From: Streptomyces decoyicus
GTDB taxonomy: Bacteria; Actinomycetota; Actinomycetes; Streptomycetales; Streptomycetaceae
DNA length: 64,000 bases
NCBI RefSeq assembly: GCF_019880305.1
Contig: NZ_CP082301.1
Location: forward strand, 3,658,001 to 3,722,000
Direction: 5' to 3'
Shown here: positions 1 to 64,000 of the stretch, piece by piece
Layout of the letters: every line of letters begins with the position of its first letter
Numbering within the stretch: position 1 is the stretch's first letter
Notes under the pieces: model-generated
The model's database searches: none
The model's input: the letters and a program-made list of their open reading frames with translations, nothing else
Told to the model about the DNA's origin: nothing
Position numbers and translations under genes: made by a program

Positions 1-1028
1 AGATGGACGTTGACGGGCAGCAGCACCGCCACGATCAGCACCACCGTCATCGTCCACCGCAGCCGCCGGCCACGGGTCTGGCCCAGCTCACCGGGCGGCC
101 GCAGCAGCCGCGCCAGTGCGGCGCCCGCGAGCAGCGCGAACCCGACGACGTAGTAGAGGACATAGCGGTCCACGTAGGCGGGTTCGACATGGGAGAGGAG
201 CAGCAGGAGCAGGGTGGGCAGGAGCAGCAGGGGGAGGCCGAGGGCGCGCAGTCCGATCGGGCCGCGGGAGCGGATCCGGACGCGGGTGCAGGCGATGCCG
301 AGGACCGCGAGCACGGCGAAGGTCAGCAGCTGAACGGGGTCCGGCCACATGAGCCAGCTGATCTGCGCCGACTGCCGGGTGCTGAACACCGCGAGCGGGG
401 CCAGACCGGCGAGAACGGTGACCGCGGCGAGCAGCCAGGAGCGCAGTACCCGGCGGGGCAGGCGCGCGAGGATCACCGCGGCGCCGTGTGCGGGCAGTGC
501 GAGTGACGCGAACTCGTGCAGCAGACAGGCGAACAGCATCAGCGTCGTATAGCCGAGCCACAGCTTTCGGCGCGGGCGGGCGGCGGCCAGCACCAGCAGA
601 AGGCTGGCCCAGACGACCAGCGCGCAGACCATCGCGTACGAGCGGCCTTCCTGCGCGTACTGCTGCACGACCGGGATCAGCGCGAAGGTGCAGCCCGCGA
701 GCAGCCCCGCGCGCCGGCCGACCAGGCGCTCCCCCAGCAGGGCGACGCCCGCGGCGGCGGCGGTCATCGCGGCCACGGACGGCAGCCGCAGGCCGACCAC
801 CTCGCCGAAGACGCCGCCGAGGGTGACGTCGTAGATCCGGAACCAGAGGTGCATCAGCGCGTAGTAGAGACCGTGGACGACATCGACGTGCTCCAGCGTG
901 GGCCACAGGTCGGCCAGGCTGCGGTGCGCCATGTCGTAGGTGACCGCCTCGTCCCGCCAGATGGCGTCCTGCCTGCGGACCCCCCACGCGCCCAGGAACA
1001 GCATCAGCCCGGAGGGCATCAGCACCAC
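1..1028 (-). CDS. GT39-like membrane glycosyltransferase, 3' end cut off by window
   Basis: Partial gene read leftward; about 342 residues are visible and the C-terminus lies beyond base 1. The translation is a polytopic membrane protein with a WRDEAVTYD stretch around residues 24-32, followed by hydrophobic segments and VDRYVLYYVVGFALL near the visible end. The acidic D-E pair in the first extracytoplasmic loop is typical of the PMT_2/GT39 family, which transfers sugars from polyprenyl-phosphate donors outside the membrane. An in-frame stop lies about 80 bases upstream of base 1028. I chose GTG at 1028; ATG at 1019 is the alternative. The acceptor is unknown. Confidence 0.7.
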   Translation of the reverse strand, partial: MVLMPSGLMLFLGAWGVRRQDAIWRDEAVTYDMAHRSLADLWPTLEHVDVVHGLYYALMHLWFRIYDVTLGGVFGEVVGLRLPSVAAMTAAAAGVALLGERLVGRRAGLLAGCTFALIPVVQQYAQEGRSYAMVCALVVWASLLLVLAAARPRRKLWLGYTTLMLFACLLHEFASLALPAHGAAVILARLPRRVLRSWLLAAVTVLAGLAPLAVFSTRQSAQISWLMWPDPVQLLTFAVLAVLGIACTRVRIRSRGPIGLRALGLPLLLLPTLLLLLLSHVEPAYVDRYVLYYVVGFALLAGAALARLLRPPGELGQTRGRRLRWTMTVVLIVAVLLPVNVH

Positions 1029-1354
1029 CGCGCCCTGCGCCGCCCAGGCACCGCGGGCGGCCCTGGCGGACGCATACGTCTTCTGCGCTTGCGCTACGTC
1101 GATGACGGGCTCCGGTCACGCACGGGACGGACGGACAGACAGTCAGAAAGGCAGGCTCACGATAGAGCGGGCGGCCGCTCGACGACCAGACGGGCGAGCA
1201 GGGCGGCCACGGCCGGCCACCGGGGAAAGAACGCACGCGGTGGCCGCGGGACATGAGGGGATCAGGCCCCCGGAACCGGGCGGTGACGGTGAACCAGGGG
1301 CCGCGTGCGGCGATCCGGGGGGCGCGGGCCGAACGCCCGCGGCCCCCGGCCCGC
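1029..1354. other. Intergenic gap, no gene seen
   Basis: About 326 bases between the carboxypeptidase stop and the glycosyltransferase start, both genes reading leftward. It presumably holds the glycosyltransferase promoter. I see no RNA gene, repeat or clear operator here. Confidence 0.5.
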
Positions 1355-4300
1355 TCAGGTGATGCGGACCAGCTTCGCTCCGAAGGACGGCTCGCCGAGG
1401 TCCTTCTGCAGAGCGACCGGGACCTTCTGGCTCCTCTCGCCGTTGCCGACGGTCAGCACACCGACCTCGGTACCGGCCTTCGCGGTGTGCGGGACGGTCT
1501 TGCCCCCGTCACCGACGCTCAACTCCAGCTTCTGGCCCGGGACTCCGACTGCCTTCAGGTCCTTGGTGGCGACGACCGGCGTGCGCCCGTTCAGGCCGTC
1601 GTCGACATAGCCGACGACCTGGCCCTTCTTCACCGCCGTGGTCGAGGTCAGCGCGTTGCGCACGGCCTCGATGACCTTCTGGCTGTTGTTCTTGACCAGG
1701 GTGAGGCTGTTGGAGCCGTTGGGGTCCAGGCCCTTGAAGTGCTGGTCCATCATCGTGCCCAGTACCAGCTGGTCCTTGCCGTCCACGGTCTTGTAGGCCG
1801 CCCAGGACAGCGTGCCGCCGGCCGCCGTGCTGGAGCCGGTCTTGATGCCCTTGATGCTCAGCCCGGCCAGCAGCAAGTTGTCGATGTTGCTGTTGATCCG
1901 CCCCGGCAGGCCCGGGATGTCGGCGTTGGTCATGGCGACGATCGGCCGGAAGGCGTCGAACTTCATGATGGCCTCGGCCAGCTTGAGCTGGTCGACGGCG
2001 GTGCTGACGGTCTTGGGGTCCAGGCCGCTGGGGTCGGTGTAGGTGGAGTTCTTCATGCCCAGGTCCTTGGCGGCGGCGTTCATCTTCTTGACGAACGCTG
2101 CCTCGTTGTCGGACTTGGTGTCCCAACGGGCCAGCAGCCGGGCGATGTTGTTGCCGGACGGGATCATCAGCATCTTGAGCATGTCCTGCTCGCTGAACTT
2201 CTGCCCCGCCTTGAGCCCCTCGATCCGGGACTCACTCGTGGAGCCGCCCTCGGCCACCGCCTTGGCGTCGACCTCGATCTTCGGGCCCTTCTCGTCCTTC
2301 TTGAGCGGGTGGTCCCGGAGGATGACATAGGCCGTCATGATCTTGGCCACGCTCGCGGTGGGCACCGGCTTCTGCGGGCCGAACGTCCCCAGGTCCCCGG
2401 AGCCCACCACCTTGACCGCCGCCTGCCCGTGCGCGGGCCACGGGATGGCGAGCTTGCCGCCCTCGAAGGTGAACGAGGATGCGGCGTCGCCGAGGGTGAG
2501 CGTCGGGTTGGGCAGCGGGCGCACCGCCTGGGCGACCACGAAGATGATCGCCAGCAGCACCGCCAGCGGGGTCCAGATCTTGAACCGGCGGGCGACCGTA
2601 CGCAGCGGGGTCTCGGGCGGCGGCGGGGTGTTGGTGAGCTTCGCCAGGAGGTCGAGCGGCGGCAGCGGCTGCTGCTTGGTCCGCTCCGACTCGGGCAGCG
2701 CGGCGGGTCCGTCGGCGGCCGTGGCTCCCGCGGCGGGCGGCATCGCACCCGGGCGGCCGTCGGGCTTGGCCGGCGCGGCCGCCGGCACGGCGGAATTCGC
2801 CGGCTTGGCGGGCTCGACGGGCTTCGCGGGCTCGGCAGTGGGCAGCACGCCGGTGGCCTTGCCCTCCGGCTTGCCCGCTGCCTTGTCGGCCGTCCTGTCG
2901 GCCGTCTTGCCCTCGGGCTTGTCCGTGGGCTTCTCCACGGCCTTGTCGGCCGTACGGGCGGGCGTCCTGGGCGCCGTCTTGCCCAGCGACTTCCCGGCCG
3001 TACCGTCGTCCGCCGACTTCAGCGCCACGAACTGACTGGTCCGCTCGGAGTCCCGCTCGGGAGCGGCCGTCGCCTTGGCGTCGCCCTTGGCACCAGCCTT
3101 CGCCGCGCCCTTGGGATCGGCCTTCGCGGCGTCCTTGGAGTCGGCCTTGCCCTTGCCCTCGGACTTGCTGTCCGCCTTGCCGTGGCTCTCGGCCTTGGTC
3201 TGGCTCGCGGCCTTGCCCCTGGCTACGTCCTCGGCCTTGCCCGCGTCCTTGGCCTTGACCGCATCCGTCGCCTTGGCGGGCGGGTTGATCTTGAGTGTGG
3301 TGGTCGCCTGGTCGACGGCATCGGCCGCCGCACCCTTGCCCTTCAGCTTCGCGACAGCAAACACCCGGGTCGCGTCATCCACCGCCGACCCGTCGGCCTC
3401 ACCCTCGTCGCCCTCGCCGCCGGCCTTGCCCTCAGCAGCAGCACCGACCCGCTCGTCGGACTTGCTCTTCTGCGGCCCGACGGTCTTGAACACGGCGGTC
3501 GGCTGATCGACGACCTTGGGCGCGGCCGGCGACTCGGACCCGGCCTTGCCCCCGGACTGAGCCTCCGCCCCACCCTTCGACTCGGCCTCAGGCGCGGACC
3601 CGGCGGACGCGGCGCCACCACCACCGTCGACCTCGCCGTCACCCTTGTCGTTGGCCTTGTCCTTGGCCTTGTCGTTGGCCTTGTCGTTGGCCTCCGGGGC
3701 AGCCTCCCCCTTCACAGCAGCCTCCGCGGCAGCCTTCCCATCCGCCTTCTTCCCAGCCTTGGCATCCGAGGAAGCGACGTCCGACGAAGCGACGTCCGAG
3801 GCCTTTACCTCAGCTGCATCAGCCCCCGCCCCACCCTTCGCCTCCGGCTTGGCGTCCAGCTTCGCGTCCGGCTTTGCTTCCGGCTTTGCTTCCGGCTTTG
3901 CGACGGCACCGTCAGCATCCCCGTCCACGTCATCGGCGCCGTCCGCGTCCTCATCGCGCGCGCCGGACGCCACGGAGGTCTCACCGTCACCGGCACCGGC
4001 CGCGACCTGGCCTTCACCTTCGCCGTCGCCCGCCCCGGCGCCCTCCTCGTCGCCACCGGCGACCCAGGCGGCCACAGCAGCCCGGAGGCGGTCGTCTCCG
4101 CCCTCGGCGCCACCAGGGCCCTCAGCGCCACCCTGAGGCGCCTCGGAAGCCTCGGAAGCCCCGGCCTCCCCAGCCACCTCGGACGAGTCCCCGGACTCCG
4201 CCCCGGACGCAGGCTCCGACGTCACTCCAGACCCCGGCTTCGCCCCGGATTCCGGCTTTGCCGCAGGCTTCGGCGCCGCCGCGGCCTCCGGCTCTTTCTC

Positions 4301-4462
4301 AGGCTTCGAGTCCGTGCCGGCCCCCGGTTCCTTTGCCGGCTCGGCCGGCTCCCCGCGGAAGGCCGACAGGCGCGGATCACGTTTGTTCCGCGCCGTCTTC
4401 CCCGACGACTGCTTCTTGTCCGACTTGTCGGGGGACTCGCCCGCCACCGATGTCTCCTTCAT
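1355..4462 (-). CDS. D-alanyl-D-alanine carboxypeptidase (S11) with about 620-residue disordered N-terminal tail
   Basis: 1035 residues from ATG 4462. The C-terminal 390 residues are a peptidase S11 penicillin-binding domain with all three active-site motifs: SVAK near residue 702, SGN near 767 and KTG near 872. A single membrane segment (WTPLAVLLAIIFVVAQAV) lies near residues 627-647, so the catalytic domain is outside and the first 620 residues are cytoplasmic. That tail is low-complexity, rich in K, A, E and D, with internal repeats (KDKANDK, PEAKPDAK, DVASSD). The enzyme should trim the terminal D-Ala from peptidoglycan pentapeptides. A longer reading from base 4558 adds 32 Arg/Trp-rich residues; the start at 4462 is more plausible, though its ribosome site is weak. 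Typical family members are about 400 residues. Confidence 0.9.
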   Translation of the reverse strand: MKETSVAGESPDKSDKKQSSGKTARNKRDPRLSAFRGEPAEPAKEPGAGTDSKPEKEPEAAAAPKPAAKPESGAKPGSGVTSEPASGAESGDSSEVAGEAGASEASEAPQGGAEGPGGAEGGDDRLRAAVAAWVAGGDEEGAGAGDGEGEGQVAAGAGDGETSVASGARDEDADGADDVDGDADGAVAKPEAKPEAKPDAKLDAKPEAKGGAGADAAEVKASDVASSDVASSDAKAGKKADGKAAAEAAVKGEAAPEANDKANDKAKDKANDKGDGEVDGGGGAASAGSAPEAESKGGAEAQSGGKAGSESPAAPKVVDQPTAVFKTVGPQKSKSDERVGAAAEGKAGGEGDEGEADGSAVDDATRVFAVAKLKGKGAAADAVDQATTTLKINPPAKATDAVKAKDAGKAEDVARGKAASQTKAESHGKADSKSEGKGKADSKDAAKADPKGAAKAGAKGDAKATAAPERDSERTSQFVALKSADDGTAGKSLGKTAPRTPARTADKAVEKPTDKPEGKTADRTADKAAGKPEGKATGVLPTAEPAKPVEPAKPANSAVPAAAPAKPDGRPGAMPPAAGATAADGPAALPESERTKQQPLPPLDLLAKLTNTPPPPETPLRTVARRFKIWTPLAVLLAIIFVVAQAVRPLPNPTLTLGDAASSFTFEGGKLAIPWPAHGQAAVKVVGSGDLGTFGPQKPVPTASVAKIMTAYVILRDHPLKKDEKGPKIEVDAKAVAEGGSTSESRIEGLKAGQKFSEQDMLKMLMIPSGNNIARLLARWDTKSDNEAAFVKKMNAAAKDLGMKNSTYTDPSGLDPKTVSTAVDQLKLAEAIMKFDAFRPIVAMTNADIPGLPGRINSNIDNLLLAGLSIKGIKTGSSTAAGGTLSWAAYKTVDGKDQLVLGTMMDQHFKGLDPNGSNSLTLVKNNSQKVIEAVRNALTSTTAVKKGQVVGYVDDGLNGRTPVVATKDLKAVGVPGQKLELSVGDGGKTVPHTAKAGTEVGVLTVGNGERSQKVPVALQKDLGEPSFGAKLVRIT

Positions 4463-4687
4463 ACGTCGCACTGCCTGCCTGGCCCAGTGTTTCCAAGTGT
4501 CCTGTGTCCGCGTGGCACCACCTCGCCGCCACGCGTACCGGAAGGCGCCGCACCCCACAGAAAGATGTCGCCGACGTGCAAGACGAGAACGACATACCTA
4601 CCGGTTCCCTATCGAACCCCCCACGCACTCTCGACAGATGAATGTGAGAGGGGTCACCCTGTCATTCATCCACGCGGGGAGGCATGG

Positions 4688-5449
4688 ATGGGCAGGAGCC
4701 GCAGAACAATTCCGGAGGAGCTTCTGCTGCTCGCTTTGGACCCGACGACGGGTACCACAGCGCAGCCGCAGTCGCTCGACCTCGGCCTGGCCGGGGCCCA
4801 GCTAGTAGAGCTGGCTCTGGCAGGACGGATAGCCCCAGATGGGGATCGTATCGCCGTGGTGATGGCACGGCCGACAGGAGATCCGACTCTGGACTCCGCG
4901 CTCGAACTGCTGCGCCGACGCGGCAGTCCGGTGCGCGCGGTCCACTGGATCGGCGGGCCCCGGCTGGGGCTGCGCCAGACCTACCTCACGCACCTCGAAC
5001 GGTGCGGCATGGTGCATGCCGTGGCGGGACAGATGTGCGGGGTACTGCCGACGACGCGCTACCAAGCGACGGAGACGGCTATCAGCCGGGAAATCAGGGC
5101 CCGGCTGGACAACGCGATCCGCACCGGCGTACCCCCGGACCCGCGGACCGCGGCGCTTGCCGCGCTGGCCCATGCGGTCGGCCTCGGCAAGCATCTGTAT
5201 CCAGGGAACGAAGGGCGTTCATCGCGCTCCCGTCTCCGGGATCTGATCCGACACGACCCGATGGGCGGGCTGGTCGCACATGCCGTCATGGATGTGCAGA
5301 ACGGCGCCGTGGCCCAGCCTCGGCGGCCGCAGCCGGCCGGCGCGGGAGCCGTAGGGCAACCGGCGGTCCGGGCCACGGCTGAGCCGGCCGGTGCGCCGGG
5401 CCAGTCACGGCACGGCCACGGCCGGATGGCCCGGGTGGGCGCCCGCTGA
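4688..5449 (+). CDS. GPP34 (GOLPH3-like) family protein
   Basis: 253 residues. The N-terminus PEELLLLALDPTTG, the central LVELALAGRI and the C-terminal helical part (AHAVGLGKHLYP, HDPMGGLVAHAVMDVQ) are the pattern of the GPP34 family. Eukaryotic GOLPH3/VPS74 binds phosphatidylinositol-4-phosphate and sorts Golgi enzymes; the role of the many actinobacterial copies is not known. ATG 4688 is preceded five bases upstream by GGGGAGG. The last 45 residues are A/G/P-rich and probably disordered. It is divergent from the carboxypeptidase and is followed by a strong hairpin. Confidence 0.85.
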   Translation: MGRSRRTIPEELLLLALDPTTGTTAQPQSLDLGLAGAQLVELALAGRIAPDGDRIAVVMARPTGDPTLDSALELLRRRGSPVRAVHWIGGPRLGLRQTYLTHLERCGMVHAVAGQMCGVLPTTRYQATETAISREIRARLDNAIRTGVPPDPRTAALAALAHAVGLGKHLYPGNEGRSSRSRLRDLIRHDPMGGLVAHAVMDVQNGAVAQPRRPQPAGAGAVGQPAVRATAEPAGAPGQSRHGHGRMARVGAR

Positions 5450-5540
5450 CGCCGTAAGGCGCCGTACGGCGCCTCCCGCACCACCGGTACAGCACCCGCA
5501 CCACCGTCCCACGATCCCGTTCGGGAGCCGCAGCAAGAAG

Positions 5541-5594
5541 CGCGGGGTGGCGGGCCGACCGTTCTGGACGACGATCGGCCCGCCACCCCGCGCA
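5541..5594. terminator. 19-bp perfect inverted repeat, likely terminator
   Basis: GCGCGGGGTGGCGGGCCGA at 5541-5559 pairs perfectly with 5576-5594 across a 16-base loop. It lies about 90 bases after the GPP34 stop and ahead of the next promoter. There is no U-tract, as is common in actinomycetes. Confidence 0.75.
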
Positions 5595-5736
5595 CATGCG
5601 CGGTCGCGCTTTCGCAATTCCGGTCCCAAATTTCCATCGTGACCACCTTGTCCGGCCATTTGCCAGCGCGGCGCGGACCGTTGGTGGCAGTCTGCTGAGC
5701 AGAAAACAGCAGTACGGAGCCGGAGGTGCACTTAGC

Positions 5737-6600
5737 GTGGCGTCCAACGTCAACCCCACCGTCAGACGACGCCGATTGGGCCAGGAGCTGCGCAGGCTTC
5801 GAGAGGCCAAAGGCATGACGGCAGAAGAGGTGGCGGACCGGCTGCTCGTCTCGCAGTCGAAGATCAGCAGACTGGAGAACGGACGTCGCAGCATCAGCCA
5901 GCGCGATGTCCGCGATCTGTGCGGGGTCTATGAGGTTGCCGATCAGCACATGGTCGAATCCCTCATGCAAATGGCCAAGGAGTCCCGTCAGCAAGGCTGG
6001 TGGCACGCATTCGGGAGCCTCTCGCCGAGCTACAGCGTCTATATCGGCCTGGAGGCCGATGCGCTCTCCGTGCGGAATTACGAGTCACTGCTGGTTCCGG
6101 GCCTCCTTCAGACGCCCGAGTACGCGGAGGCCGTGATCCGCGGGATGTGGCCCGAGGCCACTCCGGAGGACGTGGAGAGCCGGGTCGGCGTGCGCCTCAA
6201 GCGACAGCAGCGGCTGCACGCCTCCGAGACCCCGCTCCGCTTCTGGGCCGTGATCGACGAGTCGGCCACCCGTCGGATCGTCGGGGACCGCCAGACGATG
6301 CGCGAACAGCTCGAGCACCTCGTCGAGTTGAGCCAGCTCCCCCATGTCACCCTCCAGGTGGTCCCGTACTCGGTGGGGTCACACCCTGGTATGACCGGGA
6401 CGTTCTCCATCTTGGAGTTCGACGACCCGTCCGACTCGACCACGGTCTATTTGGAAGGCGTCACCAGCGACCTCTACTTGGAGAAGCATGGAGACGTCCA
6501 CAAGTACGGGATCATGTACGAGCATCTGCGGGCTCAGGCGCTGAATGCGGACGAGACCAGAAAATTCATCTCAGACGTGGCCAAGGAGTACGCCACCTGA
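5737..6600 (+). CDS. XRE-family regulator with DUF5753 domain
   Basis: 287 residues from GTG 5737, which has GGAGG ten bases upstream; the frame is open to 5596 but the extension is not protein-like. Residues about 16-70 form an XRE helix-turn-helix (GQELRRLREAKGMTAEEVADRL, SQSKISRLENG). The rest is DUF5753, with the characteristic YESLLVPGLLQTPEYAEAVI and TLQVVPYSVG stretches. Proteins of this architecture are very common in Streptomyces. Some, such as WhiJ-type regulators, control development, usually paired with a small DUF397 protein as here. The targets of this copy are unknown. Confidence 0.93.
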   Translation: MASNVNPTVRRRRLGQELRRLREAKGMTAEEVADRLLVSQSKISRLENGRRSISQRDVRDLCGVYEVADQHMVESLMQMAKESRQQGWWHAFGSLSPSYSVYIGLEADALSVRNYESLLVPGLLQTPEYAEAVIRGMWPEATPEDVESRVGVRLKRQQRLHASETPLRFWAVIDESATRRIVGDRQTMREQLEHLVELSQLPHVTLQVVPYSVGSHPGMTGTFSILEFDDPSDSTTVYLEGVTSDLYLEKHGDVHKYGIMYEHLRAQALNADETRKFISDVAKEYAT

Positions 6601-6768
6601 GACCGCGGAGGCGGAAAGTACACCACCACCGCACCCGACGGAAGAGCACTCCGGTATATGTCATCCGGTCGAGTGAGCACGTCCTCCCGTTAGCGATGTT
6701 GGAGCGTAGCGTCGTCAGCACTCCGAGAAGTCACCACTTCTCGCCAACCCGAACACACGGGAGTGACA

Positions 6769-6978
6769 ATGACGAGGAAGCTCAACACGACTCTGATGTG
6801 GCAGAAGTCGACATACTCGGGTAAGGACGGAAATTGCGTCGAGATCGCCCGCCTGGACGAGTCGGCGGTAGCCGTCCGCGACAGCAAGGCGCCTCGTGGG
6901 CCGGTCCTCTCCTTTTCGGAGCAGGCCTGGACGGCTTTGCTTTCGGATATCGACCGCGGACGTCTTGGTAGCGCCTGA
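6769..6978 (+). CDS. DUF397 small protein, partner of XRE/DUF5753 regulator
   Basis: 69 residues with the family signature W-x-KSTYSG-x3-NCVEIA near the N-terminus and AVAVRDSKAP in the middle. ATG 6769 has GGGAG five bases upstream; GTG 6763 is an in-frame alternative. It lies 168 bases after the DUF5753 regulator on the same strand. In Streptomyces such pairs act together, the DUF397 protein being thought to antagonise its regulator, and that is the likely role here. Confidence 0.92.
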   Translation: MTRKLNTTLMWQKSTYSGKDGNCVEIARLDESAVAVRDSKAPRGPVLSFSEQAWTALLSDIDRGRLGSA

Positions 6979-7115
6979 CACCACCGCTGCCCCGCGTCAC
7001 GTTTACGAGCCCTCTCGACTGGTCCGCCGTCCTGGCCGAGGGGGCTCAGCCTCGCCCACCATGCAGCCGCTGAGCGCCGGGCGCCCCTTCGCTTCTGCCG
7101 GAACAGAGCCGCCGC

Positions 7116-7955
7116 TCAACGGAGCTCATCGACATAACGGTCGGTTCCCGGCAATGTGGGAATGAAGGGCGCAACCAATTCCACGGAGCCGAGACCACGA
7201 TCCGCCACGAGCGAATCGAGCCCCGCGAAACGCTCCCTCCAGCACACTCGCGGATCCTGCTCCAGGAACCATAGGAGCGTCACACGGCTCTCCACCCCCT
7301 CCGCCTGCTTGACGTACGACATTCTGTCCGCCGGCAGCGGGTGGGGACAAAAGGCCATCACCATGGCCGCTGGAGATCCTGTCAGCCTTTCCTTGAGGTG
7401 CTCCGCGCACAGCCACTCGAGAAGTTCGGAGCGCTGGCCGGCATCAGCGGTATCGATAACCTCCACGACCAAACCGTCGTAGGGGTAATGCAAGGCATGG
7501 AAATCACGGGGGCCGTCGGCGCCATCTCGGTAGACCGTGGCCACATGCTCATGGAAGGCCGTGAAGACATGCGTCCGATCGCGATAGACGCGGTTGTCCT
7601 CATTGAGTCGCTGATTGATTCCCACGCTCCACTTGATGTGCTCGGGATAGCGCCCCTCTGTCACCCAGTATGTCGATATATAACACCCACTGGTCACCGG
7701 CCGGGCGACTGCGGACTCCGTCGGGTACCTGAGGAGTTGGAGGTCACGCGTCGCCACCCATCGACGACCCGCATACATCCATGGCATGGCCATGGCTCCG
7801 GCGATGAAGTGATCGTCCTCGTACCACCTGTTATAGGCACGCTCGTGGCCGGCATGCGGCTCCACCATCGTGATCAGCGCATGACCCGGACTGACGCCGT
7901 ACGGGCCCACGCCGGCCAACTGGGCATACGCGTCCACGTGCGTGACCTCGTCCAT
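7116..7955 (-). CDS. Unrecognised protein, possibly a tandem dimeric alpha/beta-barrel (EthD-like) protein
   Basis: 279 residues from ATG 7955, with GGGAG about eight bases upstream. I cannot assign a named family. It has two similar-looking halves. The first has HALITMVEPHAGHERAYNRWYEDDH, the kind of start seen in ferredoxin-fold dimeric barrel proteins such as EthD; the second has DGLVVEVIDTADAGQRSELLEWLCAEH. Tryptophan, tyrosine and histidine are frequent, with no signal peptide or membrane segment. A palindrome matching the CTGACG operator seen before catabolic genes elsewhere in the window lies 43 bases upstream. That suggests a role in the same catabolic or redox process. The function is unknown. 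Confidence 0.6.
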   Translation of the reverse strand: MDEVTHVDAYAQLAGVGPYGVSPGHALITMVEPHAGHERAYNRWYEDDHFIAGAMAMPWMYAGRRWVATRDLQLLRYPTESAVARPVTSGCYISTYWVTEGRYPEHIKWSVGINQRLNEDNRVYRDRTHVFTAFHEHVATVYRDGADGPRDFHALHYPYDGLVVEVIDTADAGQRSELLEWLCAEHLKERLTGSPAAMVMAFCPHPLPADRMSYVKQAEGVESRVTLLWFLEQDPRVCWRERFAGLDSLVADRGLGSVELVAPFIPTLPGTDRYVDELR

Positions 7956-7978
7956 CGCAAAACTCCCAGGGCAGGCAG

Positions 7979-8013
7979 ATCTGACGGAGCACTATCCTGA
8001 TGCTCCGTCAGAT
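7979..8013. promoter_or_regulatory. Operator: 13-bp inverted repeat containing CTGATG-CTC-CGTCAG
   Basis: ATCTGACGGAGCA (7979-7991) is repeated as an exact inverted copy at 8001-8013 across nine bases. The 15-mer at 7998-8012 fits the CTGAYG-N3-CRTCAG pattern found before other catabolic genes. It sits upstream of the gene starting at 7955 and just after the stop of the leftward NTPase gene, so a role as terminator is also possible. Confidence 0.6.
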
Positions 8014-8031
8014 TACTGGCTAGGGGTGCAG

Positions 8032-10392
8032 CTACCGTGCGGCGCCCTCAGCCGCCCGCAACGCGGCGAGACAGTCGATCGTCTCCTGGTGATCCTCGCC
8101 GAGCACACGCCGGCAGGCTTCGAGCGTCGCCCTCCCCAGTGCGACCGCCTCTTCCGCACGCCCGGCGGCATGCGCGATACGCACGAGTTCGATACGGATG
8201 AGCAGCGTGTGGTGGTGCTCATCTCCGAGCATCGCTTGCCGAACGCCGAGGACTTCCTCTGCCAGCCTCTGGGCTTCCTCGCACTGGCCAAGGCCCCGAA
8301 GGACCATGGCGAGCCGGTTTGCGCTGGCCATCGCGAGCCAGTGCTGCTCACCGTGCACCCGCCTGCAGGCCTCCAGAGCGCGGCGGGCCGGGCCCTCGGC
8401 ATCCGCCGGCCTGCCCACTTCGTCGAGCACAAATGCCCTGGTGAGGGTGCTGCTGATGGTGATGGGATGCTCCGTTCCCAGCACCCTTTCGCTGACCTCA
8501 CAGATCTCTTCGGAGATCCGGACGTTCTCCTCCTCATCTCCCATGCGGCACAACACCTCCGCCAGAAGGCCGCGGCTGTGCAAGGTGTCGGGGTGCCCCT
8601 TGCCCAATACCCGCTCGCGCCCTTCCGCGGCTCGGCGGATCGTCCGCTCGGCAGCCGGCCAATCCCCCAGGTAGTAGAGGCCGAAAAACAGCTCATGCGC
8701 GCTGCGCAGGGTGTCCGGGGAATCGGCGCCCAAAGTGCGCTCGCGCCGTGTCAGCACCTCACGGTGCAAGGAGATCGCAGCATCGTGTTCATCGGCCCAG
8801 ACAAGAGTCCGGGCGAGCTGATGCCGGTCCTCGAGGAGAGCCGGGTCGTCTGCCGGCGCATCCCGCTGGGCCACTTCGACCACACGTTGCGCCAGCGGAT
8901 GAGCACTTAGCTCCTCACCTCGGGTCATCAAGTCGTCGCGGAGCTGTCGGGCCGACGTCAAAGCGGCGGCAATGGCCTGTTCGCCGCCTTCCGCTTCCGC
9001 GTTCCGAAGTAATTGGACAGCGTGCGGGGCCATCATGTTTCGCATGCGATCTCCAGCAGGTGTGGGGACTTCCTCCGGGCGAGCCCGGAGGAAGAGAGAG
9101 GCAGCCGCAACCAACAGGGGTGCACGCATACGCGCGGGGATGCCCCCGAAGACCGTGTCGAGCACCAGCGCGTGGAGCTGCACGATACGAGTGGGCGGTT
9201 CACCACCCTGGCCGGGGTAGTCCTCGACCAGGACCAAGGCCTGGCCGATGAGCCCTCGCAGGCATACAGCAACTCGGCTGCTGGAAAGCGGCGGTTGGAG
9301 CCTTCCCAGCCCGGCGGCCTCCAACTCGCCCGGCCGGATCAGGCTGATGGGCAGTGGGTCAGGGGCGAAGCAGCTGAACACACGCATGAGCGTGCCGGCA
9401 TCCGGCAGCCCGCGCTCCGCCAGCGCATCGAGTGAGAGCTGCCAGGTGCTACCGAGGGTCCGCCGCATATCGGAGTCCCAGGGGACGCTCCCGTTATCGA
9501 TCTGCACACTCGGTTGATGCGCGAGCCGACGACGGAAGTCGGCCATCGTCACCGCCTCCAGCAGCTGATCGGAAAGCTGCGACCCGACGAGCGTGAGAGC
9601 CAGCGGGAGGCGGCCCACTGCCTGCGCCAGCTCCAGTGCGTCCTTGTCGCTCCCTGTGGCGGGCGCAAGGTCACTCAGCACCAGGGCCGCATCCTGCGGC
9701 GGCAGGAGACCGATGTGGTGGAGTTCGGCGTCCGTCCAAACCGGCGACTGCGCCTGCCGTGTTGTCACCAGGACGGTCCCGTGCCGGCTGGACCTGAGCC
9801 ATCCGCCGTCAAGGAAGGTGGGGTCATCGGCGTTGTCCATCACGAGTATCCACGGCGTGCCCGGCCGATCCAGGTACCCCCAGACCAGGTCCGCGGCCGG
9901 CCGATGCCCTCGATGGACCGCGTCGAGTTCCGCAGTGGTGGCACCTCGCTCGGCGGCGACGGACAGCATGCCCGCACGCAGTGCGGAACGGCTGGCGGCA
10001 CTCACCCAGAATCCCTCAACGGCACGACCGCTGACCGTCTCGTCGAAAACGAATCGCGCCAGAGTGGTCTTGCCGCATCCGCCCATTCCGTGCAGCACAT
10101 GGATTCGTGCACCGTCCCGAGTCGTCACGGCGGACACAAGTTTCGCCTTGGCCTCGTCCCGATCCCGTACGACGACCGGCTTCGGTGCCGCCAGGGGCAC
10201 CCGAATCGAGTCCGGTCCCGCTTCCCTGGCTCCCGGAGGCTGCTGCGGGAAGGGCTGGCCCGTCGCATCACCGCCGTAGTGGTGGTGATGCTCAGTGATG
10301 TGCTGATCTCCGTCTGCTTGGAATACCCTCCCGTGACCGTGGGCCACGGCTTCGGGAGCCCCGATATTCCCGCGAGGATGCTGCTCCGACAT
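8032..10392 (-). CDS. STAND-class NTPase: NB-ARC domain plus TPR repeats
   Basis: 786 residues from ATG 10392, with GAGGAG about nine bases upstream. A Walker A motif (GMGGCGKTT) lies at residues 102-110 and a Walker B-like WILVMDNADD at 181-190, followed by the helical NB-ARC region. From about residue 530 come TPR repeats of the kinesin-light-chain type (LGADSPDTL, LGKGHPDTL, LGTEHPITI, LGEDHQETI). The N-terminal 75 residues have no known effector fold but carry GRVFQADGDQHI and a His4 stretch. STAND ATPases act as switches in signalling and phage defence. The small gene directly upstream ends in a near-identical motif, suggesting the two proteins work together. Confidence 0.85.
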   Translation of the reverse strand: MSEQHPRGNIGAPEAVAHGHGRVFQADGDQHITEHHHHYGGDATGQPFPQQPPGAREAGPDSIRVPLAAPKPVVVRDRDEAKAKLVSAVTTRDGARIHVLHGMGGCGKTTLARFVFDETVSGRAVEGFWVSAASRSALRAGMLSVAAERGATTAELDAVHRGHRPAADLVWGYLDRPGTPWILVMDNADDPTFLDGGWLRSSRHGTVLVTTRQAQSPVWTDAELHHIGLLPPQDAALVLSDLAPATGSDKDALELAQAVGRLPLALTLVGSQLSDQLLEAVTMADFRRRLAHQPSVQIDNGSVPWDSDMRRTLGSTWQLSLDALAERGLPDAGTLMRVFSCFAPDPLPISLIRPGELEAAGLGRLQPPLSSSRVAVCLRGLIGQALVLVEDYPGQGGEPPTRIVQLHALVLDTVFGGIPARMRAPLLVAAASLFLRARPEEVPTPAGDRMRNMMAPHAVQLLRNAEAEGGEQAIAAALTSARQLRDDLMTRGEELSAHPLAQRVVEVAQRDAPADDPALLEDRHQLARTLVWADEHDAAISLHREVLTRRERTLGADSPDTLRSAHELFFGLYYLGDWPAAERTIRRAAEGRERVLGKGHPDTLHSRGLLAEVLCRMGDEEENVRISEEICEVSERVLGTEHPITISSTLTRAFVLDEVGRPADAEGPARRALEACRRVHGEQHWLAMASANRLAMVLRGLGQCEEAQRLAEEVLGVRQAMLGDEHHHTLLIRIELVRIAHAAGRAEEAVALGRATLEACRRVLGEDHQETIDCLAALRAAEGAAR

Positions 10393-10484
10393 TCTTTTGA
10401 ACTCCTCTGCCGGCCACGCTGGTTCACTGCCTCGTCCCGTGAGCGCGCCTCCAGGGCGCGGCAAATGCCCTCGCGCGGTTTCCC

Positions 10485-10901
10485 TCACGCTTCCCGGATG
10501 GTCTGGTTGCCACCCGCTTGATAGACGCGAGCATGGCCGGAGGCCGTCGCGGTCATCTGCACCTGGTCGATGCGGGACTGCTCGGCAGGGGCCAGCAGCG
10601 GACTCAACTCCTCGTCCAGGACGCGGCGCAGTTCATTCGCGAGAGAGGGATCGTCCCGGAGGAGCCTGCGCAGTCGGCGCTGCCAGTCGGCGGCGAGTTC
10701 CTCCTCCGCCTGCACGTCGCCGTCGTCCCGGGCCGCGATCACCTCCGACCGGACGTCGGCGAGCTCGGCCTCGATGGCAGGCACCCGGTCCGGATGCACT
10801 CGGCGCCACAGAGCCACCGCTGAATCGCGGGCGTGCTGCCAGGCATCGGTTGCCATGCTGCTCACCAAGGCAGTTCCCGCCGCGAGAACCAACGGATCCA
10901 T
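10485..10901 (-). CDS. Small helical protein paired with STAND NTPase
   Basis: 138 residues from ATG 10901, 92 bases upstream of the NTPase start and on the same strand. A short hydrophobic N-terminus (LVLAAGTALVSSMATDAW) is followed by charged, probably coiled-coil helices. The C-terminus reads ARVYQAGGNQTIREA, matching the VFQADGDQHI motif in the NTPase N-terminus. I do not recognise a named family. The first residues could insert in or contact the membrane. A frame open to 11006 exists, but the MDPLVLAAG start looks right. Confidence 0.65.
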   Translation of the reverse strand: MDPLVLAAGTALVSSMATDAWQHARDSAVALWRRVHPDRVPAIEAELADVRSEVIAARDDGDVQAEEELAADWQRRLRRLLRDDPSLANELRRVLDEELSPLLAPAEQSRIDQVQMTATASGHARVYQAGGNQTIREA

Positions 10902-11094
10902 TTCCGCGCCCCCATTCGAAGTAGTCCACGTCTGGAGGTCACCGTAGCCGGACCGCACGACATCACTCCGAGGCTTTCCCCATGTGAAAGCCCACGATGC
11001 GGGCACCCCTGCACACCGCTCCCCGGCGCGCTTAGGCTGCCTGTTATCTGCAGCTAACGCCGGTTAATCGCAGACACGAGCGATGGGAGCCGCC

Positions 11095-12318
11095 ATGTCG
11101 GACGCGATCCTTGCCCACGCAGCCACCGCCGTCCCGGAGCTTGCCGCGCGGGTGGCGCGGACCCGGAGCTCGCCGGTACGCGACATCCTGGCGCTCACGG
11201 CCCGTCCCGAGGTCATCTCCTTCGCCGGTGGGCTGCCCGCGCCCGAGCTGTTCGATGCGGCGGGCATAGCGGCCGCCTTCCAGCATGTGCTGACCGAGGC
11301 CCCGATGCGGGCCCTGCAGTACTCCACCAGCGAGGGTGATCCGGCGCTGCGTGCGGCCGTCGCGGCGCGTACGACCGCGCGCGGGCTGCCCACCGATGCC
11401 GATGACCTGGTGATGACCACCGGCTCCCAGCAGGGCCTGACGCTGCTGGCCACGGCTCTGCTGGAGCCGGGTGACGTGGTGCTGGTCGAGGACCCCTGCT
11501 ACCTGGCGGCGCTCCAGATCTTCTCCTTCACCGGTGCGCGGGTGGTGCCGGTGCCGACCGATGACGAGGGCCTGGACCCGGCCGCGCTGGACGAGATCAC
11601 CGCGCGCGAGCGGCCCAAGCTGCTCTACCTCGTGCCGACCTTCCAGAATCCGACCGGCCGCACGCTGTCCGCCGAGCGCCGGGCAGCGGTCGCCGAGGTC
11701 GCCGCCCGGCGCGGGCTGTGGATCGCCGAGGACGACCCGTACAGCGAACTGCGTTTCGAGGGCGAGCCGGTGCCGTGGGTCGCGTCGTTCCCCGGAGCGG
11801 AGGACCGTACGGCGCTGCTCGGCTCGTTCTCCAAGGTGATGGCGCCCGGAATGCGGCTGGGCTCGCTGCGCGCGCCGGCCGCGTTGCGGCGCGCCTGTGT
11901 CATCGCCAAGCAGGCCGCCGATCTGCACACCTCGACCATCGACCAGGCCGCCGCGGCACGCTACTTGGCGGTCGCGGACCTGGACGCACACCTGCGGCGG
12001 GTGCGCGACGCCTATCGCGAGCGGCGGGACGCGCTGGTCGACGGGCTGCCCGCGACGCTGCCCGAGGGTTCGCGGTGGAACCGTCCCGAGGGCGGCATGT
12101 TCGTGTGGGCGACGCTGCCCGAGGGGTACGACGCGACGGCGCTGCTGCCCGAGGTGGTGCGGCATGACGTCGCCTACGTCCCCGGGGCGCCGTTCTTCGC
12201 CGGGCCGCCGGACGCCACGGCCGTCCGGCTGTCGTTCGTGACGCACTCCCCGGAGGAGATCCGCGAGGGTCTGGGGCGCCTGGAGAAGGCGCTGGAGGGC
12301 GCGCGACGGGACGGCTGA
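11095..12318 (+). CDS. PLP-dependent aminotransferase, class I/II (LysN/AAT-I type)
   Basis: 407 residues from ATG 11095, preceded by GGGAG; ATG 11083 in the same frame is less well placed. Fold type I features are clear: ISFAGGLPAPELF near the N-terminus, TTGSQQGL, PTFQNPTG, and SFSKVMAPGMRLG, which holds the PLP-binding lysine. The sequence resembles 2-aminoadipate aminotransferases and the aminotransferase half of MocR regulators, but no DNA-binding domain is present. It should move an amino group between an amino acid and a 2-oxo acid; the exact substrate cannot be read from sequence. Confidence 0.9.
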   Translation: MSDAILAHAATAVPELAARVARTRSSPVRDILALTARPEVISFAGGLPAPELFDAAGIAAAFQHVLTEAPMRALQYSTSEGDPALRAAVAARTTARGLPTDADDLVMTTGSQQGLTLLATALLEPGDVVLVEDPCYLAALQIFSFTGARVVPVPTDDEGLDPAALDEITARERPKLLYLVPTFQNPTGRTLSAERRAAVAEVAARRGLWIAEDDPYSELRFEGEPVPWVASFPGAEDRTALLGSFSKVMAPGMRLGSLRAPAALRRACVIAKQAADLHTSTIDQAAAARYLAVADLDAHLRRVRDAYRERRDALVDGLPATLPEGSRWNRPEGGMFVWATLPEGYDATALLPEVVRHDVAYVPGAPFFAGPPDATAVRLSFVTHSPEEIREGLGRLEKALEGARRDG

Positions 12319-12383
12319 GCCCGGGAGACTCCTGCCGTCACGGTCACGAACGGCCCTGGCCTTCCCGAGCCTCCGGGCCTAAC

Positions 12384-12398
12384 CTGACGCCCCATCAG
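12384..12398. promoter_or_regulatory. CTGACG-type operator before SDR gene
   Basis: CTGACG-CCC-CATCAG, 33 bases upstream of the SDR start at 12432. It matches the shared palindrome with one changed base per half. Confidence 0.65.
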
Positions 12399-12431
12399 TT
12401 GCGAGCTGGGCGGCCCGGCCGGGAGGCACAC

Positions 12432-13217
12432 ATGCTGCTGCGGAACAAGACCGTCATCGTCTCGGGCGTAGGGGCCGGGCTCGGCCGTCAGGTCGCGGCG
12501 GCCTGCGTACGGGACGGCGCCTCGGTGGTGCTGGGCGCCCGTACGGAGGCGAATCTCGCCGAGTCGGCCGCGCAGGCCGACCCTTCGGGGACACGTACGG
12601 CCTGGCGGGCGACCGATATCAGCGACGAGGCACAGTGCGAGGCACTGGCCGCACTGGCCGTGGAGCGGTTCGGCGGCATCGACGCGGTGATCCATGTCGC
12701 CGCGCTGGACTCGCTGTTCGGGGGCCTGCGGGACGCCGACTTCGACTCCTGGCGCGGTGTCGTGGACGTCAACCTCTTCGGCACGCTGCGGATGACCCGC
12801 GCCTGCCTGCCCTCGCTCGTGGCGCGCGGCGGCGGATCCGTCGTGATGATCGGCACCCAGTCGTCGGTCGCCGCGCCCTCGCAGGTGCGACAGGCGGCGT
12901 ACGCGGCGTCCAAGGGCGCGCTGGTCTCGGCGATGTATTCGCTGGCACGCGAGCTGGGGCCGGACCGGATACGGGTCAACACCGTGCAGCCCGGCTGGAT
13001 GTGGGGGCCGCCGGTGGAGGCGTATGTGCGGTTCCAGGCGCACAGCGAAGGCGTCCCGGAGTCCGAGGTGCTGGCCCGCCTCACGGAGCGGATGGCGCTG
13101 CCCGAGCTGGCGACGGACGCGGATGTGGCCGAGACCGCGGTCTTTCTGGCCTCGGACCGGGGGCGTGCCATCACGGGCCAGTCGCTGCTGGTCAACGCCG
13201 GAGAGCTGATGCGGTAG
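12432..13217 (+). CDS. SDR-family oxidoreductase
   Basis: 261 residues; ATG 12432 has GGGAGG five bases upstream. It is a classical short-chain dehydrogenase: GVGAGLG nucleotide loop near residue 12, NAD(P)-fold strands, catalytic serine region (MIGTQSS), YAASKG with the Tyr-x3-Lys pair, and a C-terminal SLLVNAGE. The usual NNAG motif is replaced by VAALD. It should oxidise an alcohol or reduce a ketone. The CTGACG operator immediately upstream places it with the catabolic genes at 31-62 kb rather than with the aminotransferase before it. Confidence 0.88.
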   Translation: MLLRNKTVIVSGVGAGLGRQVAAACVRDGASVVLGARTEANLAESAAQADPSGTRTAWRATDISDEAQCEALAALAVERFGGIDAVIHVAALDSLFGGLRDADFDSWRGVVDVNLFGTLRMTRACLPSLVARGGGSVVMIGTQSSVAAPSQVRQAAYAASKGALVSAMYSLARELGPDRIRVNTVQPGWMWGPPVEAYVRFQAHSEGVPESEVLARLTERMALPELATDADVAETAVFLASDRGRAITGQSLLVNAGELMR

Positions 13218-13707
13218 CGACCCCTCTGGGCTGCCTTCTCCGGACTGTCTTCACTGGGCGGGCTCCTCTGGGCGGCCTCCTCGCGGACGGCACCCGACTG
13301 AGGCCTGCCCGGCCGCGCCGGTCCGAGCCGGCTTGGGTGGGGCTGAGCCGAGCCGGATCCGACTGAACCGGGCCGGTTCGGACTGAGCAGCCGTACGGGA
13401 TCCCGCGCCCCGTGCGGCAGTTTTGGTGCCGGTGTCAGTGCGTGCGTTCGGGCCGACGGCGCCCGGCGAAGTGTGCGCTCATCGTGTGTTCGGCGCCGCC
13501 TCCGGGACAACGCCCCCGAGGGCCAAGAGAAGGTAAAATCGTTCGCTTTACTGATCCCTGTTCACATCCATGACCATCGATACCCTTGACCGGCCCGCTC
13601 GTTGGACGGTTCAATCCCCGAAGTCCCCTACTCCCGCAGGGGATACCGCCCCACAGGACGTCACGGCGAAGTGATTCACGTTCACAAGGCGGACCCCTGG
13701 AGGGGGC
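13218..13707. other. Intergenic region with likely symporter promoter
   Basis: About 490 bases. The first half is GC-rich with G/C runs and no gene I can support. An inverted repeat GTAAA-N9-TTTAC lies at 13533-13551 in the most AT-rich part and may be an operator or promoter element for the symporter. Confidence 0.4.
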
Positions 13708-15321
13708 ATGAACAGTCTCGACTGGGCCGTACTCATCGGCTACTTCGGCGTGATGATCGCGATCGGTGTGTGGTCGCACAAGCGGGTGGACGACGTCAGC
13801 GACTTCTTCACCGCGGGCGGCAAGATGCCGTGGTGGCTGTCCGGCATCTCCCACCACATGTCCGGCTACAGCGCGGTGATGTTCACCGGTTACGCCGGTA
13901 TCGCCTACCAATACGGCATCACCTCTTACGTCACCTGGTCCTTCCCCATCGCGATCGGCATCGCCATCGGCGCCCAGCTGTTCGCGGGGCGGCTCAACCG
14001 GCTGCGTTCGCGGCTGGGTGTCGCCTCGCCGCTGGAGTACCTCAAGAACCGCTACAACCTGCCGACGCAGCAGGCGCTGGCCTGGTCCGGGGTGCTGCTG
14101 AAGATCGTGGACGTGGGGGCCAAGTGGGCGGCGATCGCCACCCTGTTGTCCGTCTTCACCGGTATCTCGCTCAACCAGGGCATCCTCATCACGGGCGTGA
14201 TCACCGGCATCTACTGCACGGTCGGCGGGCTGTGGGCGGACGCGCTGACCGAGCTGGGGCAGTTCGTCATCCAACTGCTGGCCGGTGTCGCGATGCTGGT
14301 CACCGTCATGGGCGAACTGGGCGGCTTCGGCTCGCTGTGGACCGTATGGGAGAAGCTGCCGGACAGCCACACCCAGCCGACCGTCGGCCCGTACACCCTG
14401 ACGTTCCTGCTCGCCTACCTCTTCATCAAGACCTTCGAGTACAGCGGCGGCATGTGGAACCAGGCCCAGCGCTTCATGGCCACCCGCAACGCCCGGCAGG
14501 CCAAGCGCTCGGCGCGGCTGTCGGCGGCGCTGTGGTTCGTCTGGCCCGCGGTCCTCTTCTTCCCGATGTGGGTCGCTCCGCTGCTGGTCGAGACCAAGAA
14601 GCCGGACGCCTCCGACGCGTATGCGCTGCTGACCGAACGTCTGCTGCCGCACGGTCTGCTGGGCCTGGTCATCGTCGGCTTCTTCTCGCACACGATGGCC
14701 ATGTGCTCCTCGGACGCCAACGCCATCTCCGCGGTTTTCACCCGGGACATCGCGCCGGCGCTCTCGGCGAAGGCGCGCGCCTGGTCGCACCGGGCCGGGC
14801 TCCTCGCTGCGCGGCTGTCCACGGTCGCCTTCCTGGGGCTTTCGATGGCGATCGCGACGCAGGTCAACTCCCCCACGTTCAAGGACATCATCACGATTGT
14901 CATCAAATGGGTGGCCGGGCTGGTCGGCCCGATCTCCATCCCGTTCCTGCTCGGCATGCTGCGGTTCTTCCGCAAGTCCGGCCCCACGGCCGCGCTGGGG
15001 TCCTGGGCGGCGGGTCTGTTCGCCTTCTGGCTGACCAACTACGGCCTGAACGGCGTCCAGTTGCAGATCCAGATCGTCTCGCCGGTCGCCACCTCGCTCG
15101 TCCTCTTCGTCCTCCTCGGCTTCGTACGGCCGGAGGACACGCCGGAGCGGGATGCGGTGCTGGCGCGCATCAATTCGGACGACGACGGGCCGGCGGGGGC
15201 GGCGGGGGCAGCGGCTTCGGCGGCTTCGGCGGCTTCGGTGGCGATTCCCGGGCAGGGGGGCGGGGCGCCGCGGGATGGGGCGCGGGACGGGACGGGGGCG
15301 GAGACCAAGGACGGGGCGTAG
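13708..15321 (+). CDS. Sodium:solute symporter (SSF family)
   Basis: 537 residues from ATG 13708, with GGAGG six bases upstream. It is a 12-14 segment membrane protein with SSF features: DFFTAGGKMPWW after the first helix, GISHHMSGYSAVMFTGYAG, and the long SLDWAVLIGYFGVM first segment. Members use the Na+ gradient to import sugars, amino acids or organic acids; the substrate is not evident. The last 60 residues are a cytoplasmic A/S/G-rich tail (SAASAASVA), unlike the compact ends of most relatives. Confidence 0.9.
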   Translation: MNSLDWAVLIGYFGVMIAIGVWSHKRVDDVSDFFTAGGKMPWWLSGISHHMSGYSAVMFTGYAGIAYQYGITSYVTWSFPIAIGIAIGAQLFAGRLNRLRSRLGVASPLEYLKNRYNLPTQQALAWSGVLLKIVDVGAKWAAIATLLSVFTGISLNQGILITGVITGIYCTVGGLWADALTELGQFVIQLLAGVAMLVTVMGELGGFGSLWTVWEKLPDSHTQPTVGPYTLTFLLAYLFIKTFEYSGGMWNQAQRFMATRNARQAKRSARLSAALWFVWPAVLFFPMWVAPLLVETKKPDASDAYALLTERLLPHGLLGLVIVGFFSHTMAMCSSDANAISAVFTRDIAPALSAKARAWSHRAGLLAARLSTVAFLGLSMAIATQVNSPTFKDIITIVIKWVAGLVGPISIPFLLGMLRFFRKSGPTAALGSWAAGLFAFWLTNYGLNGVQLQIQIVSPVATSLVLFVLLGFVRPEDTPERDAVLARINSDDDGPAGAAGAAASAASAASVAIPGQGGGAPRDGARDGTGAETKDGA

Positions 15322-15374
15322 GTCGTGTTGACGGGGGGGTGACGGTGTACGGGGTGGTGGAGGCAGGGGGTGAC

Positions 15375-15416
15375 GGGGCAGGGAGTGAGGGGCAGGGAGT
15401 GAGGGGCAGGGGATGA
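15375..15416. repeat. 14-bp tandem repeat, three copies
   Basis: GGGGCAGGGAGTGA at 15375-15388 and 15389-15402, with a third slightly changed copy at 15403-15416. It lies in the 133-base gap between two convergent genes. Confidence 0.8.
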
Positions 15417-15454
15417 GGGGGCTCGGAGCGGACCGGCTCCGAGCGGTCGGTCGG

Positions 15455-16576
15455 TCAGGCCCGCGGGTACCGGGCGAGCCACCCCGGTGACGAACCGGCC
15501 GGGCCGTGCAGCGCGGGCCCCTGCGTCATCTCCATCGAGAAGTCGTCGGCCAGCTGGAGGATCGTCTCCCGGCCCTCCAGCTCGACCAGCCACACCGGCG
15601 GCAGCGCCGTCTCACCGTGCAGGGTGCCCAGCAGGTTGCCGCAGATGGCGCCGGTGGAATCGCTGTCCCCGCTGTGATTGACGGCGAGCAGCAGGCCGTG
15701 CCGGATGTCCTCGGCGACCAGGGCGCAGTACACACCGATCGCCAGCGCCTCCTCGGCCGTCCAGCCCTCGCCCAGCGACTCCACGCGGGCGGGCGTCGGC
15801 ATGCCCTGCCGTACGGCGCCGAGCGCGCGCTTGAGGGCGTCGGTGGTCTCCTCGTGGCCGGGGCGGGTGGCCAGGTGCGCCAGCGCCTTCTGCACGGCGC
15901 CGTCGAGGTCCTCGCCGCGCGCCAGCGAGTGGCTGATCACCGCGAACGCGCCGGCCGCCAGATAGCCGGTGGGGTGGCCGTGCGTCTGCGCCGCGCACTC
16001 GACGGCGAGCTGGAAGACCAGCTGCGGCTCCCAGCCGACCAGCAGTCCGAACGGCGCGGAGCGCATCACCGCGCCGCAGCCCTTCGAGTCCGGGTTCTTG
16101 GGTGCCTCCAGCGTCCCCATCACCTCGTCGCCGAGGCCGCTCAGGCAGGCCCGGCCGGGCGCCCGGCGGGAGTACATCCACTCCTCGCGGGCGAGCCAGC
16201 CGTCGTCCTTCTTGCGCTCGTCCGGGCCCCAGTCGCGCTGGGTGGCGGCCCAGCGCAGGTAGGCGCGGTGGACGTCGGTGGGCGGATGCCAGGCGCCGGT
16301 GTCACGGCGTACCTGGGCCCGGATCAGCCCGTCCACGGTGAACAGGGTCATCTGGGTGTCGTCGGTGACCGCTCCGCGCCGTCCGAAGGCGGGTACGAAA
16401 TCGGACACGCCCTCCTGGCCGTGCGCCTTGCGGATCGCGTCGAGCGAGTCGAATTCGATACCGGCGCCGAGCGCATCGCCGATGGCGCCGCCGAGCAGAC
16501 AGCCGCGTACCCGGCTGCGGAAGTCCTGCTGCTCCGCACGGCCCCAGATGGCGCCGCCGCCTCCCGCTGCGCTCAC
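15455..16576 (-). CDS. ADP-ribosylglycohydrolase family protein
   Basis: 373 residues from GTG 16576, with GGGAGG about six bases upstream. Both metal-binding signatures of the ARH/DraG family are present: TDDTQM at residues 71-76 and HSGDSDSTGAI near residue 300. Family members remove ADP-ribose from protein side chains or from ADP-ribosylated metabolites using two Mg2+ ions. It converges on the symporter gene. No ADP-ribosyltransferase is seen nearby, so the target is open. Confidence 0.92.
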   Translation of the reverse strand: MSAAGGGGAIWGRAEQQDFRSRVRGCLLGGAIGDALGAGIEFDSLDAIRKAHGQEGVSDFVPAFGRRGAVTDDTQMTLFTVDGLIRAQVRRDTGAWHPPTDVHRAYLRWAATQRDWGPDERKKDDGWLAREEWMYSRRAPGRACLSGLGDEVMGTLEAPKNPDSKGCGAVMRSAPFGLLVGWEPQLVFQLAVECAAQTHGHPTGYLAAGAFAVISHSLARGEDLDGAVQKALAHLATRPGHEETTDALKRALGAVRQGMPTPARVESLGEGWTAEEALAIGVYCALVAEDIRHGLLLAVNHSGDSDSTGAICGNLLGTLHGETALPPVWLVELEGRETILQLADDFSMEMTQGPALHGPAGSSPGWLARYPRA

Positions 16577-17056
16577 TGCGCCCTCCCAAGCTGACTACGT
16601 CCCGGGGCCTTGCGGGGCCCCTGGCGCAGCACTGTAATCGACCAGGATTGATCAATTTCCGGCCAGGTGAGTATTGCGAATAGTCACTCGCAAGGCGGCT
16701 TTTGGCCGGTACGGTCCCGATGAGTCCGGGCTCGGCCGATACGGCCTTGGCCGAAACGGCTCGGTCGATTGATCGATACCGCTCGATCGACCGATACGGC
16801 TTCGCCGGCCCGGGGCGGTACGGGTCGGCTCGGGTACGGGGCGATACGGGGCGGCACGAATCGGCTCGGGCACGGGCGGTACGGGTCGGCTCGGGCACGG
16901 GGGCCCTACCGTCCGGTCTGAGCACCGTCATGCCATCCGTCACACCTCTCGGGAGAATCCGTATGACTCCGCGCTGTGCCATCCCTACGGCCCCACCCCG
17001 TCGGGGGGCTCATTCGTTCGATGATGGCGGCGGCGCGCGCTGGGCATGCTCTCCCC
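16577..17056. other. Intergenic region with degenerate repeats
   Basis: About 480 bases before the next rightward gene. From 16720 to 16905 it is built of degenerate CGGTACGG/GGCTCGGG modules. One 19-base unit beginning GGTACGGGTCGG occurs near 16816 and again near 16878. An inverted repeat TCGGTCGA/TCGACCGA lies at 16761-16768 and 16787-16794. No gene is supported. Confidence 0.5.
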
Positions 17057-17320
17057 ATGTCCGAGTACGAGTGGGATCGCACCACCATGGCTGTCGTCGC
17101 CTCCGCACTGTCCGGGGACAGCGACGGCGCGGTGGAACTCCTCCGTCCGCTCCCCCAGAGCGATGTCTGCCATATCGCGGTGCGGCTCGCCGCCATGGCT
17201 GCCGACGCACTGATCGTCGCCGCCCAGGACAGCGGAGGCGACCGCGAAGAGGCACTGTCGCAGTGGCAGCAGTGCATCCTCCAGCACGAGGCCGAGTACG
17301 AGGGCGAGGGCGGCGAGTAA
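17057..17320 (+). CDS. Small acidic hypothetical protein
   Basis: 87 residues from ATG 17057 (MSEYEWDRTT). It is helical and acidic, with AVRLAAMAADALIVAA in the middle and an E-rich end (HEAEYEGEGGE). I do not recognise a family. The frame is open back to 16976, but the upstream residues look non-coding; the ribosome site is weak. Third-position GC is high, as expected for a real gene here. Confidence 0.6.
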   Translation: MSEYEWDRTTMAVVASALSGDSDGAVELLRPLPQSDVCHIAVRLAAMAADALIVAAQDSGGDREEALSQWQQCILQHEAEYEGEGGE

Positions 17321-17456
17321 GGAGGCTGGCGGCCGACGACAGGTTCGGGCCGGCCTCGCCGCCTGCCGGATCACCACCCCGCCTTCGCAGATCAGCCGTG
17401 TGCGGAGTGGCGGACCGGGAGCTGTGGATAACTCCGGCGCCCGCGGTCCGCCCGCG

Positions 17457-20105
17457 CTACTCGACCAGGGGCAGCAGTTCCGGCAGCTGCCCGTCCGATG
17501 CGAGGGCGACGGTCCGGCGGTCCTCGGTGACCGGGGTGTAGGTCGTGGTGCGGGGCCGGGCCGGGCGGCCGGCCTGGTCGGCGATGGCGATGAGGTCCTG
17601 GATGGAGCGGTAGGAGCCGTAACTCGATCCCGCCATACGGGAGATGGTCTCCTCCATCAGCGTGCCGCCCAGGTCGTTGGCGCCGGAACGGAGCATCTCG
17701 GCGGCGCCTTCCGCTCCGAGCTTGACCCAGCTGGTCTGGATGTTGGTGAGGTGCGGGTGCAGCAGCACCCGGGCCATCGCCGTCACCGCGCGGTTGTCGC
17801 GCGTGGTGGGGCCGGGGCGGGCGATGCCTGCGAGGTAGACGGGGGCGTTGGTGTGGATGAAGGGAAGGGTGACGAACTCCGTGAAGCCGCCGGTCTCCTG
17901 CTGGATCTGTGCCAGCAGACGCAGATGACCGAGCCAGTGGCGGGGCTGGTCGACATGGCCGTACATCATCGTCGAGGACGAGCGGATGCCCAGCTCATGG
18001 GCGGTTTTGATGACCTCGACCCAGGTGGCGGTGGGCAGCTTGCCCTTGGTGAGGATCCAGCGGACCTCGTCGTCGAGGATCTCGGCGGCGGTGCCCGGGA
18101 TGGTGTCCAGTCCGGCGGCCTTGGCTTCGGTGAGCCACTCACGGATGGAGAGCCCCGTACGCGACGCGCCGTTGACGACCTCCATGGGCGAGAAGGCGTG
18201 CACATGCATGCCGGGGACGCGTTCCTTCACGGCACGCGCGATGTCGAAGTACGCGGTACCGGGCAGGTCGGGGTGGATGCCGCCCTGCATGCACACCTCC
18301 ACCGCGCCGACGTCCCAGGCCTGCTGGGCACGGTCGGCGACCTGGGAGAGGGAGAGCGTGTAGGCGTCGGCGTCGGTGCGGCGCTGGGCGAACGCGCAGA
18401 AGCGGCAGCCGGTGTAGCAGACGTTGGTGAAGTTGATGTTCCTGGTGACGATGTAGGTGACGTCGTCGCCCACGGTGTCGCGGCGCAGTTGGTCGGCGAT
18501 GGTGCAGAGGGCGTCCAGGGCGGGCCCGTCGGCGTGCAGCAGCGCCAGTGCCTCCGCGTCGGTGAGCTTGGTGGGGTCGTCGGCGGCCTGCGACAGAGCC
18601 TGTCGTACGTCGGCATCGATGCGCTCCGGCACCATCCCGGGGGCGGCGGCCTCGCGCAGCGCCTCCCAGTCGCCGTAGACCTCGTCGAAGTCGTCGCGGC
18701 GATCGGCCGTGCGGCCTTCGGTGTCGATGGTGTGGTGCAGGTCCGTACGGCCCGAGGAGCTCATCGTGAAGCCCTCGTCGGGCTCCTGCCAGGGACGGCC
18801 GACGACCGGGGCGTCCTCGACCGCCAGGCCCGTCTCCGGGTCGGCGAGCGCCCGTACATGGGGCAGCAGGCGGGGATCGAGCCAGGGCTCGCCGCGCTGG
18901 AGGAACTCCGGGTAGATGGGGAGCCGTTCGCGCAGCTCGAAACCGGCGGCGGCGCAGCGTTCGGTCAGCTCGTCGATCTGCGGCCAGGGGCGCTCGGGGT
19001 TGACATGGTCGAGGGTCAGCGGGGAGACGCCGCCCCAGTCGTCGATCCCGGCGTCGATGAGCAGCTCATACTCACCGTCGACGAGGTTGGGCGGCGCCTG
19101 GATGCGCGTCGAGGGGCCCATGATGTGCCGGGCCACCGCGATGGTCGCGGCGAGTTCCTCCAGCTCGGCATCCGGCATTCCGCGCATCGCCGTGTCCGGC
19201 TTGGCGCGGAAGTTCTGCATGATCAGTTCCTGGATGCCGTGGTAGGCACGCTGGATACGGCGCAGCGCGAAGAGGGAGTCGGCGCGCTCCTCGTAGGTCT
19301 CGCCGATACCGATCAGCAGCCCCGTGGTGAAGGGGACGTTGGAGCGGCCGGCGTCCTCCAGGACACGCAGCCGGACGGCGGGCTCCTTGTCGGGCGATCC
19401 GTAGTGGGGGCCGCCGGGCTCGCTCCACAGGCGCTCGGCGGTCGTCTCCAGCATCATCCCCAGGGACGGGGCGACGGGCTTGAGCCGCTGGAAGTCCGTC
19501 CAGGACAGCACCCCGGGGTTGAGGTGCGGCAGCAGGCCGGTCTCCTCCAGGACGCGGATCGCCATGGCGCGGACGTACGAGAGCGTGTCGTCATAGCCAT
19601 GCGCCTCCAGCCACTCGCGGGCCTCGGGCCAGCGGTCCTCCGGCTTGTCGCCGAGCGTGAACAGGGCTTCCTTGCAGCCCATTTCGGCGCCGCGGCGGGC
19701 GATGTCCAGTACCTCGTCGGGCGACATGAACATCCCGTGGCCGTCCCGGCGCAGTTTGCCGGGGACGGTGACGAAGGTGCAGTAGTGGCACTTGTCCCGG
19801 CACAGGCGCGTCAGCGGGATGAAGACCCCGCGCGAGTACGTGATGACTCCGGGACGGCCGGCGGCCTCCAGGCCGGCATCCCGCACCCGGGCCGCGGAGG
19901 CGCACAGGTCCGTGAGGTCCGCGCCGCGCGCCTGGAGCAGCACCGCGGCCTCGCTGACGTCCAGCGCCACACCGTCGCGGGCCCGCTTGAGCGCACGGCG
20001 CATCGCGTTGGTCGTCGGCCTGCCCTGAGGGGCGGCTCCGGCGCCCGTTTCGCGGTCGGTCCCTTGGTCGGATGCCTGGTCAGGTCCCTGTGCGCTGGAA
20101 GTCAT
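17457..20105 (-). CDS. fbiC: FO synthase (fused CofG/CofH), F420 biosynthesis
   Basis: 882 residues from ATG 20105; the in-frame GTG at 20126 is the alternative, since GGAGG directly abuts the ATG. It contains two radical-SAM domains: the CofG half with CRDKCHYC near residues 102-109, and the CofH half with CYTGCRFC around residue 560-570. Each CX3CX2C binds a 4Fe-4S cluster. The enzyme joins 5-amino-6-ribitylamino-uracil and tyrosine to make FO, the deazaflavin core of F420. The fused form is typical of actinobacteria. Several genes in the window belong to families that often use F420. Confidence 0.97.
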
Positions 20106-20237
20106 CCTCCGAGGATACGAGCGCACACCGACAGCGCCGCCGCCGGAGAACCGGCGGCCGATGTGCCACTGATCACTGCGGACGGAGGTTCCGGCCGGCC
20201 CCGAAAGGGCACTTCCCGGCGGCGGCTCCTCGCACGC

Positions 20238-20636
20238 TTACATACTGGCCAGCAGCTCGTCGGAGTATGTCCTGGTCAAGAACTCCATGTTGTGGCCATC
20301 GGGGTCGTTGAGGTAGACACCGCGGCCGCCGTCCAGAGTGTTGATCTCCTGAGGCCTGGTGTGCCCGGGGTCGGCCCAGTAGGACAGCCCGCGCTCCTGT
20401 ATACGGCCGAAGATCGCGTCGAACTCGTCCTCGGTCACCAGGAACGCATAGTGCGTGGGGACGAACTCGCCGTTGGCGACATGCTCGGCGTAGTCGAGGG
20501 CCACCCCGTTGTCCAGCTTGAGGGCGGCGAAGGGGCCGAACGCCTTGGGTTCGGGCGCGCCGAGCAGATCGGCCAGGAACCGGGCGGAGGCGAAACGGTC
20601 GGTGCTGTGCACGATCGTGTGGTCGAGGCGAGGCAT
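20238..20636 (-). CDS. VOC-family (glyoxalase/dioxygenase-fold) protein
   Basis: 132 residues; ATG 20636 with AGGAGA five bases upstream. The compact two-module VOC fold is visible: LDHTIVHSTD at the N-terminus, THYAFLVTEDEFDAIF at the start of the second module, and VYLNDPDGHNMEFL near the end. His-5, His in THYAF and Glu in NMEF are candidate metal ligands. Members include glyoxalases, extradiol dioxygenases and antibiotic-binding proteins; this one cannot be assigned further. Confidence 0.88.
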   Translation of the reverse strand: MPRLDHTIVHSTDRFASARFLADLLGAPEPKAFGPFAALKLDNGVALDYAEHVANGEFVPTHYAFLVTEDEFDAIFGRIQERGLSYWADPGHTRPQEINTLDGGRGVYLNDPDGHNMEFLTRTYSDELLASM

Positions 20637-21199
20637 CGGATCTCCTTTGATCTCTCAGGTCGCGGTGATCTCTCAGGTCGCGTGATCAGCGGGTCCCCTG
20701 ATCTGCTGCATCGGCTCGGACCGTTGACCTGTTGACCTGTTGACCTTCATGGACCGTTGATCTTCTTGGCCTTGGACCGTTCTCTTTGGACCGCTGATCC
20801 GCTACGAGATCCGCGGCCCTCACCTTCGACGCTACGTCCGGAGAGGCGGACGCGGATCGGTCTCGGGTCCCGACCCGGGCGGGGGTGCCGTACACCTATG
20901 GCCCTAGGACCGGAACGAGGCCCCGGCCCGTGTCCTCAGACTGCCCTGGGGCCTGTTCTGAGCGTGCCCTACGGCCTGTCCGCAGGAGCCCCGCCCCGGC
21001 GCGCACCCTCCCACTCCGCCGCCCGTCACCCGTCCCGCACGGCACACTTCCCGTACACGCCACCTCTCCCGCACGGCACACTTCCCGTACACGCCACCTC
21101 TCCCGCACGGCACACTTCCCGTACACGCCACCTCTCCCGCACGGCACACTTCCCGTACACGTCACCCATCCCGCACGTCACACTCCGGTACGTCACATG
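20637..21199. repeat. Intergenic region rich in short direct repeats
   Basis: About 560 bases without a gene. A 17-base unit TGATCTCTCAGGTCGCG occurs at 20648-20664 and 20666-20682. GTTGACCT is repeated three times at 20723-20746, and GGACCG recurs several times to 20800. A 34-bp tandem array follows at 21034 and is listed separately. Confidence 0.75.
21034..21183. repeat. 34-bp tandem repeat, 4.4 copies
   Basis: Units start at 21034, 21068, 21102 and 21136, with a partial fifth at 21170. Each begins CCCGCACGGCACACTTCC. The first three are identical; the fourth differs near its end. It lies just beyond the stop of the leftward LLM gene. Units abut without spacers, so this is not a CRISPR array. 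Confidence 0.95.
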
Positions 21200-22024
21200 T
21201 CACAGGTACTGCGCGAAGTCGTCCAACGTCCGCAGGACCTCGGCCTCCCCGGCCGCAGGCAGCTGCAGTACCACTTCCTGAAGGCCCAGCTCGCGGTAGT
21301 GCGCCAGCTTCCCGGACGAGGGGTGGACCGCGTAGGGCACCACCACCGGCTCGCCCGCACGCCCGGCGTCCGACCACGCCCGCCGCAGCACCGGAAGGGT
21401 CTCCGTCAGCCCGCGGCCGCCGATCGGCAGCCACCCGTCCGCGTACTCGGCGATCTGCCCGAAGAGCTTGGGCCCGGCCGCGCCGCCCAGGAGGGTGCGC
21501 GGCGCGCCGTGCACCGGCTTGGGGTGGGCGAGGGAGGCCCGGACGGACCCGAATGCGCCGTCGTACGCGGTCGGTTCCTCGGCCCACAGCGCGCGCATCA
21601 GCGCCACCCGGTCGCGGGTCAGCGCACGCCGGGTCGACCACTCCACCCCGTGGTCGGCGGCCTCCTCGACGTTCCAGCCGTAGCCGATGCCGAGGGTGAA
21701 GCGGCCTCCGGAGAGGAAGTCGAGGGTCGCGATCTGCTTGGCGAGGTCGACCGGGTCGTGCTGGGCGACGAGGGTGATGCCGGTGCCCAGGGCGAGCCGT
21801 TCGGTGACCGCGGCGGCCTGGCCGAGTGCGATGAACGGGTCGAGGGTGCGGCCGTATTCGCGGGGCAGCGGACCGCCCATGGGGGCGGGGGTGTCCCGGC
21901 TGGCGGGGATGTGGGTGTGCTCGGGGAGGTAGAGACCGGCGAATCCGCGCTGCTCCAGCTCGCGGCCCAGCCGGTCCGGCCGGATCGTCTCGTCGGTCAG
22001 GAAGATCGTGGTCGCGATGCGCAT
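21200..22024 (-). CDS. LLM-class flavin-dependent oxidoreductase, probably F420-type
   Basis: 274 residues; ATG 22024 with GGAGG eight bases upstream. It is a luciferase-like TIM barrel: GLYLPEHTHIP, LALGTGITLVAQHDPVDLAKQIATLD, and GRFTLGIGYGWNVEEAADHG are typical of the subgroup annotated TIGR03619, which is usually F420-dependent in actinobacteria. It should catalyse hydride transfer or oxygenation of an unknown substrate. FbiC lies 1.1 kb away on the same strand. Confidence 0.88.
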   Translation of the reverse strand: MRIATTIFLTDETIRPDRLGRELEQRGFAGLYLPEHTHIPASRDTPAPMGGPLPREYGRTLDPFIALGQAAAVTERLALGTGITLVAQHDPVDLAKQIATLDFLSGGRFTLGIGYGWNVEEAADHGVEWSTRRALTRDRVALMRALWAEEPTAYDGAFGSVRASLAHPKPVHGAPRTLLGGAAGPKLFGQIAEYADGWLPIGGRGLTETLPVLRRAWSDAGRAGEPVVVPYAVHPSSGKLAHYRELGLQEVVLQLPAAGEAEVLRTLDDFAQYL

Positions 22025-22195
22025 GCTGGGACCTCCGCGTCGGGCGTGTGAGTGACCGCATGTTGCCTCACCGCCCGACGGTTATCCACAGGCCTTTCCC
22101 TCTCAGTCACACGCGCGTACAACAGTTTTCACGCGGCGCAACGAGCCGGCTGCGCGGCGGAACGAGACGGGTACGAGACGGCACGGGGGGCGGGG

Positions 22196-23716
22196 ATGGA
22201 ACGACGCGACGTTCTGAGGCTTTCGGCGGTTGCGGGCGCGACGGGCGCGCTTACGCTCGGACGTGTGAGCTTCGCCGACGCAGCGCCCGCGGCCGGGCAG
22301 CCCGGAGGCGGACCGGGCGAGCGGACCCGGCGGGTCACCGGCCATCTGCCCACGGGCGCGCCGGACTTCGTGTACCTGCCGGTCGAAGTGCCGCACGGAG
22401 TCCGCGAGATCGCCGTTGCCTACAGCTACGACAAACCCGCCGTCCCCGAGGGCACGCCCGGCAACGCCTGCGACATCGGCATCTTCGACGAGCGGGGCAC
22501 GGACCTCGGCGGCACCGGCTTCCGCGGCTGGTCGGGCGGGGCGCGTACGGAGTTCTTCCTCCGCGCCGACGATGCCACCCCCGGATATCTGCCGGGCCCC
22601 GTCAATGCCGGCACCTGGCACATCGCCCTCGGCCCGTACACGGTCGCGCCGCAAGGGCTGTCCTACGACGTCACGATCACCCTGCGGTACGGCCCCCAGG
22701 GGCACACCCCCGCGCCCGTCCATCCGCCCGAGCGCGCCCGGGGCCGTGGCCGCGCCTGGTACCGCGGCGACAGCCATCTGCACTCCGTCCACTCCGACGG
22801 CAAGCGCACCCCCGCCGAGATCGCCGCGCTGGCCCGCGCCGCCGGGCTGGACTTCATCAACACCTCCGAGCACAACACCATCTCCGCGCACCGCGCCTGG
22901 GACGGCCTGTGGGGCGATGACCTGCTGATCCTGACCGGCGAAGAGGTGACCACCCGCAATGGGCACGTGGTGGCGCTGGGCACCGACCCCGGGGTCTTCA
23001 TCGACTGGCGCTACCGGGCCCGCGACAACGCCTTCGGAAAGTACGCCCGCGCCATCCGGCGGGCCGGAGGCCTGGTCATCCCGGCGCATCCGCACGCCAC
23101 CTGCATCGGCTGCAACTGGAAGTTCGGGCTCAACGAAGCCGATGCGGTGGAGGTCTGGAACGGCCCGTACACCCCCGATGACGAAATCACCCTCGCCGAG
23201 TGGGACAACGCCCTGGTCGCGCACACCCGTGGTCGCGCGGACTGGCTGCCGGCCGTCGGCCACAGCGACGCCCATCGCGACCCGGATGTCGTGGGCCTGC
23301 CGCAGACCGTGGTGCTCGCCGACGATCTCTCGCGCCGCGCCCTGCAAGACGGCATCCGGACGGGCCGGGTCTGGATCGCCGAGTCGTCGAAGGTCGATCT
23401 GGCCTTCTCCGTCACCGGTGAGCGCGGCGAACACGCCGGGATCGCCGAGCGGCTGGAGGTCTCCCGTACGGCGAAGGTCACCGCGCAGCTGAAGGTCTCC
23501 GGCGCCCCGGGCTGCACGGTCTCCTTCATCACCGACCAGGGACGTCTGTACTCCACCCCACTCCCCGCCTCGGGCGATGGCACCGTCAGCTGGCAGACCA
23601 CCCCTGACTACTCGGCCTATATACGCGCCGAAGTCCGCCACCCCTCGACAACTGCGGGCCTGCCGGGCCCCATGGCGGCCATGACCAACCCGATCTTCCT
23701 GGGCCGCTGGGGCTGA
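22196..23716 (+). CDS. Tat-exported CehA/McbA-family PHP-domain metallohydrolase
   Basis: 506 residues from ATG 22196 behind a G-rich ribosome site. The N-terminus ERRDVLRLSAVAGATGALTLG is a twin-arginine signal. The catalytic part is a PHP domain with metal-ligand motifs GDSHLHSVHSDG, NTSEHN, IPAHPHA and GHSDAH in order. CehA/McbA relatives include carbaryl hydrolase, but most act on phosphate esters or unknown substrates. The segment between signal and PHP domain is beta-rich and may be a binding module. It probably acts outside the cell. Confidence 0.88.
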   Translation: MERRDVLRLSAVAGATGALTLGRVSFADAAPAAGQPGGGPGERTRRVTGHLPTGAPDFVYLPVEVPHGVREIAVAYSYDKPAVPEGTPGNACDIGIFDERGTDLGGTGFRGWSGGARTEFFLRADDATPGYLPGPVNAGTWHIALGPYTVAPQGLSYDVTITLRYGPQGHTPAPVHPPERARGRGRAWYRGDSHLHSVHSDGKRTPAEIAALARAAGLDFINTSEHNTISAHRAWDGLWGDDLLILTGEEVTTRNGHVVALGTDPGVFIDWRYRARDNAFGKYARAIRRAGGLVIPAHPHATCIGCNWKFGLNEADAVEVWNGPYTPDDEITLAEWDNALVAHTRGRADWLPAVGHSDAHRDPDVVGLPQTVVLADDLSRRALQDGIRTGRVWIAESSKVDLAFSVTGERGEHAGIAERLEVSRTAKVTAQLKVSGAPGCTVSFITDQGRLYSTPLPASGDGTVSWQTTPDYSAYIRAEVRHPSTTAGLPGPMAAMTNPIFLGRWG

Positions 23717-24043
23717 GGAAGATCGGGGCAGGGGGGCACGGCAGGGCAGGGCTACAAGGACCGAGGCACGGCGAAGGGTCAAGGGCGGGGCTCGGCGGGG
23801 GCCGAACAGCCACCGCCCGGCCAGCACCTGCCACTCAGCCCTCAGCCCTCCCTCAACCCTTAACCCTCAACCCTCAGCCCTCAGCCCTCAGCCCTCAGCC
23901 CTCAGCCCTCAAGCATTCAGGCCCCCAGACGCCTGAGCACCCAGAGACACCCAGGCACTCGCCGCGCCGACGGAATAACCGGAGTCACCCACCGGTTACC
24001 TGGAGCATCAGCGTCTGTGCCGAACCTCTTAGGGAGAATTCCG
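23717..24043. repeat. Intergenic region with 7-bp tandem repeat
   Basis: About 327 bases between two rightward genes. At 23836-23909 is a run of about ten CAGCCCT or CAACCCT heptamers. The remainder is the promoter region of the next gene; no gene is supported. Confidence 0.85.
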
Positions 24044-24949
24044 ATGCGCGCCCTCGTTGTCGATCACTCCGTACCTGGCCGTCTGTCCCTGGGTGACGTC
24101 GCCGATCCCGTCCCCGGGCCCGACGAGGTACTGGTCAAGATCAGCGCGATATCGCTGAACTACGGCGAGCTGCCCAAGTCCGACGACGACATCGAGGGCA
24201 CCGTCCCGGGCTGGGACGCCGCCGGCGTGGTCGAGCGTGCCGCCGCCAGTGGCCGCGGCCCCAAGCCCGGCGACCGCGTCATCACCTGGGGCTGGAACGC
24301 CGGGTGGGCCGAGCTGCGCGCCGTCCCGGTCGATGAACTCGCCGTGCTGCCCGACTCGGTGGACTCCACCACGGCCGCCGCCCTCCCCGTGGCCGGGCTG
24401 ACGGCACTGCGCGCGCTCCGTACGGCCGGAGTGCTGCCCGGACAGCACGTCGCCATCACCGGCGCTTCCGGCGGCGTGGGACGCTTCGCCGTTCAGCTCG
24501 CGCACCAGGCCGGTGCCGAGGTGTTTGCGTTCGTCGGCAGTCCGGCACGCGGTGCCGGCCTGGCCGCGCTCGGCGCGGACCACGTCCTGACCGGTGCGGC
24601 CGATCTCGACGGGACGGTGGATGTGGTGCTGGACAACGTCGGCGGCTCCCTGCTCGGTGAGCTGCTCGGCCGGGTCTCCCCCGACGGCACGGTCATCTCC
24701 ATCGGCGCCACCTCGTCCGAGCCGACCCCGATCCAGCCGTACCAACTGGTCATCGGCCGACTGAAGCTGATCGGCATTCAGGCGGGCGGCAACACCGGGC
24801 CCGATCTGGCCCATCTCGTGCGCCTCGTCGCCGAGGGCCGCCTTCAGTCGAGCGTGGACCGGGTGGCGGACTGGACACAGGCCGGCGAGACCGCCACCGC
24901 CCTCATCAACCGCGAGATCCGTGGAAAGGCGGTGCTGACGATCGACTGA
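24044..24949 (+). CDS. Zinc-independent MDR alcohol dehydrogenase/quinone oxidoreductase
   Basis: 301 residues from ATG 24044, with GGGAGA upstream. It is a medium-chain dehydrogenase/reductase: GroES-like N-terminus (PGPDEVLVKISAISLNYGE), then a Rossmann fold with TGASGGVGRFAVQLA. Structural zinc cysteines are absent, as in quinone oxidoreductases. It likely reduces quinones or enones with NADPH. A hairpin suited to termination follows at 24997. Confidence 0.9.
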   Translation: MRALVVDHSVPGRLSLGDVADPVPGPDEVLVKISAISLNYGELPKSDDDIEGTVPGWDAAGVVERAAASGRGPKPGDRVITWGWNAGWAELRAVPVDELAVLPDSVDSTTAAALPVAGLTALRALRTAGVLPGQHVAITGASGGVGRFAVQLAHQAGAEVFAFVGSPARGAGLAALGADHVLTGAADLDGTVDVVLDNVGGSLLGELLGRVSPDGTVISIGATSSEPTPIQPYQLVIGRLKLIGIQAGGNTGPDLAHLVRLVAEGRLQSSVDRVADWTQAGETATALINREIRGKAVLTID

Positions 24950-24996
24950 ACACGCGGGCTGGATAAGCCGATTCATCGACATCGACGACCGGCCTA

Positions 24997-25023
24997 CGGG
25001 CCTGCCCGACAGCGGCAGGCCCG
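24997..25023. terminator. Hairpin after MDR gene
   Basis: CGGGCCTGCC at 24997-25006 pairs with GGCAGGCCCG at 25014-25023 around a seven-base loop, 48 bases after the stop. Confidence 0.65.
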
Positions 25024-25220
25024 CGAAGGTCCGGCAAACGACCCCGGCGGTTCCGCACGACCACCGTCCGGCCGTCGACGCAGATCGCGTGGCGATGCCG
25101 GAGGCCGTGGCAGACCGCGTGGGCCATGCCTGACCCGTGAGCGAACGTCCCCGGTGGCGTTCGCCGTGCAGCGCCGCGAGATGCCCCTGTGATCGCCGGG
25201 CGCCGACGTACCTTGACAGG

Positions 25221-25456
25221 GAACCCTGCTCGGCCGGGGGGCATTCTGCTCGGTCGCCGGGCATCCTGCTCGGTCGCGAGGAAGCATGATCCGTCACGGG
25301 GAAGTCTGACCAGCCGCGGGGAAGTCTGACCAGCCGCGGGGAGCATGCTCAGTTGCTGGAAAGTCTGATCGGTCTCGGGAAGCAGGATCGGTCGCGGGAA
25401 ACATCGTCAGCCGCGCGAGTCATGCCCAGTCGCGGAAACATGATCAAGCCTGGGAG
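25221..25456. repeat. Degenerate 20-bp tandem array, about 11-12 units
   Basis: Units of 18-20 bases begin at 25221, 25241, 25261, 25281, 25301, 25321, 25341 and 25361, and continue more loosely to 25456. Two are identical (GAAGTCTGACCAGCCGCGGG); others vary around a GAAG-CTG-TCGGTCGCGGG core. The array ends right at the ribosome site of the next gene. The rest of the 515-base gap (24950-25464) shows no gene I can support. Confidence 0.85.
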
Positions 25457-25464
25457 GGGCGTTC

Positions 25465-26427
25465 ATGCGTGCCATGCAGTTCGAGCGGTTCGGTGATCCG
25501 GAAGTCCTGGCGGAGGCCGAGGTGCCGGACCCGGTGGCGGGGCCGGGCGAGACCCTGGTCGAAGTGGAGGCCGCGGGCGTCAACTTCGGCGACATCAAGC
25601 ACATGGCGGGCGAGCACACCGACGGTCCGTATGCGCCGAAGGGCCCGTTGCCGCACATCCCCGGCATGGAGGTCGTCGGCCGGACCACGAACGGCAGGCG
25701 GGTACTCGGCTACGTCCAGCAGGGTGGCTACGCCGCCAAGACGGTTGTCGCCGACCGCGATCTGGTCACCATGCCATCGGGCGTGAGCGCGGGCGCGGCG
25801 CTGGCTCTGCTCGTGCAGGGTCTGACGGCGTGGCATGTGCTGCGGTCGGTCGCCCGCGTGCGGCCCGGTGAGAGCGTCGTGGTCCATGCCGCCGCGGGCG
25901 GGACGGGCAGTCTCGCCGTCCAACTGGCCAGGGAGTTCGGGGCCGGACGCATCATCGCCACGGCGTCGTCCGACGAGAAGCGCGCCTTTGCCCTCGAACT
26001 CGGCGCGGACGCGGCAATCGACGGCGAGGCGGAGGGCTACAAGGAGCGGATTCTCGACGCCAACCAGGGCCGCCCGGTCGACATCATCCTGGACGCCATA
26101 GGCGGTCCGGTCCTCGACGCCGCAGTGGACACACTCGGTTACCTCGGGCGCCTGGTCACCTACGGCGCCTCGTCCCGGAAGGCGGCCTCGGCCCTCACGC
26201 CGGAACGACTCGCGGTGGAGAGCATCGCCGTCGCCGGCTTCTGGCTCATCCCGCTCATTGCCCGAAACGGACTCGGCGGCCCGGCACTTGAGGAACTGCT
26301 CGACCTCACGGCGCGGGGACGCCTGCGGCCGCTGGTCGGCGCGGAGTACGACCTCGCGCGGGCTCGCGACGCACACGAGGACCTGCTCGCCCGCCGCACG
26401 AAGGGAAAGCTGGTGCTCCGCCCTTGA
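25465..26427 (+). CDS. Quinone oxidoreductase-like MDR protein
   Basis: 320 residues; ATG 25465 preceded by GGGAGGGG. It has the quinone-reductase N-terminus MRAMQFERFGDPEVL, the loop VNFGDIKHMAG, and Rossmann motif HAAAGGTGSLAVQLA; EVVGRTT and LDAIGG are also typical. No zinc ligands are visible. NADPH-dependent reduction of a quinone or enone is likely. It resembles the gene at 24044 in family only and appears to be separately transcribed behind the 20-bp repeat array. Confidence 0.9.
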   Translation: MRAMQFERFGDPEVLAEAEVPDPVAGPGETLVEVEAAGVNFGDIKHMAGEHTDGPYAPKGPLPHIPGMEVVGRTTNGRRVLGYVQQGGYAAKTVVADRDLVTMPSGVSAGAALALLVQGLTAWHVLRSVARVRPGESVVVHAAAGGTGSLAVQLAREFGAGRIIATASSDEKRAFALELGADAAIDGEAEGYKERILDANQGRPVDIILDAIGGPVLDAAVDTLGYLGRLVTYGASSRKAASALTPERLAVESIAVAGFWLIPLIARNGLGGPALEELLDLTARGRLRPLVGAEYDLARARDAHEDLLARRTKGKLVLRP

Positions 26428-26471
26428 ACCGGCCCCGCGCCACGCGCCCCGCGCCACGCGCCCCACGGACA

Positions 26472-26625
26472 GGACCTAGGGAGAGACCCCTGGTGGCCCA
26501 GGGGGAGACACCTCCTGACGGCCCAGGAGGGGCACCCCCTAGTTGCCCAGGGGAGACACCCCCAGTGGCCCAGGACAGAGACCCCCTAGTGGCCTGGAGG
26601 AGGCACCCCCTAGTCCTCCACCACC
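26472..26625. repeat. About 25-bp degenerate tandem repeat, six units
   Basis: Modules of GTGGCCCAGG plus GAGACACCCCCTA recur about every 24-26 bases between two convergent genes and run into the permease stop region. Confidence 0.75.
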
Positions 26626-28199
26626 AACGCCGGCGTAGCCCGGGTCAGCACCCCGCCGCGGAAGAAGGCCGGGCTGCGGCGCTGCATCACCAGCATGATC
26701 ACGACGCCCAGGAGGAGCAGACCGACGCCGATGACGAACACCGAGCCGACGCCGAAGACCGAACTGCCCGAGCCGTAGGCGGGGTTCCACATGTCGATCA
26801 GGGTCTTGAAGAAGACGGCCGCGAGCAGGACGCCGCCCAGGGCCGGGAAGACGCCCTTGAACAGCAGATCGCGAGCCGAGTTCCGCAGTTCGCGGCGGAA
26901 GAACCAGGCGCAGGCGAAGGCCGTGATCGCGTAGTAGAAGCAGATCATGAGGCCGAGCGCATAGATGGTGTCGATCAGGACGTTCTCGCTGAGGAAGCTC
27001 ATCACGGAGTAGAAGACACCGGTGGCGACGCCGGCCGCGACGGTCGCCTTGCCCGGGGAACGGAACCGCGGATGGATCGTGGCGAAGGACGCCGGCAGCG
27101 CCTCGTACGTGCTCATCGCGAGGACCGTACGGGCCACCGGGATGAAGGTGGTCTGGAGGCTGGCCGCGGCCGAGGCGAGGACCGCGACGAAGAGCAGCAC
27201 GCCGAGCACGGTGCCCATGACGGGGTCGGCGAGGGCGGCGAAGACATTGTCGGCGGTGTCCGGGTTGCCGAGGCCCACGCCCTTGTCGCCGACGCCGGAG
27301 AACATCTGCGCGGCCACGGCGGTGAGCAGGTAGGAACCGATCAGCACGACCATCGCCAGCAGGGCGGCACGGCCGGGCGTCTTCGCGCTGCCGGCGGTCT
27401 CCTCGTTGACGGTGAGACAGGCGTCCCAGCCCCAGAACATGAAGATCGACAGCGACAGGCCCGCCGTGAAGGCGGAGAACGACTGGACGGCGAACGGGTC
27501 GAGCCAGGTCCAGGAGAAGTCGAGGGAGCCGGCGAAGTCGCCGGACTGCGCCTTGATCACGGCCAGCACGACGAACACGGCGAGCACCGCGAGTTGCAGC
27601 CCGACCAGGGCGTACTGGACACCCTTGGTGGCGGTCATGCCGCGGTAGCTGATGGCCGTGGCGACGGCGATGAAGGCCAGACAGGTCAGGACGTGGGCGG
27701 CCTTGTTGCCGTCCAGGTCGGCGATGGCCTGGCTGCCGGTGATTTCGCCGAGCAGCAGGTAGAAGAACGAGGTGGCGACGCCGGCCAGGTTGGAGAGCAC
27801 GATGATCGTCGCGATCACCAGCCCCCAGCCGCACAGCCAGCCGACCCGCGGCCCGAAGGCCTTGACCGTCCAGGTGAAGGAGGTGCCGCAGTCCGGGACC
27901 GCCTTGTTGAGCTCGCGGTAGGCGAAGGCGACCAGCAGCATCGGCAGGAAGCCCGCGAGGAAGACCGCGGGCATCTGCACCCCGACCTCGCCGACCGTGG
28001 GGCCGAGCGTGGAGGTGAGGCAGTAGACGGGCGCGACGGTCGAGATGCCGATGACCGCGCTGCCGAGCAGGCCCACGGAGTTGCCGCTGAGGCCCTTGCT
28101 GCGGGTGCCACCGGGGGCGCCGCTGCGGGTGTCACTGCCGGTAGCGCCGACGCTCGTTACCGTGTCTCCGGCCTGGGGGCGGGGGTCAACCTGAACCAT
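26610..28199 (-). CDS. APC-family amino acid permease
   Basis: 529 residues, about 12-14 membrane helices. GISTVAPVYCLTSTLG in the first helix, FAYRELNKAVPDCGTSFTW and the FWGWDACLTVNEETAGS loop are hallmarks of APC transporters (AspT/PotE-like group). It should import an amino acid or amine with protons. ATG 28199 has no clear ribosome site and may be leaderless; the next 260 bases upstream are relatively AT-rich and likely contain its promoter. Confidence 0.92.
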   Translation of the reverse strand: MVQVDPRPQAGDTVTSVGATGSDTRSGAPGGTRSKGLSGNSVGLLGSAVIGISTVAPVYCLTSTLGPTVGEVGVQMPAVFLAGFLPMLLVAFAYRELNKAVPDCGTSFTWTVKAFGPRVGWLCGWGLVIATIIVLSNLAGVATSFFYLLLGEITGSQAIADLDGNKAAHVLTCLAFIAVATAISYRGMTATKGVQYALVGLQLAVLAVFVVLAVIKAQSGDFAGSLDFSWTWLDPFAVQSFSAFTAGLSLSIFMFWGWDACLTVNEETAGSAKTPGRAALLAMVVLIGSYLLTAVAAQMFSGVGDKGVGLGNPDTADNVFAALADPVMGTVLGVLLFVAVLASAAASLQTTFIPVARTVLAMSTYEALPASFATIHPRFRSPGKATVAAGVATGVFYSVMSFLSENVLIDTIYALGLMICFYYAITAFACAWFFRRELRNSARDLLFKGVFPALGGVLLAAVFFKTLIDMWNPAYGSGSSVFGVGSVFVIGVGLLLLGVVIMLVMQRRSPAFFRGGVLTRATPALVVED

Positions 28200-28461
28200 G
28201 AACAGGACGTTAAGCGCTGCTGTATCCGTATCCGGAAGATCATCCTCCGCACTTCATTCCTTCATTCCACAGGCCAGAAAACCCATCAGTCGCGCAAAGC
28301 AAAGACAGAATCCGAGTCCAACCTTTGCCTTAACGACTTCGACATACATCTTTCGCATTGCGAGAACCGCAGCACTGTCCGTTTTGCGCCGGTTCCAAAT
28401 TTTCCCGTCGGGCTTCCGCACGCCCGAGGACGGCCCTCCGGCCTCCGCCCGCGTCCCGCCC

Positions 28462-29919
28462 TCACCCCGGCCAGACGATCGCCTGGAGCTCGCTGTACGC
28501 ATGCAGCGCGTACGAGCCCACGTCGCGCCCCACCCCGCTCTTCTTGAAGCCTCCGAACGGCGCTTCCATGTTCCGGCCGACCGTGTTCACCCCGACCCCG
28601 CCGGCCCGCAGCTGCCCGGCCACGCGGAAGGCGCGGGCGATATCACCGGACCAGACGTAGTCGATGAGCCCGTAGTCGCTGTCGTTGGCGAGAGCCACGC
28701 CTTCGTCCTCGTCGTCGAAGGGCACGACCACGACGACCGGACCGAAGATCTCCTCCCGTACGACCCGCATGTCGGGGGTGCAGTCGGCGAGCAGCGTCGG
28801 CGCCACATAGAAGCCGCGCTCCGGAGCGGACGGCCGCGCCCCGCCCGCCACGACCCGTGCGCCCTCCTTTCTGCCCAGCTCCACATACGACTCGACCCGG
28901 TCGCGGTGTGCGGCCGAGATCACCGGCCCGACCACCGTCCCCGGCGCCCGGGGGTCGCCGACCGTGAGCTGCCCGATGTAGCGCGTGAGCCGCTCGACCA
29001 GCGCCTCGTACACCCCTCGCTGCACGATCACCCGCGTCGGCGCCGTGCAGATCTGCCCGCTGTAGAAGGAGTACGTCGTGCCGATGCCGGCCACCGCCGA
29101 GTCCAGGTCCGCGTCGTCGAAGACCACCGCGGCTCCCTTGCCGCCCAGCTCCATGAGCTGGCGTTTCATCCCGCGTCCGCACACCTCGGCGATGCGCTGC
29201 CCGACGGCCGTCGAGCCCGTGAAGCTCACCATGTCCACGTCCGGCGAGTCCACGGCCGCCTCACCGGCCGCCACGGAAGCGCCGCTGACGACGTTCACCA
29301 CCCCCGGCGGCACCCCCGCCTCCGCCAGCGCCGCCGCCATCCGGTACACCGACAGCGGGTCCTGCGGAGCGGGCTTGACGACGACGGTGTTGCCCATGGC
29401 CAGCGCCGGGGCGATCTTGCCCGCCGGGTTGGCCCACGGGTTGTTGTAGGAGGTGATGCAGGTGACGACGCCGACGGGCCGGCGTGCGGCGAGCGCGCCC
29501 AGCACCCCCGCCTTCCCCATCGGCCCCGCCTCGTTGATCTGCGGCGGCAGCCCCTGCTCGACCGGCTCCAGCGCCCCCTTCGCATACCGCCGGAAGCGCG
29601 CCACCCCCACCGCGACCTGCATCCCGCGCGCGGTCGCGGTCGTGGCGCCGCTCTCCGCCCGAGCGAGCTCGGCATGCGCCGCGAAGTCGCGCTGGATCAC
29701 CTCCGCGGCCCGGTCGAGGACCGCGGCGCGCTCCTGCGGCGACGTACGGGACCAGGCCCCGAAGGCCTCGCGCGCCGCGGCCGCCGCCTCGTGGACCTGC
29801 GCCCGGCTCGCCTCGGGCGCGAGCCCGACGACCTCTTCCGTCGCCGGATCGACGACCTCGTAGTGGCCGCCGTCGGGCTCGACCCACTCACCACCGATGA
29901 ACAGCCGCCCCACGGACAT
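28462..29919 (-). CDS. Aldehyde dehydrogenase family protein
   Basis: 485 residues from ATG 29919, preceded by GGGGGA. All ALDH elements are present: ITSYNNPWANPAGKIAPALAMGNT, FTGSTAVGQRI, the glutamate in LMELGGKG and the catalytic cysteine in GQICTAP. EIFGPVV and FGGFKKSG follow near the C-terminus. It oxidises an aldehyde to an acid with NAD(P)+. It is last in a probable operon LLM oxidoreductase - amidohydrolase - ALDH led by two CTGACG operators at 33 kb, suggesting a catabolic aldehyde as substrate. Confidence 0.92.
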   Translation of the reverse strand: MSVGRLFIGGEWVEPDGGHYEVVDPATEEVVGLAPEASRAQVHEAAAAAREAFGAWSRTSPQERAAVLDRAAEVIQRDFAAHAELARAESGATTATARGMQVAVGVARFRRYAKGALEPVEQGLPPQINEAGPMGKAGVLGALAARRPVGVVTCITSYNNPWANPAGKIAPALAMGNTVVVKPAPQDPLSVYRMAAALAEAGVPPGVVNVVSGASVAAGEAAVDSPDVDMVSFTGSTAVGQRIAEVCGRGMKRQLMELGGKGAAVVFDDADLDSAVAGIGTTYSFYSGQICTAPTRVIVQRGVYEALVERLTRYIGQLTVGDPRAPGTVVGPVISAAHRDRVESYVELGRKEGARVVAGGARPSAPERGFYVAPTLLADCTPDMRVVREEIFGPVVVVVPFDDEDEGVALANDSDYGLIDYVWSGDIARAFRVAGQLRAGGVGVNTVGRNMEAPFGGFKKSGVGRDVGSYALHAYSELQAIVWPG

Positions 29920-29952
29920 CAATTCCCCCTCACCGCCCCCATGCCCCGCCTC

Positions 29953-29988
29953 ACGCACCACGTCTCCACCACGCACCACGTCTCCACC
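29953..29988. repeat. 18-bp direct repeat, two copies
   Basis: ACGCACCACGTCTCCACC occurs at 29953-29970 and 29971-29988 in the 117-base gap between the amidohydrolase stop and the ALDH start. Confidence 0.85.
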
Positions 29989-30036
29989 ACACCCCACCCC
30001 ACCAGCCTCAACGCCCGCACCCCCGCCCCACCGGCG

Positions 30037-31776
30037 TCACTTCGTGCTCACCGTCCTCGTGTCCCGCCCCGACCGCAGCACCGTCCCCGGTACCGCGCCG
30101 GTCACCACGTCCTCGCGGATCGTCTCGACACCGTTGACCCACACCGCGTTGATGCCGATCGCCCGGGAATCCAGGCGCGGGCTGTCGCCCGGCAGATCGT
30201 GCACGAGCGTGGCCTTGCCCGCGTCGATCCGCTCCGGGTCGAAGAGGACGAGATCCGCATGCCACCCCTCCTCGATACGTCCCCTCTCCCGCAGACCGAA
30301 GAGCTGCGCGGGGTCGTCGGTGAGCATCTTGACGGCCTGCTCGAGACCCACCAGCTTCCTGCCCCGCAGACAGTCGCCGAGGAAGCGCGTCGTGTACGGC
30401 GCACCGCACATCCGGTCCAGATGCGCGCCCGCGTCCGAGCCGCCCAGCAGCACGTCCTCGTGCTGCCAGGTCTCCGCGCGCAGCGCCCAGGAGGCCGGGT
30501 CGTTGTCGGTGGGCATGGGCCAAAGGACCGTCCGCAGCTGGTCGTTGGCGCAGATCTCGATCAGGCAGGCGAAGGGCTCCTGGCCACGCTCGGCCGCGAT
30601 GTCCTGCACGACGCGCCCGGTCAGCCCCTCGTTCGCCGTGGAGTAGGTGTCCCCGATGACGTACCGGCCGAAGTGGGCGAGCCGCCGGAAGACCCCCGCC
30701 TCCTTGCTCTCCGCGCGCCGCAGCATCTCGGCCCGGACGACGGGGTCGCGGAGCTTCGCGATCCGCTCGGGCACCGGCAGGCCCAGGATCTCGCCCCAGC
30801 CGGGGATCAGGTTCAGGGCGCAGAAGGTGCCGAGGGACATGTTCATGGGGGTGAGGATCGGCATCGTCAGCGCCACGATCCGGCCGCCGGCCTCCCGGGC
30901 CCGCTCGCTGGCGATCAGCTGCCTCGGTACCCGCTCGGGCACCGCCGCGTCGATCGTCAGGACGTTCCAGTTCAGCGGCCGGCCTGCCTCGGCACTCATC
31001 GCCACGAACAGCTCGATCTCCTCGTCGCTGAACTGGTCGAGGCAGCCCGCCACGATCGCCTCGATCTGGGTGCCCTCGTGCGCGGCGACGGCCCGCGACA
31101 GCGCGAGCAGCTCCGCCGGCCGGGCATGCCGGGAGGCGACCGGCTTTCCGTCGCCGTCGGAATGGGTGGCGGACTGCGTGGTGGACAGGCCCCACGCCCC
31201 GGCCTCCATCGCCTCATGGAAGAGCGCCAGCATCTCTTCCATCTGTGCGGGCGTCGGCTGCCCGCCGACGGCGTCCTCCCCCATGACGTAGCGCCGCAGC
31301 GCGCAATGTCCCACCATGAAGCCCGCGTTGACGGCGATCCGCCCCTCCAGCGCGTCCAGGTACTCGCCGAACGAGCTCCATGACCAGGGCGCGCCCTCTT
31401 CGAGCGCCACCAGGGACATGCCCTCGACCTTGGACATCATCCGGCGGGTGTAGTCGGCGTCGGCGGGCCGCCCGGGGTGCAGCGGTGCGAGCGTGAAACC
31501 GCAGTTGCCGCCCGCCACGGTCGTCACCCCGTGGTTGAGCGAGGGGGTCGCGTACGGGTCCCAGAACAGCTGCGCGTCGTAGTGGGTGTGCGGATCGACG
31601 AAACCGGGGGCGAGGACGAGACCGGCCGCGTCCTCGCTCGTCCCCGCCTCCTCGGTGACGGTGCCGGGCGGGGCGACGACGGCGATACGGCCGTCGCGGA
31701 TGCCGACGTCGGCGGTGTACGAGGGCGCGCCCGTCCCGTCCACAACGGTCGCGCCCTTGATCAGGTGGTCGAGCAC
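30037..31776 (-). CDS. Amidohydrolase, N-acyl-D-amino-acid deacylase (D-aminoacylase) family
   Basis: 579 residues from GTG 31776, behind AAGGGGG. A composite amidohydrolase fold: N-terminal LIKGATVVDGTG, metal-binding DPHTHYDAQ, a mid-domain HCALRRYVMG, GGSDAGAH holding the conserved Asp, and a C-terminal ADLVLFDP strand. Characterised relatives cut N-acyl-D-amino acids, but this subgroup (COG3653-like) is broad and often sits in fatty or cyclic acid catabolic clusters. It lies 75 bases after the LLM gene and is probably cotranscribed with it. Confidence 0.88.
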   Translation of the reverse strand: MLDHLIKGATVVDGTGAPSYTADVGIRDGRIAVVAPPGTVTEEAGTSEDAAGLVLAPGFVDPHTHYDAQLFWDPYATPSLNHGVTTVAGGNCGFTLAPLHPGRPADADYTRRMMSKVEGMSLVALEEGAPWSWSSFGEYLDALEGRIAVNAGFMVGHCALRRYVMGEDAVGGQPTPAQMEEMLALFHEAMEAGAWGLSTTQSATHSDGDGKPVASRHARPAELLALSRAVAAHEGTQIEAIVAGCLDQFSDEEIELFVAMSAEAGRPLNWNVLTIDAAVPERVPRQLIASERAREAGGRIVALTMPILTPMNMSLGTFCALNLIPGWGEILGLPVPERIAKLRDPVVRAEMLRRAESKEAGVFRRLAHFGRYVIGDTYSTANEGLTGRVVQDIAAERGQEPFACLIEICANDQLRTVLWPMPTDNDPASWALRAETWQHEDVLLGGSDAGAHLDRMCGAPYTTRFLGDCLRGRKLVGLEQAVKMLTDDPAQLFGLRERGRIEEGWHADLVLFDPERIDAGKATLVHDLPGDSPRLDSRAIGINAVWVNGVETIREDVVTGAVPGTVLRSGRDTRTVSTK

Positions 31777-31851
31777 GGGCTGTGCCCCCTTCCCCCTAGG
31801 CGGATAGGCGGAACTCCGCGGGTTCAGGCCCCGCGGCCTGGCGCCGCGGAT

Positions 31852-32976
31852 TCAGCCGCCCGCGGCCTGGCGGAACCGGGTCGTCCGGTGCACCGGATCC
31901 GTGTCGATCTTCGGGATCACGTGTTCGCCGATGAGCTTGACCGTGTTCATCGTGTCCTCGTACGAGACCCCGATCGGCAGCCCGAAGCTCAGCTGGTCGG
32001 CACCGGCCCGGTCCCAGCGCTTGCACTGCTGGAGCACCTCGTCCGGGTTGCCGCAGATCATCAGCTCCTCGGCGATCAGCAGCTCGATGATCTCGGCGGT
32101 GTAGTCGGGCAGCAGCTCGGGCCACTCGGGGATGCCGTCGGGCCGCGGGAAGGTGTCGTGGTAGCGGAAGACCAGCGACTGGAGGTAGTTGAGCTCCCCG
32201 TTGACGGCGATCTCCACCGCCTTGTCATGCGTCTCGGCACAGATCGCCGTCGACGTCACCATCACGTTGTCGTTGACGAAGTCGCCGACCGGCTCGGCCT
32301 CCCGGATCGCCGTCTTGTACTGCTCCAGCACCCACTCCATGTCGGAGACCTTCTGCACGCTGAAGCCGAGGACACCCAGGCCCTTCTTGGCCGCCATGGC
32401 GTACGAGGAGGGCGATCCGGCCGCGTACCACATCGCCGGGTGGGAGGCCCCGTACGGCTTGGGGAAGATCTTGCGCGGCGGCAGCTGCCAGTGTTTGCCC
32501 TGGAACCCGACGTACTCCTCCTGGAGCCACATCTTCGGGAACTCGGCGATGGTCTCTTCCCAGATCTCCTTGGTGTGGTTCATGTCGGTGATGCCCGGCA
32601 GGAACCCCAGGATCTCGTGGCTGCCGGCGCCGCGTCCGCTGCCGAACTCGAAGCGGCCCTCGCTGAGGTGGTCGAGCATGGCGACCTTCTCGGCGACCTT
32701 CACCGGGTGGTTGACCTGGGCGAGGGGGTTGAAGATCCCCGAGCCCAGATGGATCCGCTCGGTCGCATGGGCCAGATAGCCGAGGAAGACGTCATTGGCG
32801 GAGAGGTGCGAGTACTCCTCCAGGAAGTGGTGCTCGGACGCCCAGGCGTACTTGAAGCCGGACTTGTCCGCCTGGATGACGTACTCGGTCTCCTCCATCA
32901 GCGCCTTGTGCTCCGCGAGCGGATCGGTCTCGGCCCGCTTGCCCACGTATCCCTGTACAAAGAGCCCGAATTCCAA
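31852..32976 (-). CDS. LLM-class flavin-dependent monooxygenase/oxidoreductase
   Basis: 374 residues. The luciferase-like fold is clear: AWASEHHFLEEYSHLS, IHLGSGIFNPLAQVNHPVKVAEKVAMLDHLS and GRFEFGSGRGAGSHEI. The start is TTG 32976; an in-frame TGA lies three codons upstream, so no ATG or GTG is available before it. The ribosome site is poor. Two CTGACG palindromes lie 36 and 112 bases upstream. It is first in the probable operon with the amidohydrolase and ALDH. Whether it uses FMN or F420 and which substrate it attacks cannot be read. Confidence 0.88.
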   Translation of the reverse strand: MEFGLFVQGYVGKRAETDPLAEHKALMEETEYVIQADKSGFKYAWASEHHFLEEYSHLSANDVFLGYLAHATERIHLGSGIFNPLAQVNHPVKVAEKVAMLDHLSEGRFEFGSGRGAGSHEILGFLPGITDMNHTKEIWEETIAEFPKMWLQEEYVGFQGKHWQLPPRKIFPKPYGASHPAMWYAAGSPSSYAMAAKKGLGVLGFSVQKVSDMEWVLEQYKTAIREAEPVGDFVNDNVMVTSTAICAETHDKAVEIAVNGELNYLQSLVFRYHDTFPRPDGIPEWPELLPDYTAEIIELLIAEELMICGNPDEVLQQCKRWDRAGADQLSFGLPIGVSYEDTMNTVKLIGEHVIPKIDTDPVHRTTRFRQAAGG

Positions 32977-33011
32977 GGAGGTTCACCGTCCCCTGAGCCA
33001 TGCAGCCATTT

Positions 33012-33026
33012 CTGACGTACCGTCAG
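33012..33026. promoter_or_regulatory. CTGACG operator, proximal site of LLM operon
   Basis: Perfect palindrome arms: CTGACG-TAC-CGTCAG, 36 bases upstream of the TTG start at 32976. Confidence 0.75.
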
Positions 33027-33087
33027 ATTCGATGTGCCGACTGTTCCACCGCACCCGGGGAGCGTCAATAGCCGCCGCCGAGGTTGC

Positions 33088-33102
33088 CTGACGCAGCGTC
33101 AG
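33088..33102. promoter_or_regulatory. CTGACG operator, distal site, overlapping the SDR stop codon
   Basis: CTGACG-CAG-CGTCAG. It covers the stop codon (33099-33101) of the SDR gene upstream and is 76 bases from the proximal site. Confidence 0.7.
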
Positions 33103-33884
33103 GTAACACTGACCCCCGCCAGCCAGCCGCCGTCGACGACGAACGGCTGCCCGGTGATGTACGACGAGTCCTCGCACGACAGGAAGAGCGCCAGCTTGGC
33201 GACCTCCTCCGGCTGCCCGATCCGGCCCAGCGGCACCAGCTTCTGGTAGAGCTCGTCCACGGCCCGCTTCGACTCGGCGGGATCGGCGGCCGGATCGAGC
33301 GCGGCCGGGTTGGTCATCGGGGTGTCCACCGCCCCCGGGCACACCGCGTTGACCCGGATCTTCTTGCTCGCCAGCTCCACCGCGGCGACCCGGGTCAGCC
33401 CGAGGACCGCATGCTTGGTCGCGGCATACGCACCGACGAAGGCCATGCCCGTAAGCGCCGTGTACGAGGCCGTGTTGACGATCGTGCCGCCACCGGCCGC
33501 CTCTATCTCGGGCGCCACCGTACGGATCCCCAGAAAGCAGCCGACCTGGTTGACCTGCACGACCTGCTGGAACTCCGCCAGCGGCGTGGACACCAGCTCG
33601 TTGAAGCGCAGTATCCCGGCGTTGTTGACCAGCCCGTCGATCTTCCCGAAGGCGTCCTTGGCCGCGACCGCCGCGGCCTCCCAGTCCGCCTCCTGCGTCA
33701 CATCCAGATGGACGAAGCGGGCCCGGTCCTCCCCCAGCTCCTTGGCCAGCGCCTCGCCCTGCGCATCGAGCACGTCCCCCAGCACGACCTTCGCACCCTC
33801 CGCGACGAACAGCCGCGCCTCCTGCTCACCCTGCCCGCGCGCCGCACCCGTCACGATCACAACCCGCCCGTCGAGCTTGCCCAT
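33099..33884 (-). CDS. SDR-family oxidoreductase, hydroxysteroid dehydrogenase-like
   Basis: 261 residues; ATG 33884 has GAGGAG nine bases upstream. Classical SDR motifs: [26 protein letters not shown] and VDGGW. From memory it resembles the mycobacterial FabG3 type 3-alpha/20-beta-hydroxysteroid dehydrogenase ([13 protein letters not shown] and the RFVHLDVTQ region). NAD-linked oxidation of a cyclic alcohol is plausible. It follows the LLM gene at 34 kb by 123 bases and probably shares its operators. Confidence 0.88.
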
Positions 33885-33950
33885 GCCTGCACTCCTCTGC
33901 TGGTGAGTACGTTCCCGCCCCTCCGGCCCGTCGGCTGTGAGCCGCCAGGG

Positions 33951-34015
33951 GTCAGCCGTCAGCCTCAGCCGTCCAGCCGTCAGCCGTCAGCCGTCAGCCG
34001 TCAGCCGTCAGCCGT
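33951..34015. repeat. 7-bp tandem array (CAGCCGT), six perfect copies plus variants
   Basis: Perfect heptamers run from 33974 to 34015, with imperfect ones back to 33951. The array fills much of the gap between two leftward genes and contains the LLM stop codon (34008-34010). On the minus strand it reads as repeated CTGACGG, so it carries the CTGACG half-site every seven bases. Confidence 0.85.
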
Positions 34016-34976
34016 TGAGCAACGGCGCGACATCCGTCCCGAACGCCGCCATCTGATCCGTCAGTTCGCTCCTGCTGCGGCAGCGGAACCGCACCTGGAT
34101 CTGCGCGACACCCATCGCGGCGTACTCCCGCAACGACGCGGCGATCCGCTCCGGCGCCCCGGACAGGGTCCGCCGGCCGACCTCCCACCCCGGCTCGCCG
34201 ACGTACAGCGGTTCGGCGATGGTGCCGATCACGGCGGGCTCGTCGATACCGGCCGCCTCCCGCAGCCTCCGCAGCTTCCCGATCTGCGCCGGCAGGTCCG
34301 CCCGCCGGTCCCCCTGCGGCAGCCAGCCGTCGCCGCGCACCGCGGCCCGGCGTACGGCGGCGGGCGAGGAGCCGCCCACCCAGACCGGCGGCCGCGGCGT
34401 CTGCACGGGCCGCGGCGCCTGCCCCAGCCCCTCGAACGCGAACCGCTCCCCCGCGAACGTCGGGAACTCCTCCGGCCCCAGTGCCGCCTTCAGCGCATCG
34501 ACCGTCTCGTCCAGCACCGCCCCACGCCGCTCGAAGTCCACCCCGAGCGCCTCGAACTCCTCCGTGACGTGCCCGGCCCCCACCCCGAGAATCAGCCGCC
34601 CGCCGGAGAGCCGGTCGAGCGTCGCGTACTGCTTGGCCGTGACCAGCGGATGCTTCAGCCCGACCACCGCGACATGGCTGAGCAGCCGCACCCGCTCGGT
34701 GACGGCGGCCAGATGCGCAAGAGTGGCGACCGGGTCGTACCAGACGGTGCCCATCGCCTCGGCCAGCCGCCGCGGAATCGCGAGGTGCTCGCAGCAGGCG
34801 ATATACGCGAACCCGTACCGGTCGGCGGCCTGTGCGATCGCCACCAGGTCGACGGGCCCGGCCGCGGCCTCCCAGCTCTCCGCATAAAGAGTGCTCTGCG
34901 ACTGCACCGGCAACTGCATCCCGTACACCAGCCGCCCGTCCTCCGGCCGCCACACCTCACCGCGCACGCCGTCCAC
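34008..34976 (-). CDS. LLM-class oxidoreductase, TIGR03619-like (F420-type)
   Basis: About 322 residues if started at GTG 34976 (GGGAGG close upstream); GTG 34928 and ATG 34919 are possible, and the recognisable fold starts at RLVYGMQLPVQ. The frame is open to 35054, but that would cover both operators. Family features: ACCEHLAIPRRL, LLSHVAVVGLKHPLVTAKQ, GRLILGVGAGHVTEEFEALG and PPVWVGGSSPAAVRRAA. It is probably an F420-linked oxidoreductase in the same catabolic programme as the SDR that follows. Confidence 0.85.
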   Translation of the reverse strand: MDGVRGEVWRPEDGRLVYGMQLPVQSQSTLYAESWEAAAGPVDLVAIAQAADRYGFAYIACCEHLAIPRRLAEAMGTVWYDPVATLAHLAAVTERVRLLSHVAVVGLKHPLVTAKQYATLDRLSGGRLILGVGAGHVTEEFEALGVDFERRGAVLDETVDALKAALGPEEFPTFAGERFAFEGLGQAPRPVQTPRPPVWVGGSSPAAVRRAAVRGDGWLPQGDRRADLPAQIGKLRRLREAAGIDEPAVIGTIAEPLYVGEPGWEVGRRTLSGAPERIAASLREYAAMGVAQIQVRFRCRSRSELTDQMAAFGTDVAPLLNG

Positions 34977-34991
34977 AGGCCCTCCCGCAAT

Positions 34992-35006
34992 CTGACGATG
35001 CGTCAC
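34992..35006. promoter_or_regulatory. CTGACG operator, proximal site of LLM/SDR operon
   Basis: CTGACG-ATG-CGTCAC, one mismatch in the last base of the right arm, 16 bases upstream of GTG 34976. Confidence 0.65.
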
Positions 35007-35035
35007 ACATCTCGCGCGACGACACATCGTCGCGC

Positions 35036-35050
35036 CTGACGCTCCATCAG
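35036..35050. promoter_or_regulatory. CTGACG operator, distal site of LLM/SDR operon
   Basis: CTGACG-CTC-CATCAG, 44 bases from the proximal site. Confidence 0.65.
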
Positions 35051-35078
35051 ACAAGGGCGGGCGCCCGGGTGCAGTCGG

Positions 35079-35951
35079 CTACACGGCTCCCCGGGAGGCC
35101 CGCCACATCGTGTGTTCGCGGCTGATCGCCTCCTCGGCGTCGGCCACCTCCTGCATCCAGTCCGACTCCTCATGGGTCGCGGACAGCCGCTGGTGCACGA
35201 TGCTCAGTTCGGTGGCCGCGAAGGTGTAGGCACGGCCGAGCGACTCGTACTGCCGCACCGCGAACCAGGCGGCACCGGCACCCAGCACGGCCGCGAGCAC
35301 ACCGGGCAGATCAAAGTCGATGACCTTCAGCAGGCGCAGCACGGCGGCGAGCACACCGAGCCCCTCCACAACGATGAGGCCGATCCGCCAGCGACGGGCC
35401 AGGGCGATGTTCACGGCCGCCTTGGTTCCGTACCACTGCTGCTGATCCACGATGCGCCCGGCGAGATACGCCTGCTTACGGCACGCGAACGGGCTGCGGC
35501 GCAACTCGCCCATGGCCTGGGTGGCGGCCATGGAGCCCACCGGCACGATGCTGTCGGCCGGCGCCTCCCTGAGCAGGACCTCCAGCCGCTCGTGGAATCT
35601 GCGGTCCGCGGCGTCCGCGGGCAGCGTGGCCGGGAACGGCTCGCCCGCCACCGCGTACCGCCAGGACAGCGTCTTCGCCGACTCCGCAAGGGCACGCCCG
35701 TCGTACCAGGCGCGCTCCGGCCGCTCCGTGAGCATCCACACCTCCAAGTAGACGGTCGCCAAGAAGGCCAGGAGCACCACCGTGACCGCGGCGTGGTTGC
35801 TCGATACCGCGCAAACGGCAGCCGCAATCGCCAGTAACAGCCGCCATTTCGTGCCCCGCATATGGCGGCGCTGCCCCGAAATCGAAGCGGCATCCGCCGA
35901 CCGGAACACCGCCGGAAAATCCTCTTCGCCGAGTGTTCGCCCCTCGCTCAC
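35079..35951 (-). CDS. DUF4231 (SLATT-like) two-helix membrane protein
   Basis: About 290 residues from GTG 35951 (GAGGGGG nine bases upstream); ATG 35981 or 36035 would lengthen it. A first hydrophobic pair (WRLLLAIAAAVCAV, AVTVVLLAFLATVYLEVWML) is followed by ERAWYDGRALAESAKTLSWRYAVAGEPF, a pattern I associate with DUF4231. A second membrane hairpin (IGLIVVEGLGVLAAVLRLL and VLAAVLGAGAAWFAV) and a helical tail follow. SLATT-type proteins are predicted membrane effectors in bacterial conflict systems. It is divergent from a TIR-domain gene, consistent with a defence pair. Confidence 0.7.
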   Translation of the reverse strand: MSEGRTLGEEDFPAVFRSADAASISGQRRHMRGTKWRLLLAIAAAVCAVSSNHAAVTVVLLAFLATVYLEVWMLTERPERAWYDGRALAESAKTLSWRYAVAGEPFPATLPADAADRRFHERLEVLLREAPADSIVPVGSMAATQAMGELRRSPFACRKQAYLAGRIVDQQQWYGTKAAVNIALARRWRIGLIVVEGLGVLAAVLRLLKVIDFDLPGVLAAVLGAGAAWFAVRQYESLGRAYTFAATELSIVHQRLSATHEESDWMQEVADAEEAISREHTMWRASRGAV

Positions 35952-36187
35952 CGCAGCCCGCCCCCTCGCATCCCGCAACATGAGCCCGAAATACGAACGA
36001 AGTGTAGAGCCGATCGTCGGCGGCCATCCCGGCATTCAGGGAACGGGACCGGGCCGGGGACGGGACGCCGCGGTGACACCAACTTCACTTCCACAAGGCA
36101 CCGTTGCCACCCTCCCCGGCGATGTGGATGATGCGGCGACGGGGACGTGCGGCGGCCCCGTGCCGACCTGACGACGGGGGAACCGGA

Positions 36188-38221
36188 ATGGCTGGTCAGA
36201 ACGCCTCGCAGCGCACCCACCGATACGACGCCTTCCTTTCCTACAGCCATGCGGCCGACAGCGCCAAAGCTGATCATCTGCGGCGGGGCCTGCAGAATTT
36301 CGCGCGCAGCAGCTGGCGGCAATTACGGGCGCTGCGCATCTTCCTCGACAATGCCTCGCTGGCGGCGAACCCAGGTTTGTGGCCCGAAATCGAGCGTCAT
36401 CTTGCGGATTCCGGCGCCTTTATTCTGCTCGCCTGCCCGAGGTCCGCAGACTCGGAGTGGGTGCAGAAGGAGATCAGTTGGTGGCGCGCCGGCCCCGGGG
36501 CGCGGCGGACGCTCATCGTCGTCACCGGCGGCGAGCTGACGTGGGACCACGGGACGGGGGACTTCGACTGGGAGCGCACCACCTGCCTGCCGCGCACCAT
36601 GGCGGGAATGTTCCGCGACGAGCCTCGGTGGGTCGATCTGCGGTGGATGTCGGAACAGGATCCCGGCTCGCTGCGGGACTCGCGCTTCCAGCAGTGTGTG
36701 GCCGACCTGGCGGCCCCGCTGCACGAGCGCCCCAAAGAGGACCTCATCGGTGCGGACGTCACCCGGCAGCGCAGGACGAAACGGCTCGTGCGCGGTGCGC
36801 TCGCCGTCATCACCGGTCTCGCCGTGACGGCCGGCCTGGGCTGGGTGAACGCCGTCCAGCAGCGGGACGAGGCCCAGCGGCAGGCCCGGCTGGCGACCTC
36901 CCGGCAGCTGGCCGCGACCGCTCTGAACCTGAAGGACGGAAATCTGCGGCTGGCGTCGCTGCTGGCGATCGAGGCGTACCGCATGCAGCAGTCACCCGAG
37001 GCCATCGCCACGCTGAACCGGCTCTCCACGGACAGCCCTCATCTGGTGAGCATGGTGTCGAGCGCGAAGGACATCAGCGCGCTCGCCTTCAGTACGGACG
37101 ACAAGGCGGTCGCTGTCGGGGACGAGGGCGGTGCGGTGGCGGTGCGGGGTGCCGACGGCCGCACCCTGCGTGCCCGGACCTCGCTGCCGGGCCGTATCAC
37201 GGCAGTGGGCTTCAGCGAGGACGGGAAGCGGCTGGCCGCCGGGGACAGCAAGGGCAATGTGGGGGTCCATGACCTGACGCGCAAGACACTGCGGCGGCTC
37301 GTTCCCCTGCCGAAGAGCGTTTCCTCGCTGGGATTCAGCATGGCGGGACAAGTGGCCGGCGCGGACGAGTACGGCACGGTGGCGCTGTACGAGAAGAGCG
37401 GGAAGAAGGTCCGTTCGAAGCGCCGCGGGCATTCCGGCAAGGTGACCGTCTTCCAGAACGTCGACTCCCACCTTCTGGTGCGCGACGAGGTGGGTGGCGG
37501 CGCCCTGTACACCGTGCCCGAGCTGCGCACGATCCTGGAAAGCAATCAGCTCTCGGTGCCCGCGGGCCAGTACGTGGCGGCCGTCTCCAACGGTGGCCAC
37601 TGCTTCGGCTACCTCAAATTCGGGCAGTTGATCAGCACCGGACTACCGAAGCTCAAGGGCCATGAGTCCCTCGCCGGCACCTGCCCGGACTTCCCCGCGC
37701 TCCCCAACGAGGAAGCCAGGCTGCTGGCGCTGTCCGACAACGGCCGGATGGCCGTGGGCACGGCGTCCGGCATCACGGTGGCCGACGCGCAGCCCAAAGG
37801 GCAGTCCGGCCAGCTCCGCAAGCTCACCGGTGTCGGCCGCCCCTCGCTGCTGCAGTTCTCGGACACGGGCGACAGGCTCGCTTCCGCACACGGCAGGACG
37901 GTCGCGCTGTGGAACTTCCAGCAGTCTTCCCGGACGGCTCATGCGCACGGTCTGCCCCTCTCGGACGACCAGACCATGATCCACAGCCCGTCGCTGGCCG
38001 CCGGGCCGGACGGCCAGGTCGCCTGGAGCAACCTCATGCAGGGCGACCCCGTCGTCAAGGAAACCAGGCTGCACGTCTGGAGCCCGAAGCGCCGCGGCAT
38101 GCTCATGGGCGGGGACGCCCTCCTCTACGACGCGCTCGCCTTCAGCCCCGACGGCCGGACCCTGTACGCCGGCACGGGCGGCGAGGTGCAGTCATGGCAG
38201 GTCCAGGACACCGCTTGGTGA
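36188..38221 (+). CDS. TIR-domain protein with membrane helix and WD40 propeller (N-terminal part)
   Basis: 677 residues from ATG 36188, behind GGGGGA. Residues about 12-150 are a TIR_2 domain (YDAFLSYSHAAD, LRIFLDNASL, then SEWVQKEISWW with the candidate catalytic Glu). A membrane helix (ALAVITGLAVTAGLGWV) lies near 212, followed by QRQARLATSRQLAATAL, LASLLAIEAYRM and then WD40-like blades (ALAFSTDDKAVAVGDEGG, AVGFSEDGKRLAAGD). The reading frame stops at 38221 in the middle of the propeller, and the missing blades continue in the -1 frame. TIR domains of this kind often cleave NAD+ in defence. Either the gene is frameshifted or the protein is made in two pieces. Confidence 0.85.
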   Translation: MAGQNASQRTHRYDAFLSYSHAADSAKADHLRRGLQNFARSSWRQLRALRIFLDNASLAANPGLWPEIERHLADSGAFILLACPRSADSEWVQKEISWWRAGPGARRTLIVVTGGELTWDHGTGDFDWERTTCLPRTMAGMFRDEPRWVDLRWMSEQDPGSLRDSRFQQCVADLAAPLHERPKEDLIGADVTRQRRTKRLVRGALAVITGLAVTAGLGWVNAVQQRDEAQRQARLATSRQLAATALNLKDGNLRLASLLAIEAYRMQQSPEAIATLNRLSTDSPHLVSMVSSAKDISALAFSTDDKAVAVGDEGGAVAVRGADGRTLRARTSLPGRITAVGFSEDGKRLAAGDSKGNVGVHDLTRKTLRRLVPLPKSVSSLGFSMAGQVAGADEYGTVALYEKSGKKVRSKRRGHSGKVTVFQNVDSHLLVRDEVGGGALYTVPELRTILESNQLSVPAGQYVAAVSNGGHCFGYLKFGQLISTGLPKLKGHESLAGTCPDFPALPNEEARLLALSDNGRMAVGTASGITVADAQPKGQSGQLRKLTGVGRPSLLQFSDTGDRLASAHGRTVALWNFQQSSRTAHAHGLPLSDDQTMIHSPSLAAGPDGQVAWSNLMQGDPVVKETRLHVWSPKRRGMLMGGDALLYDALAFSPDGRTLYAGTGGEVQSWQVQDTAW

Positions 38222-38997
38222 AACGGCACACGGTGACCTTCTCCGGACGGCAGGACGCCTACCGGGACCCCGTCATGATCGCCCCGCGCGCGGACGGCAC
38301 CCTGGTCATCACCACGGACGACGGGGCCGTCCATGTCGCCGGCCCGTCGGCGCAGCGCACCCGGATCGCGATACCACGCGGTACCGGCGACCCTCAGCGC
38401 GGGCTGCTCTCCTCATTGAGCAACGACGGCCGGACGGCCGCGGTGGAGAACACCAAGGGCGCCGTCGACCTCTACGACGTCGGCTCCGACCGGAAAATGC
38501 AGTCGGTTCGCCTGGACGGCGAGAAGGTGAATGCGCTCGCGCTGGCCGGCGGGGGAAACGCACTGTTCCTCGACGGCAGCAGAGGAACCTTCGCCCGCTG
38601 GGACCTGGACGAACAGCGGTTCCGCTGGCAGAGCGACGAACCGAACGGGGCCCGGGTGACCGCGAGCGCGGACGGCCGTACGGTCCTCACCCTGGCCGAC
38701 AGTGGCGCCTTGACCAGGTGGGACGCGGACACCGGGGACCGGCTGGGCGGCCCCGATATCCCCCTCCCGCTCCACACGATGTCCGGGTTCGGCGGCATCG
38801 GGGAGCACACCGGCTTCGTCATGGACAGCACAGGCACCCTGTGGACAGCCACCGAAGGCGGCGAGGTCCTCTCCTGGGACTTCTCGGTGAACTCCTGGAT
38901 CGAGGGCCTCTGCCGGATCGCCGACCGCAACCTCACCGACGCCGAATGGCGCCGCTACGTAGGAACCACCCCGCCGCCCCGTCGCACCTGCGGCTGA
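38194..38997 (+). CDS. C-terminal WD40 part of the TIR protein, in the -1 frame
   Basis: 267 residues if started at ATG 38194, which overlaps the end of the previous frame by 28 bases. It continues the propeller with DGTLVITTDDGAVHVAG, SNDGRTAAVENTKGAVDLYDVG, SADGRTVLTLADSGALTRWD and GTLWTATEGGEVLSWD. It ends with WIEGLCRIADRNLTDAEWRRYVG, the usual ending of intact NTPase- or TIR-WD40 proteins in streptomycetes. No convincing ribosome site precedes the ATG. It is most likely the displaced C-terminus of the upstream gene. Confidence 0.7.
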   Translation: MAGPGHRLVKRHTVTFSGRQDAYRDPVMIAPRADGTLVITTDDGAVHVAGPSAQRTRIAIPRGTGDPQRGLLSSLSNDGRTAAVENTKGAVDLYDVGSDRKMQSVRLDGEKVNALALAGGGNALFLDGSRGTFARWDLDEQRFRWQSDEPNGARVTASADGRTVLTLADSGALTRWDADTGDRLGGPDIPLPLHTMSGFGGIGEHTGFVMDSTGTLWTATEGGEVLSWDFSVNSWIEGLCRIADRNLTDAEWRRYVGTTPPPRRTCG

Positions 38998-39042
38998 CGG
39001 CACGGCACGGCACAACCGGCGCGGACCGATCGGCCCCGCCGC

Positions 39043-39372
39043 CTATCCGCCCGCGCTCGCGTCGTTGCCGTGCCCCTCGGGCCCAGGGACCGACGACGAC
39101 AGCCGCGTGCCCCGGCTCACCGCGACCCGGCGCGTGTCCCGCAACGCCACGGTCAGCTCAGCCGCAAGGAAGCGGAGCTCCCGCGCGGTGGCCTTGGAGT
39201 CGCCGAGCATGTCGTCGGCGTGGCCGAGCAGGTCGTCCGCCACGTCGAGCTGCATGGTCTCGATGCTGTCGGCCACGCGCGATACGTAGCCGCTGCCGTC
39301 GCCCGCGAGGAAGCACGGATTGCCGTCCGGGGTCGACCACGGCAGCAGCCGGACCGTCTGCGACTCGCTCAC
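39043..39372 (-). CDS. Small hypothetical protein
   Basis: 109 residues from GTG 39372, overlapping the stop of the preceding tiny gene by the four bases GTGA, so they are probably translationally coupled. Helical middle region (DVADDLLGHADDMLGDSKATARELRFLAAELTVAL), no signal or membrane segment. I do not recognise the family. It lies downstream of an XRE regulator in the same direction and is perhaps a partner or target of it. Confidence 0.55.
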   Translation of the reverse strand: MSESQTVRLLPWSTPDGNPCFLAGDGSGYVSRVADSIETMQLDVADDLLGHADDMLGDSKATARELRFLAAELTVALRDTRRVAVSRGTRLSSSVPGPEGHGNDASAGG

Positions 39373-39512
39373 GGCACGACCACCGCCGCTCCACACTTCA
39401 GACGCAGGTCGAGGGGCACACCGGCCACGGCCGTCCAGAAGGCGCGGGGGCGGGCACTTGGCATGCGTACCTGCTGCCGCCGCTCATGCGCCACGAGATA
39501 CGGCCGGACCAT
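39369..39512 (-). CDS. Very small hypothetical protein upstream of 39043 gene
   Basis: 47 residues (MVRPYLVAHERRQQ to the end) from ATG 39512 with GAGGA seven bases upstream. Four-base overlap with the next gene. The sequence is basic with no known motif. Too short to assign; coupling to its neighbour is the main support. Confidence 0.45.
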   Translation of the reverse strand: MVRPYLVAHERRQQVRMPSARPRAFWTAVAGVPLDLRLKCGAAVVVP

Positions 39513-39809
39513 GACGGTGTCCTCACCCCGCAGCACCGGCACACGCGTCAGGCGCCCGGCCGCTGCGGCCCCGCGGGGTTCGGAAGGATGGGTAACGTCC
39601 CCCCGGTGACGGCCCGGCGGCGGCAGCAATAACCGCAACAACGGCTCGAAGATCCGGGCGATACAGTGCGGCACGTCGACCTGCTTTCCTCAGGTTGGCC
39701 ATGCCCCCGAGCCGCCGTTGACGCCGTCGCGGGGGCCTTCGGTAGTCGTACGAGGACTGACCGTAGGGGCCTTGAGGAGGTAGCGGGGGCACACTTTGCA
39801 CCCCCTCGG

Positions 39810-41060
39810 TCAGGCGGCCAATACACCGATCCTGACGGCGAGTTCGCTCGCCCGGCGTCGCTGGGACGGGCTCTTGGACTCCGCCTCTTCGAGGACGATG
39901 CGTCGCGCATAGCCGTTGTACCGGACGGTTTCCGGCGCCGCCTCGTACGCCTTGCCGAGGGCGGCCAAGGCGGCTTCCGCCTGTCCGTCGAGTTGATAAC
40001 CGCGCGCTTCCTCGATCCGGTGCCGCGCACGCCGCGGCCGGGAGGGGATCGTCGTGGTGTCGGCAGCGGCCACCTGCCGCACGCTCTCCGCCCCCGCGTG
40101 CAACTCGACCGCGAGGGTGACCGCGTGGGCTCCCATGACGGCCCGGGAGAACGATGTCACGGGGTGGTAGTAGTCGGCGGGCAGCCGCTCCGCCATGGCA
40201 CGTGCCGTATCCCAGTAGCGCCAGGCGGTTCCGGCGTCCCCCCGGCGGGCGGCGGTGTAGCCCGCCTCGAATTGCAGCGCTCCGGCAATGGCGAGCACCT
40301 CGTCGCCGGCGTCCGGCAAGAACGCTTCCAGGTAGCGGAGCGTCTCCAGGTTCACCGCGTCGGCGGCGTCGAAGTGTGCGTGCCCACTGTCGCGGTGTGC
40401 CTGGGTCGCCAGCCACGCGGAGACGCCGATGGTGTGCGGGTCCTCGGATTCCTGCGCGGAAATCATCCCCCGCTCCACGACCCGCCACAGCAGCGAGGCG
40501 TCCGGCTGGTACGCGAGAAAGAACTGGCTCAGGCTGTACGCCTCGGACAACAGTCGTTGCGCCACGCGCCGCTCGCCCGCCGAGTCGGCTTGCAGTACCG
40601 CCAGCTGCGCATCCCTTATGAGTTCCGGCAGGAGAGCCCCGATGACGTCGCGGTGGTTCGGCGCGGAATGCCGGGCACCCCACGCGCGGACGAGGCGCTC
40701 CCTGAGGTGCGCCGCCGTCGGAGCTTCCCGTCGCGTCGTCAAAGGGAACGTATTGAGGGCCGCCCGTACCGCGGGCAGTCGGGCGTGCCCAGGCCCGGCG
40801 AACATGGCGATCGCCATCGACTGATCACCCGTGAGGTCGGAGAGATCCCTGACCCTGAGGGCCTCCGCAATACGCAAGATCGTGGGCAGCTTGGGCATGT
40901 GCAGGCGCCCGCCCTCGATCTGCTTGACCCAGCTCGGCGACTTGCCCAGCAGCCCGGCCAGGACATTGCGGCTCATCCCTCTACGGGTCCGCAGGATCTG
41001 CATGCGCTGACCAAAGGCAACCGGCTCGGCGAACGGGTCCGGCGTGGCATCTGAAGACAC
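39810..41060 (-). CDS. XRE-family regulator with TPR-like C-terminal domain
   Basis: 416 residues; GTG 41060 is preceded by GAGGGG. The N-terminal HTH is clear: MQILRTRRGMSRNVLAGLLGKSPSWVKQIEGGRL, then LPTILRIAEAL. The remaining 340 residues are alpha-helical, TPR-like (SEAYSLSQFFLAYQ, AWLATQAHRDSG, ALQFEAGYTAARRGDAGTAWRYWDTA). Regulators with this architecture are common in Streptomyces and some sense small ligands or peptides through the TPR region. It may control the two small genes that follow in the same direction. Confidence 0.88.
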   Translation of the reverse strand: MSSDATPDPFAEPVAFGQRMQILRTRRGMSRNVLAGLLGKSPSWVKQIEGGRLHMPKLPTILRIAEALRVRDLSDLTGDQSMAIAMFAGPGHARLPAVRAALNTFPLTTRREAPTAAHLRERLVRAWGARHSAPNHRDVIGALLPELIRDAQLAVLQADSAGERRVAQRLLSEAYSLSQFFLAYQPDASLLWRVVERGMISAQESEDPHTIGVSAWLATQAHRDSGHAHFDAADAVNLETLRYLEAFLPDAGDEVLAIAGALQFEAGYTAARRGDAGTAWRYWDTARAMAERLPADYYHPVTSFSRAVMGAHAVTLAVELHAGAESVRQVAAADTTTIPSRPRRARHRIEEARGYQLDGQAEAALAALGKAYEAAPETVRYNGYARRIVLEEAESKSPSQRRRASELAVRIGVLAA

Positions 41061-41218
41061 AGCCTTGCCCCTCTCTGTGCAGCTCGTCACAGCCAGAGTA
41101 CGGGGCCGGGCCCTCCTTGTTGATCCCTTGTGGAAACCGCTGCGGGGGCGGGTCCGGGGAGCGGATCACCCGTGGGGGCTCAATGCCGAGCCCCCACCCG
41201 TCACCCTCGTTCCCTCCC

Positions 41219-42451
41219 TCAATCTCCCTCCGCCGACGCCGCCCAAAGCCCCTCCCCCGTCAACCCCAGCAGCGAAATCGCGTTCCCCCGAACGATCTGT
41301 TCCACCACGTCCGGTGCCAGGTGCCCCATCTGGGACTCGCCGACCTCCCTCGACTTGGGCCAGGTCGAATCGGAGTGCGGGTAGTCCGTCTCGTAGAGGA
41401 CGTTGCCGACGCCGATGGCGTCCAGGTTCTTCAGGCCGAAGGCGTCGTCGAAGAAGCAGCCGTAGATGTGCTCGGTGAAGAGTTCGGACGGCGGGCGGAG
41501 GACCTTGTCGGCGACCCCGCCCCAGCCGCGGTTCTCCTCCCACACCACGTTCGCACGTTCGAGGATGTACGGGATCCAGCCGATCTGGCCCTCGGCGTAC
41601 ATGATCTTCAGGTCGGGGAAGCGGTCGAACTTGCCGCTCATCAGCCAGTCGACCATCGAGAAGCAGCAGTTGGCGAAGGTGATCGTGGAGCCCACGGCGG
41701 GCGGGGCGTCTGCGGAGGTCGACGGCATCTTCGACGAGGAGCCGATGTGCATCGCGATGACCGTGCCGGTCTCGTCGCAGGCACGCAGGAACGGGTCCCA
41801 GTAGTCGGTGTGAATGCTGGGCAGCCCCAGATGCGGCGGGATCTCGCTGAAGCAGACCGCCCGTACGCCGCGGGCCGCGTTGCGCCGCACCTCCGCGGCG
41901 GCCAGCTCCGCGTCCCAGAGGGGGACGAGGGTCAGCGGGATCAGCCGGCCCCGCGCCTGCGGGCCGCACCACTCCTCCACCATCCAGTCGTTGTACGCGC
42001 GCACGCCCAGCAGCCCCAGTTCGCGGTCCTTGGCCTCGGTGAAGGTCTGGCCGCAGAAGCGGGGGAAGGTGGGGAAGCAGAGGGCGGACTGGACGTGGTT
42101 GACGTCCATGTCGGCCAGCCGTTCGGGCACGCTGAAGGAGCCCGGACGCATCTGCTCGTAGGTGATGCCTTCGAGCTTGATGTCGTCACGGGAGTAGCCG
42201 ACGGCGGTGTCGAGGCGGGTCAGCGGTCGGTGCAGATCTTCGTAGACCCACCAGTCGGCTATCGGCCCGTCGTCCCCCGCGGCACCCATCTTCGGGGCGA
42301 ACTTCCCGCCCACGAACGTCATTTCCTTCAGGGGCGCCCGGACGATGCGCGGACCGATGTCGTGGTACTTCGACGGGAGCCGGTCCCGCCAGACGCTGGG
42401 GGGCTCCACCGTGTGGTCGTCCACCGAAATGATCTTGGGGAAGGTCTCCAT
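41219..42451 (-). CDS. Amidohydrolase_2 family metal-dependent hydrolase/decarboxylase
   Basis: 410 residues from ATG 42451; the in-frame ATG 42490 would run through the operator. The TIM-barrel amidohydrolase shows ISVDDHTVEPP at the N-terminus, MHIGSSS in the middle, and ETDYPHSDSTWP near the end, holding the usual Asp-His. Relatives include ACMSD-type decarboxylases and many uncharacterised proteins in actinobacterial catabolism. A perfect CTGACG operator lies 22 bases upstream of the start. No good ribosome site is seen, so the mRNA may be almost leaderless. Confidence 0.9.
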   Translation of the reverse strand: METFPKIISVDDHTVEPPSVWRDRLPSKYHDIGPRIVRAPLKEMTFVGGKFAPKMGAAGDDGPIADWWVYEDLHRPLTRLDTAVGYSRDDIKLEGITYEQMRPGSFSVPERLADMDVNHVQSALCFPTFPRFCGQTFTEAKDRELGLLGVRAYNDWMVEEWCGPQARGRLIPLTLVPLWDAELAAAEVRRNAARGVRAVCFSEIPPHLGLPSIHTDYWDPFLRACDETGTVIAMHIGSSSKMPSTSADAPPAVGSTITFANCCFSMVDWLMSGKFDRFPDLKIMYAEGQIGWIPYILERANVVWEENRGWGGVADKVLRPPSELFTEHIYGCFFDDAFGLKNLDAIGVGNVLYETDYPHSDSTWPKSREVGESQMGHLAPDVVEQIVRGNAISLLGLTGEGLWAASAEGD

Positions 42452-42807
42452 GGCCGACACGGTAGCGCTGATCTGACGATCCGTCAGCAATGAGTCGTGC
42501 CTTCAGTGGAGGGGTGGCGGCGGCTGACGCGAAGTCAGTGGAAGTGGAGAGACGGGTGAGCGAGAGCGGAAGAGCTCGATGGGGCGCGTTCGGAGCGCAG
42601 AGAGGCAACTACCGGCCAATGGGCGCACGGAAGCGGAATCTCGCGCCTCCCTGTGCGCCGGCGCATACCCGTCCTGATCACCCGAGGAGGCTTTGTGGAT
42701 GCTCCGGACCCCTACTGACGTAAGGCGCCGTGACAAGGCAGACTGACCGTTGCGCTCGGTGAACCGATGCGAACGGTACGAACGGATGGCACAGGGCAGG
42801 TGGACAC
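42452..42807. other. Divergent intergenic region between amidohydrolase and afsR
   Basis: About 356 bases holding the amidohydrolase operator and presumably the afsR promoter. The half nearest afsR contains a direct repeat of GAACGG (GAACGGTACGAACGG near 42770). No gene seen. Confidence 0.5.
42473..42487. promoter_or_regulatory. CTGACG operator of amidohydrolase gene
   Basis: Perfect palindrome arms: CTGACG-ATC-CGTCAG, 22 bases upstream of ATG 42451. Confidence 0.75.
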
Positions 42808-45753
42808 ATGGACGACAGTCCGGGGCAGGGGCGGGAGCGGCTCCGCTTCTCCGTGCTCGGTCCCGTGCGGGCCTGGCGCGGCGAAACACCGCTGGCGGCG
42901 GGGTCCCCGCAGCAGCGTGCGTTGCTTGCCGCACTGCTGCTGCGCGGCGGGCGTACCGCCACCGCACCCGAGCTCGTCGACGCGTTGTGGGGCGACGAAC
43001 CGCCGCACGCCGCGCTCGCCGCGCTCCGTACGTACGCCTCAAGGCTCCGCAAGGCGCTCGGCGATGACGCCGCCGCCCTGGTCAGCGAGTCCGGCGGCTA
43101 CGCGATCCGGTCGGTGGACGGCCGCCCGCTGGACCTCGACCACGACCATGCCGAGCAGTACGCGGCCGAGGCCGAGAAGGCCAAGGCCGCCGGTGACCGC
43201 GGCCGGGCCCGCGAACTCCTCGACGCCGCGCTCGCGCAGTGGGACGGCGAACCGCTGGCCGGCCTCGCCGGTCCGTACGCCGACACCCAGCGCACCCGCC
43301 TCGACGAGTGGCACCTGACCCTGCTGGAGACCCGCCTCGAACTCGACCTGGAGCTCGGGTGCCACGCCGAGGCGGTCTCCGAGCTGACCGCCCTCACCGC
43401 CGCTCACCCGCTCCGCGAGCGGCTGCGGGAACTCCTCATGCTCGCGCTGTACCGCAGCGGCCGGCAGGCCGAGGCGCTCGCCGTCTACGCCGACACCCGC
43501 CGGCTGCTCGACGAGGAACTGGCTGTCGAGCCCTGCGCCTCGCTCTCCGAGCTCCAGCAGCGGATCCTCCGGGCCGACCCGGAGCTGGACGCACCCGTCA
43601 TCGTCAGCTTCGACGCGAACACCAGCGGCCCCGCCGTGGTGCGCCCGCAGCAACTGCCCGCCACCGTCGCCGACTTCACCGGCCGCGCCGCCTTCGTCTC
43701 CGAACTCGGCGATCAACTCGCCACCGCCGAGGGCAGCGTCATGGCCGTCTCGGCGCTCACCGGCATCGGCGGCGTCGGAAAGACCACCCTCGCCGTCCAT
43801 GTCGCCCACGCCGCGCGCGACCACTTCCCCGACGGGCAGCTCTACGTCGACCTCCAGGGCGCCGGGCACAACCCCTCCCAGCCGGTGGCCGTCCTCGGCG
43901 CCTTCCTCCGCGCCCTGGGCACGCCCGACGCCTCCATCCCCGACGGCCTGGCGGAGCGCTCCGCCCTCTACCGCTCCACCCTCGCCGGCCGACGTGTCCT
44001 GGCACTGCTGGACAACGCCCGGGACGCCTCCCAGGTCCGGCCGCTGCTGCCCGGTACGGAGGGCTGCGCCGCGCTGGTCACCAGCCGCGCCCGGATGAAC
44101 GACCTGGCCGGTGCGCACCTCATCGATCTCGATGTGATGAGCCCGGAGGAAGCGCTCTCCCTCTTCACCCGGATCGTCGGCGAGGAGCGCGTCACCTCGG
44201 AGCGGCAGGCCGCCATGGCCGTCGTCGGGGCCTGCGGCTTCCTGCCGCTGGCCATCCGTATCGCCGCCTCCCGGCTTGCCGCCCGCCGTACGTGGACGGT
44301 CTCCATCCTGGCGCGCAAGCTCGCCGACGAGCGCCGCCGCCTGGACGAACTCCGCGCCGGCGACCTCGCCGTCAAGGCCACCTTCGAACTCGGCTACGGC
44401 CAGCTGGAGCCCCAGCAGGCCCGCGCCTTCCGCCTGCTGGGCCTGGCCGACGGGCCGGACATCTCGCTTGCGGCGGCGGCCGCCATCCTCGGCCTGGACC
44501 CTGACGCCGCCGAAGGCCTCGTCGAGTCCCTTGTCGACGCCAGTCTTCTGGAATCCGCCGCCCCCTGCCGCTACCGCTTTCACGACCTGGTGCGGCTGTA
44601 CGCGCGGGACTGTGCGGAGCGTGATGAGCATCCGCCGTCGGAGCGCGACGCGGCGCTGTCGCGGTTGTTGGACTTCTATCTGGCCACGGCCACCCAGGTA
44701 TACGCACTGGAACGGCCCGGCGACCGGCTGGTCGACCATGTGGCGACGCCGCAGCACCAGTGCGGCCTGAAGTTCCAGGACTCCACGGTCGCACTTGAGT
44801 GGCTGTTCAGCGAGGCACGCTGCCTGCTCGCCTGCGCCCAGCAGTCCGACAGCCCAGCCTATCTGCGGCGTGCGGTCGACCTGTTGCTGGTCACCCGGGA
44901 TCTGTCCGAGTCCGGCGCCGACGCGTTGCAGTACGCCCAGGCCAACACCCTTCTGCTCGAAGCCGCCCGCAATGCGGAGGACCAGCTGGCCGAGGCCCGC
45001 GCCCACACGGCGCTGGCGGCGGCCCACACGCTCGCCGGTCGCCTCGGCCAGGCTGAGGAGCACGCCAAGTCGGCGATGTTGCTGGGCCTGGCAAGCGGAG
45101 ATCCGTTCTCTACCTCCAATGCGCCCAATGAGCGGGGCATCATCGCGGGTTCCCAGCAGCGGCATGCCGACGCCGAGGCATATCTCGATCAGGCGCTGGC
45201 AGCCTTCCGCGCCGACCACAACAAGCAGTCCGAGGCCAGTGCTCTGTGCAATCTCTCCCGCGTCCATCTGAACTCCGGGCGGGTCGAGAGCGCCATTGCG
45301 TTGGCAGCGGACGGCATCGCCATCTATCGCGAGTCGGGAGCGACCCGCCGGCTTCCCAACGGAATGTACGCGCTGGCGATGGCCTATACCCGTGCCGGGC
45401 GGCTGACCGACGCCACCGATCAGCTTTCCGAAGCTCTGGCGATGTTCCAGGCGAACCGGCAGCGCTTCTGGGTGGCGATGACCCACTTCCGGCTGGCCGA
45501 GGTCAGCATTGCCGACCACCGGCCGGCTGACGCCGCCAACCGCGCCGAGCAAGCCCTGACCGCGTTGCGCGGCGTCGGCGGAGAATGGTGGCGTGCCAAC
45601 ATGCTGACCCTGCTGGGGCGAGCGTTGAACGAGATAGGGCACACCCGCCGCGCCCGCGTGTGCTGGCAAGAGGCCCTCTCCGTCTACGAGGGCCTCGGCT
45701 CCCCGGAAGGCCGTGAAGTCCAAGCGCTGCTGACGCACGTATCGTTCGCGTGA
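42808..45753 (+). CDS. afsR: AfsR-type SARP regulator: winged helix, BTAD, NB-ARC, TPR
   Basis: 981 residues from ATG 42808 (AGGTGG five bases upstream). Domain order: OmpR-type winged helix about 12-100 (LRFSVLGPVRAWRGE, SPQQRALLAALLLRGG), BTAD 105-255, NB-ARC with Walker A GIGGVGKTT at 319-327, and C-terminal TPRs (about 680-975). Architecture and length match AfsR of Streptomyces coelicolor, about 990 residues, a global activator of antibiotic synthesis phosphorylated by AfsK. The AfsS-like gene lies immediately downstream, as in S. coelicolor, and an AfsK-like kinase is 9 kb further on. AfsR activates afsS by binding its promoter. Confidence 0.85.
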   Translation: MDDSPGQGRERLRFSVLGPVRAWRGETPLAAGSPQQRALLAALLLRGGRTATAPELVDALWGDEPPHAALAALRTYASRLRKALGDDAAALVSESGGYAIRSVDGRPLDLDHDHAEQYAAEAEKAKAAGDRGRARELLDAALAQWDGEPLAGLAGPYADTQRTRLDEWHLTLLETRLELDLELGCHAEAVSELTALTAAHPLRERLRELLMLALYRSGRQAEALAVYADTRRLLDEELAVEPCASLSELQQRILRADPELDAPVIVSFDANTSGPAVVRPQQLPATVADFTGRAAFVSELGDQLATAEGSVMAVSALTGIGGVGKTTLAVHVAHAARDHFPDGQLYVDLQGAGHNPSQPVAVLGAFLRALGTPDASIPDGLAERSALYRSTLAGRRVLALLDNARDASQVRPLLPGTEGCAALVTSRARMNDLAGAHLIDLDVMSPEEALSLFTRIVGEERVTSERQAAMAVVGACGFLPLAIRIAASRLAARRTWTVSILARKLADERRRLDELRAGDLAVKATFELGYGQLEPQQARAFRLLGLADGPDISLAAAAAILGLDPDAAEGLVESLVDASLLESAAPCRYRFHDLVRLYARDCAERDEHPPSERDAALSRLLDFYLATATQVYALERPGDRLVDHVATPQHQCGLKFQDSTVALEWLFSEARCLLACAQQSDSPAYLRRAVDLLLVTRDLSESGADALQYAQANTLLLEAARNAEDQLAEARAHTALAAAHTLAGRLGQAEEHAKSAMLLGLASGDPFSTSNAPNERGIIAGSQQRHADAEAYLDQALAAFRADHNKQSEASALCNLSRVHLNSGRVESAIALAADGIAIYRESGATRRLPNGMYALAMAYTRAGRLTDATDQLSEALAMFQANRQRFWVAMTHFRLAEVSIADHRPADAANRAEQALTALRGVGGEWWRANMLTLLGRALNEIGHTRRARVCWQEALSVYEGLGSPEGREVQALLTHVSFA

Positions 45754-45847
45754 ACGAGCAACTACCTTAGCCGGAGGGTTCGAGCCCACCCTCGTGTGAC
45801 GTCCAGCGCCGTCGGCCTCTCCTTGCCTCTCGCCCCAACATTCCGGC

Positions 45848-45888
45848 GTTTATCGATCGTTCATCGCCGCGCGTCACTCTCTTTATTA
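45848..45888 (+). promoter_or_regulatory. Candidate afsS promoter with AfsR/PhoP-type direct repeats
   Basis: Two adjacent 11-base direct repeats, GTTTATCGATC (45848-45858) and GTTCATCGCCG (45859-45869), resemble PHO-box-like units. The second contains TTCATC in -35 position, 17 bases from a TTATTA-like -10 at 45883-45888. In S. coelicolor AfsR and PhoP bind overlapping repeats at the afsS -35 region. Function here is inferred. Confidence 0.6.
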
Positions 45889-46030
45889 CCGAACCGCCGC
45901 CTCGGGGGGCAAGCGGCTCAGTGTCAGGCCCCACCGTTAAGGTGTTCGGCCCTGGGATGCCCCGTCCGGCGGCCCACGGGGGAGTCGCCGGCCGGGTGCG
46001 TTCCGCCAAGCGCCCAACAAGGAGTTGATC

Positions 46031-46261
46031 ATGGCTACCGAGAACAAGCCACAGTCCGACGAGCGAGACATCGTCAAGCCGATGGACAGCCACATGCCGA
46101 TCACCGGGACCAACGTCACCAATCCCGATGAGCGGGACATCGTCAAGCCGATGGACAGCCACATGCCGATCACCGGCCCGCGTGGCACCAAGAAGGACGT
46201 CGTCGAGACAGGTGGCCCGGCACCGCGCAACACGCCCCTGCCTCTCGGCGAGCCCAAGTAA
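46031..46261 (+). CDS. afsS: AfsS-like small regulatory protein with DSHMP repeats
   Basis: 76 residues; ATG 46031 with AAGGAG six bases upstream. Hydrophilic, no signal or membrane part. It contains two 23-residue repeats, each DERDIVKPMDSHMPITG plus six variable residues; the DNA repeat period is 69 bases (46057 and 46126). S. coelicolor AfsS is a 63-residue protein with repeated D-N-H-M-P motifs, encoded directly after afsR and needed for AfsR-driven antibiotic production. Position and motif support the assignment, though here the core is DSHMP and only two copies are present. How AfsS works is not settled. Confidence 0.78.
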   Translation: MATENKPQSDERDIVKPMDSHMPITGTNVTNPDERDIVKPMDSHMPITGPRGTKKDVVETGGPAPRNTPLPLGEPK

Positions 46262-46291
46262 CGTTTCGCGCCACCAAGGCACTCGGGGGAA

Positions 46292-46346
46292 CGCAGGGGC
46301 CGGCGTCGATGACTCGGAGGGGGAGCCATCGACACCGGTCCCTGCG
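46292..46346. terminator. Long stem-loop after afsS
   Basis: The 20-base arms 46292-46311 and 46327-46346 pair except for one mismatch and one G-U pair, around a 15-base loop. It sits 30 bases after the afsS stop. It is probably a terminator, but could control readthrough to the peptide gene. Confidence 0.65.
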
Positions 46347-46470
46347 GCATTTCTCCACTCCGGACGATGGCATGCCCGGAAACCCCGGCCAGAAGCCCAA
46401 ACATCCGCCCTCGTGTGCCGAAATTTTGCTAACAAATAGAACAATGTTCCTTTGCGATACAGGAGTTGAA

Positions 46471-46665
46471 GTGACCTACAAAAAGAAGGCTCTGATCGTC
46501 GGCGCGCTCGCGCTCTCCGCGTTCGGGGGCGCCACCGCACCCGCCCTCGCCGACAGCCACACGCCCGCTCCGCCGCACTCCGTGGTCGTCCCGGACAACC
46601 ACATGCCGGTGATACCGAGCGACAGCCACCTGCCGCTGGCGCCCCTCGACAGCCACACCCCCTGA
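46471..46665 (+). CDS. Secreted small peptide with AfsS-like D-(S/N)-H-x-P motifs
   Basis: 64 residues from GTG 46471, AGGAG five bases upstream. Residues 1-27 form a Sec signal peptide (KKKALIVGALALSAFGG, cut probably after ALA). The 37-residue mature part carries four motifs: DSHTP, DNHMP, DSHLP and DSHTP, separated by Pro/Val-rich linkers. The DNHMP motif is the one described for S. coelicolor AfsS. It follows afsS by 209 bases and has its own AT-rich upstream region. I know of no described function; it may be a paralogue derived from afsS by gaining a signal peptide. Confidence 0.75.
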   Translation: MTYKKKALIVGALALSAFGGATAPALADSHTPAPPHSVVVPDNHMPVIPSDSHLPLAPLDSHTP

Positions 46666-46771
46666 CACATCCGGCAGCCCTCACCACACGGGCTGCCACG
46701 GAACGCTCCGCACCCGGCCCGCAGGGCCCACGGCTCGGCAAGGAGTTCATCGCTCCGCTCCTTGCAGGTAT

Positions 46772-46786
46772 CTGACGGTACGTCAG
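46772..46786. promoter_or_regulatory. CTGACG operator of acyl-CoA ligase gene
   Basis: Perfect palindrome arms: CTGACG-GTA-CGTCAG, 46 bases upstream of GTG 46833. Confidence 0.75.
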
Positions 46787-46832
46787 TTCGTGGTGCTACA
46801 GTCACGCCACCCGCGACCCGCGAGGAGGCGCC

Positions 46833-48383
46833 GTGTTCGAACCCGCCCGCACACATTCGCTCTGGGAACTGGTCGAGTACCGGGCACAGGTCTCGCGCGG
46901 GGCGTCGATGTTCTACGACGGGGACGGGCGGAGCGTCACCTTCGACGGGGTGCGCGACGCGGCGCTGCGGGCGGCGGCCGGGTTCCGGGAGCTGGGGATC
47001 GGGGCGGGGACCCGGGTGGCCTGGCAGTTGCCGACGCGGATCGAGACGGTGATCGCCTCGCTGGCGCTGGCCAGGCTCGGGGCCGTACAGACACCGGTCA
47101 TCCCGCTGCACCGGGAGCGCGAAGTCGGGTTCATCCTGGCGGAGTCGGCGGCGGAGTTCGTGCTCGTACCGGGCGTGTGGCGGGGGTTCGACCACACCGC
47201 GATGGTGCGGAAGGTCGCCGGGGACGGGGTGCGGGTGGTCCCGGTCGGGGACGGGCTGCCCACGGCGGACCCGGCCGGGCTGCCCGATGCGGTGTCCGAC
47301 AGCGACGGTGGCACCACCTGGATCTACTACACCTCGGGCACCACCTCCTCCCCCAAGGGTGTCGAGCACACCGACGCCACTCTCCTCGCCGGCGGCATCG
47401 GGCTGGCCACCGCGCTCGGTATGTCCGCGGACGACGTCGGCTCGATCGCCTTCCCGTACGCGCATATCGCCGGCCCGGACTATGTCATCGCCATGCTGGT
47501 CAGTGGGTTTCCCGCGGTCATCCTGGACACCTTCGAGCCGGGCCGCGCGGCCGCCGTCCACCGGCGGCACGGCGTGACGATGGCCGGTGGCAGCACCGCC
47601 TTCTACCAGGCGTTTCTCGATGAGTCGCGCCGCTACCGGCAGCGGCATCCGCAGGCCGGAAGGCTGATTCCCTCGTTGCGGCTGCTGTCCGGCGGCGGGG
47701 CGCCGATGCCGCCGGAGCTGTACACCGCGGCCGGGCGGGAGCTGGGGTGCGCGATCGTGCACGGATACGGCATGACCGAGTGCCCGATGATCACGATGGG
47801 CACGCCGTACGACGGGGACGAGCAGCTGTCGCGGACGGTCGGCAGGCCGGTGGTGGGGGCGGAGATACGGATCGCCCGGCCGGACGGGAGCGAGGCCGGG
47901 GCCGGGGAGGCCGGTGAGGTGACGCTCAAGGGGCCGATGCTCTTCCGGCGGTACACGGCCCCGGCGCTGACCGCCGAGGCGTTTACCGCCGACGGTTTCT
48001 TCCGCACGGGAGACCTGGGGTATCTGCGTCCCGACGGGCATCTGGTGCTGACCGGGCGGCTCAAGGACATCATCATCCGCAAGGGCGAGAACATCTCCGC
48101 GCAGGAGATCGAGGACCTGGTGCACACCCATCCGGCGGTGGCGGAGGCGGCGGTGATCGGACTGCCGGACCGGGAGCGTGGCGAGCGGGTGTGCGCGGTG
48201 GTCACGGCTGCCGATCCGGCGGCGCCGCCGCTGACCCTGGACGGGCTGACCGCGCATCTGCGGGCGGCCGGGCTGATGACGCAGAAGCTGCCGGAGCAGC
48301 TGGAGACCGTCGGCGAGCTGCCGCGCGGCGGGCCGCTGAACAAGGTGCTCAAGGCGGTGCTGCGGGAGCGGTATACGGAGTAG
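46833..48383 (+). CDS. AMP-forming acyl-CoA synthetase/ligase
   Basis: 516 residues; GTG 46833 with GAGGAGG five bases upstream. Adenylate-forming signatures: YYTSGTTSSPKGVEHT (P-loop A3), GYGMTECP (A5), the FFRTGDLGYL and GRLKDIIIRKGENIS hinge, and GPLNKVLK with the catalytic lysine. It activates a carboxylic acid to its CoA thioester, likely the entry step for one substrate of the regulon. The direct CTGACG operator ties it to the other catabolic genes and not to afsS. Confidence 0.92.
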   Translation: MFEPARTHSLWELVEYRAQVSRGASMFYDGDGRSVTFDGVRDAALRAAAGFRELGIGAGTRVAWQLPTRIETVIASLALARLGAVQTPVIPLHREREVGFILAESAAEFVLVPGVWRGFDHTAMVRKVAGDGVRVVPVGDGLPTADPAGLPDAVSDSDGGTTWIYYTSGTTSSPKGVEHTDATLLAGGIGLATALGMSADDVGSIAFPYAHIAGPDYVIAMLVSGFPAVILDTFEPGRAAAVHRRHGVTMAGGSTAFYQAFLDESRRYRQRHPQAGRLIPSLRLLSGGGAPMPPELYTAAGRELGCAIVHGYGMTECPMITMGTPYDGDEQLSRTVGRPVVGAEIRIARPDGSEAGAGEAGEVTLKGPMLFRRYTAPALTAEAFTADGFFRTGDLGYLRPDGHLVLTGRLKDIIIRKGENISAQEIEDLVHTHPAVAEAAVIGLPDRERGERVCAVVTAADPAAPPLTLDGLTAHLRAAGLMTQKLPEQLETVGELPRGGPLNKVLKAVLRERYTE

Positions 48384-48523
48384 CCGGGGCGCTGCGGCGG
48401 TGTGGCGATGAGTTCCGGGCGCCGGCGGAGTCTTCACTGGGAGCGTCACCGGAGGGGTGCGCGGCACGCATCCGGTGGGACGACCCGGCAGGACGCCCCC
48501 GGCAGGACGGAAGGACCCGGACG

Positions 48524-49114
48524 ATGACCGAGACGATCGACTTCGCTGCGCAGGCCCGGCTGGTGTCGCAGCTCGCGGCGCAGACCGCCGATGAGCAGCT
48601 CGACGCCCCCACCCCCTGCGAGGCCTATGCGGTGCGCCATCTGCTGGGCCACCTCGTCGGCCTGTCCGCGGCATTCCAGGACTCGGCGCGCAAGAACCTG
48701 GGGGCGACGACGAGTGGCGACCCGGGTGCGGAGGTGCCGGACGTGGAGCCCGGCTGGCGGGCCGAGCTGGACCGGAACCTCCGCGGGATGGCGGAGGCCT
48801 GGCACGATCCGGCGGCCTGGGAGGGCGAGACCCAGGCGGGCGGGGTGACCCTGCCCGCCGCCATCGCGGGCCGGTTCGCGCTGAACGAGCTGGTGCTGCA
48901 CGGCTGGGACCTGGCGCGCGCCACCGGACAGGACTACCTGCCCGACGCGGCGAGCCTCGGGGTCTCGTATGCGCTGCTCGCGCCGATGGCCGAGAGCCCG
49001 GACCGTGTGCCGGTGTTCGGCCCGCCGGTGGCGGTGGGGGCGGACGCACCGCTCCTGGACCAGGTGGTGGCGCTCAGCGGCCGCCGGCCCGACTGGGCGC
49101 CGCCGGGGTCGTAG
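48524..49114 (+). CDS. TIGR03086-family (DinB/mycothiol maleylpyruvate isomerase-like) protein
   Basis: 196 residues from ATG 48524. It has the metal-binding four-helix features of the group: HLLGHLVGLS near residue 40 and NELVLHGWDLARATG near 125, with PTPCEAYAVRHL before. Members bind a divalent metal and some use mycothiol as thiol cofactor; this subfamily is uncharacterised. It lies between two acyl-CoA ligase genes in convergent orientation with the second, so its expression is uncertain. Confidence 0.85.
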   Translation: MTETIDFAAQARLVSQLAAQTADEQLDAPTPCEAYAVRHLLGHLVGLSAAFQDSARKNLGATTSGDPGAEVPDVEPGWRAELDRNLRGMAEAWHDPAAWEGETQAGGVTLPAAIAGRFALNELVLHGWDLARATGQDYLPDAASLGVSYALLAPMAESPDRVPVFGPPVAVGADAPLLDQVVALSGRRPDWAPPGS

Positions 49115-49139
49115 GGCGTCGGCGTCCTGCGCGGCCGGA

Positions 49140-50777
49140 TCACGCCGGAGCGGGCCCCGGGGCTCCGTTCCGCAGCCGGGTCTTGAGGATCTTGCCGCTG
49201 GCGTTGCGCGGGATTTCGGTGACGAAGGCGACCTCCCGCGGGACCTTGTAGTTGGCCATCTCGCGGCGGGACCAGGCGATCAGATCGTCGGCGGTGAGCG
49301 AGGAGCCGGCGCGGCGGACCGCATAGGCCTTGCCGACCTCGCCGAGACGTCGGTCGGGTATGCCGATGACGGCGACGTCGGCGATGTCCGGGTGGCGGCC
49401 GAGGAGTTGCTCTATTTCGGCGGGATAGGCGTTGAAGCCGCCGACGATGAACATGTCCTTGATGCGGTCGGTGATGCGGAGGTTGCCGTCCGCGTCGAGG
49501 ACGCCCACATCGCCGGTGCACAGCCAGCCGTCGGGGGTGATCACGCGGGCCGTGCCGGCCGGGTCCTCGAAGTAGCCGGACATCACGTGGTAGCCGCGCA
49601 CCTGCACCTCGCCGGGGTCGCCGGGCGGCAGGGGGCCGCCCGAGACGTCGACGACCCGGACCTCGGTGCCGGGCAGGGCCCGGCCCGAGGTCGTGGCGAT
49701 GACCTCGGGCGGATCGCCGCGGCGGCACATCGTGACCACGCCCGAGCTCTCCGACAGCCCGTATGCCGTCAGGACGGTGGAGATCTTCAGCTCGCTGCGC
49801 AGCCGCTCGACCAGCTCCAGGGGGACCACGGCAGCTCCGGTGACCACCAGGCGCAGCGCGGAGAGGTCGTGCAGGGCGCGGGCGGGGTGGTCGAGGATCT
49901 GCTGGTGGAGGGTGGGCGGGCCGGGGAGTACGGAGATCCGCTCGGCGGCGGTATTGGCGAGCGCGGTCTCCACGCTGAAGACCGGCTGCGGGATCATCGT
50001 CGCGCCGCGCAGCAGACAGGCGATGATCCCGGCCTTGTAGCCGAAGGTGTGGAAGAACGGGTTGACGATCAGATAGCGGTCGCCCTCCCGGAGGCCGGCC
50101 AGATCGCTCCAGGCGTCGTAGGCGCGCAGGGTCTGCGCATGGGTGATCACCGCGCCCTTGGGATGGCCGGTGGTGCCGGAGGTGAAGATGATGTCCGAGG
50201 GTGCGTCGGGGTGCAGGGCGTCGACCCGGCCGCGGACCGTCTCCGCCGACACCTCCGTGCCGCCGGCGAGGAAGTCCTGCCAGGTGGTGAAGTCGGCGGG
50301 GGCGTCATCGGAGAGCACCACGACCTTTTCCAGCTCCGGCAGTCCGGGCAGCGGGCCACGGCCGCTGCCTTCCTTGGCGGCGCGGCGGAGTGAGGCGACG
50401 TAGGACGTGCCGAGGAAGGTGCCGGTGACGAAGAGGAGCTTGGCGCGGGTGCGGCGCAGGACGTAGGCGGCCTCGGTCCCCTTGAAGCGGGTGTTGACCG
50501 GGACGAGGACGGCGCCCGCGGTGACGGCCCCGAGGGCGGAGACGATCCAGTCGAGGGTGTTGGGCGCCCAGAGGGCCACGCGGTCGCCGGGCGCGACGCC
50601 GGAGGCGATACAGGCGGCCGCCGCGGCCTCCACCCGCGCCCCGAGCTCGGCGTACGAGACCCGGGTGCGGCCCTCGACCACGGCCTCGCGGGAGGCGTAG
50701 CGCCGCGAAGCCGTGCGCACCAGCCGGGGGATGACGCCGTACTCCAGGTCCGCCCGCGCCTCCAGGTCGTCGCGCAT
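49140..50777 (-). CDS. FadD3-like acyl-CoA synthetase
   Basis: 545 residues; ATG 50777 with GGGAGG seven bases upstream. Motifs: IIFTSGTTGHPKG, AYGLSESSG, WLCTGDVGVLD, RIKDMFIVGGFNAYPAEIE and NASGKILK. The segments RYLIVNPFFHTFGYKAGIIACLLRG and ISVLPGPPTLHQQILDHPAR look, from memory, very close to mycobacterial FadD3, which activates a two-ring steroid-derived acid (HIP). A similar alicyclic or propionate-side-chain acid is a reasonable guess. It is divergent from the thiolase operon, with a CTGACG site between them. Confidence 0.9.
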   Translation of the reverse strand: MRDDLEARADLEYGVIPRLVRTASRRYASREAVVEGRTRVSYAELGARVEAAAAACIASGVAPGDRVALWAPNTLDWIVSALGAVTAGAVLVPVNTRFKGTEAAYVLRRTRAKLLFVTGTFLGTSYVASLRRAAKEGSGRGPLPGLPELEKVVVLSDDAPADFTTWQDFLAGGTEVSAETVRGRVDALHPDAPSDIIFTSGTTGHPKGAVITHAQTLRAYDAWSDLAGLREGDRYLIVNPFFHTFGYKAGIIACLLRGATMIPQPVFSVETALANTAAERISVLPGPPTLHQQILDHPARALHDLSALRLVVTGAAVVPLELVERLRSELKISTVLTAYGLSESSGVVTMCRRGDPPEVIATTSGRALPGTEVRVVDVSGGPLPPGDPGEVQVRGYHVMSGYFEDPAGTARVITPDGWLCTGDVGVLDADGNLRITDRIKDMFIVGGFNAYPAEIEQLLGRHPDIADVAVIGIPDRRLGEVGKAYAVRRAGSSLTADDLIAWSRREMANYKVPREVAFVTEIPRNASGKILKTRLRNGAPGPAPA

Positions 50778-50813
50778 CGCGTTGCCTCCCGCCGAAGAGC
50801 CCTGCGCCACTAG

Positions 50814-50828
50814 CTGACTACCCGTCAG
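50814..50828. promoter_or_regulatory. CTGACG operator shared by divergent ligase and thiolase genes
   Basis: CTGACT-ACC-CGTCAG in the 105-base gap between ATG 50777 (minus) and ATG 50883 (plus). One site could control both directions. Confidence 0.68.
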
Positions 50829-50882
50829 ATTAACGGTAGCCTCCTCCGCTGTCAGCACTGACGACCGACCACGGAGGTGGCG

Positions 50883-52034
50883 ATGGGGGCAACCCTCAAG
50901 GACGCTACGGCGATAGCCGGCATCGGACAGACTCCGTTCGCGAAGCAACTGCCCGCCTCCGAGAAGACGTTGGCCTGTCAGGCGATCGTCGCGGCGCTGG
51001 ACGACGCCGGGATCGCCCCCTCGGAGGTGGACGCCCTCGCCTCCTACACCATGGAGGAGACCGACGAGGTCGAGATAGCCAAGGCGATCGGTGCCGGGGA
51101 CCTCACCCACTTCTCCAAGGTCGGCTACGGCGGCGGCGGTTCCTGCGCGACGGTGGCCCATCTGGCCGCCGCCATCGCCACCGGCCAGGCGAGCGTCGGT
51201 GTCGCCTGGCGGTCCCGCAAACGCGGTTCGGGACCGCGCCCCTGGAAGAACACCCAGGTCCAGCTGCCCACCCCGGGACAGTGGACCCGCCCCTTCGGAC
51301 TGCTGCGCCCCGCCGACGAGATCGGCATGCTGGCCCGCCGCTATATGCACGAATACGGCGCCACCCGCGACCACCTCTTCAACGTCGCGCTCGCCTGCCG
51401 CAACCGCGCCAACCAGAACCCGGCGGCGGTCATGTACGAACGCCCGCTGACCCGCGAGATGTATATGACCGCCCGCTGGATCAGCGAGCCGCTCTGCCTC
51501 TTCGACAACTGCCTGGAGACCGACGGCGCGCTGGCCTGTGTCGTGGTCTCGGCCGAGCGCGCCCGCGACTGCCGGCAGCGGCCGGTCTACGTCCACTCCG
51601 CCGCCCAGGGCCTGCCCGCCCAGCACCACGGCATGGTCAACTACTGGAACGACGCCCCCCTCACCGGCCCGGCCTGGGCCGCAGCCCGGCACCTGTGGAA
51701 GGGCGCCGACCTCGGCCCGCAGGACGTCGACGTGGCACAGATCTATGACGCCTTCACCCCCCTGATCCCCCTCTCACTGGAGGGCTACGGCTTCTGCGGA
51801 CGCGGCGAGGGCGCGGCCTTCACCGAGGGCGGCGCGCTGGAGATCGGCGGCCGGCTCCCCCTCAACACCGGCGGCGGCGGTCTCTCCGAGGCGTACGTGC
51901 ACGGTTTCAACCTCATCACCGAAGGCGTCAAGCAGCTGCGCGGCACCAGCACCGCGCAGGTCCCCGACGCCGCCACCTGCCTGGTCACCGCGGGCGAGGG
52001 CGTCCCCACCTCGGCCCTGCTGCTGAGGAGTTGA
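50883..52034 (+). CDS. Thiolase-fold lipid-transfer protein (Ltp2-like)
   Basis: 383 residues; ATG 50883 has GGAGG five bases upstream. Thiolase superfamily of the SCP-X/Ltp type: IAGIGQTPFAKQLPASE, then VGYGGGGSCATVAHLAAAIATG, DVAQIYDAFTPLIPLSLEG and NTGGGGLSEAYVHGFNLI with the conserved His. Ltp2-type proteins act as retro-aldolases on side-chain CoA esters, in complex with a DUF35 partner. The next gene encodes exactly such a protein. The standard thiolase nucleophile context is altered. Confidence 0.9.
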   Translation: MGATLKDATAIAGIGQTPFAKQLPASEKTLACQAIVAALDDAGIAPSEVDALASYTMEETDEVEIAKAIGAGDLTHFSKVGYGGGGSCATVAHLAAAIATGQASVGVAWRSRKRGSGPRPWKNTQVQLPTPGQWTRPFGLLRPADEIGMLARRYMHEYGATRDHLFNVALACRNRANQNPAAVMYERPLTREMYMTARWISEPLCLFDNCLETDGALACVVVSAERARDCRQRPVYVHSAAQGLPAQHHGMVNYWNDAPLTGPAWAAARHLWKGADLGPQDVDVAQIYDAFTPLIPLSLEGYGFCGRGEGAAFTEGGALEIGGRLPLNTGGGGLSEAYVHGFNLITEGVKQLRGTSTAQVPDAATCLVTAGEGVPTSALLLRS

Positions 52035-52040
52035 TACGCC

Positions 52041-52553
52041 ATGAGCCCTCCCGAGTCCGTTCGCGATTCCCTGTCCCCGATCGTGACACCCGCCACTGAC
52101 AACGGGTCCGACAGCGCCGCCGACCTGCTGCTTCCCGTCGCCGATGACGACGGGGCGCCCTTCTGGGAGTACGCGGCGCACGGTGAACTGCGCGTCCAGG
52201 CCTGCTCCGGCTGCGACGAACTGCGCTTCCCGCCCCGGCCCTGCTGCCCGCACTGCCAGTCCTTCGCCGCGCACTGGCAGCGGATGAGCGGCCGCGGCCG
52301 CATCTGGTCCTATGTGCTGCCGCACCCGCCGCTGCTGCCCGCCTACGCCGCCCGGCCGGGCTACAACGCGATCATCGTGGAGCTGGCCGAGGCCCCGCGT
52401 ATCCGCCTCGTCGGCAATCTCGTCGCCGCCGCCGACGCCCCCCTCAACTCCGTCGACCCGGCACGGCTGCGCATCGGCGCCCCGGTGAAGGCCGCCTTCC
52501 ACACCATGCCGGGAGGCGTGACCGTACCCCGCTGGCTCCTGGAGCGGCCATGA
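52041..52553 (+). CDS. DUF35 OB-fold zinc-ribbon protein
   Basis: 170 residues; ATG 52041, six bases after the thiolase stop, with GAGGAG just before. A rubredoxin-like zinc ribbon (CSGCDELRFPPRPCCPHC) is followed by the OB-fold (GRIWSYVLPHPP and NAIIVELAEAPRIRLVGNL). DUF35 proteins bind acyl-CoA and form obligate complexes with thiolase-like aldolases and hydratases. Its stop overlaps the start of the hydratase gene by four bases, which supports a shared complex. Confidence 0.93.
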   Translation: MSPPESVRDSLSPIVTPATDNGSDSAADLLLPVADDDGAPFWEYAAHGELRVQACSGCDELRFPPRPCCPHCQSFAAHWQRMSGRGRIWSYVLPHPPLLPAYAARPGYNAIIVELAEAPRIRLVGNLVAAADAPLNSVDPARLRIGAPVKAAFHTMPGGVTVPRWLLERP

Positions 52554-53356
52554 CGCTCCGCACGGAGATCAAGGACGGGGTCGCGCTGGTCACCCTCGAC
52601 CGGCCCGAACGGCACAACGCCATCGACCTGGACACCGCCGCCGAACTCGGCGCGGCCTGGCGGGCGTTCCGCTTCGATGACGCCGTACGGGCCGCAGTGG
52701 TCACCGGCGCCGGCGGCCGGGCCTTCTCCAGCGGCCTCGACCGCTTTGTCGACGTCCCCCAGCCGCCCTCGCCCTACTCCCTCGACGACCCGCTGCTCCG
52801 CATCGGCCCGAAGGCCAACGACCTGTGGAAGCCGGTCATCGCCGCCGTCGACGGAATGGCCTGCGGCGGCGCCTTCTATCTCCTGGGGGAGGCCGAGTTC
52901 CTCATCGCCTCCGAGACCTCCACCTTCTTCGACCCGCACACCACCTACGGGATGGTCAGCGCATACGAGTCCATCTACATGGCGCAGCGGATGCCCTACG
53001 GGGAGATCGCCCGGCTGGCCCTGATGGGGGCGGCGGAGCGGCTGGGCGCGCCCCGCGCGTACGAGATCGGCCTGGTCTCCGAGCTGACCGCGCCCGGTGC
53101 CGCGGCCGAGGTGGCGCTGCGCCGCGCGGCCGTGCTCGCCGCCCAGCCGACCGAGGCGGTCCAGGGCACCGTGCGCGCCCTGTGGGCGGCCAAGGAGGCG
53201 GCCCGGACGCAGGCCCTGGCGCAGGCACCCCAGCTGATCGCGCTGGGCAACCTGCCCCCGGACCGCCAGGCCGGGCTGTTCGCCGCCCGCCCGCGGCACG
53301 GCGGCCTCGAAGGCGGCCAGGAAGGCGGGCGGGAGGATGGACCGCCGGTCAGGTGA
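52550..53356 (+). CDS. Enoyl-CoA hydratase/isomerase family protein
   Basis: 268 residues, ATGA overlap with the DUF35 gene. Crotonase fold: LVTLDRPERHNAIDLD, GAGGRAFSSGLDRF (oxyanion-hole loop), AAVDGMACGGAFYLLGEAEFLIAS, and FFDPHTTYGM where hydratases place the catalytic Glu. The usual Glu in this loop appears to be replaced by His/Thr, so it may not be a standard hydratase. The last 20 residues are G/E-rich. Confidence 0.9.
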   Translation: MTLRTEIKDGVALVTLDRPERHNAIDLDTAAELGAAWRAFRFDDAVRAAVVTGAGGRAFSSGLDRFVDVPQPPSPYSLDDPLLRIGPKANDLWKPVIAAVDGMACGGAFYLLGEAEFLIASETSTFFDPHTTYGMVSAYESIYMAQRMPYGEIARLALMGAAERLGAPRAYEIGLVSELTAPGAAAEVALRRAAVLAAQPTEAVQGTVRALWAAKEAARTQALAQAPQLIALGNLPPDRQAGLFAARPRHGGLEGGQEGGREDGPPVR

Positions 53357-53357
53357 C

Positions 53358-53915
53358 CTACATCCGCGACTTGTGCGCCCGCGTGATCTCGCAGGTGAAC
53401 CAGAACTGCCCGATGGAGGACTGGTTGACGGTGTACTTGGCGGTGTACGTCTCGGTGTCGCCGGGGCCGACGATGATGGAGCGCTCGTGCAGCCCGTACG
53501 CCTTGCCGTCGGCCGGCTTGGCCTTCATCCAGTTGACGGCCATGTCATAGGAGAAGGAATCGGTCGACGACGGATTGGTGATGGCGACCGTGTACGTGAA
53601 CTGGCGCAGCGAATCGGAGAAGTCGCAGTTGCTGCCGCGGGCGTCCGACCGCCCGTCCGGATCGTAGGTCTCCTGGGTCGGCGAGGGCGAGTAGGTGGGC
53701 TCGTACGACGGGGTCGGACTGCTCGCGTCGTACCCGCTGGTGAAGGTGGGGCTCGGCGCGGAGACCGGCACCTTGACACGAGGCCGGGGGAAGGCGCAGC
53801 CACCTGCCGTGGCGACCGTGGCCAGCACCAATGCGGACGCCACCGCTGCCCTGATTCCCGTACGGGCGCCGCCGCGGCTGCCCATGCGTGTGCGCTGCTG
53901 CATTCTCTTGTTCAT
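53358..53915 (-). CDS. Secreted lipoprotein, unknown function
   Basis: 185 residues from ATG 53915. A basic N-terminus, hydrophobic stretch AAVASALVLATVATA and the lipobox AGGC near residue 40 mark a type II signal. It is followed by a Ser/Thr/Pro/Tyr-rich linker and an Ig-like beta domain (QFTYTVAITNPSSTDSFSYDMAVNW and TETYTAKYTVNQSS) with two Cys that could form a disulphide. Convergent with the hydratase gene, only one base apart. Function unknown. Confidence 0.78.
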   Translation of the reverse strand: MNKRMQQRTRMGSRGGARTGIRAAVASALVLATVATAGGCAFPRPRVKVPVSAPSPTFTSGYDASSPTPSYEPTYSPSPTQETYDPDGRSDARGSNCDFSDSLRQFTYTVAITNPSSTDSFSYDMAVNWMKAKPADGKAYGLHERSIIVGPGDTETYTAKYTVNQSSIGQFWFTCEITRAHKSRM

Positions 53916-54101
53916 CCCCCGTGGAAACCTCTGAACCCGTCACCTGTGGTTTGACGCGTGCACGGCACCATAGCAAGGCCCGGTGACACCCCGTACGGGC
54001 CCATGCCACGCGTGCGGGCGTACTTCTCTCGCGAGCACAGGGGGGCGGGCGTAGCGTCGGTCACGGAGGATGACCGGACGACTCGAAGCGAGGCGACGCC
54101 C

Positions 54102-55061
54102 GTGGTGCGCAACGTTCTGGGGTCGCTGATCGCCCTCGTCGGAGCGACGGCCGCCGTCTGGAGCCCCTTCCGTCCCTGGTACGACGGCCGTCACGGCAGC
54201 GACGTGCGGATCGAAGACCTCTTCAACGGCATCACCCGCAGCAGCGCCGCGCTCTTCGGCTCCGTCGTCCTCCCCATGGCGTTCGCCGCCCTGCTGACCC
54301 TGATCGGAGTCGCCCTGCGCTCCCGGCTGCTGGTCACCCTCGCGGGCCTGGTGGTGCTCGGTTTCACGATCCTGTGGATGGTCCGCCAGGGCCAGGCCGC
54401 CAGCGAACTGACGGCCGGTGCCCGCGGCCTGGGGGTGGGCGTCGCCAACGCCCTGGGCGGCGGCGCACTGCTGCTGCTCGGCGCCCTGATCATGCGCGGC
54501 CGCGGCCGACGTGTCCCGGACCGCGGATACGACGAGCGCCGGTACCCCGACGGACGCTACGGGCCCTCCGCGCCGGACGACCGCTACGACGAGCGTGCGC
54601 CGTACGACCCGCACACGCCCTACCCCCCGGGGACGCCCGAACCCTGGGACGCGGGCCGCCCGGGAGCCGAGGAGTGGAACCCGGAGCCGTATTCCACCGG
54701 CCCCGCCGGACCCCCGGCAGGCCCCGCGGCACCCGTCGGCCCCGGCGGCGGTGCCTACGGCCCGAGGGAGGACACCCCCACCGCTCCCTTGCCGGTCACC
54801 CCGCCGCCACCACCACCGCCCACGCACCAACAGCGGACACAGCCACAACAACAACCTCAACAACCGCAGCAGCCGCAACCGCCACCGCCGACCATGCCGG
54901 CCCATCAGCAGCCCCCCACACCTCCGGTGGAGTGGGCCAAGGAGCACCGGCAACCGCGCCCCGCGCAGCCACAACAGCCCGGAGAGCCGGGCCAGCCCGG
55001 TCAGCCCGGACAGCCTGACCGGTCCCCACATCCCGAACAGCCCCCGGAGGACCGGCAGTAG
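54102..55061 (+). CDS. Membrane protein with proline/glutamine-rich C-terminal tail
   Basis: About 319 residues from GTG 54102 (GAGGCG upstream); the frame is open to 53958. Four hydrophobic segments in the first 125 residues (NVLGSLIALVGATAAVW, LFGSVVLPMAFAALL, LLVTLAGLVVLGFTILWM, GGALLLLGALIM) precede a 190-residue disordered tail, with Tyr/Asp/Arg repeats then P/Q runs. It converges on afsK. S. coelicolor has an AfsK-binding inhibitor, KbpA, encoded next to afsK; whether this is its orthologue I cannot tell. Such tails often bind other proteins. Confidence 0.72.
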   Translation: MVRNVLGSLIALVGATAAVWSPFRPWYDGRHGSDVRIEDLFNGITRSSAALFGSVVLPMAFAALLTLIGVALRSRLLVTLAGLVVLGFTILWMVRQGQAASELTAGARGLGVGVANALGGGALLLLGALIMRGRGRRVPDRGYDERRYPDGRYGPSAPDDRYDERAPYDPHTPYPPGTPEPWDAGRPGAEEWNPEPYSTGPAGPPAGPAAPVGPGGGAYGPREDTPTAPLPVTPPPPPPPTHQQRTQPQQQPQQPQQPQPPPPTMPAHQQPPTPPVEWAKEHRQPRPAQPQQPGEPGQPGQPGQPDRSPHPEQPPEDRQ

Positions 55062-55101
55062 GCCACCAGGTCACGGCAGCCACCGGGTCACGACAGCCGC
55101 A

Positions 55102-57753
<2,652 letters not shown>

Positions 57754-58706
57754 TTGCCTGCCACCTCCCCGTGGGGCGTAAAAAAGAGACTCTCAATAGC
57801 CACGAGCCGCCGAGAGCCACTGCCCCGTGCAGCGTCTCCCCGCCTGCGGCGAGGACTGTCGAAACGGCCGTACGCGTGCTGATTGTTCCTGGCCGGGCCG
57901 ACGGTTGCGAACCCGGGGCCTGTCCGCCGTGTCACGGCATACCCCCTGTAACCCGCACCGGGCCCGTTACCCGACGTAACCCAACCGCGCCTGACGTGCT
58001 GCGATACGTCCCTTGACGGGCGTTTGCCGAGCGGGTTACCGGCGGGTTGCAAATCCCCCGTGCGCGGCACCGCCCGAAATACGGACGCTCACCACTTTGT
58101 TTGACGGGCGCACCGCGGGAGCGGTTCACACCCCCGGACATCCGGTGGCCGCGGTGGCCAAAACCATGCTGTTCCACCGACCGCTCCACCGACCGTGCAC
58201 ACCCATCCCCCACCGGTCATGCCATCCCCGTCGTCGCCCTCGGCCCCTCGGCCCAATTCTGCGCGTTCGAAGGTCATTTCGGCGCCATGACACCTGGCGT
58301 GGCGCCTGGCCGGGAATCCGGGCAGGCCGGATTGCCTGCCGCCGCGGTGGTCAGATCTCCAAGCTAGCGCCGGTTCGCACGGTTCGCCCGCCAAGGGTTC
58401 GCACACACGGTCGATTCCTGGAGGGCCCTCCGGGCGCGGCGATGACGGACGGGAGAAGGTGCCGATGTTCAACTGACGGCCATCGTCGTGCACTTGCCAC
58501 ACAGACGGTGACCACTTATCCACCAAAGTTGTCCACAGCCTGTTGATAACACTCTTCACCGGATCGGACCAAGCGGCTCCGCACAAACCGCGGCCGCGGG
58601 CGGGCCCCTGCCGGCGCCCTTTAAGGGGCCGCGCACCGCGAACTCCCCCATCCCCATTTGCAGGCAGCCAAATCGCGCTCCGATCACCCCTCGGTAAGCT
58701 GACGGC
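57754..58706. other. Long intergenic region upstream of afsK, with GTAAC/GTTAC motifs
   Basis: About 950 bases without a supported gene. Between 57949 and 58045 the motif GTAACCC or its inverse occurs five times (for example GTTACCCGACGTAAC at 57965-57979 and GCGGGTTACC near 58030). These may be binding sites for a regulator of afsK. The remainder is lower in GC than the coding DNA and likely holds the tetR promoter. Confidence 0.5.
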
Positions 58707-59354
58707 ATGACAGGACAAGTTCGAACCGTCGACGGCAGAGTTGCCGGCCGCCGCGGACAGGCGACGCGGCAAAAGCTTCTCGACTGCCTCAGCGAAATGC
58801 TCAGTTCGTCCCCCTACCGGGACGTCAAGGTCATCGATGTAGCCCGAAAAGCGGGGACTTCACCCGCAACGTTCTATCAGTACTTCCCGGACGTCGAGGG
58901 CGCCGTCCTCGAAATCGCCGAGGAGATGGCCAAAGAAGGCGCCACTCTGACCGATCTTGTCGCCGGACGCTCCTGGGTGGGCAAATCCGCGTGGCAGGCG
59001 GCGGAGGATCTGGTCGAGGGCTTCCTCTCCTTCTGGCGGAGGCACGACGCGATTCTGCGCGTCATCGACCTGGGTGCGGCCGAAGGCGACAAGCGGTTCT
59101 ACAAGATCCGCATGAAGATCCTTAATGCCGTCACCAACTCCCTTACAGATTCGATCAAGGAACTTCAGAGCAAGGGCAAGGTCGACAAGGACGTGAGCCC
59201 GCCCGCGATGGCCGGCTCGCTCGTCGCGATGCTGGCCGCGGTTGCCGGGCACCAGAAGGGCTTCCAGAGCTGGGGCGTCAAGCAGGCCGAGCTCAAGCCG
59301 AACCTGGCGCTGCTCGTACACCTCGGCGTCACCGGCAAGAAGCCGACCAAATAA
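58707..59354 (+). CDS. TetR-family transcriptional regulator
   Basis: 215 residues from ATG 58707. N-terminal HTH: RQKLLDCLSEMLSSSPYRDVKVIDVARKAGTSPATFYQYFPDVEGAVLEIAEE, then an all-helical ligand domain (LVEGFLSFWRRHDAILRVIDLGAAEGDKRF). It is the only TetR gene in the window and so a candidate controller of the CTGACG sites, though none of the ten good sites lies at its own promoter. In S. coelicolor a TetR gene also neighbours afsK. A strong hairpin follows. Confidence 0.92.
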   Translation: MTGQVRTVDGRVAGRRGQATRQKLLDCLSEMLSSSPYRDVKVIDVARKAGTSPATFYQYFPDVEGAVLEIAEEMAKEGATLTDLVAGRSWVGKSAWQAAEDLVEGFLSFWRRHDAILRVIDLGAAEGDKRFYKIRMKILNAVTNSLTDSIKELQSKGKVDKDVSPPAMAGSLVAMLAAVAGHQKGFQSWGVKQAELKPNLALLVHLGVTGKKPTK

Positions 59355-59471
59355 CCACACCGCCGAGAAAGCAGCCGAAGCGGCCCGAGAGGCAGCCGCG
59401 CCTCGAAGTCCCGGTGCTGCCGGGCTCGTTCGCCATTCGTCCTGTATCCGTCCTGCCATAGCTGTACCGCA

Positions 59472-59526
59472 CACACAGCGGGCGCCGCGCGGCCCCTCGG
59501 GGGTTCGCCGCGGCGCCCGCTGTGTG
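59472..59526. terminator. 18-bp perfect inverted repeat, bidirectional terminator
   Basis: CACACAGCGGGCGCCGCG at 59472-59489 pairs with 59509-59526 across 19 bases, between the convergent tetR and nitroreductase-like genes. Confidence 0.8.
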
Positions 59527-59576
59527 CATGGCGAACCGACCGGGCAGGGGCGAAGCCCCCTGGCGCACCGGACGGA

Positions 59577-60047
59577 TCACCGCCGCTCCAGCCGGAACAG
59601 CCGGATCTCCCGCGCCACCCGCGCCTGGTACGCGGCATACGGCGGCCAGAACGCCAGCGCCGCCCGCCAGGCCTGTGCCCGCTCCTCACCGGTGAGCAGC
59701 CGGGCCCGCACCGGAATGTCCCGGCCGCGCCAACTCACCTCGGCTTCCGGATTCTTGAGCAGATTGCCGGTCCAGGCCGGATGCCCCGGCCGCCCGAAGT
59801 TGCTGCCGATCAGCAGCCAGCCGCCACCCTCCTCCGGCAGGCACGCCAGCGGGGTACGCCGCGGCTGCCCGCTCCGCGCCCCGGTCGCGGTGAGGATCAC
59901 CCCGGGCAGCATCCGGGCGCTGAGCAGCACTTTTCCGCGGGTCAGCCGGTGCACCGCGCGGTCCAGCGCGGGGATGAAGTGCGGCGCGATCCGGGCGAAC
60001 GTACGGGTCGCGGAGACCCTCTGGAGCAACCGCTCACCCGGCGGCAT
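59577..60047 (-). CDS. Deazaflavin-dependent nitroreductase family (Ddn/DUF385-like) protein
   Basis: 156 residues; ATG 60047 overlaps the stop of the dehydrogenase gene by one base (TGATG), so translation is coupled. The split-barrel fold shows VILTATGARSGQPRRTPL, LIGSNFGRPGHPAWTGNLLKNPEAEV and the ARLLTGEERAQAW helix, typical of Ddn-like F420-binding proteins. These reduce quinones, enones or nitro groups with F420H2. Coupling to an acyl-CoA dehydrogenase suggests a redox role in the same pathway, which fits the FbiC gene earlier in the window. Confidence 0.88.
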   Translation of the reverse strand: MPPGERLLQRVSATRTFARIAPHFIPALDRAVHRLTRGKVLLSARMLPGVILTATGARSGQPRRTPLACLPEEGGGWLLIGSNFGRPGHPAWTGNLLKNPEAEVSWRGRDIPVRARLLTGEERAQAWRAALAFWPPYAAYQARVAREIRLFRLERR

Positions 60048-61561
60048 CAGACCTCCACCGCCTCGGGCGCACGGGGCCCCGCGGACGCGCCGGCCGCATC
60101 GGACGCACCGGACCCATCGGGCCCATCGGCGACGCCGGACCCATCGGCGGCATCGGACCCATCGGCCGCCTCGGCGCTCGCGGGTCTCGCCCCGCCTCCA
60201 CCCGCCTCGCTGCTTCCGTCCGCCGCCCCGCTTCGGCCCCTCGTCCCGCTTCCGTCCGCCGCCGCGCTTCCGACCGTCTCCCCCGCCCCGCCCGCGAACA
60301 GCCCCGCCTCCTCGGCGGCCCGTGCCCGCAGCCGGTGCACGGGCCCCAGCAGCAGTTCGTCGCAGGCGGCGCGCTTGAAGTACAGATGCGCCTCGTGCTC
60401 CCAGGTGAAGCCGATACCGCCGTGCAACTGCACCGCCTCGGCCGCCACCGCCCGCAGCGTCTCCAGCGCCTGCGCGAGCGCCAGCGCCCCCGCACCGGGC
60501 TCGGCCGCACCGTACGGTCCCACCGCTCCCTCGGCCCCGGACCGACCACGGCCCGCCGACCAGGCCGCGTAGTACGCCGCCGAGCGCGCCGCCTGGAGCG
60601 TCACATACAGATCGGCGAGCCGGTGCTGGACCGCCTGGAAGGAACCGATGGGCCGGCCGAACTGCTCGCGCTCCTGGACGTAGGCGACGGTTCGGGCCAG
60701 CGCCGTATCGGCCGTGCCGACCGCCTCGGCAGCCAGCGCCGCGGCCGCCGCCGCCCCGGCCGAGGCGAGCGCCCCGGCCACCGCCGCCTCGTCACCGTCC
60801 CCCTCCCCCAGCAACTCCGCCGGCACCTCCCGCAGTTCGAGGCGCGCCTGCGGACGGGTCTCGTCCAGCGCGGTCTGCCGGGTCCGCAGCAGACCGGGCA
60901 CGCCGGTGTCCGCACGGCGCCGGGCGTCCGCTCCGTCCGCCGGGCCGGGCGCCGCCGCCCGTACGAGAAAGAGCAGGGTACGGCTGCGGGCGAACCCTCC
61001 GGTGTGCGCGGCCACCACCAGCACGTCCGCGGTGTGCCCGTTCAGCACCTGTCCGGCCTCCCCGTACAGCCGCCACGTGCCGTCCTGCATCCGCGCCTGG
61101 ATGCCGCCGGCCCGGCCGCCGCCCGCCCAGTCGCCGTCGTTCGGCCCGGTCAGGGCCAGTGCGGTGGCGAGCTGCCCGCCCGGTACGGCGAGCGTTCCGG
61201 TCAGCTCTCCGGTGGCCAGGGCCGGCAGCAGTGCGGTGCGCTGGCGTTCGCTTCCGAGCGCGAGAATCAGCGGCGCGGCCAGCGCGGCGGTGGCGATCAG
61301 CGGCGAGGGGAGTACGGCGCGGCCGGTCTCCTCGCAGGCCAGGGCCAGTTCGGTGGGCCCGCAGCCCACCCCGCCGTATGCGGTGGGCAGCGCCAGGCCG
61401 GGCAGGCCGAGCCGGCCGGCGAGCTGCCGCCACAGCTGCTCGTCGTACCCGGGTGGGGTGCGTACCGCCGCCTTGACCTCGTCCGGACCACAGCGCTTGA
61501 GCAGCAGCTCGCGCAGCGTACGGCGGATTTCGTGCTGCTCCTCGGTGAACGCGGCATCCAT
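60047..61561 (-). CDS. Acyl-CoA dehydrogenase with repetitive C-terminal tail
   Basis: 504 residues; ATG 61561 with GGAGGAG seven bases upstream. ACAD domains in order: helical N-terminus FTEEQHEIRRTLREL, middle beta domain, and C-terminal YVQEREQFGRPIGSFQAVQHRLADLYV plus QLHGGIGFTWEHEAHLYFKRA. The subgroup resembles the FadE paralogues that work as heteromeric pairs in steroid and cholate breakdown, but no partner gene is seen here. About 75 C-terminal residues form a G/S/A/D-rich tail with repeated AADGS units. The CTGACG site 63 bases upstream links it to the regulon. Confidence 0.9.
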   Translation of the reverse strand: MDAAFTEEQHEIRRTLRELLLKRCGPDEVKAAVRTPPGYDEQLWRQLAGRLGLPGLALPTAYGGVGCGPTELALACEETGRAVLPSPLIATAALAAPLILALGSERQRTALLPALATGELTGTLAVPGGQLATALALTGPNDGDWAGGGRAGGIQARMQDGTWRLYGEAGQVLNGHTADVLVVAAHTGGFARSRTLLFLVRAAAPGPADGADARRRADTGVPGLLRTRQTALDETRPQARLELREVPAELLGEGDGDEAAVAGALASAGAAAAAALAAEAVGTADTALARTVAYVQEREQFGRPIGSFQAVQHRLADLYVTLQAARSAAYYAAWSAGRGRSGAEGAVGPYGAAEPGAGALALAQALETLRAVAAEAVQLHGGIGFTWEHEAHLYFKRAACDELLLGPVHRLRARAAEEAGLFAGGAGETVGSAAADGSGTRGRSGAADGSSEAGGGGARPASAEAADGSDAADGSGVADGPDGSGASDAAGASAGPRAPEAVEV

Positions 61562-61623
61562 CGGCGGGCTCCTCCCGGCCGTGCGACAACGCCCGTCCGG
61601 TGCGACGGGCCCCCGCTTCAGAC

Positions 61624-61638
61624 CTGACGGGCCGTCAT
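61624..61638. promoter_or_regulatory. CTGACG operator of acyl-CoA dehydrogenase operon
   Basis: CTGACG-GGC-CGTCAT, one mismatch in the last base, 63 bases upstream of ATG 61561. Confidence 0.65.
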
Positions 61639-61734
61639 AGTAGGGACGGGGGGTGCACTTTCCTAGGGCGAGTTCGCAAAGTCCCCGGAGGGGAGGAAGA
61701 CGACCCGGCGGGGCTGCAGGCCCCAACAGCCATG

Positions 61735-61772
61735 CCCCTGCCCCGACTTCACCATAGAAGTCGGGGCAGGGG
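61735..61772. terminator. 16-bp perfect hairpin, terminator of AOC-like gene
   Basis: CCCCTGCCCCGACTTC at 61735-61750 pairs with 61757-61772 around a six-base loop (ACCATA), 68 bases beyond the leftward stop at 61840. Confidence 0.85.
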
Positions 61773-61839
61773 TGCCGGGGCCCGGCGAGCGGGCCGGGAT
61801 GTCCGGGCCGCCCGCCGCCCTGGGAGCCTTCCCGCCGCG

Positions 61840-62343
61840 TCAGAGGGTGAGATGGACCGTGAGCTGCGATTCCGTGTCACTGACGTTGACGACGTGGAGG
61901 AAGCCGTGGGCCGTGCGGTAGCGCCCGGTGCCTCCGGTGATCGCCAGGTCGATGTTGCCGGGGCCGGCGGCGGTGACGGTGAACCGGCCCTGCACGGTGA
62001 GCTGCCCCTGGGAAAGGGACAGATCGCCCGCGCACTGGAGGTCGAACTCATCCGCGGGCGCGAACCGGGTCAGCGTGCAGATCTCGCTGTAGGTGCCGAC
62101 CGCGAGGCTGCCGCGGAAGAGATTCCCGCTCAGGACGAATTCGTCCCCCAGGCTGGGGCCGCCCGACCCGTCCACATCGACGAGACCGCCCTGTGTCTGC
62201 TTCGCGACCAGCTGGAAAACTTCCCCTCTCGGGGGATTGGGCCCGGATCCGGTACCGGTGGAAGCCGATGCCGAGGGTGCACAGAAAAGGAGGGCCGCCA
62301 ATCCGGCGGCCGCACTCAGAGCGACATGCTTGAAGTGACGCAC
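61840..62343 (-). CDS. Secreted allene-oxide-cyclase/dirigent-like barrel protein
   Basis: 167 residues from GTG 62343, GAGGAG seven bases upstream. A Sec signal peptide (HVALSAAAGLAALLFCAPSASAS) precedes an about 140-residue beta-barrel domain. GDEFVLSGNLFRG, GTYSEICTLTRF, LTVQGRFTV and ITGGTGRYRTAHGFLHV match the AOC-barrel/dirigent fold, where GGTG-Y is conserved. Streptomyces have several such exported proteins with unknown function. It follows the YVTN/IPT gene by 230 bases in the same direction. Confidence 0.82.
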   Translation of the reverse strand: MRHFKHVALSAAAGLAALLFCAPSASASTGTGSGPNPPRGEVFQLVAKQTQGGLVDVDGSGGPSLGDEFVLSGNLFRGSLAVGTYSEICTLTRFAPADEFDLQCAGDLSLSQGQLTVQGRFTVTAAGPGNIDLAITGGTGRYRTAHGFLHVVNVSDTESQLTVHLTL

Positions 62344-62573
62344 GGTTTTCTCCTCTGGGACTGGAAGGGAAGTGCACTGGCTATGGCCATGAAATGCGGT
62401 AATGGTGCAGTAATTCCCGGCCGATATCGCAGGGACGCCAGGACGCAATTGCGCAGTCACGCCGCGGCGCCGCGAATCCCGCCCCTGACCGGCCGGGGGC
62501 TCGGCGTTCCGGGGGCGCCGCTCGGGCAGGCCGGGTCCGCCGCGCGGCCGGCCGGTCGTGGCGCCCGCAGGGA

Positions 62574-64000
62574 TCAGATATCGGGGCCGGAGACGTAGGT
62601 GAACGATCCGGAAGGCGTGCCTCCGGGGCCGGTGACGGTGACGGTGACGGTGCCAGGGGCGCCACTGGGCGGGGACGTGGCGGTCACGGTGGTGTCGGAG
62701 ACGATCTCGAAGGGCGCCGGGACGCCGTTGAAGGTGACCTGGTCGGTGGTGGACAGGCCGGTGCCGGTGACGGTCACCACGGTGCCGCCGGAGGTCGGTC
62801 CCGAGTCGGGGCTGACGCCGGTGACGCTGGACGGGCTGACGTAGGTGTAGGTCAGCCCGTCGGCGCTCCCGCCGGCGGTGAACACGGTGACGGCCACGCC
62901 GCCCGGCCCCGGGGCACCGGCGGCTCTGACGGTGACCTGCGTGTCGGAGACGCTTTGGATGACGGCTCGGGTGGGGCCGAAGTACACGTCGATCGCCCCG
63001 GCGAGGTTGCGGCCGGTGATGACGATCTCCTCGTCGCTGCCGGCGACGGGGCCCGCGGCGGGGCTGATGCCGGTGAGGGCGGGCAACGGCATGTAGTAGA
63101 AGAATCCGAGGGAGCCGGTGCCGCCCGGGGTGGTGATCGTCACGGGGACGACACCGGATCCGGCGGGAGTGGTGACGGTCAGCGAGGTCGCCGTATTGGC
63201 GGTGATGGCGGCCTGGGCGGTACCGAAGTGCACAGCACTGGCATTGGACAGGTGGTGACCGGTGAGCGTCACCCTCGTTCCGCCGGCCGTGCGCCCCTGG
63301 TCGGGAATCACCGTCGTCGCCATGTCCCCGACGGTGCCGGCTTCGGAGTTGCTCACGTAGGCGTGTGTGCCGTCGGGGAAGACCACGAGGCCGGTGGGGC
63401 CGGCCCCCACGCCGATGTTCTCGACGACGGTGCGGGTGGCGGTGTCGATCACGCTCACCGTGTCCGGGAGGGAATTCGCCACGTACACATGGGCGCCGTC
63501 GGGGCTCGCCGCCAGGAAGCGCGGCTGGCCGCTGACACCGATGGTGGCGGTGACGGCGCCGGCCGCGGTGTCGATCACGCCCACCGTGGAGGTGGCGACG
63601 TTCGTGACGTAGACCTCGGCCCCGTCGGGGGCCACCGCCAGCAGGATGGGGACGCCGCCGACCGGGATCGTGACCACGACGGTGTCCGTGGCGGTGTCGA
63701 TCACGCTCACGGCGCCGGAGAAGAGGCACGCCACATAGGCGCGGGTCCCGTCCGGGGTGAGGACCAGGCCGATCGGCCCGTCCCCGACGGTGATGGTGCC
63801 GGCGACGGTGTCGGTGGCCGTGTCGAGCACGCTCACCGTGTTGCCGGCCTGCTGTGTCACGTAGAGGCGGGTGCCGTCCGGGGTGAGCGCCGCCATCGCC
63901 GGGCCCGACGCCACGGGGATGTTCGTGATGATGGCGTTCGTGGCGGTGTCGATCACGCTGACGAGACCGTCGCCGGAGACCGTCACATAGCCGCGGGTGC
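62574..64000 (-). CDS. YVTN beta-propeller and IPT/TIG repeat protein, 5' end beyond window
   Basis: At least 475 residues; the start is past base 64000. The visible N-terminal part contains YVTN-type blades (VSVIDTATNAIITNIPVASGP, LTPDGTRLYVTQQAGNTVSVLD and four more). From about residue 230 it changes to three IPT/TIG Ig-like domains (TTVIPDQGRTAGGTRVTLTG, ALTGISPAAGPVAGSDEEI, VTGVSPDSGPTSGGTVVTVTG). Proteins of this type are usually exported or surface-linked and involved in binding. Threonine and glycine are high. No membrane anchor is visible at the C-terminus. Confidence 0.88.
   Translation of the reverse strand, partial: TRGYVTVSGDGLVSVIDTATNAIITNIPVASGPAMAALTPDGTRLYVTQQAGNTVSVLDTATDTVAGTITVGDGPIGLVLTPDGTRAYVACLFSGAVSVIDTATDTVVVTIPVGGVPILLAVAPDGAEVYVTNVATSTVGVIDTAAGAVTATIGVSGQPRFLAASPDGAHVYVANSLPDTVSVIDTATRTVVENIGVGAGPTGLVVFPDGTHAYVSNSEAGTVGDMATTVIPDQGRTAGGTRVTLTGHHLSNASAVHFGTAQAAITANTATSLTVTTPAGSGVVPVTITTPGGTGSLGFFYYMPLPALTGISPAAGPVAGSDEEIVITGRNLAGAIDVYFGPTRAVIQSVSDTQVTVRAAGAPGPGGVAVTVFTAGGSADGLTYTYVSPSSVTGVSPDSGPTSGGTVVTVTGTGLSTTDQVTFNGVPAPFEIVSDTTVTATSPPSGAPGTVTVTVTGPGGTPSGSFTYVSGPDI

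Follow-up and report, generated by a model that had tools for sequence, protein, structure and literature searches.

What does a small secreted protein that carries the motif of AfsS do next to afsS itself? The question is raised by a window of 64,000 nucleotides from the single-contig, 8.63 Mb genome of Streptomyces decoyicus, in which afsR, a gene in the position of afsS and the gene of the exported protein follow one another on the + strand, with an AMP-binding ligase from 46833. The first of these genes (42808..45753, +) encodes a STAND regulator of 981 amino acids with SARP, NB-ARC and TPR parts (Pfam BTAD, NB-ARC, TPR), in which Trans_reg_C/BTAD and then NB-ARC lie N-terminal of the TPR region. 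It scores 1596.8 bits against NCBIfam NF053617, above the curated cut-off of 1430, and its identity with AfsR of S. lydicus and other named Streptomyces reaches 82% (best segment). It also matches, below cut-off, the NB-ARC/TPR models NF041717 and NF040586, which concern HaaT of cyclophane RiPPs and the FxSxx-COOH system, so that the reading of peptide tags is possibly a common theme of TPR domains of the AfsR, HaaT and FxSxx-COOH types. The second gene (46031..46261, +) encodes 76 amino acids without a signal peptide and with two copies of DSHMP. As its product scores 12.7 bits against the NCBIfam model of AfsS (NF053616), below the cut-off of 60 bits, we assign it through synteny and motif; the exported protein, at 13.9 bits, is below the cut-off as well. 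The model thus misses the AfsS of the window by a wide margin, a statement that applies to this one scored locus, and given how hypervariable the motif is, annotation may overlook AfsS generally.

The exported gene (46471..46665, +) has a GTG start 717 nt beyond the stop codon of afsR and 209 nt beyond the end of the intervening afsS-position ORF, and is preceded by the ribosome binding site AGGAG (46461..46465, +). Its 64-residue product consists of a signal peptide (residues 1-27, MTYKKKALIVGALALSAFGGATAPALA) and a mature part of 37 residues (DSHTPAPPHSVVVPDNHMPVIPSDSHLPLAPLDSHTP). By inspection and a simple script the signal peptide is of the Sec type, with the n-region YKKK, a hydrophobic core and an ALA cleavage site. 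Four motif copies, all on the + strand and joined by mostly Pro-containing linkers, occupy the mature part: DSHTP opens the predicted mature protein (46552..46566), DNHMP (46594..46608) and DSHLP (46621..46635) follow, and a second DSHTP forms the C-terminal five residues (46648..46662). Every one of the four is exactly one residue off the DSHMP of the neighbouring AfsS. ORF, ribosome binding site and layout thus bear out the original prediction, which had described an exported protein of this size with four AfsS-like motifs behind afsS. Further upstream lies a candidate promoter-like element, AAACATC ... GCTAAC (46399..46433, +), picked out by eye from the relatives and weak in the window itself, where it is a degenerate form of CGAACA-N14-20-TAnnn[T/G]. 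This one pattern is found upstream of the exported gene at 21 of 72 loci, and TCGAAC at 28 of 72. The probable promoter region also holds the palindrome GTTCGA-N5-TCGAAC, exactly at three of the 72 (L148, L150, L156) and in relaxed form at five.

Exported AfsS-motif peptides are a patchy but real family in Streptomyces. The search for homologues that had been proposed along with the prediction recovered the same layout in other Streptomyces, with frame and ribosome binding site kept across loci (the latter being a preference of the search), which is more than chance. With the exported protein of the window as query, 53 of 392 genomes of the genus gave a match at E<=0.01, the weakest rows being doubtful. 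A profile (A2) matched 43 of 394 genomes of the family at E<=1e-7, including two outside the genus (L330, L331) with a different protein; together with L290 and L292 these were set aside as another protein family, which we take to be rodlins, and a Pfam scan of the L290, L292 and L330 proteins returned no family name for any of the three. A more permissive profile (A1; 115 of 392 genomes at E<=1e-3) probably picks up many plain signal peptides among its weaker rows, since many of these sit in long reading frames. AfsR itself is above its cut-off in 378 of the 392 genomes. The linkage with afsS, likewise part of the prediction, holds: afsR is present in 55 of 60 regions chosen for an exported-peptide hit, and the exported gene lies downstream of it in 52 of the 55. 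We call the family patchy because the frequency of the exported gene varies with the choice of loci. It is found in 19 of 39 named loci collected by similarity to the AfsR of the window, and in 1 of 30 and 1 of 80 loci taken by AfsR score, within roughly 1.3-1.7 kb downstream; its rarity in these last two samples argues that it is dispensable for AfsR-AfsS. In all, 210 loci were scanned, five of them without afsR (L166, L170, L179, L180, L199); among the 205 afsR loci, a biased sample, AfsS was called automatically in 199 and an exported gene in 74. Close pairs of exported genes differ by 7 synonymous and 5 replacement changes in 48 codons (L156/L165) and by 5 and 8, respectively, in 67 codons (L152/L153), and constraint on the residues is therefore modest and the gene fast-evolving. 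Motif-repeat exported peptides also occur away from afsR or with no AfsS in reach (L322 of G685, L166 of G097, L293 of G051 and several contigs of G371). The exported word of L322, DNHAS in three copies, is unlike the DIHAT of the AfsS in the same genome (L317), and the L166 peptide has an extra C-terminal stretch.

The motif of AfsS is uniform within a gene and variable between species. Among 193 AfsR-distinct loci we count 66 types, most often of the form [D/N/E]-x-[H/N/T/G/P]-x-[P/T/S/G], for example DNHAT, DMHAT, DQHAT, DSHMT, DNHAS, NTHAT, DGHIP, DSNRP, DSTRP, DNGMP and DHYVS. Since the repeats within one AfsS use different codons where their residues agree (codon identity 0.47 for P and 0.53 for T), this uniformity is maintained at the protein level. 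Motifs were called by script, with three motif strings and three AfsS proteins corrected by hand and the 17 motifs of the replication set assigned by hand; only 2 of 217 AfsS proteins hold the motif fewer than twice (L082, L175). At L103, AfsS has seven DNHVQ repeats and the exported candidate is short and very divergent, with DNHIW. For S. coelicolor AfsS, a 12-residue segment repeated three times is described in PMC2267785, and an afsS primer pattern derived from that paper matched 0 of 100 genomes.

How does the exported word relate to that of the AfsS beside it? We compared 89 AfsS/exported pairs, 72 non-redundant discovery pairs and 17 replication pairs from genomes outside the discovery set. 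Two duplicates among the 74 exported hits were removed, and L162 was excluded as it has no usable signal-peptide start. The replication pairs came from a pool of 49 loci, the remainder being discovery genomes, duplicates, members of the other family or loci with AfsS or the exported gene out of reach (L291, L293, L296, L309, L320, L322, L327, L328). L316 and L318 (both AfsS DHHQT, exported DFHQT) were left out as a copy and a near-copy of L095, and so was L320, which belongs to the same genome as L076 (AfsS DSHRP, exported DSNIP) and would count as 3/5. The exported word follows its own AfsS but avoids identity with it, and is almost always one residue off. Minimum mismatches of 0, 1, 2 and 3, that is, best matches of 5/5, 4/5, 3/5 and 2/5, were found at 1, 74, 11 and 3 of the 89 loci (the last being L054, L148 and L158), where a binomial distribution of the same mean expects 23 loci without mismatch (P=7e-11). 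The replication loci taken alone gave 4/5 in 15, 3/5 in two and neither 5/5 nor 2/5 in any. Counted once per AfsS motif type (n=52), the best copy has one mismatch in 45, two in five, three in one and none in one. AfsS proteins of different species compared with each other at an AfsR distance of 0.12-0.16 (520 pairs) are identical in 33%, one off in 47% and two off in 19%. The sole 5/5 locus, L248, is a weak profile hit, and even there the preceding residue differs (ADNHAP / SDNHAP).

Single loci illustrate the tracking. AfsS and exported motif are DHHQT and DFHQT (the latter ten times, L095), NLHVT and NVHVT (L191), NAHVT and NGHVT (L182), DNHMP and DNHAP (L302), DSNRP and DNNRP (L074, S. rimosus; also L184), DNGMP and DNPMP (L163), DNPMP and DNSMP (L186) and, at 3/5, DHYVS and DHFIS (L096). 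Matches to the own AfsS average 3.81 of 5, as compared to 2.54 with shuffled partners (72 pairs, 5000 shuffles, maximum 2.875). When shuffling was confined to AfsR clusters, p<=0.0002 was obtained at p-distances of 0.20-0.29 and p=0.063 at the tightest, 0.15. Against the nearest relative with a different motif, the own AfsS is the better match in 35 cases, tied in 32 and worse in five. Deviations in the discovery copies fall mainly on position 2 (55) and position 4 (54), followed by positions 3 (11), 5 (9) and 1 (3). Given a best match of at least 4, identity occurs with the own AfsS in 1 of 60 (1 of 75 with the replication loci) versus 161 of 1694 with the AfsS of other loci. With one random copy per locus, an independence test is of moderate strength over all five positions, expecting 8.1 identical loci where 0.5 are seen (P 0.002; 0.03 with one locus per cluster), and weak when confined to positions 2 and 4 (median p 0.05). 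As a Fisher test on copies pre-selected at >=3 matches is inflated by that choice, we rely on the locus counts over the 89 loci, and because the sequences are related, all P values for tracking and avoidance are descriptive only.

The same comparison bears on the suggestion, made with the original prediction, that the peptide binds metal through its four His. A mature N-terminus of the form D/E-x-His, together with further His residues, would make an ATCUN-type Cu/Ni site, and His does stand at mature position 3 in 58 of 89 proteins (cleavage site placed by script) and is invariant in the first alignment of 21 sequences. The wider set led us to drop this idea: the AfsS motif is without His at 12 of 89 loci, the exported motif has lost it too while its remainder still tracks (L074, L163, L184, L186, L188, L198, L325), and His at mature position 3 is absent in L163, L186, L188, L198, L325 and L074. 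This loss from both proteins in some lineages disfavours metal binding, and we consider it highly improbable as the function of the family; as 6 of the 12 loci keep His at mature position 3, it may have a separate role in loci whose AfsS motif lacks His.

If the AfsS word is so variable between species and so uniform within each gene, what reads it? Our covariation analysis suggests that it is the TPR sensor domain of AfsR. When mutual information was calculated between the motif positions and 488 variable AfsR columns in 193 sequences, the top columns lay nearly all in the TPR region (775, 697, 742 and 738 for position 2; 781 and 782 for position 4), with 928, 782, 893 and 891 leading for position 5. 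The 30 columns that couple most strongly in sum are all beyond residue 600, though 196 of the 488 variable columns are at or before it. With a tree of AfsR residues 1-640, z exceeds 3 in 100 of 249 TPR columns, as compared to 0 of 112 SARP and 0 of 98 NB-ARC columns. Linkage must be weighed here, because afsS sits directly 3' of the end of the TPR-coding region. The AfsS motif needs 72 steps on a tree of the TPR DNA versus 126 on the SARP or NB-ARC trees, and 82 versus 129-130 when the TPR tree is built from third positions. Since the motif follows the TPR-DNA tree over 193 loci, the 3' half of afsR (AfsR residues about 641-981) and afsS seem to be exchanged as a cassette, with motif and TPR-coding DNA apparently co-inherited.

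Could shared ancestry and linkage then account for everything, so that both small proteins drift along with their locus, recombination tracts produce the TPR association and there is no common receptor? That the third-position tree tracks the motif speaks for such a view, as do features of AfsS outside the motif, which also couple to TPR columns with top z values of 2.9-4.2; for three unrelated ones (residues 4 and 5 and the C-terminus), 15-17 of the 20 best columns likewise fall in the TPR region, at lower z. On the TPR tree, SARP and NB columns also couple to the motif, 13 of 225 to position 5 and three to position 3. Yet the strongest couplings are at the motif itself (top z 4.2-7.2 by position, and 3.7-5.9 for the motif-flanking residues), none of 32 synonymous TPR columns exceeds z 3 on the TPR tree, and residues 721-850 fit the motif in 72 steps as against 79 for residues 851-981, which lie nearer afsS. 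On the TPR tree, couplings remain at 775 (12 seen, 2.9 expected), 742 (16 versus 5.3) and 887 with position 5 (6 versus 0.4). The mismatch counts between AfsS and exported words are also far too uniform for drift. Linkage is thus real but, as the sole cause, leaves the strongest couplings unexplained in the TPR-DNA tree, the synonymous control and the comparison with non-motif features, and we give this explanation only a slim chance.

We therefore return to the TPR domain as the reader of the motif. The arm and TPR superhelix of AfsR (residues 600-981; 44605..45750, +; AlphaFold2 mean pLDDT 94.9) is the candidate receptor by its covariation with the AfsS motif, and residues 697, 738, 742, 771, 775, 781, 782, 803, 887, 891 and 928 (window numbering) are candidate contacts. 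Helix A of the TPR units prevails over helix B among the top 20 columns of the mutual information analysis (11 versus 3, p=0.0055), an enrichment not seen in the tree tests. At positions 2 and 4, AfsR columns pre-chosen for their coupling to AfsS inform more on AfsS than on exported residues in 10 of 10 cases, and the lower information on the exported word would fit a weaker or antagonistic ligand. The covariation of exported word with AfsS, and of AfsS with the TPR domain, is consistent with the proposal in the original prediction that the peptide is a signal or is connected to the AfsR system. A 2024 study in PLoS Biology reports that the SARP domain of AfsR is under inhibition by NOD and TPR, and calls it elusive whether an inducer binds the sensor (PMC10936776).

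Is a TPR domain of this kind suited to hold a peptide? AlphaFold2 models built from 66 aligned AfsR C-termini give a confident TPR superhelix, which matches MalT domain III with Z 24.4, eight Rap entries with 19.6-24.1 and NprR with 22.1 and 23.4; the Rap chains carry Phr-type pheromones such as RRGHTAS, RGHTS and CSF. Other close chains are CRL2-APPBP2 with a short degron (Z 28.8), APC/C subunits and LGN with peptides. As TPR superhelices match widely (835 of 959 chains at Z>=8, the best not being pheromone receptors), we take the match as evidence of feasibility, not of function. As in the Rap-Phr and RRNPP systems of Bacillus and phages (PMC3601965), a small exported protein, here a putative pro-peptide, has its gene next to that of the proposed receptor; the short peptide signal and the TPR superhelix that would bind it are further likely parallels. 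The PhrC peptide ERGMT of that source and the Phi3T pheromone RGHTS look similar to AfsS-type motifs, for example NRHTT, DGHTT and DNGMP. Different from RRNPP receptors, which start with an HTH or, in Rap, a three-helix bundle, AfsR is a STAND protein with SARP and NB-ARC ahead of the TPR; in contrast to Rap-Phr, the motif also occurs in several copies in a cytosolic protein, AfsS, from whose version the exported one stays a single residue away. By analogy, the module would work like an RRNPP cassette but without the RRNPP receptor architecture. AfsS, or AfsR2, of S. coelicolor and S. lividans resembles the exported protein in its motif repeats and its place after afsR and differs from it in lacking the Sec signal peptide and the one-off motif. 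MalT of E. coli offers the STAND logic and a helical-repeat sensor, domain III, though what it senses is maltotriose whereas for AfsR we propose a protein motif.

But why would a secreted word be held one residue away from that of its own AfsS? One answer accepts AfsS and the TPR domain as a ligand-receptor pair and leaves the exported protein outside, acting on neighbours or serving as a decoy directed at competitors whose AfsS it resembles, its similarity to AfsS arising by repeated re-derivation from afsS. In keeping with this, 40 of the 72 discovery peptides include a five-mer identical to the modal motif in the AfsS of one locus or another, as compared to 1 of 72 for the own locus; with so few residues allowed per position, however, many near-misses will equal the motif of some species by chance. 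Nor is there an overall codon sign of re-derivation from, or gene conversion with, the adjacent afsS, shared residues having 1831 codon matches among 2446 where 1813 are expected (own versus between loci, Ile and Thr are higher, Gly and Glu lower). We consider this answer unlikely. A further possibility is that the peptide works inside the cell, before or instead of export, the new pre-peptide or leaky cytosolic copies titrating AfsR and the signal peptide merely clearing it. It would follow the same groove logic, and the mature part of merely 14-92 residues (median 34) suits it. In two alignments of exported proteins, however, most of the nearly invariant columns are in the signal peptide, suggesting that export matters, and we hold such an inside role to be quite improbable.

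We put at about even the chance that AfsS is a cytosolic motif ligand of the AfsR TPR domain, with the exported protein as a Phr-like pro-peptide that yields a one-off competitor. The sequences show the gene family, its linkage to afsR-afsS, the tracking that avoids identity and the covariation of AfsS motif residues with the TPR domain; from these we infer direct binding of motif and TPR domain, processing and re-import as for Phr, and whether the effect is positive or negative. AfsS would present several copies of the cognate word to the TPR groove in the cytosol, as maltotriose is presented to MalT. The pro-peptide would leave via Sec, as its sequence indicates and like Bacillus Phr precursors, and processing would release near-cognate motif copies, mostly changed at position 2 or 4. 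These may return via a peptide permease, by analogy to RRNPP (PMC3601965), or alternatively act before export. Judging by the covariation, a near-cognate peptide would occupy the same groove less well or non-productively, competing with AfsS and tuning the output of AfsR, for example by cell density. The exported peptide is more likely an antagonist of AfsR than an agonist. Enterococcal pheromone and inhibitor pairs, such as cPD1 and iPD1, provide a precedent in which a near-miss peptide blocks self-response, with another receptor and in another host. Going further, it is possible, though we lean against it, that the module forms a strain-typed peptide code for antibiotic control, in which the AfsR TPR is set by the five-residue AfsS word, receptor half and word pass between species as a cassette, and a secreted word one letter off the own lets AfsR distinguish the inner signal from the outer one.

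Extra afsS is said to act without afsR, and a view of AfsS purely as an AfsR ligand leaves this action unexplained. A review has AfsS act by binding upstream of the act and red regulator genes (PMC6988585), and AfsS may combine this role with that of a ligand; an obvious DNA-binding site is absent according to PMC2267785, and in vitro AfsR activates afsS transcription without AfsS, as stated in PMC10936776.

We take afsS of S. coelicolor to be SCO4425, so that SCO4424 adjoins it by number. The original prediction knew of no description of such a peptide, which needs amending in one respect: SCO4424 is tabled as a 'possible secreted protein', an entry without motif or function (PMC3897704). Among the literature matches listed, mostly from open-access journals and without preprints, we found no description of an exported AfsS-motif family or its function, of the one-residue rule, of the TPR covariation or of AfsS as a ligand of AfsR.

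Antibiotic production has in AfsR-AfsS a classical switch of global reach, and the covariation points to the AfsS motif as a candidate ligand of its sensor, together with candidate contact residues and predicted specificity swaps. Signalling in Streptomyces is known mainly for butyrolactones; through a secreted near-cognate word it would gain a further layer made of peptides, which would offer a cheap handle on silent clusters. If true, the strain-typed code would supply the missing inducer of AfsR and a class of peptide quorum sensing in Streptomyces that is built on a STAND receptor.
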